Source: Schizochytrium sp. TIO01
Taxonomy: Eukaryota; Sar; Bigyra; Thraustochytrida; Thraustochytriidae
Length of the DNA stretch: 64,000 nt
NCBI GenBank assembly: GCA_004764695.1
Contig: SMSO01000025.1
Location: forward strand, 4,938,862 to 5,002,861
Direction: 5' to 3'
This document shows positions 1 to 64,000 of this stretch, in pieces. Each line of letters starts with the position of its first letter. Positions within the stretch are counted from its first letter, which is position 1. The notes beneath the pieces are model-generated. The model saw only the letters and a list, made by a program, of their open reading frames with translations, ran no database searches and was not told the origin of the DNA. Both the position numbers and the translations under genes were made by a program.

Positions 1-275
1 AGGAAAACAAACCTTTTACTACTCCGTGAAACTAGTTAAATTTATCATTCAGGCAATAGCTTGAACTTGCGCCCATGCGTGACTTACGAGCACTGCAGTT
101 GCAGCAACACTTTTGAATCCTTTTATTTTTTATTATGAGAAATCAGAGTGATAAAATGTTTCTGGTTTTGATTATTTTATTTTATTTTAAAAAGAAAAAG
201 TGATTTATAATAAAAAAATCAGTTGACAATCAGTAACAGTGTATAGATTCGTAGTAGGAGCTAGTTTAAAACAAA

Positions 276-350
276 ATGATGAGCGGTCAGCGAGCAGAGA
301 TCCTGAGCCGAGCTCAGGCCAGCATTTGGCCAGCGAAGCCGCATCACTGA
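276..350 (+). promoter_or_regulatory. Possible upstream ORF before the UIM protein
   Basis: A 24-codon ORF opens with two adjacent ATG codons and closes with TGA about 120 bp before the first in-frame ATG of the UIM gene. If the transcript starts upstream of it, it would be translated first and could damp expression of the main ORF. The transcription start is unknown, so this is only a candidate. The remaining sequence before it (1-275) is AT-rich and shows nothing else. Confidence 0.3.
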
Positions 351-473
351 AGAATTGGAATTGTTAAAGCTGGTTCTTGAAGACAGAAAACTCCGAGCAG
401 GCAAACACCTAATTCCATCCAAGACACAGGCAACCAACACTGTACAAGCTTGCTGCAGAGCTTGAGAGCAAAC

Positions 474-1571
474 ATGAACCAAAGGACAGGAAGCATCCGT
501 AACATCTTCCTTGCTAGATCGAGGTCCGTGGGTATCGCAGAAGACGACTCACAGGATGAATTCCGAGACCTTGATGAGCGCGATGAAGACCAGCTACAAA
601 CAATGAGCTCGCAGTCTTCGAGGTTGTCTACATCGAGCGAAGTGAACCGAGACGAGGATGAAGATGACGCAGAACGCAAATCGTCATATACCTTGCGCAG
701 AACCAAGTCGGCCCGAGCAAAACTTGTACGTTCAGTATCCAAGCTCACAAAGCTACGATCAAGCGGTAGCTTTCGCATGAAATCCTTGCGCCAAAGCAAA
801 TCTAGTAGTCTTCAAGACACCGCTGAAGGAGATGAGGACGATGAAGAGTTTATTGCCGTCGCCGAACCAGTGGAAGACGATGAGGAGACTGCTCGCATGA
901 CGATCCGCGCCCTTGAAAAGGAGGCAGCTCTGGGATATAGTCAAAATAACAACCATGCGGTTGAAGACAACTTTCTTTTGGCCCTCCGCCAAAGTCTTGT
1001 CGATGCGAGAGATGTATTACAAGAAAACGAGCAGATGCAATTAGCGATGGCTATGTCTCTGAGTGAAATTGAGGTGGCGAACGAAATCCATTCGGAAAAG
1101 CCCTCCACTACACCTCGCAAGGGTCATCGCTCTGTGTACTCACTACGCCCCCGTCCTCCTGCACCCGTGGCTCGCCGCCCAAGTCTAGTTGCAACCAATG
1201 TTTTGCCAACGTCCAGTTCCGGCACCAGCCAAAGTAACAATCTCACAAATAGTGTTAGCTCAATCCTCCAAGTTTCAGGCGAATCACTAGGTGGTGTGCC
1301 AGAGAAGAAGTCGCAACTCACAAGGTCAACCACTTCTTCTCAGGAGGTTGTGGAGCAAAAAGATGACGTAGATGAGGTCGGTTTTTGGTCTGACGAAGAA
1401 GACGAATTCGACATCAGTGCGCCAGTGGTCCCAGCAACCTCGCCACCTTCATCCCCTTCTGGTAAGACCTCCCACTCTTCAACTTTCCCCCGGGTTACGC
1501 ACTGCATGCATACAAAAGATTTTGAGCGCAACTCTCTTGTAGCATATGAGGATTCCATTCAAGCTGTGTAG
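474..1571 (+). CDS. Tandem UIM (ubiquitin-interacting motif) protein, otherwise disordered
   Basis: Predicted 365-aa protein. The reading frame stays open a few codons upstream through TTG, but the first ATG is at 474. Most of it is low-complexity: Ser/Arg-rich and Asp/Glu-rich blocks, then a Pro/Ser-rich C-terminal half. Two helices at about residues 164-177 and 184-200 fit the UIM consensus, which is an acidic run, a hydrophobic residue, then Ala, three residues, Ser and a closing acidic residue. The cores are FLLALRQSLVD and QLAMAMSLSEIE. UIMs bind mono- or polyubiquitin and are common in endocytic adaptors and in proteasome, DUB or DNA-repair factors. The basic, Ser-rich stretch at about residues 70-115 could be phosphorylated or bind membranes, which is inference. 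No catalytic domain is visible, so this looks like an adaptor. The stop is TAG. Confidence 0.7.
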   Translation: MNQRTGSIRNIFLARSRSVGIAEDDSQDEFRDLDERDEDQLQTMSSQSSRLSTSSEVNRDEDEDDAERKSSYTLRRTKSARAKLVRSVSKLTKLRSSGSFRMKSLRQSKSSSLQDTAEGDEDDEEFIAVAEPVEDDEETARMTIRALEKEAALGYSQNNNHAVEDNFLLALRQSLVDARDVLQENEQMQLAMAMSLSEIEVANEIHSEKPSTTPRKGHRSVYSLRPRPPAPVARRPSLVATNVLPTSSSGTSQSNNLTNSVSSILQVSGESLGGVPEKKSQLTRSTTSSQEVVEQKDDVDEVGFWSDEEDEFDISAPVVPATSPPSSPSGKTSHSSTFPRVTHCMHTKDFERNSLVAYEDSIQAV

Positions 1572-3565
1572 AGTTTTATTTCAATACCTTCAGAGGTTGG
1601 GTGTTAATAATCATTGTACTTTCATTACCAAACTATTACATCGTATTTTAAATAGTGAATTTTCGTGACCTAGATAAAAGTTCATCAGGAATCTCTTCCT
1701 TGGCATCATTATTGAATAACCTCCTACTTGTTTATGTTGTCGAGAAACAACACACAAAACACAAGTACTATTTTGGCAATCATTGTTTTGCCAAAATCAA
1801 TATTTGATGGTCAATTTTTATCATTATGAAGGTTGATGCTTTGGATAATTGAAGAATCAAGTTCATCCATGTTTAGCGCCTTCCTTGGCGAGAGGATCCC
1901 CTTTCGCCTGAACAGAGTTGCAATAGAATTTACTCAATGTCATTTTCCTAATTCATTTAACATAGGCTACCAACGCTCTCTCAAGTCAACTGTTAGATTA
2001 AATATGAATCAAACATAAACCCGACGTATCAACATACCTTCTCTTCTTCCACATGAAGAGTGTCCTTCCCTTCTCTCTTGCTCCCTAGGACAAAATTCTT
2101 CTGCTCTGCTCTGATTTTCCTTACTTTGATGGGAAAATCTGCATTCTTCGAGTTATTTCTAAACGTAACTTCAAAGTTGCACCTCACCTGCTGCATTCAT
2201 ATGCAAAATTTACTCACCAAATTCTTTTTAAAATTTGTTATCCATAGAAAAAACTAATAAAGGCGTTTGCACAATTCTGCTTTTAAATCACTAATCGGCA
2301 ACTGTGTAGACCTTCTAGGAGAAAGTCACAACCACTTTAAATCACTACACAAATGGTTCAATACCCAAGTGATATAATCAATACAGTATCATTCTTTAAT
2401 TTGATACCCTAGGAGTCTCTCCCAAAACGAGTCGAAATGTTGAGCCACCAAAAGGATACATCTTGACAAATGCAGAAAAATGCACAAGTACAAAATTTTA
2501 AAAAAGTTGTATGCCTTTCATGTAGCCATCATATGTCATAAATAGAACAATGAAAGAAAATTTAGCTCCTGCATCTTGTCACAGGAAAATTGCTATGGTA
2601 CATTCCCAACAGGTCCAATGTCTTCTCTTGGTTTCTTGATCCCCCTCCCGCCCGCCCTCTCCAAAAAAAAAAAGAAGCAATGCATTCGAATAAGATAAAC
2701 TCTTCAGATACACTCCTTTGGTCATTTGAGACCAGTGAAGAACATATGGGAAAAGAGGCAGACTCAGTGAAGATGGAGTAGGAGGGGTCTGTTGGTCTCT
2801 CCTTAACAGGCTGTAATGACCAGTGGCTCATTATTTGTACAGGTTGTTGCACTTCAAGAGACCCGCCTAGCCCTAAGTTACCTTGCGTCCTCATTTGATT
2901 GCCGGGTTGCATACTGGCTTGGACCTTTAAAGCCATATCTCATTCGGCCATCCTCGAGCGTCAATGAACTTGGAACTCGCTTGTACAGAAAATAAAAGCA
3001 GACTGAAAAATTAGGATTTTGGGCTCTCCATCTTTGCAAGGATCAAAGGATACCCATGAGCTTAGCATCAGCCAGTAGAAGATAGATTATTCATGTTGGT
3101 GCAAGGAGCATGCATGATGAGTCTAATCGATATAGGTACTTAAGCATAGTAGAAGAGTGAGTGAATGAAGAAAAGAAAGAAAAGGGAAAAGAAGGGCTTT
3201 TTTTCTTCAGTGTTGCCATAGTATACCTATTCCCCTACCAAGTACTTTAAATGGCTTTCTTCTCCCTTTCTCCTCCTCCTTGACAGGGCTGCAACAGCAG
3301 CATATAACCAGCAAACTCCATAATCGGAGGCCACTGCGCTGAGGTCGGGAAAGTGGCAACCTGCACGAGCCTTGTCGGTGTTTTTGAAGAGGCGTACAAC
3401 GCGCCTGGACGAGACTAGTTCGAACTGGAACTCTACGAAGGATACGAAGGGCGCAAAAGCCATATTGAAGAGCTAAGAAGACATCCAACGAGGCACCCCG
3501 AGGAGCAGGAGCACGAACAACGGAGCAACAATCACCTCGCTGAAAACAATTGAACCTGCCAAAGC
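1572..3565. other. Intergenic region, AT-rich
   Basis: About 2 kb between two plus-strand genes. It includes a short A-run near 2659-2673 and pyrimidine-rich tracts near 3190-3290. Several ORFs of 60-125 codons occur on both strands. The longest, on the minus strand at 2562-2936, has no recognisable domain and runs through the A-run. I see no RNA gene. The last few hundred bases presumably hold the promoter and 5' UTR of the carrier gene at 3566. Confidence 0.5.
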
Positions 3566-5113
3566 ATGCCTGTGGGCAAGGAAATTGTCGTCACGCTTCG
3601 TGCAGTTGCGACAGTATGTGCAGTGCAAGTGTTTGGCATTGCTCTTGTGCGTGCTGGTATTATTACGCGCCCTACTGTAAGGGTGCTCTCTAAGTTAGTG
3701 CAAGAATTCTTCCTGCCTGCATCTGTATTTATCCGGATAGGGAGCATATTAACTCTCGAACTTCTACGTAGTATGTGGATGCTACCGCTTGTGTACATCT
3801 GCATGGTTTTCGTCAACGTAATCTTTGCACGCCTAGTGCTCCTCCCTTTCTCGGGGTCACCAAAATGGTTTCGGCCATGGTTTGTGTTGACAGTATCCTT
3901 TCCAAACATGGTAGCAATTCCGCTCATTTTCGTACGAGAGTTCTGTACCATGCTTACCTTCGAGGCAGATGGTAAACCCATGACTGTAGAAGAATGCACT
4001 GCGCAAGGTGAACTGTTTCTTTTTTTCGCTGGCCAACTTGTAACCTTTACATTCTGGATGGTCGGCCCTGAGATGGTAGCGCGTGCGGGAAGTAGTACCT
4101 CAACAAACCCAGGGGTAGAAGGAACCAATAGGGAAAGGTACGCGCGCGTGGCGGCTGACGAAGAAGCAGACTTGCGTGTTCTTGATATCCGTAGATCCTC
4201 CTCTTTAGACTATGAAAAAGAGCGTCATTTGCGGCGAAACTCTGAGGATGGACTTGAAATGTCAACCAATGGACGCTTGCATACTCATCGTAGTACGTAT
4301 GAAGATAGCGGAGCCAGTGGCAGCAATAACAACAGTAATGTTGCTGGTGATAATAATAGCCGCGGCAGTCTTGTGGACGATGAAGAAGACAATCGTCTCG
4401 ATATGCTTAGTGACCAAGAAAGTATCAATGGAGTTGATGACGGATTGTTAGACGAAGAAAATGAGAAGACGTCGAACTCTTCTTTTGAACTGGAAGGGGA
4501 AGCACGAGCCACCTCGCAAAGTAGGGAGCAGAGCTCACGATTCTGCAGCAAAAAATTATGTGCTACAATTATTCGGGTACTCAGTCGGCCACCCACAATA
4601 GCACAATTGATTGCAGCACCAATTGCGCTTACACCAATCCTCCACAGTGCTGTTTTTGATCACGACTCTGTACTTGCACCAGTGGTCAGTGCTTTGACAA
4701 CTATGTCATATGCCCTTGTTCCTTGTATGAATTTGGTGGTTTCCGGTAGTCTAGGTCTTAGTTTTTTTGAGCCCAAGAATGAGTCGCATGCTTCTCTCTT
4801 CGCGATTGTTCCTCGCCGCACACTAGCTATTCTCCTGATCAGCCGTATGCTGATTCTTCCTATGGCGTCATTCTCCGCATTGTGTGCTCTTCAACCAACC
4901 TTGTTCGGAGACTCTGAAAATACTTTGATGATGGCCGTAATGTTCATGTCAGTGTGCACGCCAACGTCTAATGGTTCGGTAGTATTACTTTCAAACTCGG
5001 AAGACCCTAATGCTGCTGATGCCCTCTCCCTCGTGGTGCTAGGTCAATACCTTTTAGGCCTTTTTTCAATGACTAGCTTCTTGATCTTTACATTTCGTCA
5101 TTTGGACATTTAG
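3566..5113 (+). CDS. PIN/PILS-like membrane transport protein (auxin efflux carrier family)
   Basis: A 515-aa integral membrane protein with two hydrophobic blocks, residues 1-175 and about 345-515. They are separated by a long hydrophilic, Asp/Glu/Ser/Asn-rich loop at about residues 180-335. Five-helix bundles around a central cytosolic loop are the architecture of the Mem_trans (auxin efflux carrier) superfamily. The first block has conserved-looking FPNMVAIPL and the second has MSVCTPTSNGSVVL, which match the crossover (Asn/Pro) segments of PIN and PILS proteins. Fungal and protist members lie in the ER or plasma membrane and their substrates are mostly unknown, so transport of auxin itself is not implied. 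The start ATG at 3566 directly precedes the first helix. The stop is TAG. The gene is convergent with the macro-domain gene. Family call is good, substrate unknown. Confidence 0.75.
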   Translation: MPVGKEIVVTLRAVATVCAVQVFGIALVRAGIITRPTVRVLSKLVQEFFLPASVFIRIGSILTLELLRSMWMLPLVYICMVFVNVIFARLVLLPFSGSPKWFRPWFVLTVSFPNMVAIPLIFVREFCTMLTFEADGKPMTVEECTAQGELFLFFAGQLVTFTFWMVGPEMVARAGSSTSTNPGVEGTNRERYARVAADEEADLRVLDIRRSSSLDYEKERHLRRNSEDGLEMSTNGRLHTHRSTYEDSGASGSNNNSNVAGDNNSRGSLVDDEEDNRLDMLSDQESINGVDDGLLDEENEKTSNSSFELEGEARATSQSREQSSRFCSKKLCATIIRVLSRPPTIAQLIAAPIALTPILHSAVFDHDSVLAPVVSALTTMSYALVPCMNLVVSGSLGLSFFEPKNESHASLFAIVPRRTLAILLISRMLILPMASFSALCALQPTLFGDSENTLMMAVMFMSVCTPTSNGSVVLLSNSEDPNAADALSLVVLGQYLLGLFSMTSFLIFTFRHLDI

Positions 5114-5879
5114 TTGTGAGAATAGCTGATAATATCTGTAGGGTACCTAGTCTATATATAAACACGCACGCTCTTCTCTATGGTCCCAAACATGTAAAAT
5201 CGTACCTCTTTTGACACAGGTATGCTCTCTTTTGAACAAGAGAATATTTCCGACAATAATTAAGATTATACTGCATACTTCTGTGAATCCTTACACTTTT
5301 CAGCTGATAAGCTTTCTTCTATTGTGTCCCTAAATATCATAATTGTGCTCTAAAACAGCGGATTTTCGATCTGCTGCAAGTGGCCGAAGCATATTTCCTT
5401 TTTTGCAACAAGCAGAAGGCAAATATAGCATTAGCTTCTTTTCGGTATTGATTTGAGACATGGTATAGCATGAATTGATTAAATTAACAGAGTAAAATAT
5501 TCAAAAATATTTTATAGATGTTACAAAATCAGTCTGTTAGTTGCAACTTCAGTTTTACAATGCAGTCATGTCATTGACCCTCGCTAGACCTTCTGATTGT
5601 TAATTGCTTTTATTCCACTTTACCCAGGATAAACGTTAAAACCAATTTAAATTTAATATGACTTTTCAGCTTCTGCGATCAGTGATGTAATTCTAGTTGG
5701 AACCTTTTCGCCTATTTCGTCATGACACATGGTGCGCACCAATATGCTACAATAGAACATTTAACTTTGGAAGTCTTTCCTTATCGACATTCAAATTCAA
5801 CTCTTTCAATGAAATCCTGAGGAAGTGTCGGTTAAGTGAAAGTTGTTGTAAACTGGGGAAATATAAAGTTCCTTATGGT
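5114..5879. other. Convergent intergenic spacer
   Basis: A 770-bp AT-rich spacer between the 3' ends of the carrier and macro-domain genes. It includes a short TATA run near 5153. It presumably carries both 3' UTRs. Nothing gene-like was found. Confidence 0.5.
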
Positions 5880-7340
5880 TTAGGCTTGATCTTTCGTGCT
5901 GCTACCTAGACGTTTGTGAAAACTGGATTTGGCTGCATTTTTTAGAGTGCCAAGCTCACTATCTGTGAATGCACACATATGTACCTCCTCGAGACCTTTA
6001 TAAAACCCATCTTGGATAGCCTCTACTCCGATTTCTAGAACGCGATCAAGCGATTGGTTGCCGCGGAAGATTCCTGCAGAGAGTAAGCTGAACGCTATGG
6101 TTTTGAGATTTTTCTCTTCTGCGCGTTTCATAGCAGCAAGGTAAGCTTTCCGTAAAATTTCATCTGCTGCTTCCAGAGACGGAAACGCAGTGTACTGCGG
6201 TCCAACAGCATGTATACAAAAGGAAGAATTAAGGTTGCCACCAATTGTGATTACTGCGTCACCCGTATGGCAGCGTACATTTCGAGTTCCAGGAAGAACT
6301 GGCAAGTCCTGTCGCGCCTTCGCTAGTACTTGACCTCCTTCCCGATTGATTGCCCCATCAACACCTCCCCCGCCAAGGCAACCTTCATTTGCAGCATTTA
6401 CTATTGCGTCTCCATGAAATCCTACAACTGAGCCTTGCGAAACCACAAGGTAGCCTGTATCACTGTTTGCGAACTTATACACATCTCTGGGATACACGTT
6501 ACGCCACTTTGCGCTAGACTCCATAGCTTCAAGGACACTGCTTGGAGGCGCATTAGGAGGCCTGGTGTTGTTGCCGACTGCGGCTTGCCCTTCTTCCTCA
6601 GGGACGACGTTTCCTTTTGAAGGTTCTAATGCATCAGACAATTGTTTTACTGTATTCCTCTCATTGAGCGTGTTGGACGAACCCAGACCATTGTCTATTT
6701 TCATATTTGTGAGCTTATCACCTACTTCGCTCAGCTGTGCGAAAGTTTTAGTATTGCTCTCCTGTCCAGACTCTAGTTCATGAGCGCCAACTTCGTCGAG
6801 TCCACTTTCGCTCTGCTCTGTTTTCGACTTGAGTGTGCTGATTGGGGAGTCGGCTTCCGCATCTGCCATGTTGAGGTCTCTTTTGTGGCGATAGAGTTTC
6901 GCAGATGCGTGCAAATTGTGCGCAAACGTCAAGGCGCAGCAGGGAAATGGACTTGGGCGTTGGCAGTACTCTGTGTCACTTTCAATCTTCAAAATCCTGG
7001 TAATACTCCTATTAGTAATATTGCTACTAAACCTCTGTGCATTAATGCAATGAGGAGATTTATCGTTGTGATTCGTATCCCACATAAAAGGGCCACGCAG
7101 AGAAGCACGAGTAGTATTAGTAGTAGTGGTAGTAGTACTCGTAGTGAGACCTCTTCTTTCTTGGCTGCGTTGTTGATTTGGAGAAGAGGCAACTTGATCT
7201 CTTGAACTAATGACGAAGGCCCGAGGTTTCAAAAGACAAGGGCTATGACACGACACGACTGTACATGGTCTAGGCAGAGATGGAGCTGAGACACGGGCAA
7301 GGAACTGAGACGAACTGAAACGCCACATTGTGGCGAGCAT
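5880..7340 (-). CDS. Macro-domain (ADP-ribose binding, MacroD-type) protein with mitochondrial-type leader
   Basis: A 486-aa protein. The macro domain occupies about residues 296-478. It shows the MacroD signature: DAIVNAANEG (311-320) followed by the glycine-rich loop CLGGGGVDGAI (321-331), then GDAVITIGGNL and IHAVGP, and SLLSAGIFRG (418-427) lining the distal ribose. MacroD enzymes remove mono-ADP-ribose from acidic residues or hydrolyse O-acetyl-ADP-ribose. The catalytic loop looks complete, so activity is plausible. Residues 1-45 are rich in Arg, Ser and hydrophobics without acids, which looks like a mitochondrial presequence. A second in-frame ATG (codon 158, near 6869) begins an acidic region and would give a leaderless cytosolic/nuclear form. 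Residues 66-80 are a Thr-rich run encoded by an ACT-type repeat, and 160-275 is disordered. Targeting is inference. Confidence 0.85.
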   Translation of the reverse strand: MLATMWRFSSSQFLARVSAPSLPRPCTVVSCHSPCLLKPRAFVISSRDQVASSPNQQRSQERRGLTTSTTTTTTNTTRASLRGPFMWDTNHNDKSPHCINAQRFSSNITNRSITRILKIESDTEYCQRPSPFPCCALTFAHNLHASAKLYRHKRDLNMADAEADSPISTLKSKTEQSESGLDEVGAHELESGQESNTKTFAQLSEVGDKLTNMKIDNGLGSSNTLNERNTVKQLSDALEPSKGNVVPEEEGQAAVGNNTRPPNAPPSSVLEAMESSAKWRNVYPRDVYKFANSDTGYLVVSQGSVVGFHGDAIVNAANEGCLGGGGVDGAINREGGQVLAKARQDLPVLPGTRNVRCHTGDAVITIGGNLNSSFCIHAVGPQYTAFPSLEAADEILRKAYLAAMKRAEEKNLKTIAFSLLSAGIFRGNQSLDRVLEIGVEAIQDGFYKGLEEVHMCAFTDSELGTLKNAAKSSFHKRLGSSTKDQA

Positions 7341-8467
7341 ATATTTTGGAGCTGCGAAATATCTTGGGGTTCGAGTTTTGCTATTTCGTCGAAGGAGAGA
7401 AAAGGTTGAGTACTCGCTAATAGGTGGTATTCTTAATTATTGCTGCAGTAATGAGCCGGGACCTTCTGTAGTATGTGATAAATCATTCTGCGTTGCTTTA
7501 AGGCGACCCCCAAAGCCATCGCGGCCATTAAACAATAAACCAGCAGAGAAACAAGAAAGAAGCTAATTCCTTGAAGAAAGTGAATGTGTCAACAAACAAG
7601 TTGATATCAGGTCGTTTTAAAGCTCTTAAACTCTTACTTTGTTGAAAAAGCAAACAAAAACAATAATTGAGATTTCGTTTTAGTGATTTTGCTTCGTGCG
7701 AATCTTGCGTTATACTAATTCGCTGGAGTACACAGCTCTTCAAAATAGTATCCCCCGTTTATTATCATTGGTCAGGCATTTCAAAATTTTATAACATCCA
7801 TCTGTGGGCGAAACCTCAACAAGGATCAATACAACAAGATAGAAGCAGGATACTTTTGAGCAAGGTGTTTTCTAAGCTCATGCGGCTTTTGGGAGCATCG
7901 GGCTTTGCAAAGGGTGCAAAATCAACTGAGAAATTTGCTTCGCATGTCATGTCATGTTAATCATATGTTCTAAATCTGCCAACAAATCCCACACGCACAC
8001 TTAGGGCGGCAATTATTTCATGAAAAGGCACTCTGAGTCTTGCACTGCGACATGTATGAGCACAAGAACGAGGCCTGTGGTGCACTGGTGAGGCAAAAAG
8101 CTTTTTAAATCAAGTCCCTATGATATAACCATGAAGCGCAGGTTTCGATTTCTTCGTATAAAAAAACCAAAACAAAAACAGCGTTGATGTGATTTTTAGA
8201 TTTTCTTGCAACACAGCGTCTCCAAGTTCGTGACGAAAAGGCTCACAATAACTACGGATCGTTTTCTCCTGACGCAAAAATCTTATGCTAAGAAGTATTC
8301 AGAACAAAAGAGCATATTTGCGGTGCTTCTTGAATTCTTAGTCAGATCCCTGAGGAAAACAAGAATAAGGAGAAGCCGAAGGTTATGTAAGGAGGAAACT
8401 GAGAGCAGACGAGTTTACTGCTGTAGCAAATTACTATGCTATATACGCGCACTTTAAAGAGCAAAAT
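7341..8467. other. Intergenic region
   Basis: About 1.1 kb between two minus-strand genes, upstream of the macro-domain gene and downstream of 14-3-3. Only short, unrecognisable ORFs are present. The first 200 bp is likely the macro-domain promoter. No tRNA or repeat array was recognised. Confidence 0.5.
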
Positions 8468-9286
8468 TTAGTCCTCCATCAAATGTTGATGCATTTGCAT
8501 ATGTTCATGCTGCTGTTGTTCAGCATGCCAGAGTTGCAAGTTGTCCTTGATAAGCTGTAGAATAAGAGAAGCATCTCGGTAGTCTTCGTCTGCCTCGATC
8601 TGATCCAGCTCACTGTTGGCGCCGTCAAGAGCAGTCTGTGCAATATCACGAGCTCTCCTGAAGTCCTGCATAATTTCATGGTAAAAAACTGAAAGGTTAA
8701 GTGCCAAGCCGAGACGAATGGTGTTAGCTGCAGGAAGGTCCTGCGCAATGCGTTGAGCTTCATTGTAAGACCTCAGGGCTTCTTCCGAAGCTTTGCTGCG
8801 GTGATCATTTTGTGTGAACTCAGCAAGGTAACGATAGTAGTCACCCATCATTTTGTGGCAAAACACTTGTGATTCAGGCGCCCCCGCCTGTTGCAGTAAG
8901 GTCTCACGCAAGAGAGATAGCGCCTCTGCGCAAGCGGCTTCAAGCTCAGATTCAAGTTGGCGAACGTAGTCGTGAAGTTCTTGGCCTTGCAGTTCTTTGA
9001 TCATGTTCATACTTGGGTTTGGTACAGACATATCGAAAGTATTCTGAGCGATCGCAGTCAAGGTACGCCAGCTTTGTCGAAGGACCCCAACGCGTTGTTT
9101 AAAGGCTACACTGAGCAAATTTCTTTCTTCCACGCTGAGTTCTTGCTTGTCGATTTGTGCCTTTTGTGCAAGGACTTTTACAAAGCGCACCATATCTTCC
9201 CAGCGCTCGGCATGTTCTGCAAGATGGGCGAACTTGACCAGGGCTTGCCGGCTCAGATGGTGTAGCTCCGCGCTATTGACTTGCAT
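8468..9286 (-). CDS. 14-3-3 protein (divergent)
   Basis: A 272-aa protein from the first ATG at 9286; the frame is open further upstream only through TTG. It is a phosphoserine/phosphothreonine-binding adaptor, normally a dimer of nine helices. Canonical landmarks are present. EERNLLSVAFK matches signature 1 and keeps the pocket Lys, followed by RQSWR with the pocket Arg and interface Ser. MGDYYRYLAEF keeps the Arg-Tyr pair. LGLALNLSVFYHEI keeps the pocket Asn, and YRDASLILQLIKDNLQLW matches signature 2. All phosphate-contacting residues therefore seem intact. It is divergent elsewhere, and its tail is rich in Gln, His and Met (AEQQQHEHMQMHQHLMED) where many paralogues are acidic. It may be a second, specialised 14-3-3 of this genome. 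Confidence 0.95.
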   Translation of the reverse strand: MQVNSAELHHLSRQALVKFAHLAEHAERWEDMVRFVKVLAQKAQIDKQELSVEERNLLSVAFKQRVGVLRQSWRTLTAIAQNTFDMSVPNPSMNMIKELQGQELHDYVRQLESELEAACAEALSLLRETLLQQAGAPESQVFCHKMMGDYYRYLAEFTQNDHRSKASEEALRSYNEAQRIAQDLPAANTIRLGLALNLSVFYHEIMQDFRRARDIAQTALDGANSELDQIEADEDYRDASLILQLIKDNLQLWHAEQQQHEHMQMHQHLMED

Positions 9287-12200
9287 CTCTCCCAGCCTAC
9301 AACCAGTTGATAAAGCCGATGATGTGCTGCTCAATCGTTCGTTTTTTACGAGGCGGCAGAAACGTGTGAACAGCCGGTTGGCTGTTTTAGTTGTTTATTT
9401 TGGATGTAGGTGAGTCAAGTCGAGGGATGACAAGTGAATGAATCGAGTGAGTGAACGAGTGAATGGACAGAAAGACAGACAGACAGACAGACAGACAGAA
9501 CAAAAGAGGAAAAGGAGAAAGTAAGACAAACAGGTAAACGAGCGAACGAAGCAATGAGCGGATGAACGGGTAGTCGCTTGAGTAGACAAATCACTACAAG
9601 ACGGCAATTGCAAGGGGTGTTTCGGTCCCGCGTTGTTGTCCTACGAGAACGAGTAGGTTGGTCTCCTTTTCAATTCAATTCACTTTCTGGTTTAATTTGA
9701 TCTGTTTGTTGTTATTTTTGGCTGTCGTTGGAGTATGTGCTGATGCACATCGGTACCCTAGTTCTAGAGAAAGTTAGTATTGTGGTGGCGGTGGTCATTA
9801 CTCTTACCTGAAGTTCCTCCTCACTCTCATCAGGAAAGTCAGCACTGGAATGGTAAGGAGATACTACCTGAATAGCATTATTTTCTCATTTTCTGGTGCA
9901 GGGAGGCTGTCTCTTTCCTTAAATCTTTCTCTCCTCTTTTTCTTTTTTTTTTTTTCCACTGTCAAGCAGACGTAGTGAGGTGCCTACAAACCCAGTAGTG
10001 GACAGTACAGTAATATGTACTAAAAGTATACTGTAGATACTCTTCCCTTCGCATTTCTCACGAGAGCAATAATCGCCTCTGACTGGTAGAAGGTGCTATT
10101 GAGCCACCTGAGACTACTACTAGGCTCGATATAGCTAGATAACTAATACTTACAATAGACACACTTAATAACGATGAATACTTTGAGTTTTGGTTTGTTC
10201 AAGCAAAGCAATTAATCCTAGACATACCTATCTAGTCATCATGACATCATGAAGTTATCGTCTTCTTTTCCTAAAAGCTTCTTCTTTCATAGTTCCCCCC
10301 ACCCTCACCCTCTTTAGGTCCGAACAATTCACTTATAAAAGTATGCTAGGTACTTCAAACAAGTTTAGATTCAGTTAGCGTAAGGGTGAAGGTCAAGAAA
10401 ACTCAAACATATCTGCTGTTGTCATAGTACTGCAATGGTATTAATTTCCATCACTAGAGCATGCTTCGGTACCTAAACATCGTTGTCGACCTGCAACCTC
10501 TATCACTAGTCAAAGGCTATCCCTCAATTTTTTTTACTTGGGCAAAAACTCGAGTTAAAAAATCTTCCCAATGGTCTGCAGTGAATAAAATAAACTTTCA
10601 GGGCTTAAACGTTCAAGTCTTAGTGACACTTCAACAACGAACTACCTAGCGTAAAACTTATATCGAACTTTTAAACAGGTTGGATGCATGTATTAATCAA
10701 TTAGTTCCTAGTCAGCCTTGTGGCTCCATAAATGTTTACACCAATTGCTGGGGATGATAAATTCGGATAGACATAGTTCGTTTCTAATACTAGCAGCCTT
10801 CCTTGAAGCTAGAGTTTCTTAATTAATACATATTGACGATGCTAGTGAGTACAAGTTGCCAGAGCAAGTGCAAAATGCAAAATAAAAATGTGTACTGATA
10901 TTAGTTGTGAAAACAACATCGACTCAGCTGCTTTAATGCCTGCCGTGTGTCAGAAGTAATTTAATATTTCGAAATATTTGTAGCATTTTTATGAGACACT
11001 CTATTAGTCAAACGTCAATACGTCAGCATCTGCCATGATAAAAATTGAGAAGGAAAAAAACGAGTGCCAGAGAGCTACAAATCTTCGCAATCAAAATAGA
11101 TGAAGTCGTGCGAATCAACAGTTTAGCGATGCATTTACGCCCAATTAAAGAAAATGTTACTATATTGTGATTTTTTTTCTCTCACAAGACTTGGACTTGC
11201 GCTAATATAGGAAGGATTCAATACCAATAAATATCAGGCAGAATTTGGCAAAACTAGGAATTTGGCAAAAGTCAGTCACAGAAGAAGTAAAACGAAGACC
11301 GTGGCCCACTTCAGCATGAAACCATACAATAGAAATTGAGCGAGACCTTTATGCTTTGCTTGAATGACATAACAAGAGCGTTTCTACAAAACAAAGAGCT
11401 ATTATCTCACGATGTTTGGTAAAAGCACCAGAGGAGACTGCCAAAAGTCAACCCGACGAAAACAGGGTCTGTGAAGATTCAAAACCGAGGTGAATATTGA
11501 CAGTAATTTGAATTAATCCTATCGAACTAATATGATCCTTCATGACAACGAGATATTTGCTCACACTCTTGGCCATTAGTTGTCATTCATGTAATCTTTT
11601 CTGAATAACGGCGGCTTGGTACTCATTTACCGTACGTGTTGTCTTGTATCAGATACATTTAGACTTTATAATTATCTGCCTTTGCCTACGTTTGCCTTCG
11701 TTTGCCTTCGATTCGCCCAACTTCTGTCGAACTAGTCTAGCAATGAATAGAACTCCTGGCGCGAGCGAGAGCATGCAATTTTAAAATGTAAACAGTTGGA
11801 AAAAACTAACCTTGATAGCCCGTATTTAGCTACTACTAAGCGCACTAACAGTGGCGAGTAAAAGTCTATGATAGTACTAAGATTAGAGACTCTCTAAGAG
11901 TAGGAGAACAAAAGGCCGCAACGAAGCCACAGAAAGTAAATAGAAACAGATATACAGACAGAAGCAGAAGCAGAAGACAAGTAAACATCATAATCAATAA
12001 TAGACAATTAATTAGCAATAGAAAGCAATAATAAACAAATATAAGGGAACAAACAGAGCAAAAGGAAACAAAGAAGCAAAGAGTCAAGAAACAGAGAAGC
12101 AAGCGGGAGCGAAACAAAGCCTGCGCTTGCGTGCGAAAGGCGGGGCGGTGAAAAAGAGAGACCAAGGAGAAGCAGGCGGGGCTTTCTTTCTCTCGCCTAG

Positions 12201-12287
12201 CCATAGAGGCACGACCAGGCAGCAAGACAAGGCAAGGGAAAGAAGCTAGCGGTAGCAAAAACCAAACTATCAAAGCCAACAGCCACA
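9287..12287. other. Large intergenic region between divergent genes
   Basis: About 3 kb between the 14-3-3 start (minus) and the PAF1 start (plus). It contains a GACA microsatellite (listed separately), a pyrimidine tract near 9916-9959, and three imperfect copies of a TTTGCCT(A/T)CG unit near 11683-11712. The 300 bp before PAF1 is purine-rich (AGAAGCAGAAGC-like) and is probably its 5' UTR and promoter. No gene or RNA was recognised. Confidence 0.45.
9466..9500. repeat. GACA tetranucleotide microsatellite
   Basis: About eight units of GACA/AGAC with one interruption, flanked by GAAC/GAGT-rich degenerate repeats, upstream of the 14-3-3 gene. Confidence 0.9.
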
Positions 12288-14075
12288 ATGGCAGGTGAAG
12301 GACATGGCCGGTCGAGGAGCGGCCCTGATGGCAGCAATGGCACCCAAACCAAGAACAAGAAACCCGAGGTTAAAGAGCGCAGCTTCGTTGTAGATCTTCG
12401 ATACAGAAATGACCTTCCAGAACCTCCGTGTGACCCGAAATTTTTGAAGATCCCTTCACAAGTAGAGTCCATGTTCAAGTATCATTTCTCGTCTATGGAG
12501 AGGGCATACAAGCATAAGATTTACCTCAAACCCACCCTTGGTCCAGCAGTGAATCTCATGGATCCACGCACTGCGGAAATCCCGGGGGTCCCGATGCATA
12601 AGGCAGATAAACACCTACTCCGCAAAGATACTGAAGATGATGTTGGCCTTGGAAACGGTACCTCTGGATCGGGTCAGGTGCGCCGCCGTATCGGAAACGA
12701 TATGAGTATGCGTAATATCCAAAACTCCATGGCTGTCCGTGCGAATAAGCATTGGCTCCGTAAGACCGAATACCTGGACAACAACCAGTTTCAAACCTCG
12801 CACCGTGTCATTTCTCAAACCCAGGAAATTGACCAACGCCGTGCACTTCTCATGCAACAGATGAAGAAAGCTGAGGGAAACCGCACGCTTAAGTCAAAGA
12901 CTGAGCGTATTGAAGATCAGTTTGCATCCGCTCGGACTCTCCCAGTACATCAGACTAACCCGAGCCTCAAACCGGTGCGCATCTTTAACATTGAGCCTGA
13001 TATTGAGCTCAACTTGCAACGCCTTTTTCACATTTCCTTTACTGACGAAAGTGCACTTGAGGACCGACCCAGAGCAGAAAAGTCAAAGGAAAACGGTGGC
13101 CAAGCAATCGCGCAGTACACTCCTGAGCAGCGTAAAGTTCTCTCGCATGCTCTGCTTGAACAGCTCCACACAGATGCTCCCGAACAGATTTCTTTGATCG
13201 TCCCTGCAACTGAAGAGGATGACAAGAAAATGGGTGTGAAACGCTCTGCGTTGGATCTCGACGATGATGACGAGGACATGGACGACCTCGAACGCAGCAA
13301 GAGCTCTGGCGGTGAACAGAAGTATCGCTGGGTCCGCGATTATCAGTATGACTATCGCAATGGTGGCACCAAATTCGCCTTTCTCTGGGATCGTCAGGCT
13401 GTTGATGCTCCTGCATCAGCAGCCAAACCAGTATATGGCAAGGTTCGATTTGTGGAGCTTGAACCTACTTTTATTACGCTCACGCGTAACCAGACGGATC
13501 GTTTCAACACTCATCTTTCTCGCGTGAAGCGCATCCGTCTCGATCGTCGTGAGCTTAACGACGATGAAGAAAAGGATCGCCAAGAGCGTCTCGATGAGAT
13601 GGAACGTGGGCAGTACGATGTAGAAGACGAGATCATGGCTCAGGAAGAAGCTGCAGCTGAGGCCCAGGCTGCTGCAGTTAGTGCGATGGATGATAGTCAG
13701 CCCGATACCTCTGCCCCGGGTACCTCGAGTCAAGATACATCCACACGCACCAAGGCTGCTGCCAGCAAGTCAAATAAGCGTGTTGCATTTGCTGAGCCAG
13801 ACGATGATGATGACGAGGACGACGAGGACTTTGGTGGCGATGATAGTGAAGGCGAGGCTGAGATGGATGACGATAATGTTCAGGGTACAACACGTGAGGC
13901 TCGTCGGTCTGCAGAAAAAGAGGACGAGAAGAAAAAACCAGCCTCGTCAGCGCCAGCAACCAAAAAGAGCGCCCCGAAGGAATCATCTAAGGGAGGAGAT
14001 GTTTCTGATGACTCTGACTCATCAGACTCTGATTCTGATTCCGATTCGTCATCTTCCTCTGGTTCGTCAGACTAA
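12288..14075 (+). CDS. PAF1: PAF1 homologue, RNA polymerase II-associated elongation complex subunit
   Basis: A 595-aa protein. The N-terminal signature FVVDLRYRNDLPEPPCDPKF (33-52) is characteristic of Paf1 in yeast, plants and animals. It is followed by the conserved LDPRT-like segment (here NLMDPRTAEI), LRKTEYLDNNQF, and later RIFNIEPDIE and the FAFLWD...YGKVRFVELEPTFITLTRNQ region that closes the Paf1 domain at about residue 405. The last 170 residues are disordered and strongly acidic/serine-rich, with Asp/Glu and Ser-Asp runs, as in other Paf1 proteins. PAF1C travels with RNA polymerase II and promotes elongation, H2B ubiquitylation and 3'-end processing. The ATG at 12288 is the first in frame. 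The gene is convergent with the Rrp36 gene. Confidence 0.95.
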   Translation: MAGEGHGRSRSGPDGSNGTQTKNKKPEVKERSFVVDLRYRNDLPEPPCDPKFLKIPSQVESMFKYHFSSMERAYKHKIYLKPTLGPAVNLMDPRTAEIPGVPMHKADKHLLRKDTEDDVGLGNGTSGSGQVRRRIGNDMSMRNIQNSMAVRANKHWLRKTEYLDNNQFQTSHRVISQTQEIDQRRALLMQQMKKAEGNRTLKSKTERIEDQFASARTLPVHQTNPSLKPVRIFNIEPDIELNLQRLFHISFTDESALEDRPRAEKSKENGGQAIAQYTPEQRKVLSHALLEQLHTDAPEQISLIVPATEEDDKKMGVKRSALDLDDDDEDMDDLERSKSSGGEQKYRWVRDYQYDYRNGGTKFAFLWDRQAVDAPASAAKPVYGKVRFVELEPTFITLTRNQTDRFNTHLSRVKRIRLDRRELNDDEEKDRQERLDEMERGQYDVEDEIMAQEEAAAEAQAAAVSAMDDSQPDTSAPGTSSQDTSTRTKAAASKSNKRVAFAEPDDDDDEDDEDFGGDDSEGEAEMDDDNVQGTTREARRSAEKEDEKKKPASSAPATKKSAPKESSKGGDVSDDSDSSDSDSDSDSSSSSGSSD

Positions 14076-14860
14076 CTCACAACTTTCGCACCTTTTTCTT
14101 GGGTAAACACCTAGAACTTACAACATGCACATGTCCTTCCCTTCGCCATATGGTTCCTCATGTTTACATAAACTTGGGTCACTTGATCTCACAAGTTTTT
14201 TGCTGATGCTGTGTATACGAACATGGTTCTCCATACGAGGTAGCTCTACGGAAACACCCTACAACTAGAAGAGGATAAAATTGGCTGATTTGAAGAGTTT
14301 TTGTTTTCCAAACATTTCACAATACTATTCTTGGAAATAGCGATGCGCCTCGGACGATTGCACCTATTGCACACAACCGACTAGAAGCATTACGTCCCCT
14401 TTCCCTATTTGCAAATCATTCACACTCTTTTTTCTTTCTTTTTTTCTTTTTTTCCCTCAACTCTGCTCTGTTGACTTTTCCCGTGTCAACCTTTACATGA
14501 TCACAAGGAGACATTGTTCTTCAGTTGTTATCGTTTACTTCATGCATGTGAAAAGATAGTTAGTACTAATTTTTATTCCCCAACGGAGTGGAGACATGTT
14601 CATTTAAGGTTTACTAGTTTCTATCTTGTTGATAAATACAACAACAAAAAACTTATTAGTAAGGACCTGTACAAGTTAGCGCGATGCTTGCAAGCGTATT
14701 TTGGCAGAGGGGCACAAACATTTTTCAACTATGTTGTATGACGGTTCATTTTGTTTTCAATACCTAGAATTTTAAGCAAGTCACAACAAGAATCGAGTTA
14801 ATAGAAAAGTAAGAATAGTTATGTTTAAGGAATACATTATCAAAGGCAAGCATTGGCCAT
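14076..14860. other. Convergent intergenic spacer
   Basis: A 785-bp spacer between the 3' ends of PAF1 and the Rrp36 gene. It has a T/C-rich tract near 14427-14456 and is otherwise AT-rich. One 75-codon ORF (14514-14741) shows no known domain. Both 3' UTRs must lie here. Confidence 0.5.
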
Positions 14861-16597
14861 TTAAATTCCCAGGGGAGGACGAGACTTGGGTAAGATTTTG
14901 CGATCCTTCGAAGCAAGCTTCTTCCTGCGCTTTTCCAGGAATTTGTCGAGCTTTCCCTTGCTTTGCAGGTCTTGGTAACGTTTCTGAAGTTCGAGCTTGC
15001 GCAGATCTGCTTCCTTCGTAAAGAATGCCTTCTTACCCTTGGCCACCTTGTCCAGCTCTTGTTTCTTAAGATCTCTTTTGATGTCACGACGACTCCGGTC
15101 ACGCTCAGATCGGGAACGTTCTTGCTGCATTTTGGTCAGTTTGGCCATTGCTGCATGGCGCTCATCTTCACTCATTGCACGGTGGTTGCTATGCTTGCGT
15201 GCGGATTTGCTCTTGCTCTTGAGGGCGCGGTCAGACCTCAACGCGTTATTCAATTCATCAATCTCCTTGTCACGCATCTCTTCAAGGAATCCATATCGGC
15301 CCTCAAATACATTACTGTCTAACTTGTCCCCACCCATATTCATAAAACGAGGGTCGCGGCGTTCACGGTTGGGTGCCTTGATGACATGGCGGAATCGAGA
15401 AACCTGATGTTTTGCAGAGATCTCCTTGGGAGCATTGCGTTGCTTTTTCGTCTTATGAATACCATCGCTACCCTCAGCAACATTGTTACTGTCATCATCT
15501 GATCCAGAGTCAACATCTTCAGCAGTCTCTTGTTCGCCTCTTGTTGATGGACGACTCCGTTTGCGATTATTTGCTGCAGCCGCCTTGATGGTATCCAAGT
15601 CGACATTTCCGCTCAACCATGCATTAATGTACTCCGGTCCAGGAAGATCCAAAGCCTTATGCAGAGGCTGGCCGTTCAATCCCTCTCTCTTTAACTTTGC
15701 GAGCTCCTGCATAGGCATATCGCGCAGAGTATCACGGAGTTCGTCAACTAGACTGACCTCTGGTTGTGCTTCCTCTTCGCTGTCTTCATCTTCATCTTCT
15801 TCAGCGTCTTCTTCATCGCTGCTGTTTGGAGCCGCACGAAGAAGCTGCTTGGAAAGCTTGTCTCCCTCCTCCTCCTCCTCATCGTCCTCTTCATCGTCAT
15901 CATCGTCGTCGTCGTCATCGTCGCTTGAGACATCCTCATTCTCCTTGGTGGAGGTGGATATCTTGGATTGGGCACGAAGTTTCTGTGCTCGCCGCATCTT
16001 CACAAGTTCATCTTCGCTCTCAGAATCATCCTCATCATCTGAAGATGCAGGCTCGAGGCCGGGCTTACCGGATTGTTGCTGACGAAGCTTTTGAGCACGA
16101 CGGAGCTTAACGAGCTCATCTTCACTATCATCTTCACTGTCATCATCATCATCATCATCATCTGAAGCAGGGGCAAGTTGACGATTTCCAGAGCGCTGAC
16201 TGCGAAGTTTCTGCATACGCCTCAACTTCACGAGCTCATCCTCGCTCTCGTCATCATCTTCGTCTTCACTCTGCTGGGTTGATCTGCTTTGTGATTTCTG
16301 TGCACGACGCAACTTAGCAAGTTCATCATCGCTATCTGAGTCCATATCGTCCATGCTATCATCCCCTTCGCCTTCGTCGCCAAAGTCCTCATCCTCAGGA
16401 CGGGCTCTTGAAGCCTGCTGCATTTTCTGTTGTAGTTTGGCCATCGCTAGTAGTTTAGATTCATTGTCTTCGTCCTCTTCACCATTCGCCTGACGACGCG
16501 GACGACGCGGAGCACTATTGCTCTCTGTACGAGAAATTTTACTCTTCTTTGCGGACTGCCCACCACCATATGTAGACTTTCTGCGTGGCGTAGACAT
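14861..16597 (-). CDS. RRP36: Rrp36 family ribosome biogenesis protein with repeat-bearing acidic N-terminus
   Basis: A 578-aa protein from the ATG at 16597; upstream in-frame codons start only with GTG. Residues about 400-578 form an Rrp36 domain: RFRHVIKAPNRERRDPRF, NVFEGRYGFL, a Lys/Arg-rich helix, GKKAFFTKEADLRKLEL, and the hallmark end KGKLDKFLEKRRKKLASKD. Rrp36 acts in the nucleolar 90S/SSU processome in early pre-rRNA cleavage for 40S subunits. It is much longer than typical Rrp36 (roughly 250-350 aa) because of its N-terminal half. That half alternates Asp/Glu/Ser-rich runs with four copies of DEL(V/A)K(L/M)RR(A/M)QK at about residues 91, 121, 161 and 197. The acidic runs are coded by GAT/GAC repeats. 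Domain call is firm; the role of the repeats is unknown. Confidence 0.9.
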   Translation of the reverse strand: MSTPRRKSTYGGGQSAKKSKISRTESNSAPRRPRRQANGEEDEDNESKLLAMAKLQQKMQQASRARPEDEDFGDEGEGDDSMDDMDSDSDDELAKLRRAQKSQSRSTQQSEDEDDDESEDELVKLRRMQKLRSQRSGNRQLAPASDDDDDDDDSEDDSEDELVKLRRAQKLRQQQSGKPGLEPASSDDEDDSESEDELVKMRRAQKLRAQSKISTSTKENEDVSSDDDDDDDDDDEEDDEEEEEGDKLSKQLLRAAPNSSDEEDAEEDEDEDSEEEAQPEVSLVDELRDTLRDMPMQELAKLKREGLNGQPLHKALDLPGPEYINAWLSGNVDLDTIKAAAANNRKRSRPSTRGEQETAEDVDSGSDDDSNNVAEGSDGIHKTKKQRNAPKEISAKHQVSRFRHVIKAPNRERRDPRFMNMGGDKLDSNVFEGRYGFLEEMRDKEIDELNNALRSDRALKSKSKSARKHSNHRAMSEDERHAAMAKLTKMQQERSRSERDRSRRDIKRDLKKQELDKVAKGKKAFFTKEADLRKLELQKRYQDLQSKGKLDKFLEKRRKKLASKDRKILPKSRPPLGI

Positions 16598-17837
16598 TCT
16601 CGCTTGATCCAAGCCCACGAGACCCCTTGATGTCAAGCTTTGAGTTCTGGTCGCACTCAGCGCTTGTGGAGTTCTGTCTTGTTTGGTCTCAATCACCTCT
16701 CCCTTGGAAACCTGGAAAACCCTATTTCTGAGGTGATGAGAAGGATCCCAACCTTCAGTTTGTTTCCTTCAAGAGGTCCTGATTTGCCCAGGTCCCTCTT
16801 CGTCTTTGCGCTTGCAGGGCGCAGTTTATCGATGCGTTCAGATGAAGCCTCGAAGTCTGCTCTCCAAGCGCTACGGACCAGCCATCATGATGTCACCACA
16901 TAGCATTCATTGGTAAGACACCTTAGTGAGTTGTAGAGAACAACTTGTAGCAATAAGATGTTCTAAACAGGCAAGAAAGAGCCCATGTCTTTTTATATGT
17001 GTATGGCCCACATATATTATATACTTTATTTTTATTTTTTAAACATATGAGAGGCCTATATATTCTTTTAATGTAAAATAGGATAATGGAACAACAATGC
17101 ACCTCGATGGCTAAAAGAGCAAATTGAAAAAACTTTAAGTCCGTAGCTTTGAAATTCTTATGTGAGACAAGTATCACAGACACAAAAGGACGATGACTAG
17201 CCTAGAAAGAATTGTAAAGAAAAGAGTCCCTTGTATCGCGTGGTGTAAAACACTGTGTGTGACTTTCCCTGTAAAGAATCTATAGTTAGGTTGGTCTTCT
17301 TATAGCTGTTCATGTAGTTTTATTTATTTCCTTTTATAAAAATGAACATTTCTATAAAAATTATATTTTATATTTACATATATATATGAATTGCAATTAG
17401 ACGATTTTCCTTGTAGAGCCACAATGAAAATATTACAATGGTTTGATGTTAAAATTTGGGTGTCAATCTCAGCTCATCACTCATTTACAACACCCACAAT
17501 CACTTTGTCTCCGGCCGAAACCATAAATTCTGAAAATTTAACTTGACAATTAGACATCATTATGGTGGTAGGTAGGACTTCGCGTTCGGTCATTCGCTGA
17601 GCACAGCGAGGCACCTTAAGTCTTTCGTAAAACATCCTTCAAGTTCCATTTCCATCTCACTTTCTTTCTGTCGATTGCCTCATTATGAACTACCTGTAAA
17701 GTAGTAGTCATAGGACTGTTTTACAACTCTAAGACGACTTGGATTCGAGGATAGTTCTATGGCAAAATTGCAATTCGCTTGCTGCTCCTGCTGCTCCGGC
17801 CACACAGAAGTGAAGCTTCCCGGGTGAAACTATCGAT
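16598..17837. other. Divergent intergenic region
   Basis: About 1.2 kb between divergent starts (Rrp36 minus, SRPBCC plus). The centre (17330-17400) is very AT-rich with TATATATA-like runs. It likely contains both promoters. No gene was recognised. Confidence 0.5.
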
Positions 17838-18473
17838 ATGTCTGGAGGAGATCAACATAATCTTGTGCAACGCAAACCCAAGACAGGGTCGGCAACCTCA
17901 GGAAAGATGCTCGGAGCCTTGGAAAACGAAGAACGCAGCGCTGCCAGAGAGGATGCAAGCGAAGACGAGAACACCGACTATTGGGCAGAGGAGCGGCGCA
18001 CGCTACTTGCGGAGACAGAAGAACCTGAAGGCATTATGAGCATATCATATACTGAAACTGTAGCGGGCTCTCCGGCTGAGGTTATGAAGGCCTTCCAGAC
18101 CATTGTGTGGGAACAGGGCGGATTTCACTCGTCGTACTTGCGACACTCGCCGCCCCCAAAGATTATCCAACGAGGCGATGAAAATGGGGTTGGTGCTGTA
18201 CGGCAAGTACCTAACGCTTACCTTCCCATTGTTACTGAGCACGTACTTGCGGTTGACCCAGGACAGCGAATTGTTTACTCAGTGGTGAAAAACTTCCCGG
18301 CATCATACCACCGTGGATATGTTACATTTGAAGATCAGAATGATGGTACGACCTTAGTAACCTGGACTGTTCGGATTGTCCCTTTCCGATTTATGGGCTG
18401 GCTCGTTCGCTCTTTTATCACAGTCTTCCCCACTTTTCTACGATCGCTTAAGCAATCTCAATCCCGTTTGTGA
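17838..18473 (+). CDS. SRPBCC / polyketide-cyclase-like (START-fold) protein
   Basis: A 211-aa protein. Residues 1-65 are hydrophilic and disordered. Residues about 66-200 resemble the polyketide_cyc2/SRPBCC fold, a helix-grip pocket for hydrophobic ligands. The start is SYTETVAGSPAEVMKAF with a Trp/Phe-rich segment, then GVGAVRQV, an ITEHVL-like strand (TEHVLAVDPGQRIVYSV), YHRGYVTFE and GTTLVTWTVRIVPF, which match the family's order of strands. The C-terminal helix is rich in Phe and Arg (GWLVRSFITVFPTFLRSL) and may touch membranes. Members bind or transfer small lipophilic molecules, and the substrate cannot be inferred. The ATG at 17838 is the first in frame. Family is fairly sure, function open. 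Confidence 0.65.
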   Translation: MSGGDQHNLVQRKPKTGSATSGKMLGALENEERSAAREDASEDENTDYWAEERRTLLAETEEPEGIMSISYTETVAGSPAEVMKAFQTIVWEQGGFHSSYLRHSPPPKIIQRGDENGVGAVRQVPNAYLPIVTEHVLAVDPGQRIVYSVVKNFPASYHRGYVTFEDQNDGTTLVTWTVRIVPFRFMGWLVRSFITVFPTFLRSLKQSQSRL

Positions 18474-20061
18474 TTAGCTCTAAATTGAACAAATACCTAT
18501 TTTACAAATATAAAAATGTTGACTCGCGTTTAACGTAGAGCGTACCATGTGTTAAATCGTATTCGTTATTACTGATGTTGTTGTGCTACAAATACTTAGT
18601 TATTAAGTCTAAAAGTGTGCTAATGTCTCCTTTTCAAATTATATATTATGCTTTGTGAGAGAGTCTGGCGTAACTATAGGTCTCCTTTGCGTGGAAATCT
18701 ATACGCACCCATTCCTCTTAGCTTATGCTCTGCTCTAATGGACATATTTCAATATCCACTTCTGCCAGGACCAAAGTAATATATACTTATGACTAAAATT
18801 GATTTTCAATTTGTGATTGCCTTTTTCCTTTGAAAGTAGAGACACGTTAAAAAAATGGCAACACTCCCAAAGGTCGACCCTGATTCCAGTCTGCTTTAAG
18901 CTCTTTATATTCGTGGCAGTTGATCAATAAAACTCTAGATTCGACAGAATTCCCTCCTTTTTTTCCCTTTTTCTTCAGAAGATTTGCCGTTCTGTACATT
19001 GTGTTTGTGTTATATGGACACATAGTGAGAAAAAGTGCTTTGGAGTTCAAACTTTATAGCATATTATATTTGTTAAGTTACCCTGGTTTGAAGAAATAGA
19101 AAAGATATTGCTAATTATAAATTGCCGGATTGAGATATCACGGATTTCTAACTCGATAGTAATACTTTGCTGGATTAATGGATTGGATAGACAGAGCCAG
19201 ACCACAGAAAGTTTGCTATACATAATTCATTCGTTAATACAAGTACTCAGGAGCGTTTTTTAGACCAGATTTTCGGAAAAGCTGAATAATAGGCACAATA
19301 CCAAATCCAACGAACCCGTGTACAAATAGAAAGATGTTCATCATGGCTTGTATTGTGCAGGCTCTACTGTTGTAAGACTTACAGGCTCAGATTTTGGAAC
19401 TCTCTTTCTAAAATTATGTGGATCTTAAATTGCTTCCCAAATACAATGATGTTGTGGCTTCGTTTTATCTGAAGTACCACGCCACAGACATTTTAAACTG
19501 CTCTTAATTACTTCTGCATTTCATTCTCTCCAAATACCTATGGGGTACTAGCTAGGTAATAATACATTGTTGGCTTAGTGTTAGCAAAAATAACTTACTA
19601 GCTAGGCCTAATAGTATGATTACACTCCTATATTCTTCTAATGTCACTATGGCACGTGCAAACTAGGAAGTCCCAAGTCCAATTACGCCTCCTAGCAAAT
19701 GCACATGTTGGTACAAATAGTGCACAGCCTCTAAGATGATGCATGTGCAGACTGGAAAAGAAATCCTCCAGAAGTAGAAAGCTAGCCTCGCTATTGCTTT
19801 CGTGCAGACCTTGCGCGCTTCCTCCGGCTGTGGCCTAAGTTCACCCTGGTCGTAAGTAGCGTCTTGTGGGGTGGACTGGTGGGCGCTGGGTAGAGCATCG
19901 TTGCGTCTTTGAAGGAAACCCGTTCTGCTAGTATAAACTGTCCTTCAGGTAGCGCATAGAAGAAAGACTGGTCTTCTTTTTCAAAGTCTGTAGAAACCTT
20001 CACAGTTTCGTATACTGTAAAGAGTACAGACAGCTTGGGTTGGCTCTTGACTCAAGCAACG
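18474..20061. other. Intergenic region
   Basis: About 1.6 kb, AT-rich. Imperfect CTAGCTAGG-type motifs occur near 19550 and 19602. The last 250 bp before the transporter is a likely 5' UTR and promoter. No gene or RNA was recognised. Confidence 0.45.
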
Positions 20062-22488
20062 ATGTCATCAAAGACGCTTGAAACCTTAGTTTCAGCAAAA
20101 GTTCAGGATGCCAACAGCTCATCAGATTCTGGTGAGCATGACCTACTAGAAATTCATCATCGAGACAGTTTGCGAAGACGTATATATCGACTTGCAAACT
20201 TGCAACGCAGTTTTCAGTTCAAAATGCAACACATTCGTCCGCGCAAATCCTACACTGGAGACAGCGATGATTTTGAAGTCGCAACTCGGGAAATAAGCAA
20301 TTGCGTCAAAGTTTCGTATGCAGCTCCTCAATTTGCTGTTCTTGCTTTGTACATGCTGTTAGCTGTGCATGCAACCCTTTTATACGAGTATCTTGGTGCA
20401 CCATTATCTTACCTTGCATTCTTTACTGCACTTGCACGAAGTATTGACGTGTTCACAGACCCAATCATGAGCTGGGTATCTGACTCGACTCGCAGCCACT
20501 GGGGACGACGTCTACCGTATATGGTCTCTGGCTGCTTGTTCTATGGCTTAGCGATCATTTTGCTGCTTGGTGTAGGTGTCATTTATCCTACAGATACCAG
20601 TCGAGTTTCATGTGTTCCCAATGGCACTGATACAAGCGGCTCCAATATTTATGTCCTTGACAACCCCGATGAAGCGTCACGAGATGTTTCATATGCATAT
20701 TGGTATGCTGCAACTTTTGTGTTTTTCTATTTGTGCGACACGTATTGCAATGTCCCATACAATGCTTTGGGCCCAGAGTTATCGGATTCATCCGAAGCGC
20801 GCCAAGGCGTTTATTTTGTACAGAGCATTCTTGGCTTCATGGGTACCCTCATCGGGGCTGTGACGCCGCCACTGCTCGAGATTGCAGGTCTCAGCAAAGA
20901 GGTTTCGTTTCTTATTACAGGTGCATTTTTTGCAGGTTATTACATACTCACAGCTCTCAACTTGGCTTCCAATGTTGCTGAGCGTGCCGAAGGTTTTCAA
21001 AACCAAATGACTGTTCCTTTAGTACCATCAGTGATTCGTAGCTTTGGAAATGCACCTTTTCGAATTCTTCTAGCCTCCTGGTTCATCGACTCTATCGGCT
21101 GGTACTCCTTGGCAGCGATTTTACCATTCTACGTAAAATATTACCTACGCCCTGGAGAGGCAGGAATTGAGTTTATGACAGATGAGGTGTTTCTTGGTAT
21201 TGCCCTTGGCGCACTCTTTATTTCTGCAATAATTGGTACCCCGTTTTGGGGTTTTGTTGCGCGAAAAGCTGGTCGCTATCGTGCTTGGTTAGCGTACAAT
21301 TTATTCAATGGCTTGTCAAACGCCTTGTACATTATTGTAAAGCCACAGGATTGGCGAACTGCTCTCATTGTGACAATTTTCAACGGAATTCCGTTTGGTG
21401 GCAAGTTTCTTAGCGATGCAAATCTTGCGGATACAATTGACTATGATGAGCTAGCCTCTGGTTCAGGTGAGCGTCGCGAGGCTCAGTTTACAGTATTTTC
21501 GTCACTTGTCCCAAAGCTTGTCGCAATCCCCGCACAAGCTCTTCCTTTAGCAATAATCAGTGCGCTTGGGTTCGTGCAGAGTTCATTAGCGTGCTCGGAG
21601 GATGGAGAAGCAGAAACAGTAGCATCGGATCAAAACGCCTCAGTGAGATTTGCTATTCAGCTAATTTTTGCGTTCTTCCCTGCTTTCACTAATCTAGTGT
21701 CATTTGGCGTTAAATTGCGGTACCCCATTACAAGTGCGAAAGACGTGGCTATGATATCTGCAGGTATTTCTCTACATCAGCAGGGTGTAGCAGCTGAGGA
21801 CCCCCTCCGGGGCGTACTCCTACCTTCTCCAAAGGACCTGTCTCTAGAAGATCGACGGATGGGTATTGCGTTTGATTATTTCTACAGCTCCGAACAGCGC
21901 AAAATCTATATGAATAACGGCGACGTAAGCACAGTGCTGTGGGGTCTTGCGGGTCAGCTTGTTGCAATGGGGGTTGTCGTAGCGAGTGCGTTGTATGGAG
22001 TAGTTGCTACTTTCCCTCTACTCGATGATGCAAGTATGAGCTGGGTCCCTTGCTTTCTACAGGTGCTTCTTGGACTTTCTTTAATGTTATGGTGTTTCAC
22101 GTTCTTACGATTTCGAGAAGCTTTACGCCTAAAAGAATTTCCTTTAGACCGTGGATTTATGCAGCGCTGGATAAAAAAAGGAGAAGGTCGGCTCTTTGAT
22201 GATCCAGAAAATGATCAGAAGAACCCCCTCATCACGAATCCAGAAATGGTCATTCGTCGTTTGCGAAGCGATTCGGGGTATAGTGAGAAAAGTGACACAC
22301 ATGATGCACCTGATGATTTAGATTTAGCCACACGGCGCCGTATATTCCGACAAGTGAAGGGTTCATTTTTCTCACCTAGTGGGTACGTAGGATCCACTCG
22401 AAATATGATTGAGCATGACGAAGATGAGAAAACAGCCTTCATCCGTAAAATTCTTTCAGATAAGCCTCTTAATAAAGAGGATGTATAG
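20062..22488 (+). CDS. MFS_2 / GPH-type sugar:cation symporter-like transporter
   Basis: An 808-aa multi-pass membrane protein from the ATG at 20062; the frame extends nine codons further only to a TTG. Hallmarks of the glycoside-pentoside-hexuronide / MFS_2 group (MelB, SLC45, MFSD2A) are present. They are DPIMSWVSDSTRSHWGRRLP (133-152), PYNALGPELSDSSEARQ (232-248), and in the C-terminal half LADTIDYDELASGSGERRE (455-473), the family's D-x-x-D-Y-x-x-x-x-G-x-R-R-E motif. A hydrophilic 90-residue N-terminus, a loop before the last two helices and a 120-residue acidic C-terminal tail are cytosolic by topology. Known relatives carry sugars or lysolipids with H+ or Na+. Which substrate applies here cannot be told from sequence. 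The stop is TAG. Confidence 0.85.
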   Translation: MSSKTLETLVSAKVQDANSSSDSGEHDLLEIHHRDSLRRRIYRLANLQRSFQFKMQHIRPRKSYTGDSDDFEVATREISNCVKVSYAAPQFAVLALYMLLAVHATLLYEYLGAPLSYLAFFTALARSIDVFTDPIMSWVSDSTRSHWGRRLPYMVSGCLFYGLAIILLLGVGVIYPTDTSRVSCVPNGTDTSGSNIYVLDNPDEASRDVSYAYWYAATFVFFYLCDTYCNVPYNALGPELSDSSEARQGVYFVQSILGFMGTLIGAVTPPLLEIAGLSKEVSFLITGAFFAGYYILTALNLASNVAERAEGFQNQMTVPLVPSVIRSFGNAPFRILLASWFIDSIGWYSLAAILPFYVKYYLRPGEAGIEFMTDEVFLGIALGALFISAIIGTPFWGFVARKAGRYRAWLAYNLFNGLSNALYIIVKPQDWRTALIVTIFNGIPFGGKFLSDANLADTIDYDELASGSGERREAQFTVFSSLVPKLVAIPAQALPLAIISALGFVQSSLACSEDGEAETVASDQNASVRFAIQLIFAFFPAFTNLVSFGVKLRYPITSAKDVAMISAGISLHQQGVAAEDPLRGVLLPSPKDLSLEDRRMGIAFDYFYSSEQRKIYMNNGDVSTVLWGLAGQLVAMGVVVASALYGVVATFPLLDDASMSWVPCFLQVLLGLSLMLWCFTFLRFREALRLKEFPLDRGFMQRWIKKGEGRLFDDPENDQKNPLITNPEMVIRRLRSDSGYSEKSDTHDAPDDLDLATRRRIFRQVKGSFFSPSGYVGSTRNMIEHDEDEKTAFIRKILSDKPLNKEDV

Positions 22489-24157
22489 AAATCTATCGTG
22501 CATAATCATCATTGAATTCAGTTCAGTTACATATTTTGCAATATATAAAGTGTTTTAATTAAGCGTTCTAACTTTACGCTTGTGTATGCGTAATCTTGTA
22601 CCTTGATATGCTTTGGTCCCGGCAGCGACTACATGTGAGGGTAAGGTTATGTTTTTGTGTGGAATGAATGCAGATCATCGTCATTAAAAGCCATACAGAT
22701 GTCGAATGAAACATCCGCCATAGAAAGCTATGACTTCAATCGAAAGCACGGGTTTTCTTTTTAAGCAAAGTCTTCTTCAAGTTCTAGAACGGGCTTCAAC
22801 ATAGGCGGGTAAGCAAGCAAGTTTGAAAATCTAGTTTACTTTTTATTTTTCAATTTTAGAAATATGTTTTCCATATGGGTGGGTTTCTACGTCATTTGAA
22901 ACGAATGAATATCGCATTTTCCATGTGCCAACTATTCAACCACCGGGGTCTTCCTAGAAGAGAACAGCGGCTAAAATTTGTTCATTTATAGTGAAAGATC
23001 TTATACTCCAGCTTTCGATACCGTATGTCTGCCATTCACAGATATCAATATCTAAACGCGAAAGTTTTGTGGAAGCGTGTAGCGAGTATCAACCAAATAT
23101 TCCTGACGAGTTCGAAACCTTAAAGCAAGAGATAGTATGGTTCCTTGACCTCTTCATCTCTGGGAGAAAGTACAATTGCCGAGAAGGTTACTCTTTAGTA
23201 TTCCGAGGAAAGCACTATCGCTTGCTCTTGGTATATCCTGTTTGATCCTAATTCATATGAGTTAAGGATCCTACAAAGCCATACATTAGAAAAAAATGAC
23301 AGAAAGAGATGTACTTGAAGACAATTTTATAAGAAACACATTTTTTTTTGTTCCACTAACTACGGTTCCAAGAGCGCTATTTTTCTGTCAAATCATGAAT
23401 ACCAAGCCTCGCTAGCTTTACGCCCTTTAAGGGAGTGAACAGGTGTTGTCAGATAGCCTCCAAGGCTTGCTAGTGTTTGTATGCGGGATGGTTCTACCTT
23501 TTGCGTTTTAGAGTCTTACTAAAGTCCAACCGTCATGGGGCAAAAGTCACCAGGTCGTCGTTAGACAAAAAGCCCATCCTTTAGTCCATCGCAAAACCTC
23601 CCCGTCTATTCAATCCTTGTGAAAGTGAATACCATTTCCAACCCGCTTAGCAACGCGGGGAATTAGCAAGCTATACCAGACTTATCACGTTCTGCGCGGG
23701 TCTGGGAAGAGCACAGGGAAGGGCCGCTATCCAGGGCACCTCTGTTTCACGGCGCCAGTTCCGTGTTCAAGACCTCCCACAGACAGAAGTACACTCGGTA
23801 GTAGGTAGGACTATGTATGGTGCACACCAGAGGCACGAAGAGGGAGAAAGGCAGCAGGGAAAAATTCAAATCTGAGAGCCGAGAGAACCAAAAGAACAGA
23901 GACCAAGAGAAAGAACACCTTCGTAATTCCCAGGCCAGAGCTCGCCAGAGCGGCAGACCCCGAACGCAGAACACCAAGCAGTGGCACGCAGAGACAGGGC
24001 ACGCAGAGCACGCAAAACACGAGAGCGCGAGACTCGTGCAGACGACCAGCTGCACGAGAGCGAGGAGAATTACGACAGGAGACAAGAACTGGCGCAGATC
24101 TGTAACAGCGAGAAAGAGGTTGTACCTATCTCTAGCTAGCGAAGACGAAGCAAGATC
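22489..24157. other. Intergenic region with a GC-richer 3' part
   Basis: About 1.7 kb. The first part is AT-rich. From about 23400 the composition becomes more balanced and from 23820 purine-rich (GAGA/CAGAG-like), probably the 5' UTR of the next gene. An 84-codon frame at 22991-23245 starts with GTG and has no known domain. Nothing else is supported. Confidence 0.45.
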
Positions 24158-26938
24158 ATGAGCAAGGGGGATCGAGGACAAACGCAGTACGTCGACGAGG
24201 ACGACGCGGAGTACGACAGAGAGTGGTTTGAAATGCTGGGACTTACACGCACCACGCAGGAAGAAGGGCTGGGTTTGTTGGAGGACGATGAATCGTGGCT
24301 TCAAACTGGCGTGAACAAGGATGACTTCGATTTGAATCAGGATAATTTGAATTCAAATGACCTGGGTGCAGGTATGTGGAATCTGGATAGTTCTTATTCA
24401 GACAAAGAGTTTGAAGAGCAAATCATGGCTCAGCGCACGGACGTGAACGAGTACGTAGAGGCTTCGGTGAGCAGCATGATGCTCAGAGTGGAAAAAGGCC
24501 GGTGGAGTGTGCAGAGTGTAAGCTACAATGAACCCATGAAAAAGGTCAGCTTAATGTTGACAGAGACAATTTCGGACTCACATCCGTACGATGACAAAAT
24601 GCTTTTGCAAGAAGACCGGGCGAGTAGCAACTTCATGAAGAACGTGGATGATATTTTCAAGGAACAGTCGGGATTACCTATCATGTGCAGTGCTAACATG
24701 GGGAATTTGGATGCCCTTCCGGAAGTTGAAGGTGAAACTCTTTCGACAGCCATTTCCCTCCTAAGTCTCCACGAAGTACCTGTGCTCCAACTCTCCGACG
24801 ATGAATTCAGGACTTGCATGTTTAATTTTAACGAAGCTGGTGCCGAAGACGGCTCCACAAATTTAAATCCTAGCGATTCAAATGACATTTACGGTTGCTA
24901 CCCTAGCACAAACCATCTTCCTACATCAAACAGCAAGGACCTGTTGATTTCTCTCCAAAGCTACGTAGGTGAAACCGATTCTGCTCCCTATTCCGAGAGT
25001 AGACTCAAGAAGTCCTTGTCGCAGCCCTCTCCTGGCATTGCATTATCGCGATGTGACGAGGATTCCAAAGGCCATTTTCAGAGCACGGAAAACCCACGCG
25101 TCGAGAAGCGCCCACTAGTGAATTCAATCCAAAATCCGGGGCCAACAAACACTTCTGTCATGACCATCAGTCCTTCCGCCAAGCGTGCCAAGCGGTATAA
25201 GCTTTCGAGTCATTCTCAGGAAATTTCTTTGATTGCTCCTGCAGAGCCCTCTGCGCAATCACACATTTCCTCAACAACTAAGACAGAAATTTCATCACGC
25301 CTTCCATCGCGCAGTTCGATCAACAAGAGACCTCGGGCTCCTTGGAGTTCTCCCCCCGATGGTTCTCCCTTTTCCAAAAAAGCAGGTCTCGGCCTTTGTT
25401 GCGATGGTGGCGTTATCAGTGGTGGTGCAGCTTTTCCTAGTTCTGATGAACTTCAGGATCTTCCAGCTCGTGGCAATTGTCTTGAAGTTCAAGCATGTAA
25501 TAATATTAAGGACCACAAAACGATCACGGCACAGCCACTCTCAGAAGCAGTTTTGGGGTTGCTGGCTTTGACGAGGCATGATTCTTCTTCCTCTAGTTCA
25601 CTTTCTTTTGATGTCAAGAGTGAGGACAATAGTACAAATGGTACCATTGGTAAGGGTATGTCTACCAAAGGCCAAGCCAATGTATCTCCCTTTTCTTCTC
25701 GTTGCACCAGCACTAGTAGTGATAGTGTTTCAAGCAAAAGTACTACTAATAGTACTATTGCGAGTATCGGTTGTCATACTACTGGCCATAGTAGTAGCAC
25801 TAGTTTTAGTGAAAGAATGAATATTGCAAGGAATGGTGCCTCTCCAGGCGCCATGAAATCGTATACTGCTACTATTACTGCTGGTGAGGGTGAGAAAACC
25901 ACTCTTTCTGGCGATAAATTTTCAATTAATAGGCCTAGTAGTGTGAGTAGTTTCAAGCCTTTCGAAGGAAGCCTCGGAGGTGAGGACAAGAAAAGTGCAA
26001 GGGCGGGGCTGCAACAACCCGAGGTCCTGGCGCGAAACGAGACTTGCGAAATTCCTCAAGCTGCAACGACATGGGCAGCTCGAAATAGTGACTCGGGATT
26101 GCGGTCCGCTGATGAGACAGATGGTTATCTTGTCCAACGAGATGCTGTGCTTAAATTTCAAGATAAATTTGACCAAGAAGAAAAAGACTTAGGCGGAGAT
26201 TCTGATCAAAGATTGAAAGAATCTGCTGCACCTGCTGAAGGAATTGACAAAGAGGAAGAGTTCCAACAGAAAGACTTCAACCTTGTACTTGCTGCCGCCC
26301 AAGTTGTCGCAGCTCTACAACATGATGAAAACAGAACAAACACTTCAAAGGCGGTCCGAGCAGACATTGACAACTGGCTGGAAGCCGAGGAACTTGAATG
26401 TCGTGGAGCCGTGGCTCCAACATCGTCAACGCCTGGAGCCACTGCTTTGATGGATATTAATCCTATCGTTTCTAGTGCCACTTTTACAACGAATAGTATT
26501 CTTTGTGTCGGAGATAATGCGCATGGTGGTTATAATCCTTTTCATAGCCATCTTACTGAAGCATCAGTAAATGAAAAAAAGATCGATAGTGGTGAGGCAC
26601 CAGGGCTCAATCAATTAATTTCTTATGCCGACACCGACGATAGGCTTTGTAACACTCGCGGAGCCGCCGCGGAGCGCAGGGAGCACACGGAGCGCGCGGT
26701 GATGGCCCCGGCTCTACACGGTCCACAGTCAGACCACCATCAAATCCATCTCTCCGAAGAAGAACACAACTTGGAACAGGAACGCGGATTATGCTCTCTG
26801 CGTACCTCTTCTCAGTATAAGAGGCGCCGAATTCTCAAGAAGGGGTCGCTGTCAGTGGAGACGCCCCGCAACGAGAATGCATCCGCAGTCCCTAACTCTG
26901 TTTCCCAATCTCATGCTTCATATCGCTTTATCATATAA
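24158..26938 (+). CDS. Large disordered Ser/Thr-rich protein of unknown function
   Basis: A 926-aa ORF from ATG with an unbroken frame, in the typical style of its neighbours, so very likely a real gene. I recognise no domain. The N-terminal 300 residues are acidic with scattered Trp and Phe (for example YDREWFEMLG near residue 24 and WSVQSVSY near residue 113). Residues 338-350 are basic (PSAKRAKRYKLS) and look like a nuclear localisation signal. Residues about 470-640 are a Ser/Thr tract encoded largely by AGT and ACT codons (AGTAGTAG-like runs at 25580-25810). A second basic cluster, KRRRILKKG, lies near the C-terminus. There are no membrane segments. An acidic N-terminus plus an NLS could suit a transcriptional regulator or scaffold, but this is speculation. 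Confidence 0.7.
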   Translation: MSKGDRGQTQYVDEDDAEYDREWFEMLGLTRTTQEEGLGLLEDDESWLQTGVNKDDFDLNQDNLNSNDLGAGMWNLDSSYSDKEFEEQIMAQRTDVNEYVEASVSSMMLRVEKGRWSVQSVSYNEPMKKVSLMLTETISDSHPYDDKMLLQEDRASSNFMKNVDDIFKEQSGLPIMCSANMGNLDALPEVEGETLSTAISLLSLHEVPVLQLSDDEFRTCMFNFNEAGAEDGSTNLNPSDSNDIYGCYPSTNHLPTSNSKDLLISLQSYVGETDSAPYSESRLKKSLSQPSPGIALSRCDEDSKGHFQSTENPRVEKRPLVNSIQNPGPTNTSVMTISPSAKRAKRYKLSSHSQEISLIAPAEPSAQSHISSTTKTEISSRLPSRSSINKRPRAPWSSPPDGSPFSKKAGLGLCCDGGVISGGAAFPSSDELQDLPARGNCLEVQACNNIKDHKTITAQPLSEAVLGLLALTRHDSSSSSSLSFDVKSEDNSTNGTIGKGMSTKGQANVSPFSSRCTSTSSDSVSSKSTTNSTIASIGCHTTGHSSSTSFSERMNIARNGASPGAMKSYTATITAGEGEKTTLSGDKFSINRPSSVSSFKPFEGSLGGEDKKSARAGLQQPEVLARNETCEIPQAATTWAARNSDSGLRSADETDGYLVQRDAVLKFQDKFDQEEKDLGGDSDQRLKESAAPAEGIDKEEEFQQKDFNLVLAAAQVVAALQHDENRTNTSKAVRADIDNWLEAEELECRGAVAPTSSTPGATALMDINPIVSSATFTTNSILCVGDNAHGGYNPFHSHLTEASVNEKKIDSGEAPGLNQLISYADTDDRLCNTRGAAAERREHTERAVMAPALHGPQSDHHQIHLSEEEHNLEQERGLCSLRTSSQYKRRRILKKGSLSVETPRNENASAVPNSVSQSHASYRFII

Positions 26939-27737
26939 AAGAAATTAAGTTCCTCCGACACTGCCTCTTAGTAGTCTCAATTGTATCAGGTGAGCTAACT
27001 TCAACATCAGATACAAATTGTTGGTACCATGTACTCTTAACTAATCAAACTAAAATTGAAACTTATAGTCTCGGATAAACTATTTTAATATAGAAATGTT
27101 ATATTTTACAGAGAGGGGTTTCAAGATATTAGAAAAATGTATATAGTTGGATTGTGAGTGAAAAAGTTTCCCTAAAACACAGTGTGATAGGTGGTAGTGA
27201 CAGTGATGGGGCTCTGCTGACCGTCCATTCCTTTCCTGCAATAGGATGTTGGTATTCTTGACTTCTAGTAAAGTCGATCAAGTAGACTATTTCAACCTAT
27301 ACTATGGAGTTTCCCAAATTGTCAATCTAAGCTTCTTTCATATCGTCTGTTCAATCGGCGAATCCTTTGGAATATTAATTATCCTCTGCTCTCCTCGGAG
27401 TTGTTTTTAAGAAATTGTGTGAATATCCCCTTAAAAGAGGTATCGTGGAGTTATTTCTTTTATCTTCTTTTCCTTTCTATTTCTTCAGTTTCCATTCTAG
27501 CATTTCACATAGAGTCGCTGTAGAGCGAATCCTTTTGAAATCAATTTTTCATTTCTCTCCATTAACGCTATTATGCTTAGGACCACCCTAGCGAGTCCAT
27601 AGCAAGTCATCCTTCTTTTCAGAAAAAGCAAAAAATCGCAAAGCTAGGAGAAAATACACAGCGACTAAATCCCTAGGTCCGCATAGGCGTGTTCTATTGG
27701 GGTGCTCTTCCTTCCTTTCTGCTCTCGCTGCCAACAA

Positions 27738-27890
27738 CTCTCTCTCTCTCTCTCTCTCTCTCTTCGAGCTATGCTGTCTGTCTGTCTGTCTGTCTGTCTA
27801 TCCATCCATCAATCAGCCTCCCTCTGTTTGCACCTAAGCCCCATCAGGCCTCTTTGTGCCTGTCTCTCTCTCTCTCTCTCTCTGTCTGTC
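27738..27890. repeat. CT and CTGT microsatellite cluster
   Basis: A (CT)n run at 27738-27763, (CTGT)n at 27774-27798, and a second CT/CTGT run at 27861-27890. They lie within a pyrimidine-rich stretch about 1.2 kb before eEF2. Confidence 0.9.
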
Positions 27891-27988
27891 CATCTGTGAC
27901 TGTATGTGTATCTTCCATTCGATGGATATTCCGAATGAGATGATGATAACAAATCATAACCAAATCACTACGGAGACTACTAAGCATT

Positions 27989-28134
27989 GATTCCTCTTCT
28001 TCGCTTCTCTCTCCTTCCTTCTTCCTCTTTTTCTTTCTTTCCTTCTCTTTCTCTTTCTTTCTCTTTTTCTTTCTTTCTTTTTCTTTCTTTTCTTTTTCTT
28101 ATCTTCTTATTCTCTTGTTTTCTTTCTTTCTCGT
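27989..28134. repeat. Polypyrimidine tract upstream of eEF2
   Basis: About 145 bp that is almost entirely C and T, built from TTTC, TTCC and TCTC units. Such homopurine/homopyrimidine DNA can adopt triplex (H-DNA) structure. Its position 0.9 kb before the most highly expressed gene of the window is notable, but no function is shown. Confidence 0.85.
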
Positions 28135-28281
28135 TTCTCGTTAGCGCAGGCCTATCTGTATCCCCTATCTGGCCTAGGCCCCCTCCGCCCAGCATTCCTT
28201 TCTTTCTCTCTCTTTCGCCTCCACTCATTCACGCCCTTTCTTCTCCAGCAGACCCCTTTGGCGATATTGTCGAGGTAGGTG

Positions 28282-28410
28282 CTTCATCATCATCCGAGGG
28301 CGACGCGCGGAGGCGGGCGGGGCGGGCGGCCAGGCGCTGCTCGGGCGCAGGCACTACGCTGCACGCACATCTAGACCTGCAGCGGCGGGCTGCAGTCCGC
28401 GGTCTACAGG
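28282..28410. promoter_or_regulatory. Short GC-rich island upstream of eEF2
   Basis: The stretch 28298-28335 consists of GGCGGGCGGGGCGGGCGG-like sequence with several CpG sites. It is sharply different from the AT-rich flanks. It resembles GC-box promoter DNA and could belong to the eEF2 promoter. No start site can be placed. Confidence 0.35.
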
Positions 28411-29059
28411 ACAGGTGCGGCAGCATGGAGCTCATTCCCGCTCGCATGTGGCCAGTCTGCCAACCAACCAACCACCTTCTCTCCTCTCTCATACATAGAC
28501 ATACATGGCGAGGCCAATGCACATGCGTGCGGAAGGCCGAGGGCAGGAGGGAAGCGGATAGCGAGGAGCAGACAGGACACCGCGAGGAGTAGCGGCAGCC
28601 GTGTATCATCCATCACCTGGGAAGTGGAGCAGAGACCAGATTCGATTGAACCATTGGTTAAAAGAGAAGTTTTCTTTTTCTTTTCTGCTTGCTGTATCCA
28701 TCTGGCTAAGGCTCTGCTACCCAGTTGACTAGGAGTACATGGATTTCTCTACTTTCTCTGGGAGACTATCTTTCCGTTTGCTTCTTTGGAGTGGTCTTTC
28801 TGCCTCTTCTCTCCCCGAATGCCCAATAGGCTCAAACGTATGCAAACAAACATGTCATGGTGGAGACGAGGAGGAAGGGAGAGAACACTCGCCTTGCGCG
28901 CCCATTTTTGTTTGAAGGTTTTGATTTGAAGAATGGTCAACTAACTGTATACTTTGTGAACAAATTGCGTCTTTGATATTGATAACAACAGGGATTTTGT
29001 ACCGGAACCGCAGCGGATTTAGTAGTTGAGCCCCTCGGCTCTACAAATCGCAAAGCAAG

Positions 29060-31660
29060 ATGGTGAACTTTACGATCGACCAGTTGCGGGAGATGATGAA
29101 CTACCCCGACAACATCCGCTCCATGAGTGTCATTGCCCACGTCGATCACGGCAAGTCCACTCTTACCGACTCCCTTGTGTCCAAGGCCGGTATTATTGCC
29201 GCCAAGAACGCCGGTGATGCTCGTTTCACTGATACCCGTGAGGATGAGCAGGAGCGTGGTGTGACCATCAAGTCCACCGGTATCTCCATGTTCTTCAAGT
29301 ACGACAAGGAGAAGTACTGGACTGACGATGCTGGCAAGGTCGTCGAGGGTGAGGCCACCGTCGGTGCTGAGGGTGGTGAGAAGAACTCTTACATGATCAA
29401 CCTCATCGACTCCCCCGGCCACGTCGATTTCTCCTCCGAGGTGACCGCCGCTCTCCGTATCACTGATGGTGCCCTCGTCGTTGTTGACTGTATCGAGGGT
29501 GTCTGTGTGCAGACCGAGACCGTGCTCCGTCAGGCTATGGCTGAGCGCATCAAGCCCGTCCTCATGGTCAACAAGCTTGACCGTGCCTTCCTTGAGCTCA
29601 AGATGGACCCCGAAGAGGCTTACCAGAACTTCCGTAAGGCCGTCGAGTCCGTCAACGTCGTCATCGCCCCCTACGAGAGCGAGGACCCCGTTGCCGAGTA
29701 CAAGGCCGGTGGTCTTGGCCCCGTCCAGGTCGACCCTGCTGAGGGTACCGTCGCCTTCGGTTCTGGTCTCCAGCAGTGGGGTTTCACCCTCAAGAAGTTC
29801 GCCGTCATGTACGCCGACAAGTTCGGTGTCAAGCCGGAGGACATGATGCGCCGTCTCTGGGGTGACAACTTCCTTGACTCCGCCTCCAAGAAGTGGAAGA
29901 AGGGTAACGCCCACGGCAACCTCAACGCCGGCCTCAAGCGTGCCTTCGTTCAGTTCATCCTCGAGCCTATCCAGCAGCTCTGCCAGGCCATCATGGACGA
30001 GAAGGACAAGAAGGTCCAGAAGATGCTCAAGGCTCTTGACATCCAGCTCAAGAAGGACCAGCTTGAGCTCAAGGGTAAGCCCCTCATCAAGCCCGTCATG
30101 CAGAAGTGGCTCCCCGCCGCTGATGCCATCCTCGAGATGATGGTCATGCACCTTCCCTCCCCCCGCCGTGCCCAGTCCTACCGTGTGGACGTCCTCTACG
30201 ACGGTCCCCTCGACGACGAGGGTGCCCAGGCCATCCGCCAGTGTAACCGTGAGTCCCCCCTCATGATGTTCGTTTCCAAGATGGTTCCCACCTCCGACAA
30301 GGGTCGCTTCTACGCCTTCGGTCGTGTCTTCGCCGGTACCATCTCTACTGGCCAGAAGGTCCGCATCTACGGCCCCAACTACGAGGTTGGCAAGAAGAAG
30401 GACCTCTACCTCAAGAGCATCCAGCGTACCCTCATCCAGATGGGTCGCTACGTCGAGCAGGTCGCCGATGTGCCCGCCGGTAACAACGCCTGCCTCGTCG
30501 GTGTCGATCAGTACCTTCTTAAGACCGGTACCATCACCACCATTGAGTCTGCCCACTCTTTCCGTCAGATGAAGTACTCCGTGTCCCCCGTCGTGCGTGT
30601 CGCCGTCGATGTCAAGAACCCCCAGGATCTTCCCAAGCTCGTTGAGGGTCTCAAGCGTCTCGCCAAGTCTGACCCCCTCGTTCTCTGCCAGACTGAGGAG
30701 TCCGGTGAGCACATCGTTGCCGGTGCCGGTGAGTTGCACCTCGAGATTTGCCTTAAGGATCTTGCCGATGACTTCATGGGTGGTGCCCCCATCAAGATCT
30801 CTGACCCCGTCGTCTCGTACCGTGAGACCGTCACTGAGGAGTCCTCCATGGTCTGCTTGTCCAAGTCCGTGAACAAGCACAACCGTCTCTTCTGTAAGGC
30901 TATGCCGATGCCCGAGGGTGTCGATGTCGCCATTGAGGAGGGCAAGGTTGGCCCCCGTGACGAGTTCAAGGCTCGTGCCCGCATCCTCGCCGACGACTTC
31001 GGCCTCGATGTTGGTGAGATGCGTAAGATCTGGGCCTTCGGCCCTGAGGGCACTGGCCCCAACCTTCTCGTCGACGCCACCAAGGGTGTCCAGTACCTTA
31101 ACGAGATCAAGGACCACTGTAACTCCGGCTTCCAGTGGGCCACCAAGGAGGGCCCCATGTGTGACGAGGTCTGCCGTGGTGTTATCATGCGTGTTCTCGA
31201 TGTCACCCTCCACGCTGATGCCATTCACCGTGGTGCCGGTCAGATCCTCCCCACCATGCGCCGCGTGACCTACGCTTCCATCCTCACTGCCTCCCCCACT
31301 CTCCTCGAGCCCATCTACCTTGCCGATATCTCCTGCCCCCAGGACTCCACCGGTGGTATCTACGGTGTTCTCACCACCCGCCGCGGCCACGTGTTCGCTG
31401 AGGAGGTCCGCCACGGATCCCCCATCGTCCAGCTTAAGGCTTACCTTCCCGTCTCCGAGTCCTTCGGTTTCACCGGCGCTCTCCGTGCCGCCACCGGTGG
31501 TAAGGCCTTCCCCCAGAACTCCTTCTCCCACTGGCAGGCTCTTAACACTGACCCTCTCACCGCTGGCACCAAGGCCAACGAGATTGTCCTCGGCATCCGC
31601 GAGCGCAAGGGTCTTAAGGACGCCATCCCGACTTACGACAAGTTCTACGACAAGCTCTAA
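29060..31660 (+). CDS. EEF2: Eukaryotic translation elongation factor 2 (eEF2)
   Basis: An 866-aa GTPase that moves tRNAs and mRNA through the cytosolic ribosome. All hallmarks are intact: G1 AHVDHGKST (26-34), the switch-I segment [14 protein letters not shown] with Thr-57/Thr-59 matching the site phosphorylated in animals, G3 DSPGH (118-122), and G4 NKLD (171-174). The diphthamide loop [12 protein letters not shown] has the modified histidine at 723, and the protein ends in DKL. The length matches the family (842-858 in yeast and human, plus a small insertion). The ATG context AAGATGG is strong. It is a single exon. Codons almost always end in C or G, unlike the transporter genes, which indicates selection for high expression. 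Because of this bias the opposite strand is open for 918 codons (28937-31693), which is an artefact. Confidence 0.99.
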
Positions 31661-33038
31661 GTGCATACCTTTTACTAAACCTTTTAAGAGCATACGCTAT
31701 CAAAACTGAGATAAAATTTGCTGTCTTGCTGTTCCGTTGTTTGTTTTGCGATTACCAATTTATTGATTGCAGTATGAGATTAGTTCCTTCTTTGATCGTC
31801 AAAAGTAGCAAGTGATTTTCATGTGGTTTTTGCTGAAAATGGCCTTAAGATTCCGGTCCGAATGCAAAGCTTGGAAGAATCACGCATCCTTCTTACGGAA
31901 GGCTTCGCAAATATGTCACTCAGTTTACGATTTTTTTCTTCCTGGTTAGATTTAAGTGAAGTTGAGGCACTTAGAGCCAATGTAGACTTCTTCGATATTT
32001 TGAGAATCTTTTTTGTTTGGCTGGTTTTCGGATAACAGAAAATAACGCTGGTCGAATTAAAAGGTCTCTCCATTTATATTAATAAGGTGGATTATAAATT
32101 TTTGTGTATAGATTTAGAAAAGTAAAAACGAAGAAAAGTTATTGTATGGAAGATTAGATATAGTTTGAAATCCCGTTTTTCGATGGCAACCGGTGCCGCG
32201 CTTGTGTTTAGCATTTTTTTATTTCTCAAAATCTTCTTAGTTAAAGAAATGAAATGAAATGAAAAACAGCTAACTTGAAGAACTATTTGCGAATGTAGAG
32301 AGATTCAGGTAGATTTATATATAAGTAATCGAAGAGATGCATCATTTAATGTTTACTTTCATCTTTAAAATGAAATTTCAAATGAAGTTTAGGACTTTTA
32401 TCTCATGTTAATATTTACAATCAACTGCTAGAGTGGGAGTGGACTTTGAATTTAAGCTAAGATCAATGGATCATTTTACAAAAAGCGTCTTTCTTGTAAA
32501 AGCTAAAGAAACACGATTTGCATAGCTTGGTGGCTTCCTGAGTGAAAATTAAAGATGAAATGAATCGAGCATGACATGATCTTGCTACTGATCTTGTGAG
32601 TCTACTTTAGAGTAAAGCAAAATTCTATTCTTCTGAAGTGGTTAAAGGCTGCTCAAACTTGTTTATTTATCTACTCTTGACCATGCAGCACTGCGAGTAA
32701 TAGAAAATTGAAGGATGCATGAGGTAGCATAATGTATTGTAAACATGTTAGTTTTGAACCTTTTCCATCGATGTAGCGTGATTAGATCTTCCTGTTCATT
32801 AGCGCATATGTGGAAAATGGCTCTTTTGTGACGTTTAGGGACAAATATCACGTTTTAAAAAAAATTTTAATCTTTTGAAAGAAGGTCCACAGAAGGTTGG
32901 AGCAGCAAGCGTCGCTTGCAGGACCAATTCGCTGTTTTCGCGCTAGATTTGTATTGGCGTGCGAGGTTAGGTGCTCGCTCCAACTGCTGCGCTAGCCTGC
33001 CTTCTCTTCTTTTCACGTATCTCAGGTCTCGGCTACCA
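31661..33038. other. Intergenic region, AT-rich
   Basis: About 1.4 kb after eEF2. It contains a short GAAAT repeat near 32248-32270 and an AT-rich centre. The last 120 bp before 33039 is pyrimidine-rich and stays in frame with the TSP1 gene (see that entry). No gene was recognised. Confidence 0.45.
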
Positions 33039-34055
33039 ATGGATTCTACAATAGATTGCTCCACATGGAGTAGCAACGAGTGCGCTTGCTACGCGGCTGA
33101 TCTTGGGCGTTCTTGCAGCTACTGCTCTGCGTCTTCTCGTTGTATGGACGTGTCTGAGGTGGATGAGAACTGTGTGACTTCCCCTTCTGCGCGTCGTGAC
33201 CACGCATCGGATTGTGGTAGTCAAGACCAAGACACCAATTTGGTGAGCTCGCCGAGTGAAATAGTAAGCTCTTTGCCAAGTATCACATGGTATGGGGAAT
33301 CAATCTCATTCGATTTAGGCACTGTTTTTGCAGTTGATTATATTTCTGTTGATCTTGTTCAAGGCGCTTTCGACGACTCTGTTCCTGGCGTGAAGATCAG
33401 CGACCTCTGGCCAAGCACCTCAAGCAACGAAAACGTGATGAACCAGACTTGTAGTGACGTAGGGACCTGTACGTGGAAGCTGACAATGCCGGTGTTGCAA
33501 AACCTTACGCTAAGCTCGGCTCAGGAAGGTACAAGCATGCGGTTGCAGTCTTTAATGGTTCACTTGGCTTCTTATGATCCCGTAGATGGTGGACTTGGCT
33601 ACACTGACGTTTGGTCAGAGTGCTCCTCAACTTGTGGAAATGGGACTCAATATCGTCCAAGCAGCTGCTCCTCTCCAGAGCCTGCGTACGGTGGTCTGCC
33701 ATGTTTCGAGCCTGATACAGAGACTGTCATGGTAGCTGGCAATATCTCGCGAACTTGCTACGAGTCATGGAACTGTGGCACGGATTGGCGTGTGGTTCTT
33801 ATCGTGGGCTGGTGGCAGTTTCTTTTAATAATTGTCTTTGTCTCGCGGAAGCTATTGCAGTGCATTCGTAGTAGGCGTCGTGATAAGCTTGACGCAGCAA
33901 AGCTACGCCGACGCAGGTTTTCATCTGATTTTGACGATATGGGGGATGCTATTCATGCAAGTGGAGACTCAAGCGGGGATGAAATTTCTGACACTTCAGA
34001 ACTTTCACAGAGATTGAATGTTTCGCGTTCCTCTGAAAATCTGACGTTAGCTTGA
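33039..34055 (+). CDS. Cysteine-rich type I membrane protein with a thrombospondin type 1 (TSP1) repeat
   Basis: 338 aa from the first in-frame ATG; the frame is open upstream to 32916 (TTG). Residues 5-45 hold eight or more cysteines in a compact pattern (PSI- or EGF-like, not assigned). About residues 75-185 are a hydrophilic ectodomain with NQT and NLT glycosylation sequons. A TSP1 repeat lies at about 190-246 (WSECSSTCGNGTQYRPSSC). A transmembrane segment is at 250-269 (VVLIVGWWQFLLIIVFV), followed by an Arg/Lys stop-transfer cluster and a 65-residue Ser/Asp-rich cytosolic tail. This is a cell-surface adhesion or receptor architecture. From this ATG no signal peptide is visible, though one is expected. 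The upstream frame encodes a hydrophobic segment, and a TCTTTTCACGTATCTCAG sequence just before the ATG could be an intron 3' end, so the N-terminus is uncertain. Confidence 0.75.
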   Translation: MDSTIDCSTWSSNECACYAADLGRSCSYCSASSRCMDVSEVDENCVTSPSARRDHASDCGSQDQDTNLVSSPSEIVSSLPSITWYGESISFDLGTVFAVDYISVDLVQGAFDDSVPGVKISDLWPSTSSNENVMNQTCSDVGTCTWKLTMPVLQNLTLSSAQEGTSMRLQSLMVHLASYDPVDGGLGYTDVWSECSSTCGNGTQYRPSSCSSPEPAYGGLPCFEPDTETVMVAGNISRTCYESWNCGTDWRVVLIVGWWQFLLIIVFVSRKLLQCIRSRRRDKLDAAKLRRRRFSSDFDDMGDAIHASGDSSGDEISDTSELSQRLNVSRSSENLTLA

Positions 34056-35020
34056 GAAGCACAATTATGAATATCCCACTATATGGAACAAATACTCAAT
34101 TTTGCTCGATATACAGGCGTGATGCTCTTTCTTATCATCTCTGCCATAATTGCAGTATAGCTAGTGAATTCAAACAGGGGTCGATTTTGTGTTAACCTTG
34201 GCTCTGCAAATGTGCTGTATTTTCTGTTGGTTTGGTTGTGTGAAGTTGTATCTCTGTAACGGGATTCAACGGAGTCACTACTACTGATATGTCTACATGT
34301 CCATCAGACAGCAAGTCAAGTCAAGTCAAGTCGAGTCAAGCCAAGCCAAATCAAATAAGTAGCAAGTTTTTACGGGGTAATAGATGTAGCTTATAGCGGG
34401 CTGAGGCACTGGTGCTCAATAATTACATCAAGTCTTAGCGTATCTGATGCTTAAACTAATCGCAAGTGGCTAGCGATCATCCATAGTGAAAGGGTGTGTG
34501 TAACTTGAGAACCTCAACGCAAGCAAATTTACTTTGAAATCTTTACAGTTCCATGCGCGACAATTAGTATGGGTATTCCAAGGTGAGGATTTTTATTCAG
34601 ATTTATGAAAAGAAAGAAAAGAAAAAGAGTATGCCCGAGAAGGGGATGAAGGCTGTCGTTACTTGTACCTCGCAATCAAGAGGGAGTACCTGAAGGATGA
34701 GCACTACGTGTTTACGTGACGGTTGCCCTTTCAATTGACTTGCGAAACCAACAAAGAGTAAGCACGCTTAAGAAAAAAGAAAAGAAAAGACAAGGACTTC
34801 AGCCGCCGCAGCAAATCGTTTAGCAGGGCGATCTCTAGCAATAATGCTGCAAGTATGAGAAGATATAGGGTACTTAGACGATGAACTAGTGGATGGCATT
34901 TTTTTGAATCAATAGACCAACGATTGGGCTGGAATGTGTTGGACTTTGTTGATCAATCAATTGACAGATAGATAGGATGATTTAGAAATTGGGACATTTA
35001 GAATATGTATTGTGATTTTA
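34056..35020. other. Convergent intergenic spacer
   Basis: About 970 bp between the 3' ends of the TSP1 and bL25m genes. It contains an AAGTC/AAGCC pentanucleotide repeat at about 34311-34347. Nothing gene-like was found. Confidence 0.5.
34311..34349. repeat. Pentanucleotide (AAGTC) repeat
   Basis: About seven imperfect units of AAGTC, degrading to AAGCC and AAATC. Confidence 0.8.
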
Positions 35021-35707
35021 TCATTTCTTTTTGGCCTTTTGTTCTTGAGCGACAGCACGCATCAATGAGCGCTTACCGATGATGTTGCAGATCATAATAT
35101 CCTGTTGGTTTCTTGGGATCTTTTGGGCGAGCTGGACGCAGTTCGGGACCTCAAGATCCTTGTACCAAAGACGCTGGCCAACGTCGAGGTTGCGGAGAGA
35201 GGCCTCGAGGGCGTGCGGGATCTCCTCTCCGGAGATCTTCATGCGAAGGGAACGGGTGACCTCGTTCAAGAATCCTCCACGCTTGATACCTGGGCAGATC
35301 TCTTCATCGGTAAAGTCGATGGGCATAAGCACTTCGCTGCCAACCTCAGGGTCATAGCGAGCGAAGTTAAGCGAGGCAATCTGGCGCGTGACATTGCCAA
35401 TTTTGACGCCGCGGGGGAGCACGAGCTCTGTGGATCCATCCTCGTGCTCGAGCTTGTACAGAGTAGATTCCAAACTCAGACCACGTCGTCCGAGCTCCTT
35501 TTCTACTTCGACATAGGGTGTCATAATGATTAGTTGCTCTGTCTTGCCGCCAACGCCTCGGCCCTGCACGGTGGCGGGAACAAATCCATCATGGCGCATC
35601 TGAGCGGCAACATACTTGCCCGTCGTGCTCACCCACTGTGAATATCTATCGCGAGTGAAGGCCTTGAGCGTGCGCGCCGTGGCCACAGACGACCATAATG
35701 GGTTCAT
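35021..35707 (-). CDS. Mitochondrial large-subunit ribosomal protein bL25 (bL25m)
   Basis: A 228-aa protein of the bacterial L25/TL5 (CTC) family. The N-terminal bL25 domain shows MRHDGFVPATVQGRG (about residues 37-51), the equivalent of the family's R-x-x-G-x-(I/V)-P-A-x-x-x-G-x-G element. The C-terminal TL5 domain is clear: EVLMPIDF, CPGIKRGGFLN (138-148), IPHALEASLRNLDVGQ and DLEVPNCVQLA. In bacteria the protein binds 5S rRNA. Residues 1-35 contain Arg, Ser and Thr but almost no acidic residues (MNPLWSSVATARTLKAF), fitting import into mitochondria. The C-terminus is Lys-rich. The first ATG is used. A plastid location is possible only if the organism has one. The gene starts directly beside a CCTG microsatellite. 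Confidence 0.85.
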   Translation of the reverse strand: MNPLWSSVATARTLKAFTRDRYSQWVSTTGKYVAAQMRHDGFVPATVQGRGVGGKTEQLIIMTPYVEVEKELGRRGLSLESTLYKLEHEDGSTELVLPRGVKIGNVTRQIASLNFARYDPEVGSEVLMPIDFTDEEICPGIKRGGFLNEVTRSLRMKISGEEIPHALEASLRNLDVGQRLWYKDLEVPNCVQLAQKIPRNQQDIMICNIIGKRSLMRAVAQEQKAKKK

Positions 35708-35715
35708 CCTGATGC

Positions 35716-35780
35716 CCCTGCCTGCCTGCCTGCCTGCGTGCCCAACTGCCTGCCTGCCTGCCTGCCTGCTTGCTTGTCTG
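35716..35780. repeat. CCTG/CTGC tetranucleotide microsatellite
   Basis: About sixteen units of CCTG with two interruptions, starting 9 bp upstream of the bL25m start codon. Expansion here could change its 5' leader. Confidence 0.9.
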
Positions 35781-35968
35781 ACCCTCCTCTTCTACCAGAC
35801 CACCTTCCTCTCAACACACGCTGCTTTCGATCTTTCCTTCCCAAGAAGGAGGTCTCGACGCAGCTGTTTCGACGGAGTGCTCTCTCCTCGTGGTGCTGCT
35901 GCTGCTGCTGCCTCCCTCCTCTTCTCCTTATCTCCTTCTCCTTACTTATCACTAAATAACTAACTACT

Positions 35969-36056
35969 ATACATACATACATACATACATACATACATAC
36001 ATACATACATACATACATACATACCTACCTACCTACCTACCTACCTACCTACCTGC
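35969..36056. repeat. ATAC and CTAC tetranucleotide arrays
   Basis: About fourteen copies of ATAC pass directly into about eight copies of CTAC. They are two related arrays abutting each other, which suggests a point mutation that spread by slippage. Confidence 0.9.
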
Positions 36057-36770
36057 CTACCACCTGCTAGCCACCTACCTCCTACCTACCAGCTACGAAC
36101 TGCTACAGCTGTTGTTCTCTGTTGTTCTCATTCTCAGCGCTGTTCTTCCTGCCGTTCTCTCCGCTGTTCTCTCCGCTGTTCTCTCTGCTGTTCTTCTTCC
36201 CTTGCCTGCCTGCTCATGGCTAATGAACGAGTGCCCTATGGTGTTCTTTTGTTGGTCTGCGCCCTCGAGTCCTTCTTCTTACAGACGGAGCTCCTTCGCA
36301 GAGGTCGCTCTTTTCGCGATGGCTCTTCTCTGCTCCCATTTCGACCGGGCCTTTATAAACCAACACGGAGCTGGCAGGACGAGTTTGGAGGCTCGAACTC
36401 GCTGCTGGATCCTGCCTCCTCTCGCAGAGGATCACATGTGCATCGAAAGAAAGCGAGGTGTTCTTTCTTTCTGTTCTCTCTGTTCTTTCTGCCTTGAGCA
36501 TACCAATGGCAGAGCCATAAGCGCAATAGTAGGACAGTAGTAGAGCAACCAGTAGTGGTGGGGATAGAGAGAGAACGATGCTCCTCGTACCTGTGGCTAC
36601 GAGAAAGGCCTTCGCTCCCTCAATCAGTCTCTCAGCCGTAAGGGTCTGCGTCCGTGATATGCAAAAACAAGGGTGGGGCATGGTGCTCATGAAGCCAAGC
36701 GCCTTGGGCTTGGGCGAAATGAGGAGGACATTTGCCACAGAAAAAAGACAAACATCACACATGCAAGACA

Positions 36771-36892
36771 GCAGCAAACAAGAACAAGAACAAGAACATT
36801 AAGAACAAGAACATTAGGGACAAGAACAAGAACAATATTAAGAACAGCAAGAACAACATGAACATTGAGAACATTAAGAATATTGAGAACGG
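36771..36892. repeat. AAGAAC hexanucleotide-like repeat
   Basis: Imperfect AAGAAC/AACATT units over about 120 bp, purine-rich on the plus strand. Confidence 0.8.
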
Positions 36893-38327
36893 CAGTGGCC
36901 TCAGCATTTCTCTCTCTACAGTAGTGAGCACATCACTCGTCACTTCGAAAGCACTGAGAAAGCACTGCGCCGCGTGTAGGGCGTGGCAGTAGCATCAGCG
37001 GAATCAGACATCGATGCACCTACTACCGCCAAGGCTTGTCTGCTGCATCGACGTGTCAGCAGTCAGTCCTCTTGAGAATGCTCCAATGCATCGTGGAGTG
37101 AGGTTGCGCTCTGTTTTGGTCCCTCGCAGCCACTTAATTGGAAAGATGAAACCTAAGAAGCAACGACTAATCCGCAACAAGAACAGCAGAGAGTGGCTAC
37201 GATGCACTTGTATACCATTGGTGCATGCAAATTCCACGAAGCAGGCCTTCAACTATTGACGGGATTCTGGGGAACACCAAGTCAGCGGCGGCTGGCCTTG
37301 AAGAGTGAGGCCCAAATAAACTTGATGGAAAACAATTGCTGGTTGTGGAGCAAATTCATGAAGAACCCAAAAGAACAGAACAGCAATGAGGGCTACTTAA
37401 AATATCTATGGCTAATGGGGAGGTCGAAAAAGAACGGCTAGTGTGAGTGTAATAGCAGTAGGCATTCGTGTCCAGATGGGCCATCTTCAGGTTCTGTCTG
37501 AATGTTGTTGTTGACATTTTGGCATCTTTGATGATGGGTATCCTCAAGAAAGCCCAGGCCTTGGCTTCTCGCGAGATGACTGATCCTTACAAGGTCCAAA
37601 AAGAAAGGAAGAGTGCAATTTGGTCATTTAGAGTAACAAGAAAGTGAAATGCCAGAACTATTCCTATTCTACCATAACATGAGGAGGAGGAATTTCATCT
37701 TTGTTCATACTCATCGAGTCAGACACATATGTTTCCTCTCTTCAAGATTGGTTTGAGGGGTTTTGTAGCAAGGCCACAGTCTTGGTATTACCAAAAAATA
37801 AAATAAAAGATGGAGCAGCTCAAGGGACGGACGACGAGCAAAACAGTCTTTGTTGAGCTTTAAGTGCTAGCACTTCAGATGATGTAAATTAGACTTAACG
37901 TTGTATGATAAAGGGAAAACAACTAAGGGAAATCAAACGAGCAATAGTACGCATTGTATCGAAACCAAAGCTGGGACGGTTATGCTAGAACGAAACTACG
38001 AGAGACGTCCTTATTTGTTTATGATTTGTGCGAATCTTAAATTCACAAATATCGTGCATGCGTGTTTTTCTTCTCATCAACGTTTTCGAAGAAGAGAAGG
38101 CTAGATGCGCACTACTTTCATATCATTTAATAAAACCAGCAAAGGTGCTTCACGACCTAAGCAGACCTTTCTTTTCCTTGTTCTAAGTATCTACCTAGAT
38201 TAAACAAAAGAATTCACAGGATCTAGGAGTTTCTCTAGAGGTGACTATCTCATGTAGATGATGTACAAGAGTAGAATTAAGCTTGATTCATTCCAAGGTA
38301 GGTAAGTATATAGCTTTGCCATAACTA

Positions 38328-40607
38328 TTAATTGAGCAGAGGCACATGCTCAAAAAGTTCAGCATAAGCAACCTTTGCGGCCTTCTCCGGGAGTGATTTA
38401 ATTGCCTCCTGCAGCGCAGGCGATTCAGGGGAAAAGTTGCCGGGTAAGCAACGATACAGAGAATCCCGGATTTCCTCTAAGCTGTTGTAATATTCTTCGA
38501 TTTCATTCTCAAACATGTCCTCCTCTTCTTCATCCTCGTCGACGGGCGCATCATCGGGCTCTTGTTCAGCGAGTTGGACCAAAGCACCTAGCAATTGCTT
38601 AAGAACAGTCTGCAAGACAGGTTGAAGGATGTCGGTGGGAGCGTAGGCCAGAGCACCAGCAAGCATGTATCCAAAATCCATCTCACCGCCCTCCTCACTC
38701 TCGTCATCGTCATCTTCACTAGCTTCGTCTTTTGCCTGGTCGTTACTCTCAGAAGTCTTCTCAGACAGGAGCTTGCACTGTGCAGCCATCACTTCCCAGG
38801 GCATTCCAGCTGGAGCCGGAGGAAATTTAAGAAGGTTCCACGCAACTCCAGCGGCGGCAGGCTCACGATTGGCGATCTTTTCGCTGAGAATTTCGGGTCC
38901 CAGAGCCTTGTGAAGAGCCTTAACTCCTTTCCGTAAGCTAGAGAATCTAAGCAATAGCTCATCATAGTCAGGCTCACCCCAACGCTTCACCAGCCAGACA
39001 GCCAAAAATTCAATCTCATCAGAGCCCAAAGATTTGGGGTCTTCTTCGTCACCGGCTTCCAATTCTTCTTCATCAGCCATGGTCTCAATCAATGTTTCAA
39101 GGTACTCAATGGGGGGATCAAGTCGCACGTTGATCTCTTGCGTGAGCTCACTGCCATCGTGCAGGAAGTATTTGCCGACGAACGAGGAACCCTCTTCCTC
39201 GTCCTCATCATCTTCGTCGTCAATTTCAAAACTGGTACCATCTTCGCTCATAAAGCGCATCTGGGCCGCCATATCGCGTTTGGTGTTGTTTTGCTTCTTC
39301 TTGTCACGTGCAGCCTGCTGAACAGACCTCTTCTGGGCACCAGTGGCACCCTTAGGCTCCTCCACGCGGCTCCAGACCTTGGGCACCTTGGGCGGCACAG
39401 CGCGGTCCAGCTCAGTCTTATCAATGGGATCGACAGAGGTCCATTGACGCATGGGCTCTTGCCATGTGGCTTCAGAGTCCTTCGAAGGAGGCATCATGTT
39501 GGCGCACGGTTTCTTCATGTCGCACTGAGTGCGAGAGACCTTGGAATCCCAGAATCCTACCATGAAGGTCAATCTTGCAGCTCCAGAAGCGGCCATGCCA
39601 AGTCGAGGCACGACACCATGTAGAAGGCGTCCATCAAATACTGCTAATCTGTTTCGTTGCGGATGCAGCAGCCAACCAGAGGTCTCCTCGAGGTCCTCGG
39701 CATTCTCATACTCGCGGTCTGTCACGAGCGTCGGCGCTGCTGACCCGACATCCACATAGAACACTGTGGAGAACACAGGGTGGTGCAAGCCATGTCCCGA
39801 CTGCAGCCTGTGCTCGTCGGCATCCCAATGAAGCTGGTGGCCGCTCATGGCATCGCGCTTGTGGACCCACCATTCAGCGTACTGGACGTCGGCGGGGACA
39901 CCTCCAAATGCGCTGCTATTGTCTCCCAGCGTCTTCTTCAGAGCCGGCCAAAGGTGATCTTTGATGAGAGCTTCCGCAGCTACCGTGGGAGTTTCATCCA
40001 GAGCAAAGGAGTGCGAGAAATATCCCGAGTCACCATACTTGTGTTCCGCCCAGTACGGTGCATCTGCATCGAAGTGCTTTGCAATGTCCTGCAAGAACTG
40101 CTCAGGGACCACCGCATCCACCGACCAGACCGGCGGTGCAAGGGACAATTCTTTTGGGAGACGGCTTGGCGAGTTCGCTGCGAAAACGCTCTCATGTAGC
40201 CGCCAAGAATATCCAAGGCGGCTCAAGTACGCGTCGGCGCGCCTTGGCTCGTCCCTTGCCAGAAGTGCCAAGGCCAGGAGGTATGCAGCATCTTCGTGTC
40301 CTGAGGACCCAGTCTTTGACGTAACTACGCGCTCCAGGTCGCAAAGAGCCGCATCGCTGTGCTGAGGCGCATAACGAAGCTTGAGCTCGGCCAGCAGCAC
40401 AGTGGCCTCGCCGCAAGCAGGGTCCTCACGGAGGGCCCGAAGACAGAGACGAGAAACACGTCCCCAACCGCGTCGGCCAAGAAGATCATCGTAGGTACGA
40501 GCGCGCTCCACGAGACGGCATGCACGAGCAGCACGGAGACGCTGCAAACGGGCGCGCTCCCGACGAGCGGAGTTGGGAAGAGTCGATGAGGCCTTGCGTT
40601 TCACCAT
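38328..40607 (-). CDS. 2-oxoglutarate/Fe(II)-dependent oxygenase with helical-repeat N-terminus
   Basis: A 759-aa protein. Residues about 1-155 are basic, then alpha-helical with TPR-like character (VSRLCLRALREDPACGEATVLLAELKL). The catalytic jelly-roll lies at about 160-355. HWDAD (260-264) supplies the HxD iron ligands His-260 and Asp-262, LLHGVVPR gives the distal His-330, and RLTFMVGFW (345-353) gives the 2-oxoglutarate-binding Arg. All three iron ligands are therefore present and activity is likely. Residues 375-540 are charged, with acidic runs. A C-terminal helical region (about 545-759) with long Glu/Asp tracts has no assigned domain. Substrates of related eukaryotic enzymes are protein prolines, lysines, histidines or nucleic acids, and none can be chosen here. 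The ATG at 40607 is the first in frame. Confidence 0.75.
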   Translation of the reverse strand: MVKRKASSTLPNSARRERARLQRLRAARACRLVERARTYDDLLGRRGWGRVSRLCLRALREDPACGEATVLLAELKLRYAPQHSDAALCDLERVVTSKTGSSGHEDAAYLLALALLARDEPRRADAYLSRLGYSWRLHESVFAANSPSRLPKELSLAPPVWSVDAVVPEQFLQDIAKHFDADAPYWAEHKYGDSGYFSHSFALDETPTVAAEALIKDHLWPALKKTLGDNSSAFGGVPADVQYAEWWVHKRDAMSGHQLHWDADEHRLQSGHGLHHPVFSTVFYVDVGSAAPTLVTDREYENAEDLEETSGWLLHPQRNRLAVFDGRLLHGVVPRLGMAASGAARLTFMVGFWDSKVSRTQCDMKKPCANMMPPSKDSEATWQEPMRQWTSVDPIDKTELDRAVPPKVPKVWSRVEEPKGATGAQKRSVQQAARDKKKQNNTKRDMAAQMRFMSEDGTSFEIDDEDDEDEEEGSSFVGKYFLHDGSELTQEINVRLDPPIEYLETLIETMADEEELEAGDEEDPKSLGSDEIEFLAVWLVKRWGEPDYDELLLRFSSLRKGVKALHKALGPEILSEKIANREPAAAGVAWNLLKFPPAPAGMPWEVMAAQCKLLSEKTSESNDQAKDEASEDDDDESEEGGEMDFGYMLAGALAYAPTDILQPVLQTVLKQLLGALVQLAEQEPDDAPVDEDEEEEDMFENEIEEYYNSLEEIRDSLYRCLPGNFSPESPALQEAIKSLPEKAAKVAYAELFEHVPLLN

Positions 40608-41758
40608 GTTATGTTGTGCGAGGAACTTCAGAAACAGCCACTTGCGAGCTTGTCAAGGAGGTGAAAGACCACGAGTGGTGGTTTCCACGAAGAGCAAGTT
40701 CGCACAGAGAGCTAGCACCTTAGACAGAGGTCCGCCAAACAGACAGACAATCAGTCGCCCAGTCGCAGAGCGAGAACTGGGTTCTGATCTGATGTCTCTG
40801 GGTTTTGTACACCAATGGATCCTCACTCTCTTCTTCATAGCGTAATGTATGGACGTTTCTACCACTACTCTAGAGGCTACTAGCTTTCGCTCCAAGGTGA
40901 GAAAAGAGACTTATAAAGAGGGCTATTCAATTCTGGAGATCTTGCTTTTGCTAATATGGAGGCTCCTCAATTGATAGGTTCTCAAAAATATTGTGGCTTT
41001 TGGGGCTAAAGGATTACATGTATGCACTCATGCAGGATTGGTGAGCGCGAGACAGGAGATAGACACGCCGTGCATAAAGAGCAGATATGAGGAGGCGCTG
41101 AATGGGCGACATGTGAGTGGAGGTGTTCTGGAAAAGTCCTGTCGCTAGTACTTGTCGGCACTCGCTATTATAGTTTTTGTCGAATTCTATTGCCTTTTCT
41201 TAAATGAGTTGAATGGGGCCTGTTCAAGATAATTTAAGCAATTGGAAGAAGTTGAAGGCCTTCAGAAGTACAGACAATCGTTCCCGACCACAAAATAACA
41301 AATAAGGCGAGTGAGAGACTTCCTGAGAATTTTATACAGCCTCATCATTTTGCTATTGCAAAATCAAACAGCAACAACAACAGTTTTATATAAGGGGTTG
41401 ATTCAGCTAAAGCAATGCAATATCATTGTAAAGGAGAAGGCGTTGATGAAGAAAGGAAAGATTAAAGTATTTCTCAATATCCGAAGACGGACCAGAACCA
41501 CTTGTCTCGAAAGATTAGATCTTGGTGTACAAATTTTGTTATATTTATATACTACATTTTGCTTACCTTAGACTAAATTAAAGGATATATTATCGCTATG
41601 GACCACACATGAAGAGAAAAGAGATTTATATTTACAAAAGTCCATCTCACTTAGATTTCAACCTGTAAAATCTGCACGGCTTGGATGTCCTACGGTGACT
41701 AAGTGGAGCTAAGACTCAATCGCGTATTTAAAACTAACTCACGACTCAATGACAATTA
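40608..41758. other. Intergenic region
   Basis: About 1.15 kb between the oxygenase start and the IS607-like remnant. The 300 bp next to the oxygenase is of balanced composition and likely promoter. The rest is AT-rich. No further piece of the mobile element was recognised here. Confidence 0.4.
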
Positions 41759-42060
41759 TTAAATCATGTCCTTGGATAGGTAGCGCAAAAGGACGCCTCC
41801 GGCAGCGTGAATATCACGATTGGCTACGTGCTTGCATTTTGGGAGGATACTTGAATACCTTTGGATGTCTCTCTGTCACTAGTCAGAGGTACTGAGTAGA
41901 GATCTTTTAAGTTAAATTCTAGAGCCAAAACAAACACACATGTGGATGTTCCGAGCTTGTCGTGGACGGTATCATTTGCATTGCATCGCTTGTAAGTGTA
42001 ATCCTCTCAGCAAATAACCAGTTCACATCGCTGGCAGAGGAAAAGATCGGCTTCGTGAAT
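41759..42060 (-). pseudogene. TnpB/Fanzor-like nuclease remnant, C-terminal end
   Basis: Broken minus-strand coding sequence. From 42060 a frame reads CELVIC, a TGA stop (42007-42009), then EDYTYKRCNAN and DKLGTS. This aligns with the TnpB zinc-finger entry (V-I-x-x-E-x-Y-T-S-K-x-C, then L-G-x-S), though the second zinc cysteine and following glycine are lost. Further on, PKVFKYPP (41841-41864) matches the K-V-F-x-C element. After a frameshift, KCKHVANRDIHAAGGVLLRY (26 codons, stop TAA at 41759-41761) matches the final C-x-x-C...(D)RDxNAARNxLL stretch that carries the last RuvC aspartate. Only about the last 100 residues of a roughly 400-residue protein remain. Such proteins are RNA-guided nucleases carried by IS605/IS607-type elements. 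This copy cannot be functional. Confidence 0.75.
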
Positions 42061-42170
42061 GAGCACTTGTCGGGAGCCAATGAATGAGGCATCTTTCGAG
42101 CTGTCTTGATTTTGATCCCACCTGATTAACTTGTTGAGGTCTCCAAAAATTTAGGCAAACACCGTAGTTT

Positions 42171-42443
42171 TCACAGAGCCAAAGTGCAAGCTGGCAGTGA
42201 ATCTCGGTAGTCCATTAGGGGACGCAAGTCCGGCCTGTTGAAGTCGACCCTTCTACCGAAGTCTTTGTAGACGATTGAGGTATCTGGATAGGCACGCTGG
42301 AGGTCACCAATCCGGCATTTGAAATTCCCTTGTTGCTTTGCGGAGGACACGATGGCGTAAGTAATGGTATGGTCAGTGCTGCGTTGCTTGCGGCCGTCGG
42401 AATAAATCGCAGCCACAGATGCCCTTAACGTCGCTACTTGCAT
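42171..42443 (-). pseudogene. IS607-family serine recombinase (TnpA) remnant
   Basis: A 90-codon minus-strand ORF that matches the resolvase domain of IS607 transposases. TITYAIVSSAKQQGNF corresponds to the catalytic strand Y-A-R-V-S-S-x-x-Q, with the second Ser as nucleophile and the usual Arg replaced by Ile. RIGDLQRAYPD corresponds to R/Q-I-x-x-L-x-x-x-Y-P. VYKDFGRRVDFNRPDLRPLM corresponds to D-I-G-S-G-L-N-F-x-R-x-G-L-x-x-L. The upstream TLRASVAAIYSDGRKQRSTD resembles a worn MerR-type helix-turn-helix wing (T-L-R-x-W...G-x-I...R-T). After the core, DYRDSLPA resembles the DRLAR element but comes too early, implying an internal deletion, and the frame stops at 42171. Substitutions at key residues and the truncation make it a pseudogene. 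Confidence 0.75.
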
Positions 42444-43268
42444 ATATGCGATTGCCTCCGAGGGAGCACTCGAAGGGGATTTGCCGAGGCGCCAAACCTC
42501 TGGTTGAAGTACTCTGATAGTTCGAGTTGACAGTTTGTTTCACTTGTAGTGTTCGGACCTCGTTCCTTGGCTATTCCATTTTTTTACCTTACCATCGCTC
42601 CTCAGCAAAGACCTGCATACTCACTATAACATCTATCATTCATATGGAGCAGTCGCTGCCATTTCGAGGTTGTGCAAGTCCCAACGTTTTCAATGCTGCA
42701 AAAGTCGCCTATTCGTTCACTGCGGCGCTTCTACAAGCTCGCCCCTGTGTTTGGTATTTCGGCGCCACCCTCCACCCTAGTGGCGGCCTAAGTGCCTCTA
42801 CGCGGTGAGTTTAGTATGGGCAAGATTTGTCGTCGTGGAGCACATCGAAGGAGAAGACTCATCGAAGAAGCAGAAGAGGCGTGGAGGGCTCTCTCGAGAG
42901 GCCTTCGGGCGGGAGGAGGGCAGAGGGAGGGCGACGCAGCAGAGGACACGTCACGTGAAATGAGGCGGGCGCAGAGAAGAGATGGCAGAATAACGGCGAA
43001 TGAGCGAGATGCGCGAAGTGAGAAGAAAGCGTTAGGCAAGGCAAGCGCCTCCCTCTTAGCACGCGATAAGTAAGTGGTAGGAGGTCTGGAGAGGCGCTCT
43101 TTCTCTATTTCCCACTTCAAAGATAAAGAGGAAATAACTTTAAGTTTGATGTTTTTACTTTATATTTCACTCATAGAGAGAGAGAGAGAGAGAGAGGTAG
43201 CTAAGAGCTGCCTACCTGTTTGGGTAGGGGTGGGGTAGTTTGCTAGAGAAGTCGAACTTGAACTTAAA

Positions 43269-43300
<32 letters not shown>

Positions 43301-43558
43301 GAGAAAGAGAGAAAGAAACAAACTTCTGAAGAAAAGGAATGTTTTGTGTTTCTGTCTAAGCACCCTAGTGCCCAGTCCTAGGGAGGCGGGTCTAGGGAAA
43401 TGCAGTAGAAGTGGCGTGTCATGCTAACGAGAAGAAGAAGAAGAAGAAGAAGAAGCACAGTGACAGAACATCGAGAGAAGAAAGAGCAGCGAGAAGCAAA
43501 CAGGCTTCTCCCCCCTCCACTTCTTTCAAGCCTCCGCTCTCCAATTCACTCTTACACG
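42444..43558. other. Upstream region of the DEAD-box gene
   Basis: About 1.1 kb. A GC-richer, purine-rich stretch (42790-43080) is followed by GA and GAAA microsatellites and an AAG repeat just before the helicase. It is probably promoter and 5' UTR. ORFs in 42788-43120 on both strands lack known domains. Confidence 0.45.
43174..43318. repeat. GA and GAAA microsatellites
   Basis: (GA)n at 43174-43196 and (GAAA)n grading into GAGAAA at 43267-43318, both purine-only on the plus strand, 240-380 bp before the helicase start. Confidence 0.9.
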
Positions 43559-45649
43559 ATGGATAGAGGCCGAGGCAGAGGCCGAGGCCGTGGCAGTGGC
43601 AGAAGCTTCGCTTCCAACGGAGGCGGCCGCTCTGGCCAGGGTCATGGTAACAACAACAATAACAACTACAACAACAGCAACAACAACAACAACCGCAGCA
43701 ATGGCAATAACAACTACAACAACAGCAACAACAGCAGCAACAACAATAGTGCCAGCAACGGCAATAGCAACGGGTACAGCAACGGGTACAGCAACAACAA
43801 CAACCATAACAATGGCAGTCGGAGCAATTCCCGCCACGGTACCAGCAACGGAGGAATGAGCCGCGACGCTCGCAAGGATGTGCGTCGCAAGCGGCAGGCT
43901 GCTGCTGTGCAGAAGAAGGCAGACGAGGAAACCGACTTCTTTTTCTCGTGCGTGCGCCGTGCACAGCGATTGCCTGCCTCCACCCCTCCTCTGAGCCAAG
44001 GTGGCAAGCCTCAGGGCCGTCAGAACCCTGTCCGTAAACCGCAGCGTTCCGAGGAGGCCGTTTTCGGTGCCAAGGCAATCTGCTCAGGCATTGACTTCAA
44101 TAAGTACGACGACATCCAGGTTGAGTGCAGCGCTTCCGATATTGTAGCCCTCGAGAGGTTTTCCGACGTCGCAGACGCCCTTGGGCCTGAGGTGCTGCGG
44201 TCTGTGGAGCGCATGAACTACGCCACGCCTACGCCTATTCAAAGGTATTCTATCCCAAGCGCTCTCAAAGGCCGCGACCTCATGTGCTCTGCGCAAACCG
44301 GCAGCGGTAAGACTGCATCTTTCCTGATCCCTACAATTGCTGGAATGCTGCGCTCTAAGGAGCTGATGGAACCCTCCGGAAGGCGGCCCGGCGAGGAGGG
44401 CGTTGTGCACCCCGCAGCAGTAGTGCTGGCGCCCACAAGAGAACTTGCTTCACAAATTGATGTAGAGGCTGCCAAGCTTTGCCACTGGACACCGATTGTT
44501 CCACTCTGTGTTTACGGAGGAGCACCCGCTCGGTCTCAACTCGAGGCACTCGCGCAGGCTGGACCACACCCCCTCCTACTCACCGCCACGCCAGGACGCC
44601 TCATCGACTTTGTGGACAGAGGCATCATTAAGCTCTCTGGGGTTGGATTCCTTGTACTCGACGAAGCAGACCGCATGCTCGATATGGGATTCGAGCCGCA
44701 GGTGCGCCAGATCGTACAGAAGAGGGACATGCCGCCCCCATCGAAGCGAGCTACCCTCATGTTTAGCGCAACCTTTCCCGAACCCATTCAGAAGTTGGCG
44801 ACAGACTTCCTGCGGCCAGGGTACACGTGGATCGCGGTGGGCGTCGTTGGGTCCACGACGAGTTCCATTACGCAGAGACTCTTGGAGTCTAGCATGGATC
44901 GCAACAAAAAGATGCAGCTGCTCGCAGAGCAGCTCCGCGAGATTGAGGGTCGTACCCTTGTCTTCGTGCGCATGAAGCGGTCAGCACATCAGGTGAAAAG
45001 ACGCCTTGAACGTGACTTCGACATCAAGGCTGGTGAAATTCATGGCGACCGCTCACAGGCACAGCGCGAAGCAGCGCTTGATTCCTTCCGTGATGGTAAG
45101 ATCGCTGTACTGATTGCCACAAATGTTGCTGCACGTGGACTTGATATCCCTAATGTTACCCACGTCGTTAACTTTGACTTGCCGACCGCAGAGGCTGATT
45201 TTCCGGATTACGTTCACCGTGTGGGACGCACAGGCCGTGCAGGCCACCGTGGTGTTGCCACGAGCTTTTACGTGCCAGGTTTTGACCCCAAGCAGGGCAA
45301 CGGCAAGATCGCTCCCATGTTGCTTCAATTCCTCGAGGACGCAGACCAGGAAATCCCGGAATGGTTCCTTGCGCTACCAGAGCTGAAAGGCGTTGGTGCT
45401 GCTAGAGCTCGAAGTGCTGCTGCGGGTCCTCCAAACCCGCCCGCGTCAGCAGAGAATAACTCGCGCAATGGCCATAACAACAATAACAACGGTAGTAATG
45501 GAGGCAGCCGGGGTGGCGGCCGAGGAGGCCGAGGAGGCCGTGGACGTGGCCGTGGTGGCCGTGGTGGATCTCAATCGCAGTTCCGCGATCATCGCCGAGG
45601 CGGCGGCGGCGGCCGTGGTGGCCATCGTCGTGAAGCCGCTACTGCATAA
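43559..45649 (+). CDS. Ded1/DDX3-like DEAD-box RNA helicase
   Basis: 696 aa from the ATG at 43559, which opens with MDRGRGRGRGRGSG like other Ded1/DDX3 proteins. An in-frame ATG at 43421 would add 46 residues, starting with poly-Arg coded by an AGA repeat, and is less likely. The core has every motif: the Q motif region YATPTPIQ, I AQTGSGKT, Ia PTRELA, Ib TPGR, II VLDEADRMLDMGF, III SATFP, V ATNVAARGLDIP and VI HRVGRTGRAG. The N-terminal tail holds a 65-residue Asn-rich tract with Tyr and Ser, from AAC/AAT repeats. The C-terminal tail is Asn-rich, then RGG-rich. Ded1/DDX3 unwinds mRNA leaders for translation initiation and condenses into granules, and the low-complexity tails fit that. A Vasa-like role is a less likely alternative. 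Confidence 0.93.
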   Translation: MDRGRGRGRGRGSGRSFASNGGGRSGQGHGNNNNNNYNNSNNNNNRSNGNNNYNNSNNSSNNNSASNGNSNGYSNGYSNNNNHNNGSRSNSRHGTSNGGMSRDARKDVRRKRQAAAVQKKADEETDFFFSCVRRAQRLPASTPPLSQGGKPQGRQNPVRKPQRSEEAVFGAKAICSGIDFNKYDDIQVECSASDIVALERFSDVADALGPEVLRSVERMNYATPTPIQRYSIPSALKGRDLMCSAQTGSGKTASFLIPTIAGMLRSKELMEPSGRRPGEEGVVHPAAVVLAPTRELASQIDVEAAKLCHWTPIVPLCVYGGAPARSQLEALAQAGPHPLLLTATPGRLIDFVDRGIIKLSGVGFLVLDEADRMLDMGFEPQVRQIVQKRDMPPPSKRATLMFSATFPEPIQKLATDFLRPGYTWIAVGVVGSTTSSITQRLLESSMDRNKKMQLLAEQLREIEGRTLVFVRMKRSAHQVKRRLERDFDIKAGEIHGDRSQAQREAALDSFRDGKIAVLIATNVAARGLDIPNVTHVVNFDLPTAEADFPDYVHRVGRTGRAGHRGVATSFYVPGFDPKQGNGKIAPMLLQFLEDADQEIPEWFLALPELKGVGAARARSAAAGPPNPPASAENNSRNGHNNNNNGSNGGSRGGGRGGRGGRGRGRGGRGGSQSQFRDHRRGGGGGRGGHRREAATA

Positions 45650-47493
45650 GGAAATATCTAACATCCTGCTCCTCCACACCCCCACGTACCCAATCTCTCC
45701 TTCTCTACCATTCCTATCGTAAAAAGTGCATCGCTTCTTCTCTCGCCTTGCGCATTGATCTTGATCGTGGAGTTAGAAATTACAGCTAGAATAACGGCAT
45801 CAATAGCAGCAGTAATTAGATTGTATCCACGATGTAAGTCCAGTCGAAAAATGAATGATCATGATCATGCTGTGGGGATGATTGCCAAGAAGCTAATATT
45901 AGTAGACTAGTACCACTTATCATACTAAGCTTTTATCAAGCGTCGTGTCTAATTCTTCCTTGTCCATTTAAACAATCTCAGACTCTTGCAAAACCCAGAG
46001 AACACCTAGTCTCCTACCTGATGCCTTTAAAAGTAAGTAAAAGCTATGTTGTTAATAGTAGGATAACTTTTCGATATTTCTTTTCTTTATAAAAACGAAG
46101 TTAGTCGTTATGGACCTATGATCTGACTTTCATTTCTTCTATTCAAGTTTGTATTTGTTTCTTCGAATTTCAAATTGCATTGGACATACGAATCTTATAC
46201 GTCGTCAAAACTTATTGTATTTCATCTGACAGGTAAGATTAGATATTATCTGGCCTGTAAAAATAAGTGAATTGAGAATCCTCCACACTTGCTAATAAGT
46301 TGACGACGACCGCAACGCTGACGTTCTTAACCGCAAGTCCCGGTTCTCAGCACTGCAAGCACATTTTCCTCTTCTTCTTTCGTTTCATAAAAGTTCAGAC
46401 GAGGGCAGAGAGAAGTGGCCCACTCTGTCTAGGATGTAATTGGAAATAAAATGAGAATAATCAACGTTCATGAAAGGGGGAACAGACTAGAAAGGAAGTG
46501 AGTGGGACATATCATGGTGAGACCAGTCAGACAAATAGGAAACATTTTCAATAGGAATAACTCAGGTTTTGTTATCTTCTTCGCTCATGATAATAAAAGT
46601 GGTAATGATTGAGGGAAATGTTTTCTCTTGAGGATTTCCAAAGAAACTGAAACTTTCCATTTCGAGAAGGATGCTCATCTGCTTCGCTGGGGGTTAGAAG
46701 AGCACGTTGTTTGAAGTTACAGTTTTAGTGCTGTAGACAAGTAATAAACCACATATCCCAGTTGGACATCAAGGAGCGAAGCCTTAGGGATGCCGACTGA
46801 TTTTTCGACCAGGCGCCTTTAAAAGGGAAACGATCGGTCTGGACCTCATGGTCGATTTTGATGACAGCAACATGCTAAATATTGATCAAGAAGTAAAAAT
46901 CATCATAATGATAATAATTAAATAAATAAATAAATAAACGGAGCTATACTTTTTCTTTTTCTTTTTTAACTTTTCGACTTTTTTTAAACTAAAGTTTAAT
47001 CGTGATAGTTAGTATATTACAGAAAGAAAGATTATTTTGTTTAAAAATATCGTTACATTATGCTATTGAAAAAGAAGATTTCTATAAATATGATAAAATA
47101 GTTTTGTTAAACTTTACAAATTATTTAGTAGTAGTGCTAGTAGCAGTATGGCCGAAGTTGTTTGACTTTGTATCATTTTACTTTCTTGGTAGTTGACTCG
47201 TGTCAAAACAACTCCATCTTCAGCGATGGCCTTTTCCAACTATGAAATTCGCGAAGAAGAAGCCATCACTTCGAGTTGGAAGCCCCTCCGTCCTTTCAGG
47301 TTTTGCCATAGAAAAGTACCCAAAGATCGCTCTCGGCCACACACATCACGTTTCTCAGGCGTTCTCGACACAGGCAGGTGTCAGGAAGACCTGGGCAACA
47401 GAGCGCCTTACAGGAGCCACGGATCATCAATCAATCACTCACTCACCTGAGAGAGGAGTGCAAGGATGGCCAAGTTCTCTGTTTCGACCCACC

Positions 47494-47507
47494 GTCATCG
47501 TCATCGC

Positions 47508-47547
<40 letters not shown>

Positions 47548-47555
47548 GTCATCGT
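47494..47555. repeat. ATC trinucleotide microsatellite
   Basis: About nineteen units of CAT/ATC with a few CGTC variants. Confidence 0.9.
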
Positions 47556-47721
47556 CCTTCCCATCCCACAAAAGCATGTCGAGCATCGTGCAATATTCAC
47601 GCTACGCTATCCCTGATCTGACCTGAGCTGCAGCGCAGTTCGATCACGAGTGTGCGAACCACTCTGCTTCGAGATTGCTTGAACACTCAGCCTGCGACCA
47701 CTGTGCTCCCGCTCACTCCAA

Positions 47722-47722
<1 letters not shown>

Positions 47723-47752
<30 letters not shown>
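47723..47752. repeat. GCT trinucleotide microsatellite
   Basis: Ten units of GCT without interruption. Confidence 0.9.
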
Positions 47753-47753
<1 letters not shown>

Positions 47754-47941
47754 TCCTCAGAAGCCGCGTCTGTGTCTGCCTGTGTTTTCCTCCTGCTCGC
47801 CGCATTCGAGATTGAGCCAAGCTCGCAAGTTAAGTAAGGAGGCTTCACAGCAGCACCGTGCTCCAACAACGCCGCCATCGATCGGCCCAGAAGCTCCTGG
47901 TTCACTCACGCCTGGTCCTTCATGGCGTCCATGGCGATGGC

Positions 47942-48004
47942 GGCCATGACGGCCATGACGGCCATGACGGCCATGACGGCCATGACGGCCATGACGGCCA
48001 TGAC
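47942..48004. repeat. Nine-base minisatellite
   Basis: Seven perfect tandem copies of GGCCATGAC. The period is a multiple of three, so the three plus-strand frames read Ala-Met-Thr, Gly-His-Asp and Pro-(stop)-Arg repeats. I see no gene context for it. Confidence 0.95.
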
Positions 48005-48397
48005 GGCGGTGGACGTGCTTTCGGTACTTTCAAGGTGTGCTTCGCACGCTGCAGGCAGAGTCGTCCAATGTGCTACCCGCCACCGCCTTGGAGGCTTCTT
48101 CCTTCTTGAAGGCTTGCTTTGCTTGAATCTTGAAAGCTCGAAAGCTCGAAAGCTTGCTTGCTTGTAAATCCTGGGCAGCTAGCGGAGGCAGATCGATCGA
48201 CAGATGGACAGAGCCTCCGCGAAGCAGGCGTGGAGATGCTGGATATCCTGGATATCCACTCACTCGCTCACTCGCCTGGCTGGCTGGTCTGCCTTCCAGC
48301 TAAGCAGCGCGAGGAAACTCAGAAGAACCGTGCAGGAGCTGCGCACTGAGAGAGTCCTGGTTGACGCGGCGCTGCTCTGCCTGAGCTCGAAGGTGGC

Positions 48398-48399
48398 TG

Positions 48400-48430
<31 letters not shown>
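48398..48430. repeat. GCTT tetranucleotide microsatellite
   Basis: Eight units of GCTT. Related GCTTGCTT and GAAAGCTC units occur 240 bp upstream near 48110-48165. Confidence 0.9.
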
Positions 48431-49331
48431 GACCTGCAGACTCGCAGACTTGCTCACCAAGATCATGTCGAGCTAGCCAGCGAGCTCTGCGGACATGAGC
48501 TTGAAGGCTGATCGACTGCCAAATTGATCAGCTGCTGGTCTGGTTGGGGAAAGACGGCGCCACAGCACGATTAGGAGCGACGGCATGGCATAACAGCAGG
48601 AGCAGACCCGCAGAGGGGAGGGAGACCATCATCAGCACCGCCATCGCGTTCACGCTAGCGAGCGCCTTGCTCTTCAGAGCGGGATGCGGGTCGCATTTTG
48701 TAGCATTCAATCGATCCCAGAGAATGACTTGCTTCATGATAGACTGACTGACTGACTGGCTGACTGACAGGGCGCTGTTGACTCCGCCCCGCCCCACCAG
48801 GAGAGGATGCAGTCAGTTCGTCTCGAGATGCTCTTGAGCTCGCTCCTCCCTCTCCTGCGATCGAACCCTCGCAGAGGCAACGCTGAGCCGCCATCTCCGC
48901 TGTCTACAGCCACAGCAGACGGTCCATCAGCACTGCCGTGAACGAGGAGGTGACACCATCATGCTGCTTCTCTCCGCCCTTGCCAGGCGGATGAGCGCCC
49001 AACCTAAGCAGCTTGTCTGCGTGCTCGTCTGCGTGCTTGTCTGCCCGTCCCAGTGCGCGAGGCCGTGGCCAGAGGCTGCGCGACACGCTGCGATACAGGG
49101 AATCAACAACGCCAGCCATTGCAGTGGATGTGCATCCAAAGGCGACCCACAAACTACGAGTGGTCTCGCAGGTCCCTCTTCTCTTCTCTAACGCGCAGTC
49201 TCAGCGCCCTCAGTGATGAATGCAGAGGGAAGGAAGCAAGGGGTCTCGCCTGCTAGGAGCGCATAGCGCCTCGCTAGCGGGTTTTGGAATCGCAGAGATA
49301 ACGACGATAAGAGGAGTGACCCTCTTCCTCA

Positions 49332-49334
49332 GTT

Positions 49335-49366
<32 letters not shown>

Positions 49367-49389
49367 TTTTTTTTTTTTTTTTTTTTTTT
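49332..49389. repeat. TTTC array running into a poly-T
   Basis: About eight TTTC units followed by a 26-base T run. The T run may be length-variable and assembly-sensitive. Confidence 0.9.
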
Positions 49390-50026
49390 CACAGCAGATG
49401 AAGAACGAGCGGAGATCACAAAAGAAAGGGGAAAGAAGCGCGCCGGAAGGCAGTCTCTCTCCCTTTCCCCGCGGGGCCAATCGTTCTGTACTGGTCGCGT
49501 GAACGCGTACGCCGCAGAGCGAGTCTCGGCGCTGCCAATCAATGCTTCCTTTCCTCGCGAGGTCCGGAGGTCTCCAGCTTCGCAAGCCTCGCGCTCAACA
49601 GAACAAACCGCCTTGGTTGAGAATTAATGAATAGTTCCTTTTGCTTTTACTTTATTATTGTTATTATTATTATTATTATCATCATTGATAATTAGATTAA
49701 TCGAAGAAGATACAAACTGTACCTACTGCAGTAGGCACTAGCTAGCCTAGCCTTGTGTGGGAGAGAGAACCTTCTTTTTAAAAATAATGTGCTTCTTTAA
49801 AATCTCTTAAACCAACTAACTGCTGTCAGAGAGAAGTTCCCCGCCGGTTCTTTCAAGTGCAACTTTCTATCAGCGTTCGTCATGAACTTCCGTGTGCCCC
49901 GCGGAACCTCCGCAGAAACAGGCGGCGAGGCTTCTCCAGGGGGGTACACAGCGCCACTTCGTTCGCCACTCTTCAACAGAGATGGCCCTCCTTCCTCAGC
50001 TTCGGACCCACTTTTGAAAGTACTTA

Positions 50027-50145
50027 TATGAATGAATGAATGCTCAAATGAATGAATGAATGCTCAAATGAATGAATGAATGCTTAAATGAATGCTCAAA
50101 TGAATGAATGAATGCTCAAATGAATGCTCAAATGAATGAGAGAAA
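50027..50145. repeat. Compound AATG / GCTCAAATG minisatellite
   Basis: Blocks of two to four AATG units separated by a GCTCAA spacer, repeated about six times. This is a higher-order repeat of a tetranucleotide with a spacer. Confidence 0.9.
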
Positions 50146-50691
50146 TAAAGGGGAGACCCATCGTGGCAATGGACACCGCCCCTTTCGAAGAAGGAAGCTG
50201 AAGCGAGTCGATGCCTCGTTCGCTGAGCACGCGTGCTGATGGGGAGGCTGGTGAGGGGCCCTCTCTGTGTCTGTGTGCGTTGCGAGTCAGCTTCGAGCTG
50301 TAAATCAGCGCTGTGCTACGACTCTGCGCAGAACTCGAAGTCTTCCGAGCAGATTCGAGGAAATCCCAACTTGGAAACAAACAAACAAAGATTGTGCAAA
50401 CCGTTCATTTTTCATCAACCTTAGTTAACAAGAAACCATGCTTATTAGCAGCAGATCAAGAGAAGAAAGAGGGGAGAATCACGAAAACGGGGAACAGTAG
50501 CGACCGCTCCTCTTCGAATCGACGACTGCGAACAATCGGTCGCGGCCTCTCATCATCATCCGGCGACGCCTCCTCTGCTCTGGTAGACCGCTCGAGCGAC
50601 CTCAGACTTGGGACGCTGAGAAGGGCCGTCAGATCGCTCACAGTTCACGCCACTCATTGAAGTTGAGAAGATCGTCGCCGTCACCGCCAAA

Positions 50692-50803
50692 CAAAGAAAA
50701 AGAATGAAAGAATGAATGAATGAAAGAAAGAAAGAAAGAAAGGAAGAATAAATGAATGAAAGAACGAAAGAATGAATGAGGAAAGAATGCATGAATGAAT
50801 GGA
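50692..50803. repeat. GAAA/GAAT repeat
   Basis: Imperfect tetranucleotide array mixing GAAA and GAAT units, purine-rich on the plus strand. Confidence 0.85.
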
Positions 50804-51072
50804 AGGAAGCTCAAGCAGCAGAGGTAGCTAGGGCCTAATGGGATCCACTCCTCATTTTGGCTTTTCGTTCCAACTTGTTTTGATCCAAACATCCTGAGAA
50901 ACCTTGAAGATTGTGTAAATTGTTATTCGCATTTCTTTTTTAATGTTTTTTTTTTTTCTTCTTGATAATTTAAAGTTGTTTTTGTAAACTAGAAAAAGAA
51001 GGGCAGGCATGAAAGATTGGAAACGAAGATAACTTGTCAAAGTTGAAAGAAAACCTAAAAGCCTAATTTTCA

Positions 51073-51135
51073 TTTCAATAAATAAATAAACAAACAAACA
51101 AACAAAAATAAAGAAACAAACAAAAATAAACAAAC
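51073..51135. repeat. AAAT/AAAC repeat
   Basis: AAAT units pass into AAAC units over about 60 bp. Confidence 0.85.
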
Positions 51136-51654
51136 GTTTTCTTCGAGTTCAAGAGTTATCTTGTAGTTGGTTTTGGATTTTATAAACTGCCGCCGTGGTT
51201 AATTAAATCATTCAGAGCAAATGAAGGCCAATCTGGTTTGAAAGGTCGATCCATCTTCCCATCAATCCGCTCCTCAAGCCATCAATCCACCCACCCTTCC
51301 GCAGCTCCATTCCACTCCATTACATTACATCCCATCCATTGCACTGCATTCCCTTTCAGATCCTCAGATCCTCAGCCGCTAGCACCTCCTAATGGCCTCC
51401 TACCCCAAACCCTTTTGCGTTGCGTGGCGAGACCTGTGTGGCCAGGACTCGCGAGGAGCCAACCAAGGCTTCATTCATTCAAAGTCGGCTCAAGCACTGT
51501 AGCTTGCTCACGAACACACACACACACACTCAGTCACGCAGTCACACCTGCGTACATCCAGACACCCATGCTAAGCGCCATGCTCGCTCGTCATGGGCGG
51601 CGCAGCAGCTGAGCGGCTTCTTCGCTGAGTTGGTTCATGGTTTCTCACACGCGC

Positions 51655-51712
51655 TACTTACTTAAATACGTACTTACTTAAATACTTATTTACTTACCAA
51701 CTTACTTACTAC
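51655..51712. repeat. ACTT-type repeat
   Basis: Imperfect TACT/ACTT units with AAATAC spacers. Confidence 0.8.
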
Positions 51713-52120
51713 ATCAGGCCTTCTCATAGGTGAAAGGAGAATATCGTTGGATTCACTGAGCAAGCAGCGGAAAGCTCGAAGAAGGGGAGCTCCTGAAAAG
51801 CTGATGCTGCTGCGAAGGGCAAGAAAATGCTGAGAGCCAAGCTTCATGAACGTACCTACATTGTTTGTTTCGAGTTGTTTGTTTGTTTGATACAAAGTTT
51901 TCTATTTTTATGCAAGCCTTGAGAAAAGCATTTCTATTTATTTCAAGCCTTGAGAAAAGCTTTTCCAAAATGGAAATCCAAGTTTTTCATTTTGTGTTTT
52001 CCAAGCACCTTAAATAGTTAAGTCTACCCCCTGGCAGGGTCATACAATCCAAACACATTAAGGTGGGTGGGTATCCATGTACATACCTCATTAGACCCCG
52101 AGCTAGCACTGCCTAAGTAC

Positions 52121-52142
52121 CTAGCTAGCTAGCTAGCTAGCT
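52121..52142. repeat. CTAG self-complementary repeat
   Basis: Five units of CTAG; the array is fully palindromic and could extrude as a hairpin. Confidence 0.85.
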
Positions 52143-53604
52143 GCTGTATATTCATTCATTCCCGAATCTAAACCAACTCATAGCAAAGAGTCAGAATCAG
52201 CGCGGCAATTGAGCGGAGGTTTATATGCTCTTGAATGCTCGAGCCAAGCCCAGAGAGGGATGGGAGAGCGGCTAAGCGGCTCCTTCTCAGGTCATTCGCA
52301 GTGGAGGCCTTTCCTGCAACGAGGTTTGATCATCCTCAAAACGCCTCGGCAACAGGCTCTGGCCCCGCCGGGTTGCTCTGGCCTCCCCCCTAGCCAGCCA
52401 ATTCTCTCGCCAGCCTGGCTGACTCGGCTCCTCTCATTTCCACTGGCCCTCAATATCCCACATCCCCACCAGCACGGATCCAGTGCTGCCCTCACAGAGG
52501 CTCTCAGTGCCGTTGTGAGTAGGTACCTCTGAAAACTTCGCGCCTCCCCGGAGCCTCCGCCCAAGTGCTCCTTGAAGAGGTGCTTTCTCCGCAACCCATT
52601 TTCGTGGCGCAAGATTCGGCCCTTTTTCTCCCTTCGCCGCCTTCCCTGGGTTGCCCAGGTCGCGCACACTCTTCGAGGCCGGAAGCAGATCTGCGCAACG
52701 CATCGCGGCCGCAATGGGTTGCCCTGATTCTGCGCAGTCGCCGGCCTCTCCTTAGCTAGGGGGTCTGTCTCTGCCTGTCTGCCTTTCTGTCTTATCTTTC
52801 TGTCTTTCTTTCTGTCTGTCTGAAGGGAGAAAGAGGCGCTTTTCCCTTCAAACATCTCTTCGCTTTTCTAAAATCGAAAAGGAAAAAAGTAATAGAAAGT
52901 AGTAGAGCATAAAAACGTTCGCGTTTTTCTGTTTGCTCCCCTTCTATGACGTTCCTCTGTGAAAAGGAAAACAAAATGAAATAAAATGCTTTTTAATAGG
53001 ATCATTTCTGAGGACTTTTCACATATTTGCATTTATATCCATATCTTTCAAAGAACTTCAATGATAACGTTTAATGCCTTTTTTCAAATGTTTTTGTTTT
53101 TGTTTTTAACTATTTTATAAAAATCAAAAAATACTAAAAGAGATAAAAAGAGATAAATAGAGAGAGAGGCGTTGCCGACCTGAGGCTGAGGAGCGACGAA
53201 GAGGAAGTGTCCCCTGGGAACGTGGGCAGAATGTTTTGATACGAGTACATCTGTGCAGGGTGTTTAGCTTGTATGCGAGGACTGGACTCAAGGTGTGAAG
53301 AAGACATAGGGAAGCTTCGAGGAAGACTTGTGAGGGAGATGGAAAGAAACGCGAAAAAGGGTTGCGCCGGTAAAGTGAGGTGTTTTTAACTTTGCCAGGA
53401 AAGAAAGGAAAGCAACGAAGCAGCAGCAGCACCTGAAGCGACGCTGCTGAGGCATTCTGGAGTCTCGAGGGCATCGGATATGGGGCCTCAGCCTGAATAT
53501 CCGCTTGCGTGCGTGGGGTATTAAGGAGGCCAGGGATGGAACAGCTGCGAAGACGCCCGAATACTGTCAATCAAATGAGTTGTTGATTAGCTCACAAACT
53601 CACT

Positions 53605-53751
<147 letters not shown>

Positions 53752-54032
53752 AGTCAGTTTCTTTGCTTTGCTATCCTAGTTTTGATTATTTTCTCTCCTT
53801 TTCTCGACTAAGAAGAAGCAGAAAGAAGAAAGGAGAAAGGAGGATAGATAGACTGAAGGTAGGTCCTATCTACCTGGAAAGTGCTGCAGAAGCAGTGAGG
53901 GACTTGTAAGAACAACGGGAACAACTCCAAGAGCAACAAGAACAACTCGCGCGACGAAGTCCCGCGTGGAAAAGAAACACCAATCAATCAGTGTTCATTC
54001 AATCTTGATTTGATTGGAACAAATGAATAAAC

Positions 54033-54180
54033 AATTCATATATTCATTCATTCATTCACTCATTCATTCATTCAATCGATTAATCATTCATTCGATCAAT
54101 GAATCAATGAATCAATGAACCAATGAACCAATGGATCAATGGATCAGTGGATCAATGGATCAATCATTCAATGAATCAAT
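54033..54180. repeat. ATTC array facing AATG/GATC-type array
   Basis: ATTC units (54038-54075) are followed by AATC/AATG/GATC units (54090-54165). The two halves are largely complementary, so a long imperfect hairpin is possible. Confidence 0.8.
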
Positions 54181-55415
54181 CAGTCCACAATCAGTGAATA
54201 ACGTCCAAAACCCATCGAACAGAGAGGAACCCCCCACTCTTCACTGGCACAGGTGCCAAAGAAGAAGGCGCCCAAGAAAGAAGAAGAAGAAGAAGAAGCA
54301 ACCGCGGATTGTTTGGTTTCACAGAGAGAGCACTCACTCACTCTAATAATTTATGATTCACTCATTCATTCCGCAATGAAAATACGCTTTCAGAAGCTAG
54401 CTCTCTTTCATTTGCATCCATCTCTGTGTGCTGCACAAGCCGGAGCGAAGCCGGAGCGTGGCGCTGATGGAGGGGGGGAAGGAGGGCGCTCTCTCGCAGT
54501 CTGCCTCTCAGTCTGCGTCTCAGAGGCTCCGCTCTGCAGAGCTGAAGAAGGCGCGCTCCGCCTGCTTTGGCATTCTGTCTGATTCTGATCGATCCTTCTT
54601 TCTTTCTCTCTTTCTTTCTCTAACAATCCTTCGGCATTCATTTTGTTTAAACAAGAAAGAAAAGAAAAAGAAAATGAAAATGAAAATGGAGATGCAGATG
54701 AAAAGCAGAATTGCAAAATTGCAAAGTTGCAAGATTTTATGAAGAAAACAAACAAACGATGGGCAGCAGGAGGTAGGACGTGAAGGGAAGAGGTGCGGGA
54801 CCCGAAGAACGCGAGGTTCACTGCGTTCATGTGGCGGGAGGGGCACACGAGGAGGCAGTTCTCAGAGTAGAGGCGAAGGCAGCCAAGGCCAAGGCATGGC
54901 AAGATGCAATTGTAATTTTAACAATGATTGTTTTACTTTTTTTTTTTTTTTTTTTTATAAATTACTTTTATATACAAAAAAAAAATATAAAAAATCATAA
55001 TCATCATCACCACCATGTTAAAAGTTTTTAAAAGTTGGTGTTTTTTAACATAAACAAATTATTTGGAAGGAAAGAAAAGAGGCGGAAAGTATGAAAAGAA
55101 AAGAAAAAGAGAAAGAACTCGAGAAGAAGTGGAAGCAAGGGCCGAATCATTTGAGGGCAAACAAAAAAGAAGGAGAAAGAAGTTCTGGCGAGGCTGACGA
55201 AGTTGAGGAGGTGCTCTGCAGAAGAAGAAGATCAGCAAACCCCAAACTCGAGTCTAAAACTCACAAGCTCAGCAACAACAACAACAACAACAACAACTCT
55301 AGATACGGAGAGCGCACGACAAGTCTCGCTCAAGAAAGCAAATCCCAAACACCCGAACAAACAGATTCTGCAAAAGCAGTGATAGTAGTAGTAGAAGGAG
55401 AAAGAGAAGAACAAG

Positions 55416-56732
55416 ATGATGCTCAACCAGTCCGCAAGAAACGTTGCCCGCAAGACCTCCCAGGCTGCTCTCCGCAGACACTCCACTCAGGCTAAGCTCT
55501 CCAGCCAGCAGCTTATCGACCTTGAGGACAAGTATGGCTGCCACAACTACGCCCCGCTCCCCGTGGCCCTCACCAAGGGTCGTGGTGTCAAGGTCTGGGA
55601 CGTCGAAGGCAAGGAGTACATGGACTTCCTTTCCGCTTACTCTGCGGTGAACCAAGGTCACTGCCACCCCAGAATCATCAAGGCACTCCAGGATCAGGCC
55701 GCCCAGCTCACCTTGACTTCCCGCGCCTTCTACAATGACCAGCTCGGTGAGTATGAGGAGTACATCACCAAGCTCTTCGGCTATGACCGCGTTCTCCCTG
55801 CCAACTCTGGTGTGGAGGCTGGTGAAGCCGCTGTGAAGCTCGCCAGACGCTGGGCCTACGCCAGCGAGAAGGCCATCCCGGACAACCAGGCCGTCGTTCT
55901 CTTTGCGGAGAACAACTTCTGGGGCCGCACCATGTCTGCCATCTCCTCCAGCTCTGACCCAACATCCTACAGACAGTTCGGCCCCTTCATGCCCGGCTTC
56001 GAGCTTATCCCGTACAACGACCTCAACGCTCTCGAGGAGAAGCTCAAGTCTAACCCCAACATCGCTGCCTACTACCTCGAAAACATCCAGGGCGAGGCTG
56101 GTGTCGTCGTGCCCGATGAAGGATACCTCCAGGGAGTCCGTGAGATTACCAAGAAGTACAACGTTCTCATGATCTCCGATGAGATCCAGACTGGTCTTGC
56201 ACGTACCGGTAAGATGCTTGCCGGTGACCACGAGAACGTCCGCCCCGATATGGTCGTCCTCGGTAAGGCTCTCAGTGGTGGTACCATCCCCGTGTCCGCT
56301 GTCCTTGCTGACGACGAGGTCATGACCCTCATCAAGCCCGGTGAGCACGGATCCACCTACGCCGGATCCCCGCTCTCTTGCCGTATTGCTAAGACTGCTC
56401 TCGAGGTCATCGTTGACGAGAACCTTGCTGACCGCAGTGAGAAGTACGGTAAGATCTTCCGTGAGGAGCTTGGCAACCTCCAGAAGGACATTGGTGACGA
56501 CATTATCACGACCGTCCGTGGTAAGGGTCTCCTCAACGCTGTTGTGATTAACGCCACTGATGGCAAGGACGCATCCACTCTTTGCTACGAGATGAAGGAC
56601 CGCGGCCTCTTGGCCAAGCCCACCCACGGTGACACCATCCGCTTTGCTCCTCCTCTTGTTATTAACGACGAGGAGATGAGCAAGGCCCTTCAGATCATCC
56701 GTGACGCCACCTTCGCTGTCTTCAAGAACTAA
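55416..56732 (+). CDS. OAT: Ornithine aminotransferase, mitochondrial
   Basis: A 438-aa PLP enzyme, class-III aminotransferase, converting L-ornithine and 2-oxoglutarate to glutamate-5-semialdehyde and glutamate (arginine/proline metabolism). Residues 1-27 ([20 protein letters not shown]...) are a basic, Ser-rich mitochondrial presequence. Key parts are [11 protein letters not shown] (40-50), [17 protein letters not shown] (130-146), [16 protein letters not shown] (223-238), [11 protein letters not shown] (255-265; Asp-255 pairs with the PLP ring) and LGKALSGG with the Schiff-base Lys-284. [10 protein letters not shown] follows. Length fits human OAT (439). The ATG lies at 55416 with a second at 55419. 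Codons end mostly in C or G as in eEF2, so expression is probably high; the antisense strand is consequently open for 483 codons, an artefact. A cytosolic form is possible if the leader is skipped. Confidence 0.97.
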
Positions 56733-57550
56733 GTTTTCGACGCACGTCAAAAATATATATCCTCAACTTGCTAATTGTTGAGGTCATAAGTTATACCTTC
56801 TTCACCCCACACATACACGAAGCCTCGTCTCTGTGCTACATAGTAAGAGGCATCCTTTTTTTTAAAACGTGATTGGGATTTCACAAATATTGTTTGGTGG
56901 ATCCTAAATCTTTCACATATCCTTCTTCCACCCTACCTACACAAAACAAATAACCCCCCCTGTTTCTGTATAGTCTAGCTAGATCAACTAGTAAAACCCA
57001 AATAAAGGAAAGCACACTTTTCAATATCCTCATATTCATTCTCTTTGTTTTTTGTTTGCTTAATTATAAAAAGTGATAACAGGTACCCGGTCCTCTCCAT
57101 AAAAATAACTTCTCCGTGCTATGATTTCCCTCTGGTGACTGCTGGTGATCAAGCTTTCTGGAGGTAGCTCTTTTTTTTTGGTCCGAGTAAGTAGGTATGT
57201 CTTCTTATGACTTATGACGTAGTTCAACGTGTTGAAACTCATCATGGTCATTTCCTCCCCCCCTTTCACATGAAGATATATGAATGTCATATTCGATGAT
57301 ATCGTTTTCGCAACTCATCTCAAAGTTTCAATAGCAAGATGCTTGTAGATATTCGATTGTTCTGAAAATCATTGGAAAATATTAAAAATCTCATCTATCT
57401 TTAATTAAAGATGAACCACAGAATATTCATATGTACGCAGATCTTAAACAGAGGCAAGCAAGCAACAATGAGTGTTTTAATGAATATTACATATTGGAAT
57501 ACTTGAGGCTGCAAAAATTTGATTAAAAGTTTGAAGATGAATGGATATGG
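56733..57550. other. Convergent intergenic spacer
   Basis: About 820 bp between the 3' ends of the aminotransferase and the ABC transporter. An AATAAA hexamer at 57001-57006 could serve as the aminotransferase poly(A) signal. Nothing else was seen. Confidence 0.45.
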
Positions 57551-60500
57551 TTATGATTTTGCGTATGTGAGGTATCGCAAGGAGATATATTCACCTGACT
57601 TCCAAAACAAGCAAAATGCAAGCAAAATCAGAAAATTATGCTCCCACGGCGTTTCTGCATAATCAAAATTCGTGCGCAAGAATTGCCAAACGTTAAGTTT
57701 GGAGTAACCAACTGTACCCATAGGAATATCCAGTATTGTGCAGCCAGGAAGATTCATATTGCACACTTGCGTACAATCTTGCTTAACGTTACAGCTGGGG
57801 GTGGCAACATTGAGATTCAAATCTACCTTACAATCGCACCATAGTTGTGATCGCATCAGAGCCTGGAGTGAGTAGTATGACGGCGAGATCGTGTAGATCC
57901 AAGCGAGAGCATCAGGAGTCTCCTCGCGGCTAATGAAGAGACCTGCAAAAAGAATGAAGAAGGACAGTGTTAAACCGACACCCGCCACTGCTGCACGAAT
58001 CTCTGGCGTTAAGGCAACATAGAATTGACTCATGAAAGAAAAGTTCAGGAACGTAGCGAATAGAATTGCGGAGAAGGCAAGATACGCACTCCCATCTGTA
58101 CGAAGACCAATGACAAAATACACCGGGGCAACCGAAATTAATGCTGTCACTGCAAGATATAAAATCTCTGCCATGGACGCCCCAAGAATGTACGCGAATG
58201 TGGTGTAGATATGCTCGTTCTTCTCTCGATAAAAGACCGACCGCATCTTACTTGCAATATCTAGAGTTGACAAAGAAACTAGAAAGCTCACTACAACTAC
58301 GCAGTAATCCAGCACACCTAAATACGATTGAGTTTCGGCAATTGTTGTGAATTCTGTAGTTTGAAACAGGACGAGATTAAATACGAACATAAAGAGAGTG
58401 AGAGCAACCACACGTAATAACGTAAACTCTGGAGTCCGCCAATAAGCTACTTGCCATCTCCAAAGGACTGCAAAGGTTGATTTCCATCGAGGGATCATAA
58501 CCCGTCCTTCTAGAGTTTGCACGGAGTGCTGTTTTACGTCTAATAGGTTTGCAAGCCGCGCAGCCTCAGGGGACGACCTCCAAACTTCAGACCAATCTAG
58601 CATTACAGTTCCTTCACTTGATTCATGCGATTCTACTGAATCGTTTGAGTGTGACAAGTTTTTCGGCCGCAATTTTGACCCAGTGGAGTTATCAATCACC
58701 TTGATTTGGCCCACTGCAAGTACATCTAAGGCATAACAGCTTGGGTTATACTCTCCAATAGGTTCTAAAAGAGAATTTCGTTCTTCGCGTAAAAAGTACG
58801 GGATCATTTCAGACACAGGCCCGTGGAAAGCAACGTATCCGCCTTTTTGTAGTAGCAAAATGTCGTCAAAGAGGGCAAATACCTCTCGGCTTGGCTGATG
58901 AATGGTACATAAAACAGTGCGTCCAGTCATGCAGATTCTCTGAACAGCACGCATAGTTATTTCGGCAGCTGTCGCATCAAGCCCAGAGGTCGGTTCGTCG
59001 AGAAACAATATCGCCGGGTTTGCTGCTAGCTCCACGGCCACAGTGAGTCGTTTAAATTGGCCCACGGAAAGCCCTCCATGTCCCTTTACGCCGATCTTAT
59101 AGTCACGAATAATCTCAAGCGAAAGTGTTCCCAAAATTGAGTCTACAAATTTTTCCAGTTGTGCCGTTGAAGTACCTTTCGGTAGACGAAGTCTTGCAGA
59201 AAAGAGTACCGCTTCTCGCACAGTATAAAATGCACAGTGGTGATCCTCTTGCTCGCAAAAACTTAAAAGACGTTGATAGCGCTTGGCATTAGTTACTACT
59301 TGCCCATTAATAATTAGGTCGCCTGTTCGCTCACCAGAAGTTTTCCGCAACGCAAGCTGATTTAAAAGCGTCGTCTATCCAGCACCAGTGGCACCAATAA
59401 TCGCACACATACGACCATTCTTTACATGCCCATTAACATTGTGCAAAAGTTGGCGTGGTAAACCACTGCTACTTACGGTATAGGAAATGTTGCGAAACGA
59501 GAAATCCAATTTGGGACAAGGCATACTCTTTGCAAGACCTTCGACCTTGGATCGAGTCGGTCTCGTCGAATCTGTGCCACGTTCGTCTGCTTCGTTTGAC
59601 ATTTCTGGTTCATCTGTTAATGCATTTTCTAACCATTCTGGATCTTCTGGGTAGCAAGAGGTCTCCTCTTTCTCAAGGAAACGTTTTTCCTCTTCAATGT
59701 CTTCTTCCACAGGCCCGAATGTCCGGGCAGAGCTACGACTGTCAAATCGAACATTTCGTAGAAGGATCCACTGTGCCACTGTGCTAAAGAAGGCAATGCC
59801 CAGACAATACAGAGCACCATAGAATATCCATGTTCGATCAGATCGAATCTCATACGCATCAAAGACGAGTTGTGAACGCCCAGCAAAGGTGTTGCTGTCA
59901 AACACAGTAATGGCAAGCCCCCGAAAGGCATGTGAGGCTGGAGACAGCCAAAATATCCACACTAACCAGCCTGGGATTGTTCCTTCAGATACGACAATTC
60001 CATTAAAGCAATAGATAATCCCTGAAATAATTGACGCGTGTACTAGAAACGCAATTACAAGGTCTGGCGATGCATAAGCAATGGCTAGGGTCAGTGCATT
60101 CGTAGCTAAACTCAGGCATGTGCTAACACCAATCCAAAGTCCCAGAGTTGTTGCCATGTCTCCCGCATTGCGATCTACTATGTTTGTCATGTTTAGTACA
60201 ATGAGGGAGGTTGTGACTACCTCAAAAACGATTGTAACTATCATAGTGATCAATTTGGCTAGAACGAATGAAATAGCACGCATCATGCCCGCATCAAGTT
60301 GTTTATGAACAACGTCTCGCTCTTGCATGATGAATGGGAGAGATTCGAACGAAGTGACTGCATACAAAAAGCTCATGAAATAAATTACAGACACGCGATT
60401 TCGCATCCATCCGAGATCACCAGCCTCATTTGCTACCTCTGTCAAATTATAAAATACGCAGCCCACAACCACACTGATTATCACAGAAATTAACAGCAGT

Positions 60501-61921
60501 GCAAAGTGAATTAACCTATTTGACCAGAATACCTCCAGTTGATGCCGAAATACTACCTTGAAATCGGTCCAGGCATCTAAAATAAAGGGGTTGCGGTTGT
60601 TCATATAAAATGAAGGGATTGGATCTTGTTCAAACTTCGGGCATTCCTCATCGACTCCAAAAGTTGCCTGTGCGATTTTTCTCCTCCAGAGAGAACCTAG
60701 CGCGGCCGTTGTATGAAAGGCGCCTTCTTTATTGTCTCCGTCATAATACCTGCACCGGCGCAAAGAAGCCATATCTGAAAGGAATTCTCCCAAACTCCGA
60801 CCCACTCGCCATTTATAGCCGAGGCTCGCAAAATAATCCACGGTGCCTTCGACTGGACCATGATAGATTATGGCTCCCTCGCTCATAATTATGATGTCGT
60901 CGAAAGATTCAATGAGTTCTGGTCCAGGTTGAAGAAGGGACACAACTAGTGTGGAGCCCATCTCCCGCGCTGATTGCGTCAGTTTGCGAATTATATTAAG
61001 AGCGGTATTGCTATCAAGCCCCGTTGTTATTTCATCTAATAAGAGAACTGGATGACGCCCAAAGAGCATTTCACCTATAGTGACTCGCTTGCGTTCGCCT
61101 CCTGACACCCCGCGAAACAATTCATTGCCAATAATAGTTTCAGATGCACTACTTAGACCCAGGAGCTCCAGGGTGGTATCTACAGAGGTTGCTAGATCTT
61201 GATCAACTTGCTCAGCTGAAACAGATCGACATGGCTTTGTACCCTTCTTGCCAGAGAAGGCTTTCGAGCTACCAACTGTCTGAGAAGCAAACTCGAAGAT
61301 CTTTCGGACAGTTTGAAGTGGCATGTGTGAGTCAACCTGGCTTACATAAGTTGCCACACGCTTCATTTCAAGTGTGTCTTGAACGTGGCCATTGTAGGTT
61401 ACTTTACCTATCAGACGTGCACCATGTGATGGGCGAAGACGTCCTGCTAATAATTTGAGGAAGCTGGATTTGCCACTGCCAGGAGCACCAAGCAACAGCG
61501 TGCTTGTTCCAGAGTGCAGCTTACCTGATATATTATCAAGAATACTATACTCATTACATTTGGAGTTTCTGCAGACTCGGATAGCATCACAAATCGCAGT
61601 TCCTACAGTACTGACTTTCAGATCTTTTGAGGAGGCCTTTCCGAGGAATTGCACATTAGAAAACTCAATGCTAACAGGCCAGCGAGGTTCACCTGGAAAG
61701 GGCTTTAACACGTTCGTGTTTGTCGTGCGCTGTGTTTCGAAACTGAATGCAGACTTTAAAGGTGGGCTTGATTCAGATTCTGCTCGCTGAGGATATATCC
61801 ACGCTGTCTCTTCCTGAACAGATTTTAACTCCGTGCCTGTATCTTCACTTTGATGATCATCTTGAGGTTCTTGGTGGCACTTCTCCACCTGTTTCAGTGT
61901 GAAGGCCTTATCAGGCAACAT
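57551..61921 (-). pseudogene. Full-size PDR/ABCG-type ABC transporter interrupted by an in-frame TAG
   Basis: One 1,456-codon frame from the ATG at 61921, in the PDR order (NBD-TMD)x2, broken only by TAG at 59375-59377 (codon 849). NBD1 has Walker A GAPGSGKSS, the signature SGGERKRVTI, Walker B LLLDEITTGLDS and Gln in the H-loop (SLLQPGP), as in PDR pumps. Six-helix TMDs follow each NBD. NBD2 has GATGAG then the TAG then TTLL, the signature LSVGQFKRLTV, Walker B ILFLDEPTSGLDA and H-loop CTIHQPSR. The TAG stands where the Walker A Lys (AAG/AAA) belongs. PDR pumps export drugs and lipids at the plasma membrane. As read, translation yields an 848-aa half-transporter. The second half is undamaged, so the break is recent, a sequencing error, or read through. 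TAG ends at least three other genes here, so reassignment is unlikely. Confidence 0.85.
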
Positions 61922-64000
61922 GGTGCTTAAGTCTTGCTGTTCTTGATGAATACCAATTAGAGAGAGAAACCATACCAAGTTGCTTTCTCCCTTTGCAAAT
62001 TTGATGTCTTCTGCAAGTTTTGTGTTTGCTTACTTTGCTGACAAAGCCTTCAATGCCATTTCAGATATAGAAGTTTTCGATCTGCAACATTGAACCTTGA
62101 GCCGTGTTGCATTTAAATCAAAAGAAACCTTACATCGTTTCTATGTTAATCCACTTAGATCCATTTGGACTTTGCTTTACTGCTGTTTACGGAGCTTTGT
62201 TTTAATTAGTTTGACCCAAGCTCAAACCAACACAACCTTAAAAGTCGAAAACTGAGCATAGAGAAAAATACACCACAAATATGTATATCTGCAGCTTTTG
62301 TTATTTGGACAAGTCGATAAAATCAGTGTGGAAGTACCAGGTGAATTGCCGCGGCGATGTTCATTTAGAGCAGCGATGTTGATCTCTCAGTGCCCTATAC
62401 AGGTGGCCGCACTTCTTTTTATCAATGAAGCGACAGTGATGAAAAGGAACCTTCTGAAAATCTAAGCTACGGTCCGCGCCAATGACTCCCAATTGCCGCT
62501 CTTGGGTTGACTCAACACTAGTGCCCTGCCTTACTAAGACCTTTCAAGGATATATCTCTGGGTCTACAAACTGGATTCTAGAACTCATTGATTTTTAAGA
62601 TAAATGGAAATGAACAATGGAGACAACCTTGAACACGACATACTACCTCTGCATATACCAAAGCAAAAGCATATGCCTTTTTGATATATTTGAGTCATTC
62701 CCACAGTTATTCTGAAGATATCATAATGGAGCTGAGGTGTAGTTGTATGACGAGCCAAGTCAGTACAAATATGCTAATTGTTTGAATTTAACTATTCTAC
62801 TTTCCAACCCTCGCCATTTTTTTTTGTAATACTTTGCGCCCAACTCACAGGACAAGTCTGCGCTGGTTATCTATCACTAAACCTTACGATTGGAAATGGA
62901 GTGAATGAGGGCAACTATTTGTTTTTCCGTTTTTTATTATATTATTTTTATTCTCGTGGGTTTTAGGTCCTATAAAGTCAGTGTACTGCATTGTGGCTGT
63001 ACTGTCCATTGACCCACAGCTTTTCAAATGTGTAAGAAGAAAATTAAGTACGTCCAATGAACTGATCATCCAAACCAGCAATGCGTGTCGCCTTTTGTTA
63101 CGTTGTCGAATAGCATACCTTTGTATCTTTTTTATTAATGTATTTTTAATTAAAATAGAGAGGGGAAAAAGTATTTTATAATGTTTGCTATGTAAACGCA
63201 AGACTTTGAAAGTAGTCTTAATGTAGACTCATCAAATACTTTCGTGGTTGTTTTGTCTTTTTATATCGATTCATAGTTTTTTTGTCTGCGTCAAAGCACA
63301 TAGTCGACTAAGTCACCATGTTCAAGCTACCAACTCCTCGCTTTGAAAACCCTTTTGAATTTATTTTAAGAAACAACCTCAACAAATTTTATGAATTAAA
63401 AAAACAAAATAAAAAAAAGTTGGGAAGAGGATCATCTGCTTTTCGAAACCTATCTCTAGAAAATGAGACATCACGCCTGCCAGTGGTTGCTATATCTCGC
63501 ATATTCCTATGTTTTAACTGAGAGCCAGAGTTGTCTTGCTTAAACCTACCCATTCTCTATCAGTCTCCTCTTCGGATGAGAAATAAATATAAAATCAAAC
63601 ACTTCTGTTGTGGTGATTTGCAACTCTGACATTGTCCAAGGCTAGTAGTAGGGTTGGCAGGGCAGAGATATGAAAGGAGAGAGAAAAAAAAAAAAAGAAC
63701 TGATTAAAACTCATGAGGTCAAAGAAATTATTCCTGATCCAGAAAGGTGTAACGGACAAGCAAATACTGTATGGTATTTCCGGTCAAATTATGTAAACTA
63801 GACAGTCAGGCCTGGTCAGTTCATTTATTGTTTAGTTGCAAACCAGCATACTTGTCTTCCTTCCAGGGTTTCATTATCCTTATTTGAGTGTAACAAGTTA
63901 TTTCTTACTGTCCGCGCCGCGGAGTTGTCTTTGACAGCCAGCTATTTTTCTACCCTTCCTTTGTTTCCCTGCTTTTTTCTTTTTTAAATTTGTACTCCAG
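61922..64000. other. Intergenic region to the window end
   Basis: About 2.1 kb, AT-rich, upstream of the transporter. Short ORFs (60-105 codons on both strands; for example 63318-63521 with ATG) have no known domain. An A-run lies at 63687-63698. A partial neighbouring gene may begin beyond the edge, but none is visible. Confidence 0.45.

Follow-up and report, generated by a model that had tools for sequence, protein, structure and literature searches.

How did two short fragments, one resembling the core of an IS607 serine recombinase and the other the end of a TnpB-like nuclease, come to lie side by side and in the same orientation in the DNA of the thraustochytrid Schizochytrium sp. TIO01? 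Both are on the minus strand of the 64,000-nucleotide stretch that was analysed as a whole (the window). A sequence-only reading had taken them for the remains of an IS607 element in a protist nuclear genome, acquired by a past transfer, perhaps through a large DNA virus, and then reduced by a large deletion. To answer the question, the locus was compared with the rest of its own genome, with bacterial and viral sequences, and with published systems.

The IS607-derived element of the window

A single IS607-derived element, in which the first part of tnpA is fused to the last part of tnpB, was found to fill positions 41,648 to 42,700 of the minus strand (1,053 bp counting both TG dinucleotides). 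Its limits were taken from an alignment of 21 short copies, from the positions at which these copies end, and from blastn of short copies against the window. The two fragments are therefore real IS607 remnants, as had been proposed, but the element to which they belong is larger and bears TG at both ends. All of its parts are read on the minus strand. The left TG (42,699-42,700), a presumed crossover site, precedes a decayed 5' portion of tnpA (42,210-42,579) comprising a MerR-like helix-turn-helix region and the first part of the serine recombinase domain, as recognized with NF033518 and by blastn against L019, an intact copy from the same genome; the tnpA start was set by eye at the ATG that corresponds to the first codon of the intact gene. 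Positions 516 and 1712 of L019 meet at the deletion junction (42,208-42,210), and about 1.2 kb is missing relative to the intact element. The decayed 3' portion of tnpB (41,759-42,208; PF07282 and blastn against L019) contains the last RuvC segment and the zinc finger through the stop codon. It is followed by a noncoding right end of about 110 bases (41,648-41,758), which right-end alignment and folds identify as a remnant of the omegaRNA/reRNA guide scaffold of intact relatives, and which closes with the right TG (41,648-41,649), again a presumed crossover site. An alignment gap also revealed a 74-bp secondary insertion at 41,869-41,942 (41,862-41,949 with repeats) between two copies of ACATCCA, the repeat being recognized by eye. 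The insertion was missing from all five short copies aligned to the window, was peculiar to the window copy among those compared, and is perhaps a small nested insertion with target duplication.

The profile matches of the element were modest and would be doubtful if taken alone. The frame at 42,171-42,539 (minus strand) matched NCBIfam NF033518 (IS607 transposase) with an E value of 8e-4 and 19 bits, far under the curated cut-off of 110 bits; the match of the TnpB frame (41,759-41,875, minus strand) to Pfam PF07282 (TNB) was weak (E = 0.055). Pfam and PDB searches with the recombinase fragment returned no meaningful match. It is DNA alignment that settles the identity. L019 aligned to the window in three blastn pieces at 72-78% identity (E down to 2e-36), which upholds the assignment to an IS607 element encoding a TnpA serine recombinase and then a TnpB/Fanzor-type nuclease, and other short copies aligned at 70-76% in the main pieces (E down to 3e-127). 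The DNA match to intact copies ruled out chance protein resemblance of the fragments. At the protein level, YAIVSSAKQ of the window pairs with YARVSSAKQ of the intact protein, EDYTYKRC with ESYTSKTC, and CKHVANRDIHAAGGVLLRYLSKDMI with CNHVADRDVHAARGILLRYLSKDMI.

That the decayed element resides in a eukaryotic genome was confirmed by eukaryotic 18S rRNA starts on several large contigs, including the window's own. These starts amount to 16 copies dispersed over many contigs, some deep in large ones, and form no single array. One neighbor of the element is a plus-strand frame with DEAD-box helicase domains (43,409-45,649); the other, on the opposite strand, is a long frame (38,328-40,652, minus strand) that had no Pfam match at 0.001. 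Elsewhere in the window, a perfect CTTT array of 35.5 units occupies positions 53,610-53,751.

Dispersed short copies and the shared junction

Three queries were run against the 64-Mb genome (37 contigs): the window element, copy L057 (right part only), and copy L048 in full; each search covered the best 40 loci of 214, 185, and 240 first-look candidates, respectively, and the resulting counts are lower bounds. Combined, the searches gave at least 70 distinct loci, and at least 46 distinct loci aligned through the same deletion junction. The junction was crossed in one alignment by 39 of the 40 best loci with the window query and by 37 of the 40 best loci with the L048 query. Two exceptions, C7:183590 (window query) and C31:4186879 (L048 query), end right at the junction position and behave as a longer element would, and C6:2347613 (L048 search) has a different internal structure.

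Base-by-base reading covered 21 of the 70 loci (20 fetched copies and the window). The middle stretch was missing relative to L019 in every one of them: the left piece ends at positions 472-524 of L019, and the right piece starts at 1708-1747 in 20 copies; in L047, which aligns weakly here, it starts at 2033. The junction letters are alike in all 21 aligned copies. These copies differ from their majority sequence by 11-20% (15% for the window copy), and their mean pairwise identity is 74%. Binned divergence was 11-19%, with two end bins higher; nothing in it pointed to selection on the retained right end, and it fits a single burst with neutral decay thereafter. Since the junction is shared by 21 copies of similar divergence, a single non-autonomous IS607 derivative arose, amplified, and died. 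The family thus combines, in the manner of MITEs, a common internal deletion, two kept ends, and many dispersed copies. Flanks of up to 1,500 bp per side differ between copies and have only short repeats in common, some of which are other short copies; large duplications were rejected as the origin of the short copies on the basis of these differing flanks.

The copies have a common origin, one deletion, many dispersed positions, matching ends, and intact relatives. We consider it highly probable that the window element is a dead member of an amplified non-autonomous IS607 family, the short form of which came from a single deletion and was mobilized in trans. By itself, the window copy looks as if a single autonomous IS607 element had inserted here and then lost its middle privately. 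The large deletion of the sequence-only reading did occur, at one junction, but it is not private to this copy: all 21 aligned copies, and at least 46 loci, have that junction, which contradicts such a history and leaves it extremely improbable. If many full-length copies had instead suffered the deletion separately at a common hot spot, for example through abortive gap repair, the short copies would be independent of one another. The loci that do not cross the junction (1 of the best 40 with the window query and 3 of 40 with L048), together with the other internal structure of C6:2347613, are in keeping with recurrence; the agreement of the junction letters to the base in 21 copies is not, and we regard recurrence as improbable. 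No flanking repeat that would guide a break at the junction was noted by eye.

Spread of the copies with integrated DNA of a large virus, rather than by transposition of their own, could be entertained because a 175-kb viral contig (L066), with a gene that we take to be TFIIB-like, encodes a relative at about 33%. In addition, IS607/Fanzor elements occur in large DNA viruses (PMC3627910). However, the flanks differ between copies, the window copy has a DEAD-box helicase gene on one side and a further long frame on the other, and the relatives are distant, all of which makes viral spread very improbable.

Full-length relatives and their nuclease

The same genome contains a younger sister family ending in AG. 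Among 20 loci read, tnpB was open over its full length, through the zinc finger, in 14 (tnpB frames of 615-682 amino acids stop to stop), and tnpA was intact (232 amino acids) in 9. Both genes were intact in eight (L019, L020, L024, L026, L028, L030, L032, and L033), and the expectation that relatives, intact ones included, exist elsewhere in the genome was borne out by these copies as well as by the dispersed loci above. The young copies are 88-99% identical to L019 over the main pieces; L035 is frameshifted near the tnpB 3' end, and L036 is truncated. TnpA of the intact relatives reached 145.6 bits against NF033518, above the cut-off of 110, as an IS607-type TnpA does, and matched Pfam Resolvase with an E value of 5e-20. 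In intact copies the tnpA and tnpB frames overlap, with tnpB downstream, and the remnants in the window stand in the same order.

Seven young copies (L022, L023, L025, L027, L031, L036, and L038) have one tnpA stop codon in common, a few bases ahead of the likely tnpB start, and tnpB is open in five of the seven. In five of the seven, a common insertion of about 295 bp with telomere-like CCTAA repeats also lies near the 5' end; these five are mutually 97.9-99.9% identical. The insertion-bearing copies seem to have multiplied after loss of a full tnpA, presumably in trans. The dN/dS ratio of tnpB was 0.35 over 15 copies, two of which (L035 and L036) are damaged at the 3' end, and 0.36 for the ten pairs among the five stopped-tnpA copies, the pairs being non-independent in both cases. 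The five stopped copies do not form one tnpB clade, L031 being nearer to L020, L032, and L033, and L024, with an intact tnpA, is near L022 and L025; therefore, given these caveats, selection cannot be pinned on the stopped copies.

A third type of relative was represented by L153, a decayed full-length element that shares 69% identity with L019 over 2.1 kb and as much as 73% with short copies. Its left end resembles theirs, CG stands before the left end, and there is no TG at the right end. We take L153 for a fossil of the lineage from which the short form came.

The intact nuclease of the young elements is 481-492 amino acids long, depending on the chosen start, and contains a helix-turn-helix (PF12323; E = 1e-9), DPG at 279-281 in RuvC-I, P375 in place of the usual TnpB RuvC-II glutamate, and a conserved E427 before YTSKTC, together with a four-cysteine finger and RD. 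In our reading of the alignment, E427 would be the relocated glutamate of Fanzor2. The combination of DPG and an alternative glutamate marks Fanzors and their bacterial kin (Yoon et al., PMC10711439), and it is this combination that the intact sister-family tnpB displays. The best PDB match was the mimivirus TnpB-like protein L79 (9b0l; E = 2e-10 with the single protein and 4e-54 with a profile). The intact relatives probably encode an RNA-guided DNA cutter of the Fanzor kind.

Outside this genome, the nearest relatives found were IS607-type TnpBs of cyanobacteria, of a cyanobacterial phage, and of a viral contig, at about 28-42% in local alignments. The best TnpB matches were at kept loci with names that we recognized as cyanobacterial in 79 of 80 cases, the exception being L141 (Caldilineales), although two of the three query rows were cyanobacterial and biased the search toward such matches. 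One relative is in a Microcoleus phage, and relatives of tnpA were present at 79 of 89 external loci. Like the protein studied here, the cyanobacterial TnpBs (pro-Fanzor) have DPG in RuvC-I (33 of 35 stop-free relatives), a proline for the usual RuvC-II glutamate (a pattern seen in 31 of 35), and a glutamate before the TSK.C motif (34 of 35); unlike it, they are bacterial, and only about 28-42% identical locally. When viral contigs were scanned with the intact nuclease and the intact recombinase as single proteins, no relative was found; an alignment-based scan gave seven loci. Such distant relatives name neither a donor nor a route of transfer, and the proposed passage through a large DNA virus finds no support in them.

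Ends, predicted guide RNA, and proposed mobilization

IS607 recombination leaves a characteristic mark: the two ends share a dinucleotide, and nothing is duplicated. This was the arrangement observed, without target-site duplication, for AG in young copies and for TG in the window copy. In the short family, TG was present at the left end in 10 of 21 copies, at the right end in 11 of 21, and at both ends in 5 of 21, the window copy among them, and in all 11 cases the host sequence past a right TG began with A or T. For the young family, 18 right ends were read; each was placed just after an AG, and A or T came next every time (2e-5 by base composition). By eye, CAG directly precedes the left end in 15 of 19 young copies (not in L019, L026, L030, or L037); a script applying a last-AG rule found C before AG in 10 of 15, a lower count because some copies carry two AGs. 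The crossover is apparently TG in the short family and AG in the young family, compared to the GG dinucleotide reported for studied IS607 members (PMC6188088, PMC10711439), and AG and TG would be family variants of the crossover dinucleotide.

One young element, L032, is nested in an old short element. When it was excised in silico (within one base of the dinucleotide), its flanks aligned across the site to L047 (joined positions 17-424, with the site at 400), and a single AG remains there by eye; this nesting rests on one short copy, L047, the other 20 stopping short or missing the site. The corresponding alignments for L026 and L035 did not cross the site. As a separate observation, at least 3 of 20 young elements (L026, L032, and L035) are located in an old short element or no more than about 300 bp from one.

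In most intact right ends the fold consists of three hairpins, the first long and the second short (L034 and L037 are exceptions), and the CUUAG loop of the short hairpin is able to pair with the last bases, CUAAG, as a predicted pseudoknot. Three stem-loops and a pseudoknot characterize IS607 TnpB guide RNAs and are predicted also for Fanzor2 (PMC10711439), and the young-family right end is predicted to fold like omegaRNA. The z score of the fold was -4.59 for L019, -1.92 for short copy L057, and -0.46, no better than chance, for the window, in which the fold is decayed. A right-end alignment took 26 of 39 ends (13 of 18 young and 13 of 21 short), leaving out L021, L023, L027, L032, and L035 as close to kept ones and L044, L045, L046, L047, L051, L052, L056, and L058 as truncated or badly aligned, a choice that therefore favors the structure. 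In these 26 ends, the named pairs form in 92.9% of cells versus 33-44% when slid by 1-3 columns. Both-side changes were found for 4 pairs versus 2.5 in shuffles, 102 of 500 of which reach 4; the percentage paired and the covariation score were reached by only 1 and 2 of 500 shuffles, respectively, an excess that relatedness alone can cause. From the same rows, RNAalifold predicted 13 pairs, arranged as two hairpins, without the second hairpin and the pseudoknot, which were named by eye. Thus, the fold of intact right ends is supported, and covariation is not.

The following course of events is consistent with these data. An IS607 element with a Fanzor2-type tnpB once lost about 1.2 kb, that is, the 3' part of tnpA and most of tnpB, while keeping its ends, and the short form now stands at dozens of loci, its copies decayed to a similar degree. 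The matching ends suggest that TnpA of full-length TG-type elements excised and inserted the short form in trans, presumably as a circle and by exchange between TG dinucleotides, after which the short family would have died. By homology, the guide RNA of the young-family nuclease is probably made up of the structured right end and the host sequence next to it; the nuclease may also cut the emptied site, which would favor copying the element back. By analogy with ISXfa1, for which a GGG motif is described for the GG crossover (PMC10711439), CAG would be expected beside the target. It is also conceivable, though rather unlikely, that the short copies parasitized the RNA-guided nuclease as well as the recombinase, their own right-end scaffold and a guide from their own flank directing a Fanzor made elsewhere to cut emptied sites and so keep the copies in place. 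If so, this would be a eukaryotic transposon family with a mobile unit of little more than two recombination ends and a guide RNA, and the lineage would have switched a target dinucleotide (TG versus AG) common to recombinase and nuclease.

Fanzor2 in eukaryotic IS607 elements has already been published, with Phytophthora among the hosts (PMC3627910). Like those elements, the ones described here encode a serine recombinase (tnpA) ahead of a Fanzor2-type tnpB, lack terminal inverted repeats, and have a structured right end (PMC3627910, PMC10711439); unlike them, the window element is a form that lost its interior and then multiplied. In this respect it resembles MITEs and other non-autonomous DNA transposons, where a derivative shortened by deletion retains its two ends but not its coding capacity and builds up dozens of copies. 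In contrast to MITEs, the short family shows no terminal inverted repeats or target duplication, because its enzyme is a serine recombinase, and its kept right end also encodes a guide-RNA scaffold. The titles and abstracts of the literature searched included no non-autonomous eukaryotic IS607 family, which does not prove its absence from print, and the same literature included no report of IS607 in thraustochytrids.

A young IS607-Fanzor2 family, with both genes intact at 8 of 20 loci read, thus coexists in one nuclear genome with an older full-length relative that has decayed and with a short family, now dead, of dozens of loci. These form a natural series, from both genes through a stopped tnpA with an open tnpB to neither gene but an RNA scaffold, in which to ask whether a Fanzor aids the persistence of its element in a eukaryote. 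The ends predict an AG crossover, with CAG as the likely motif beside the target. The young copies differ in the distance from AG to the conserved left end, and in L029 and L020 the right flank opens with the same bases that follow the left AG (about 11 in L029 and 3 in L020).
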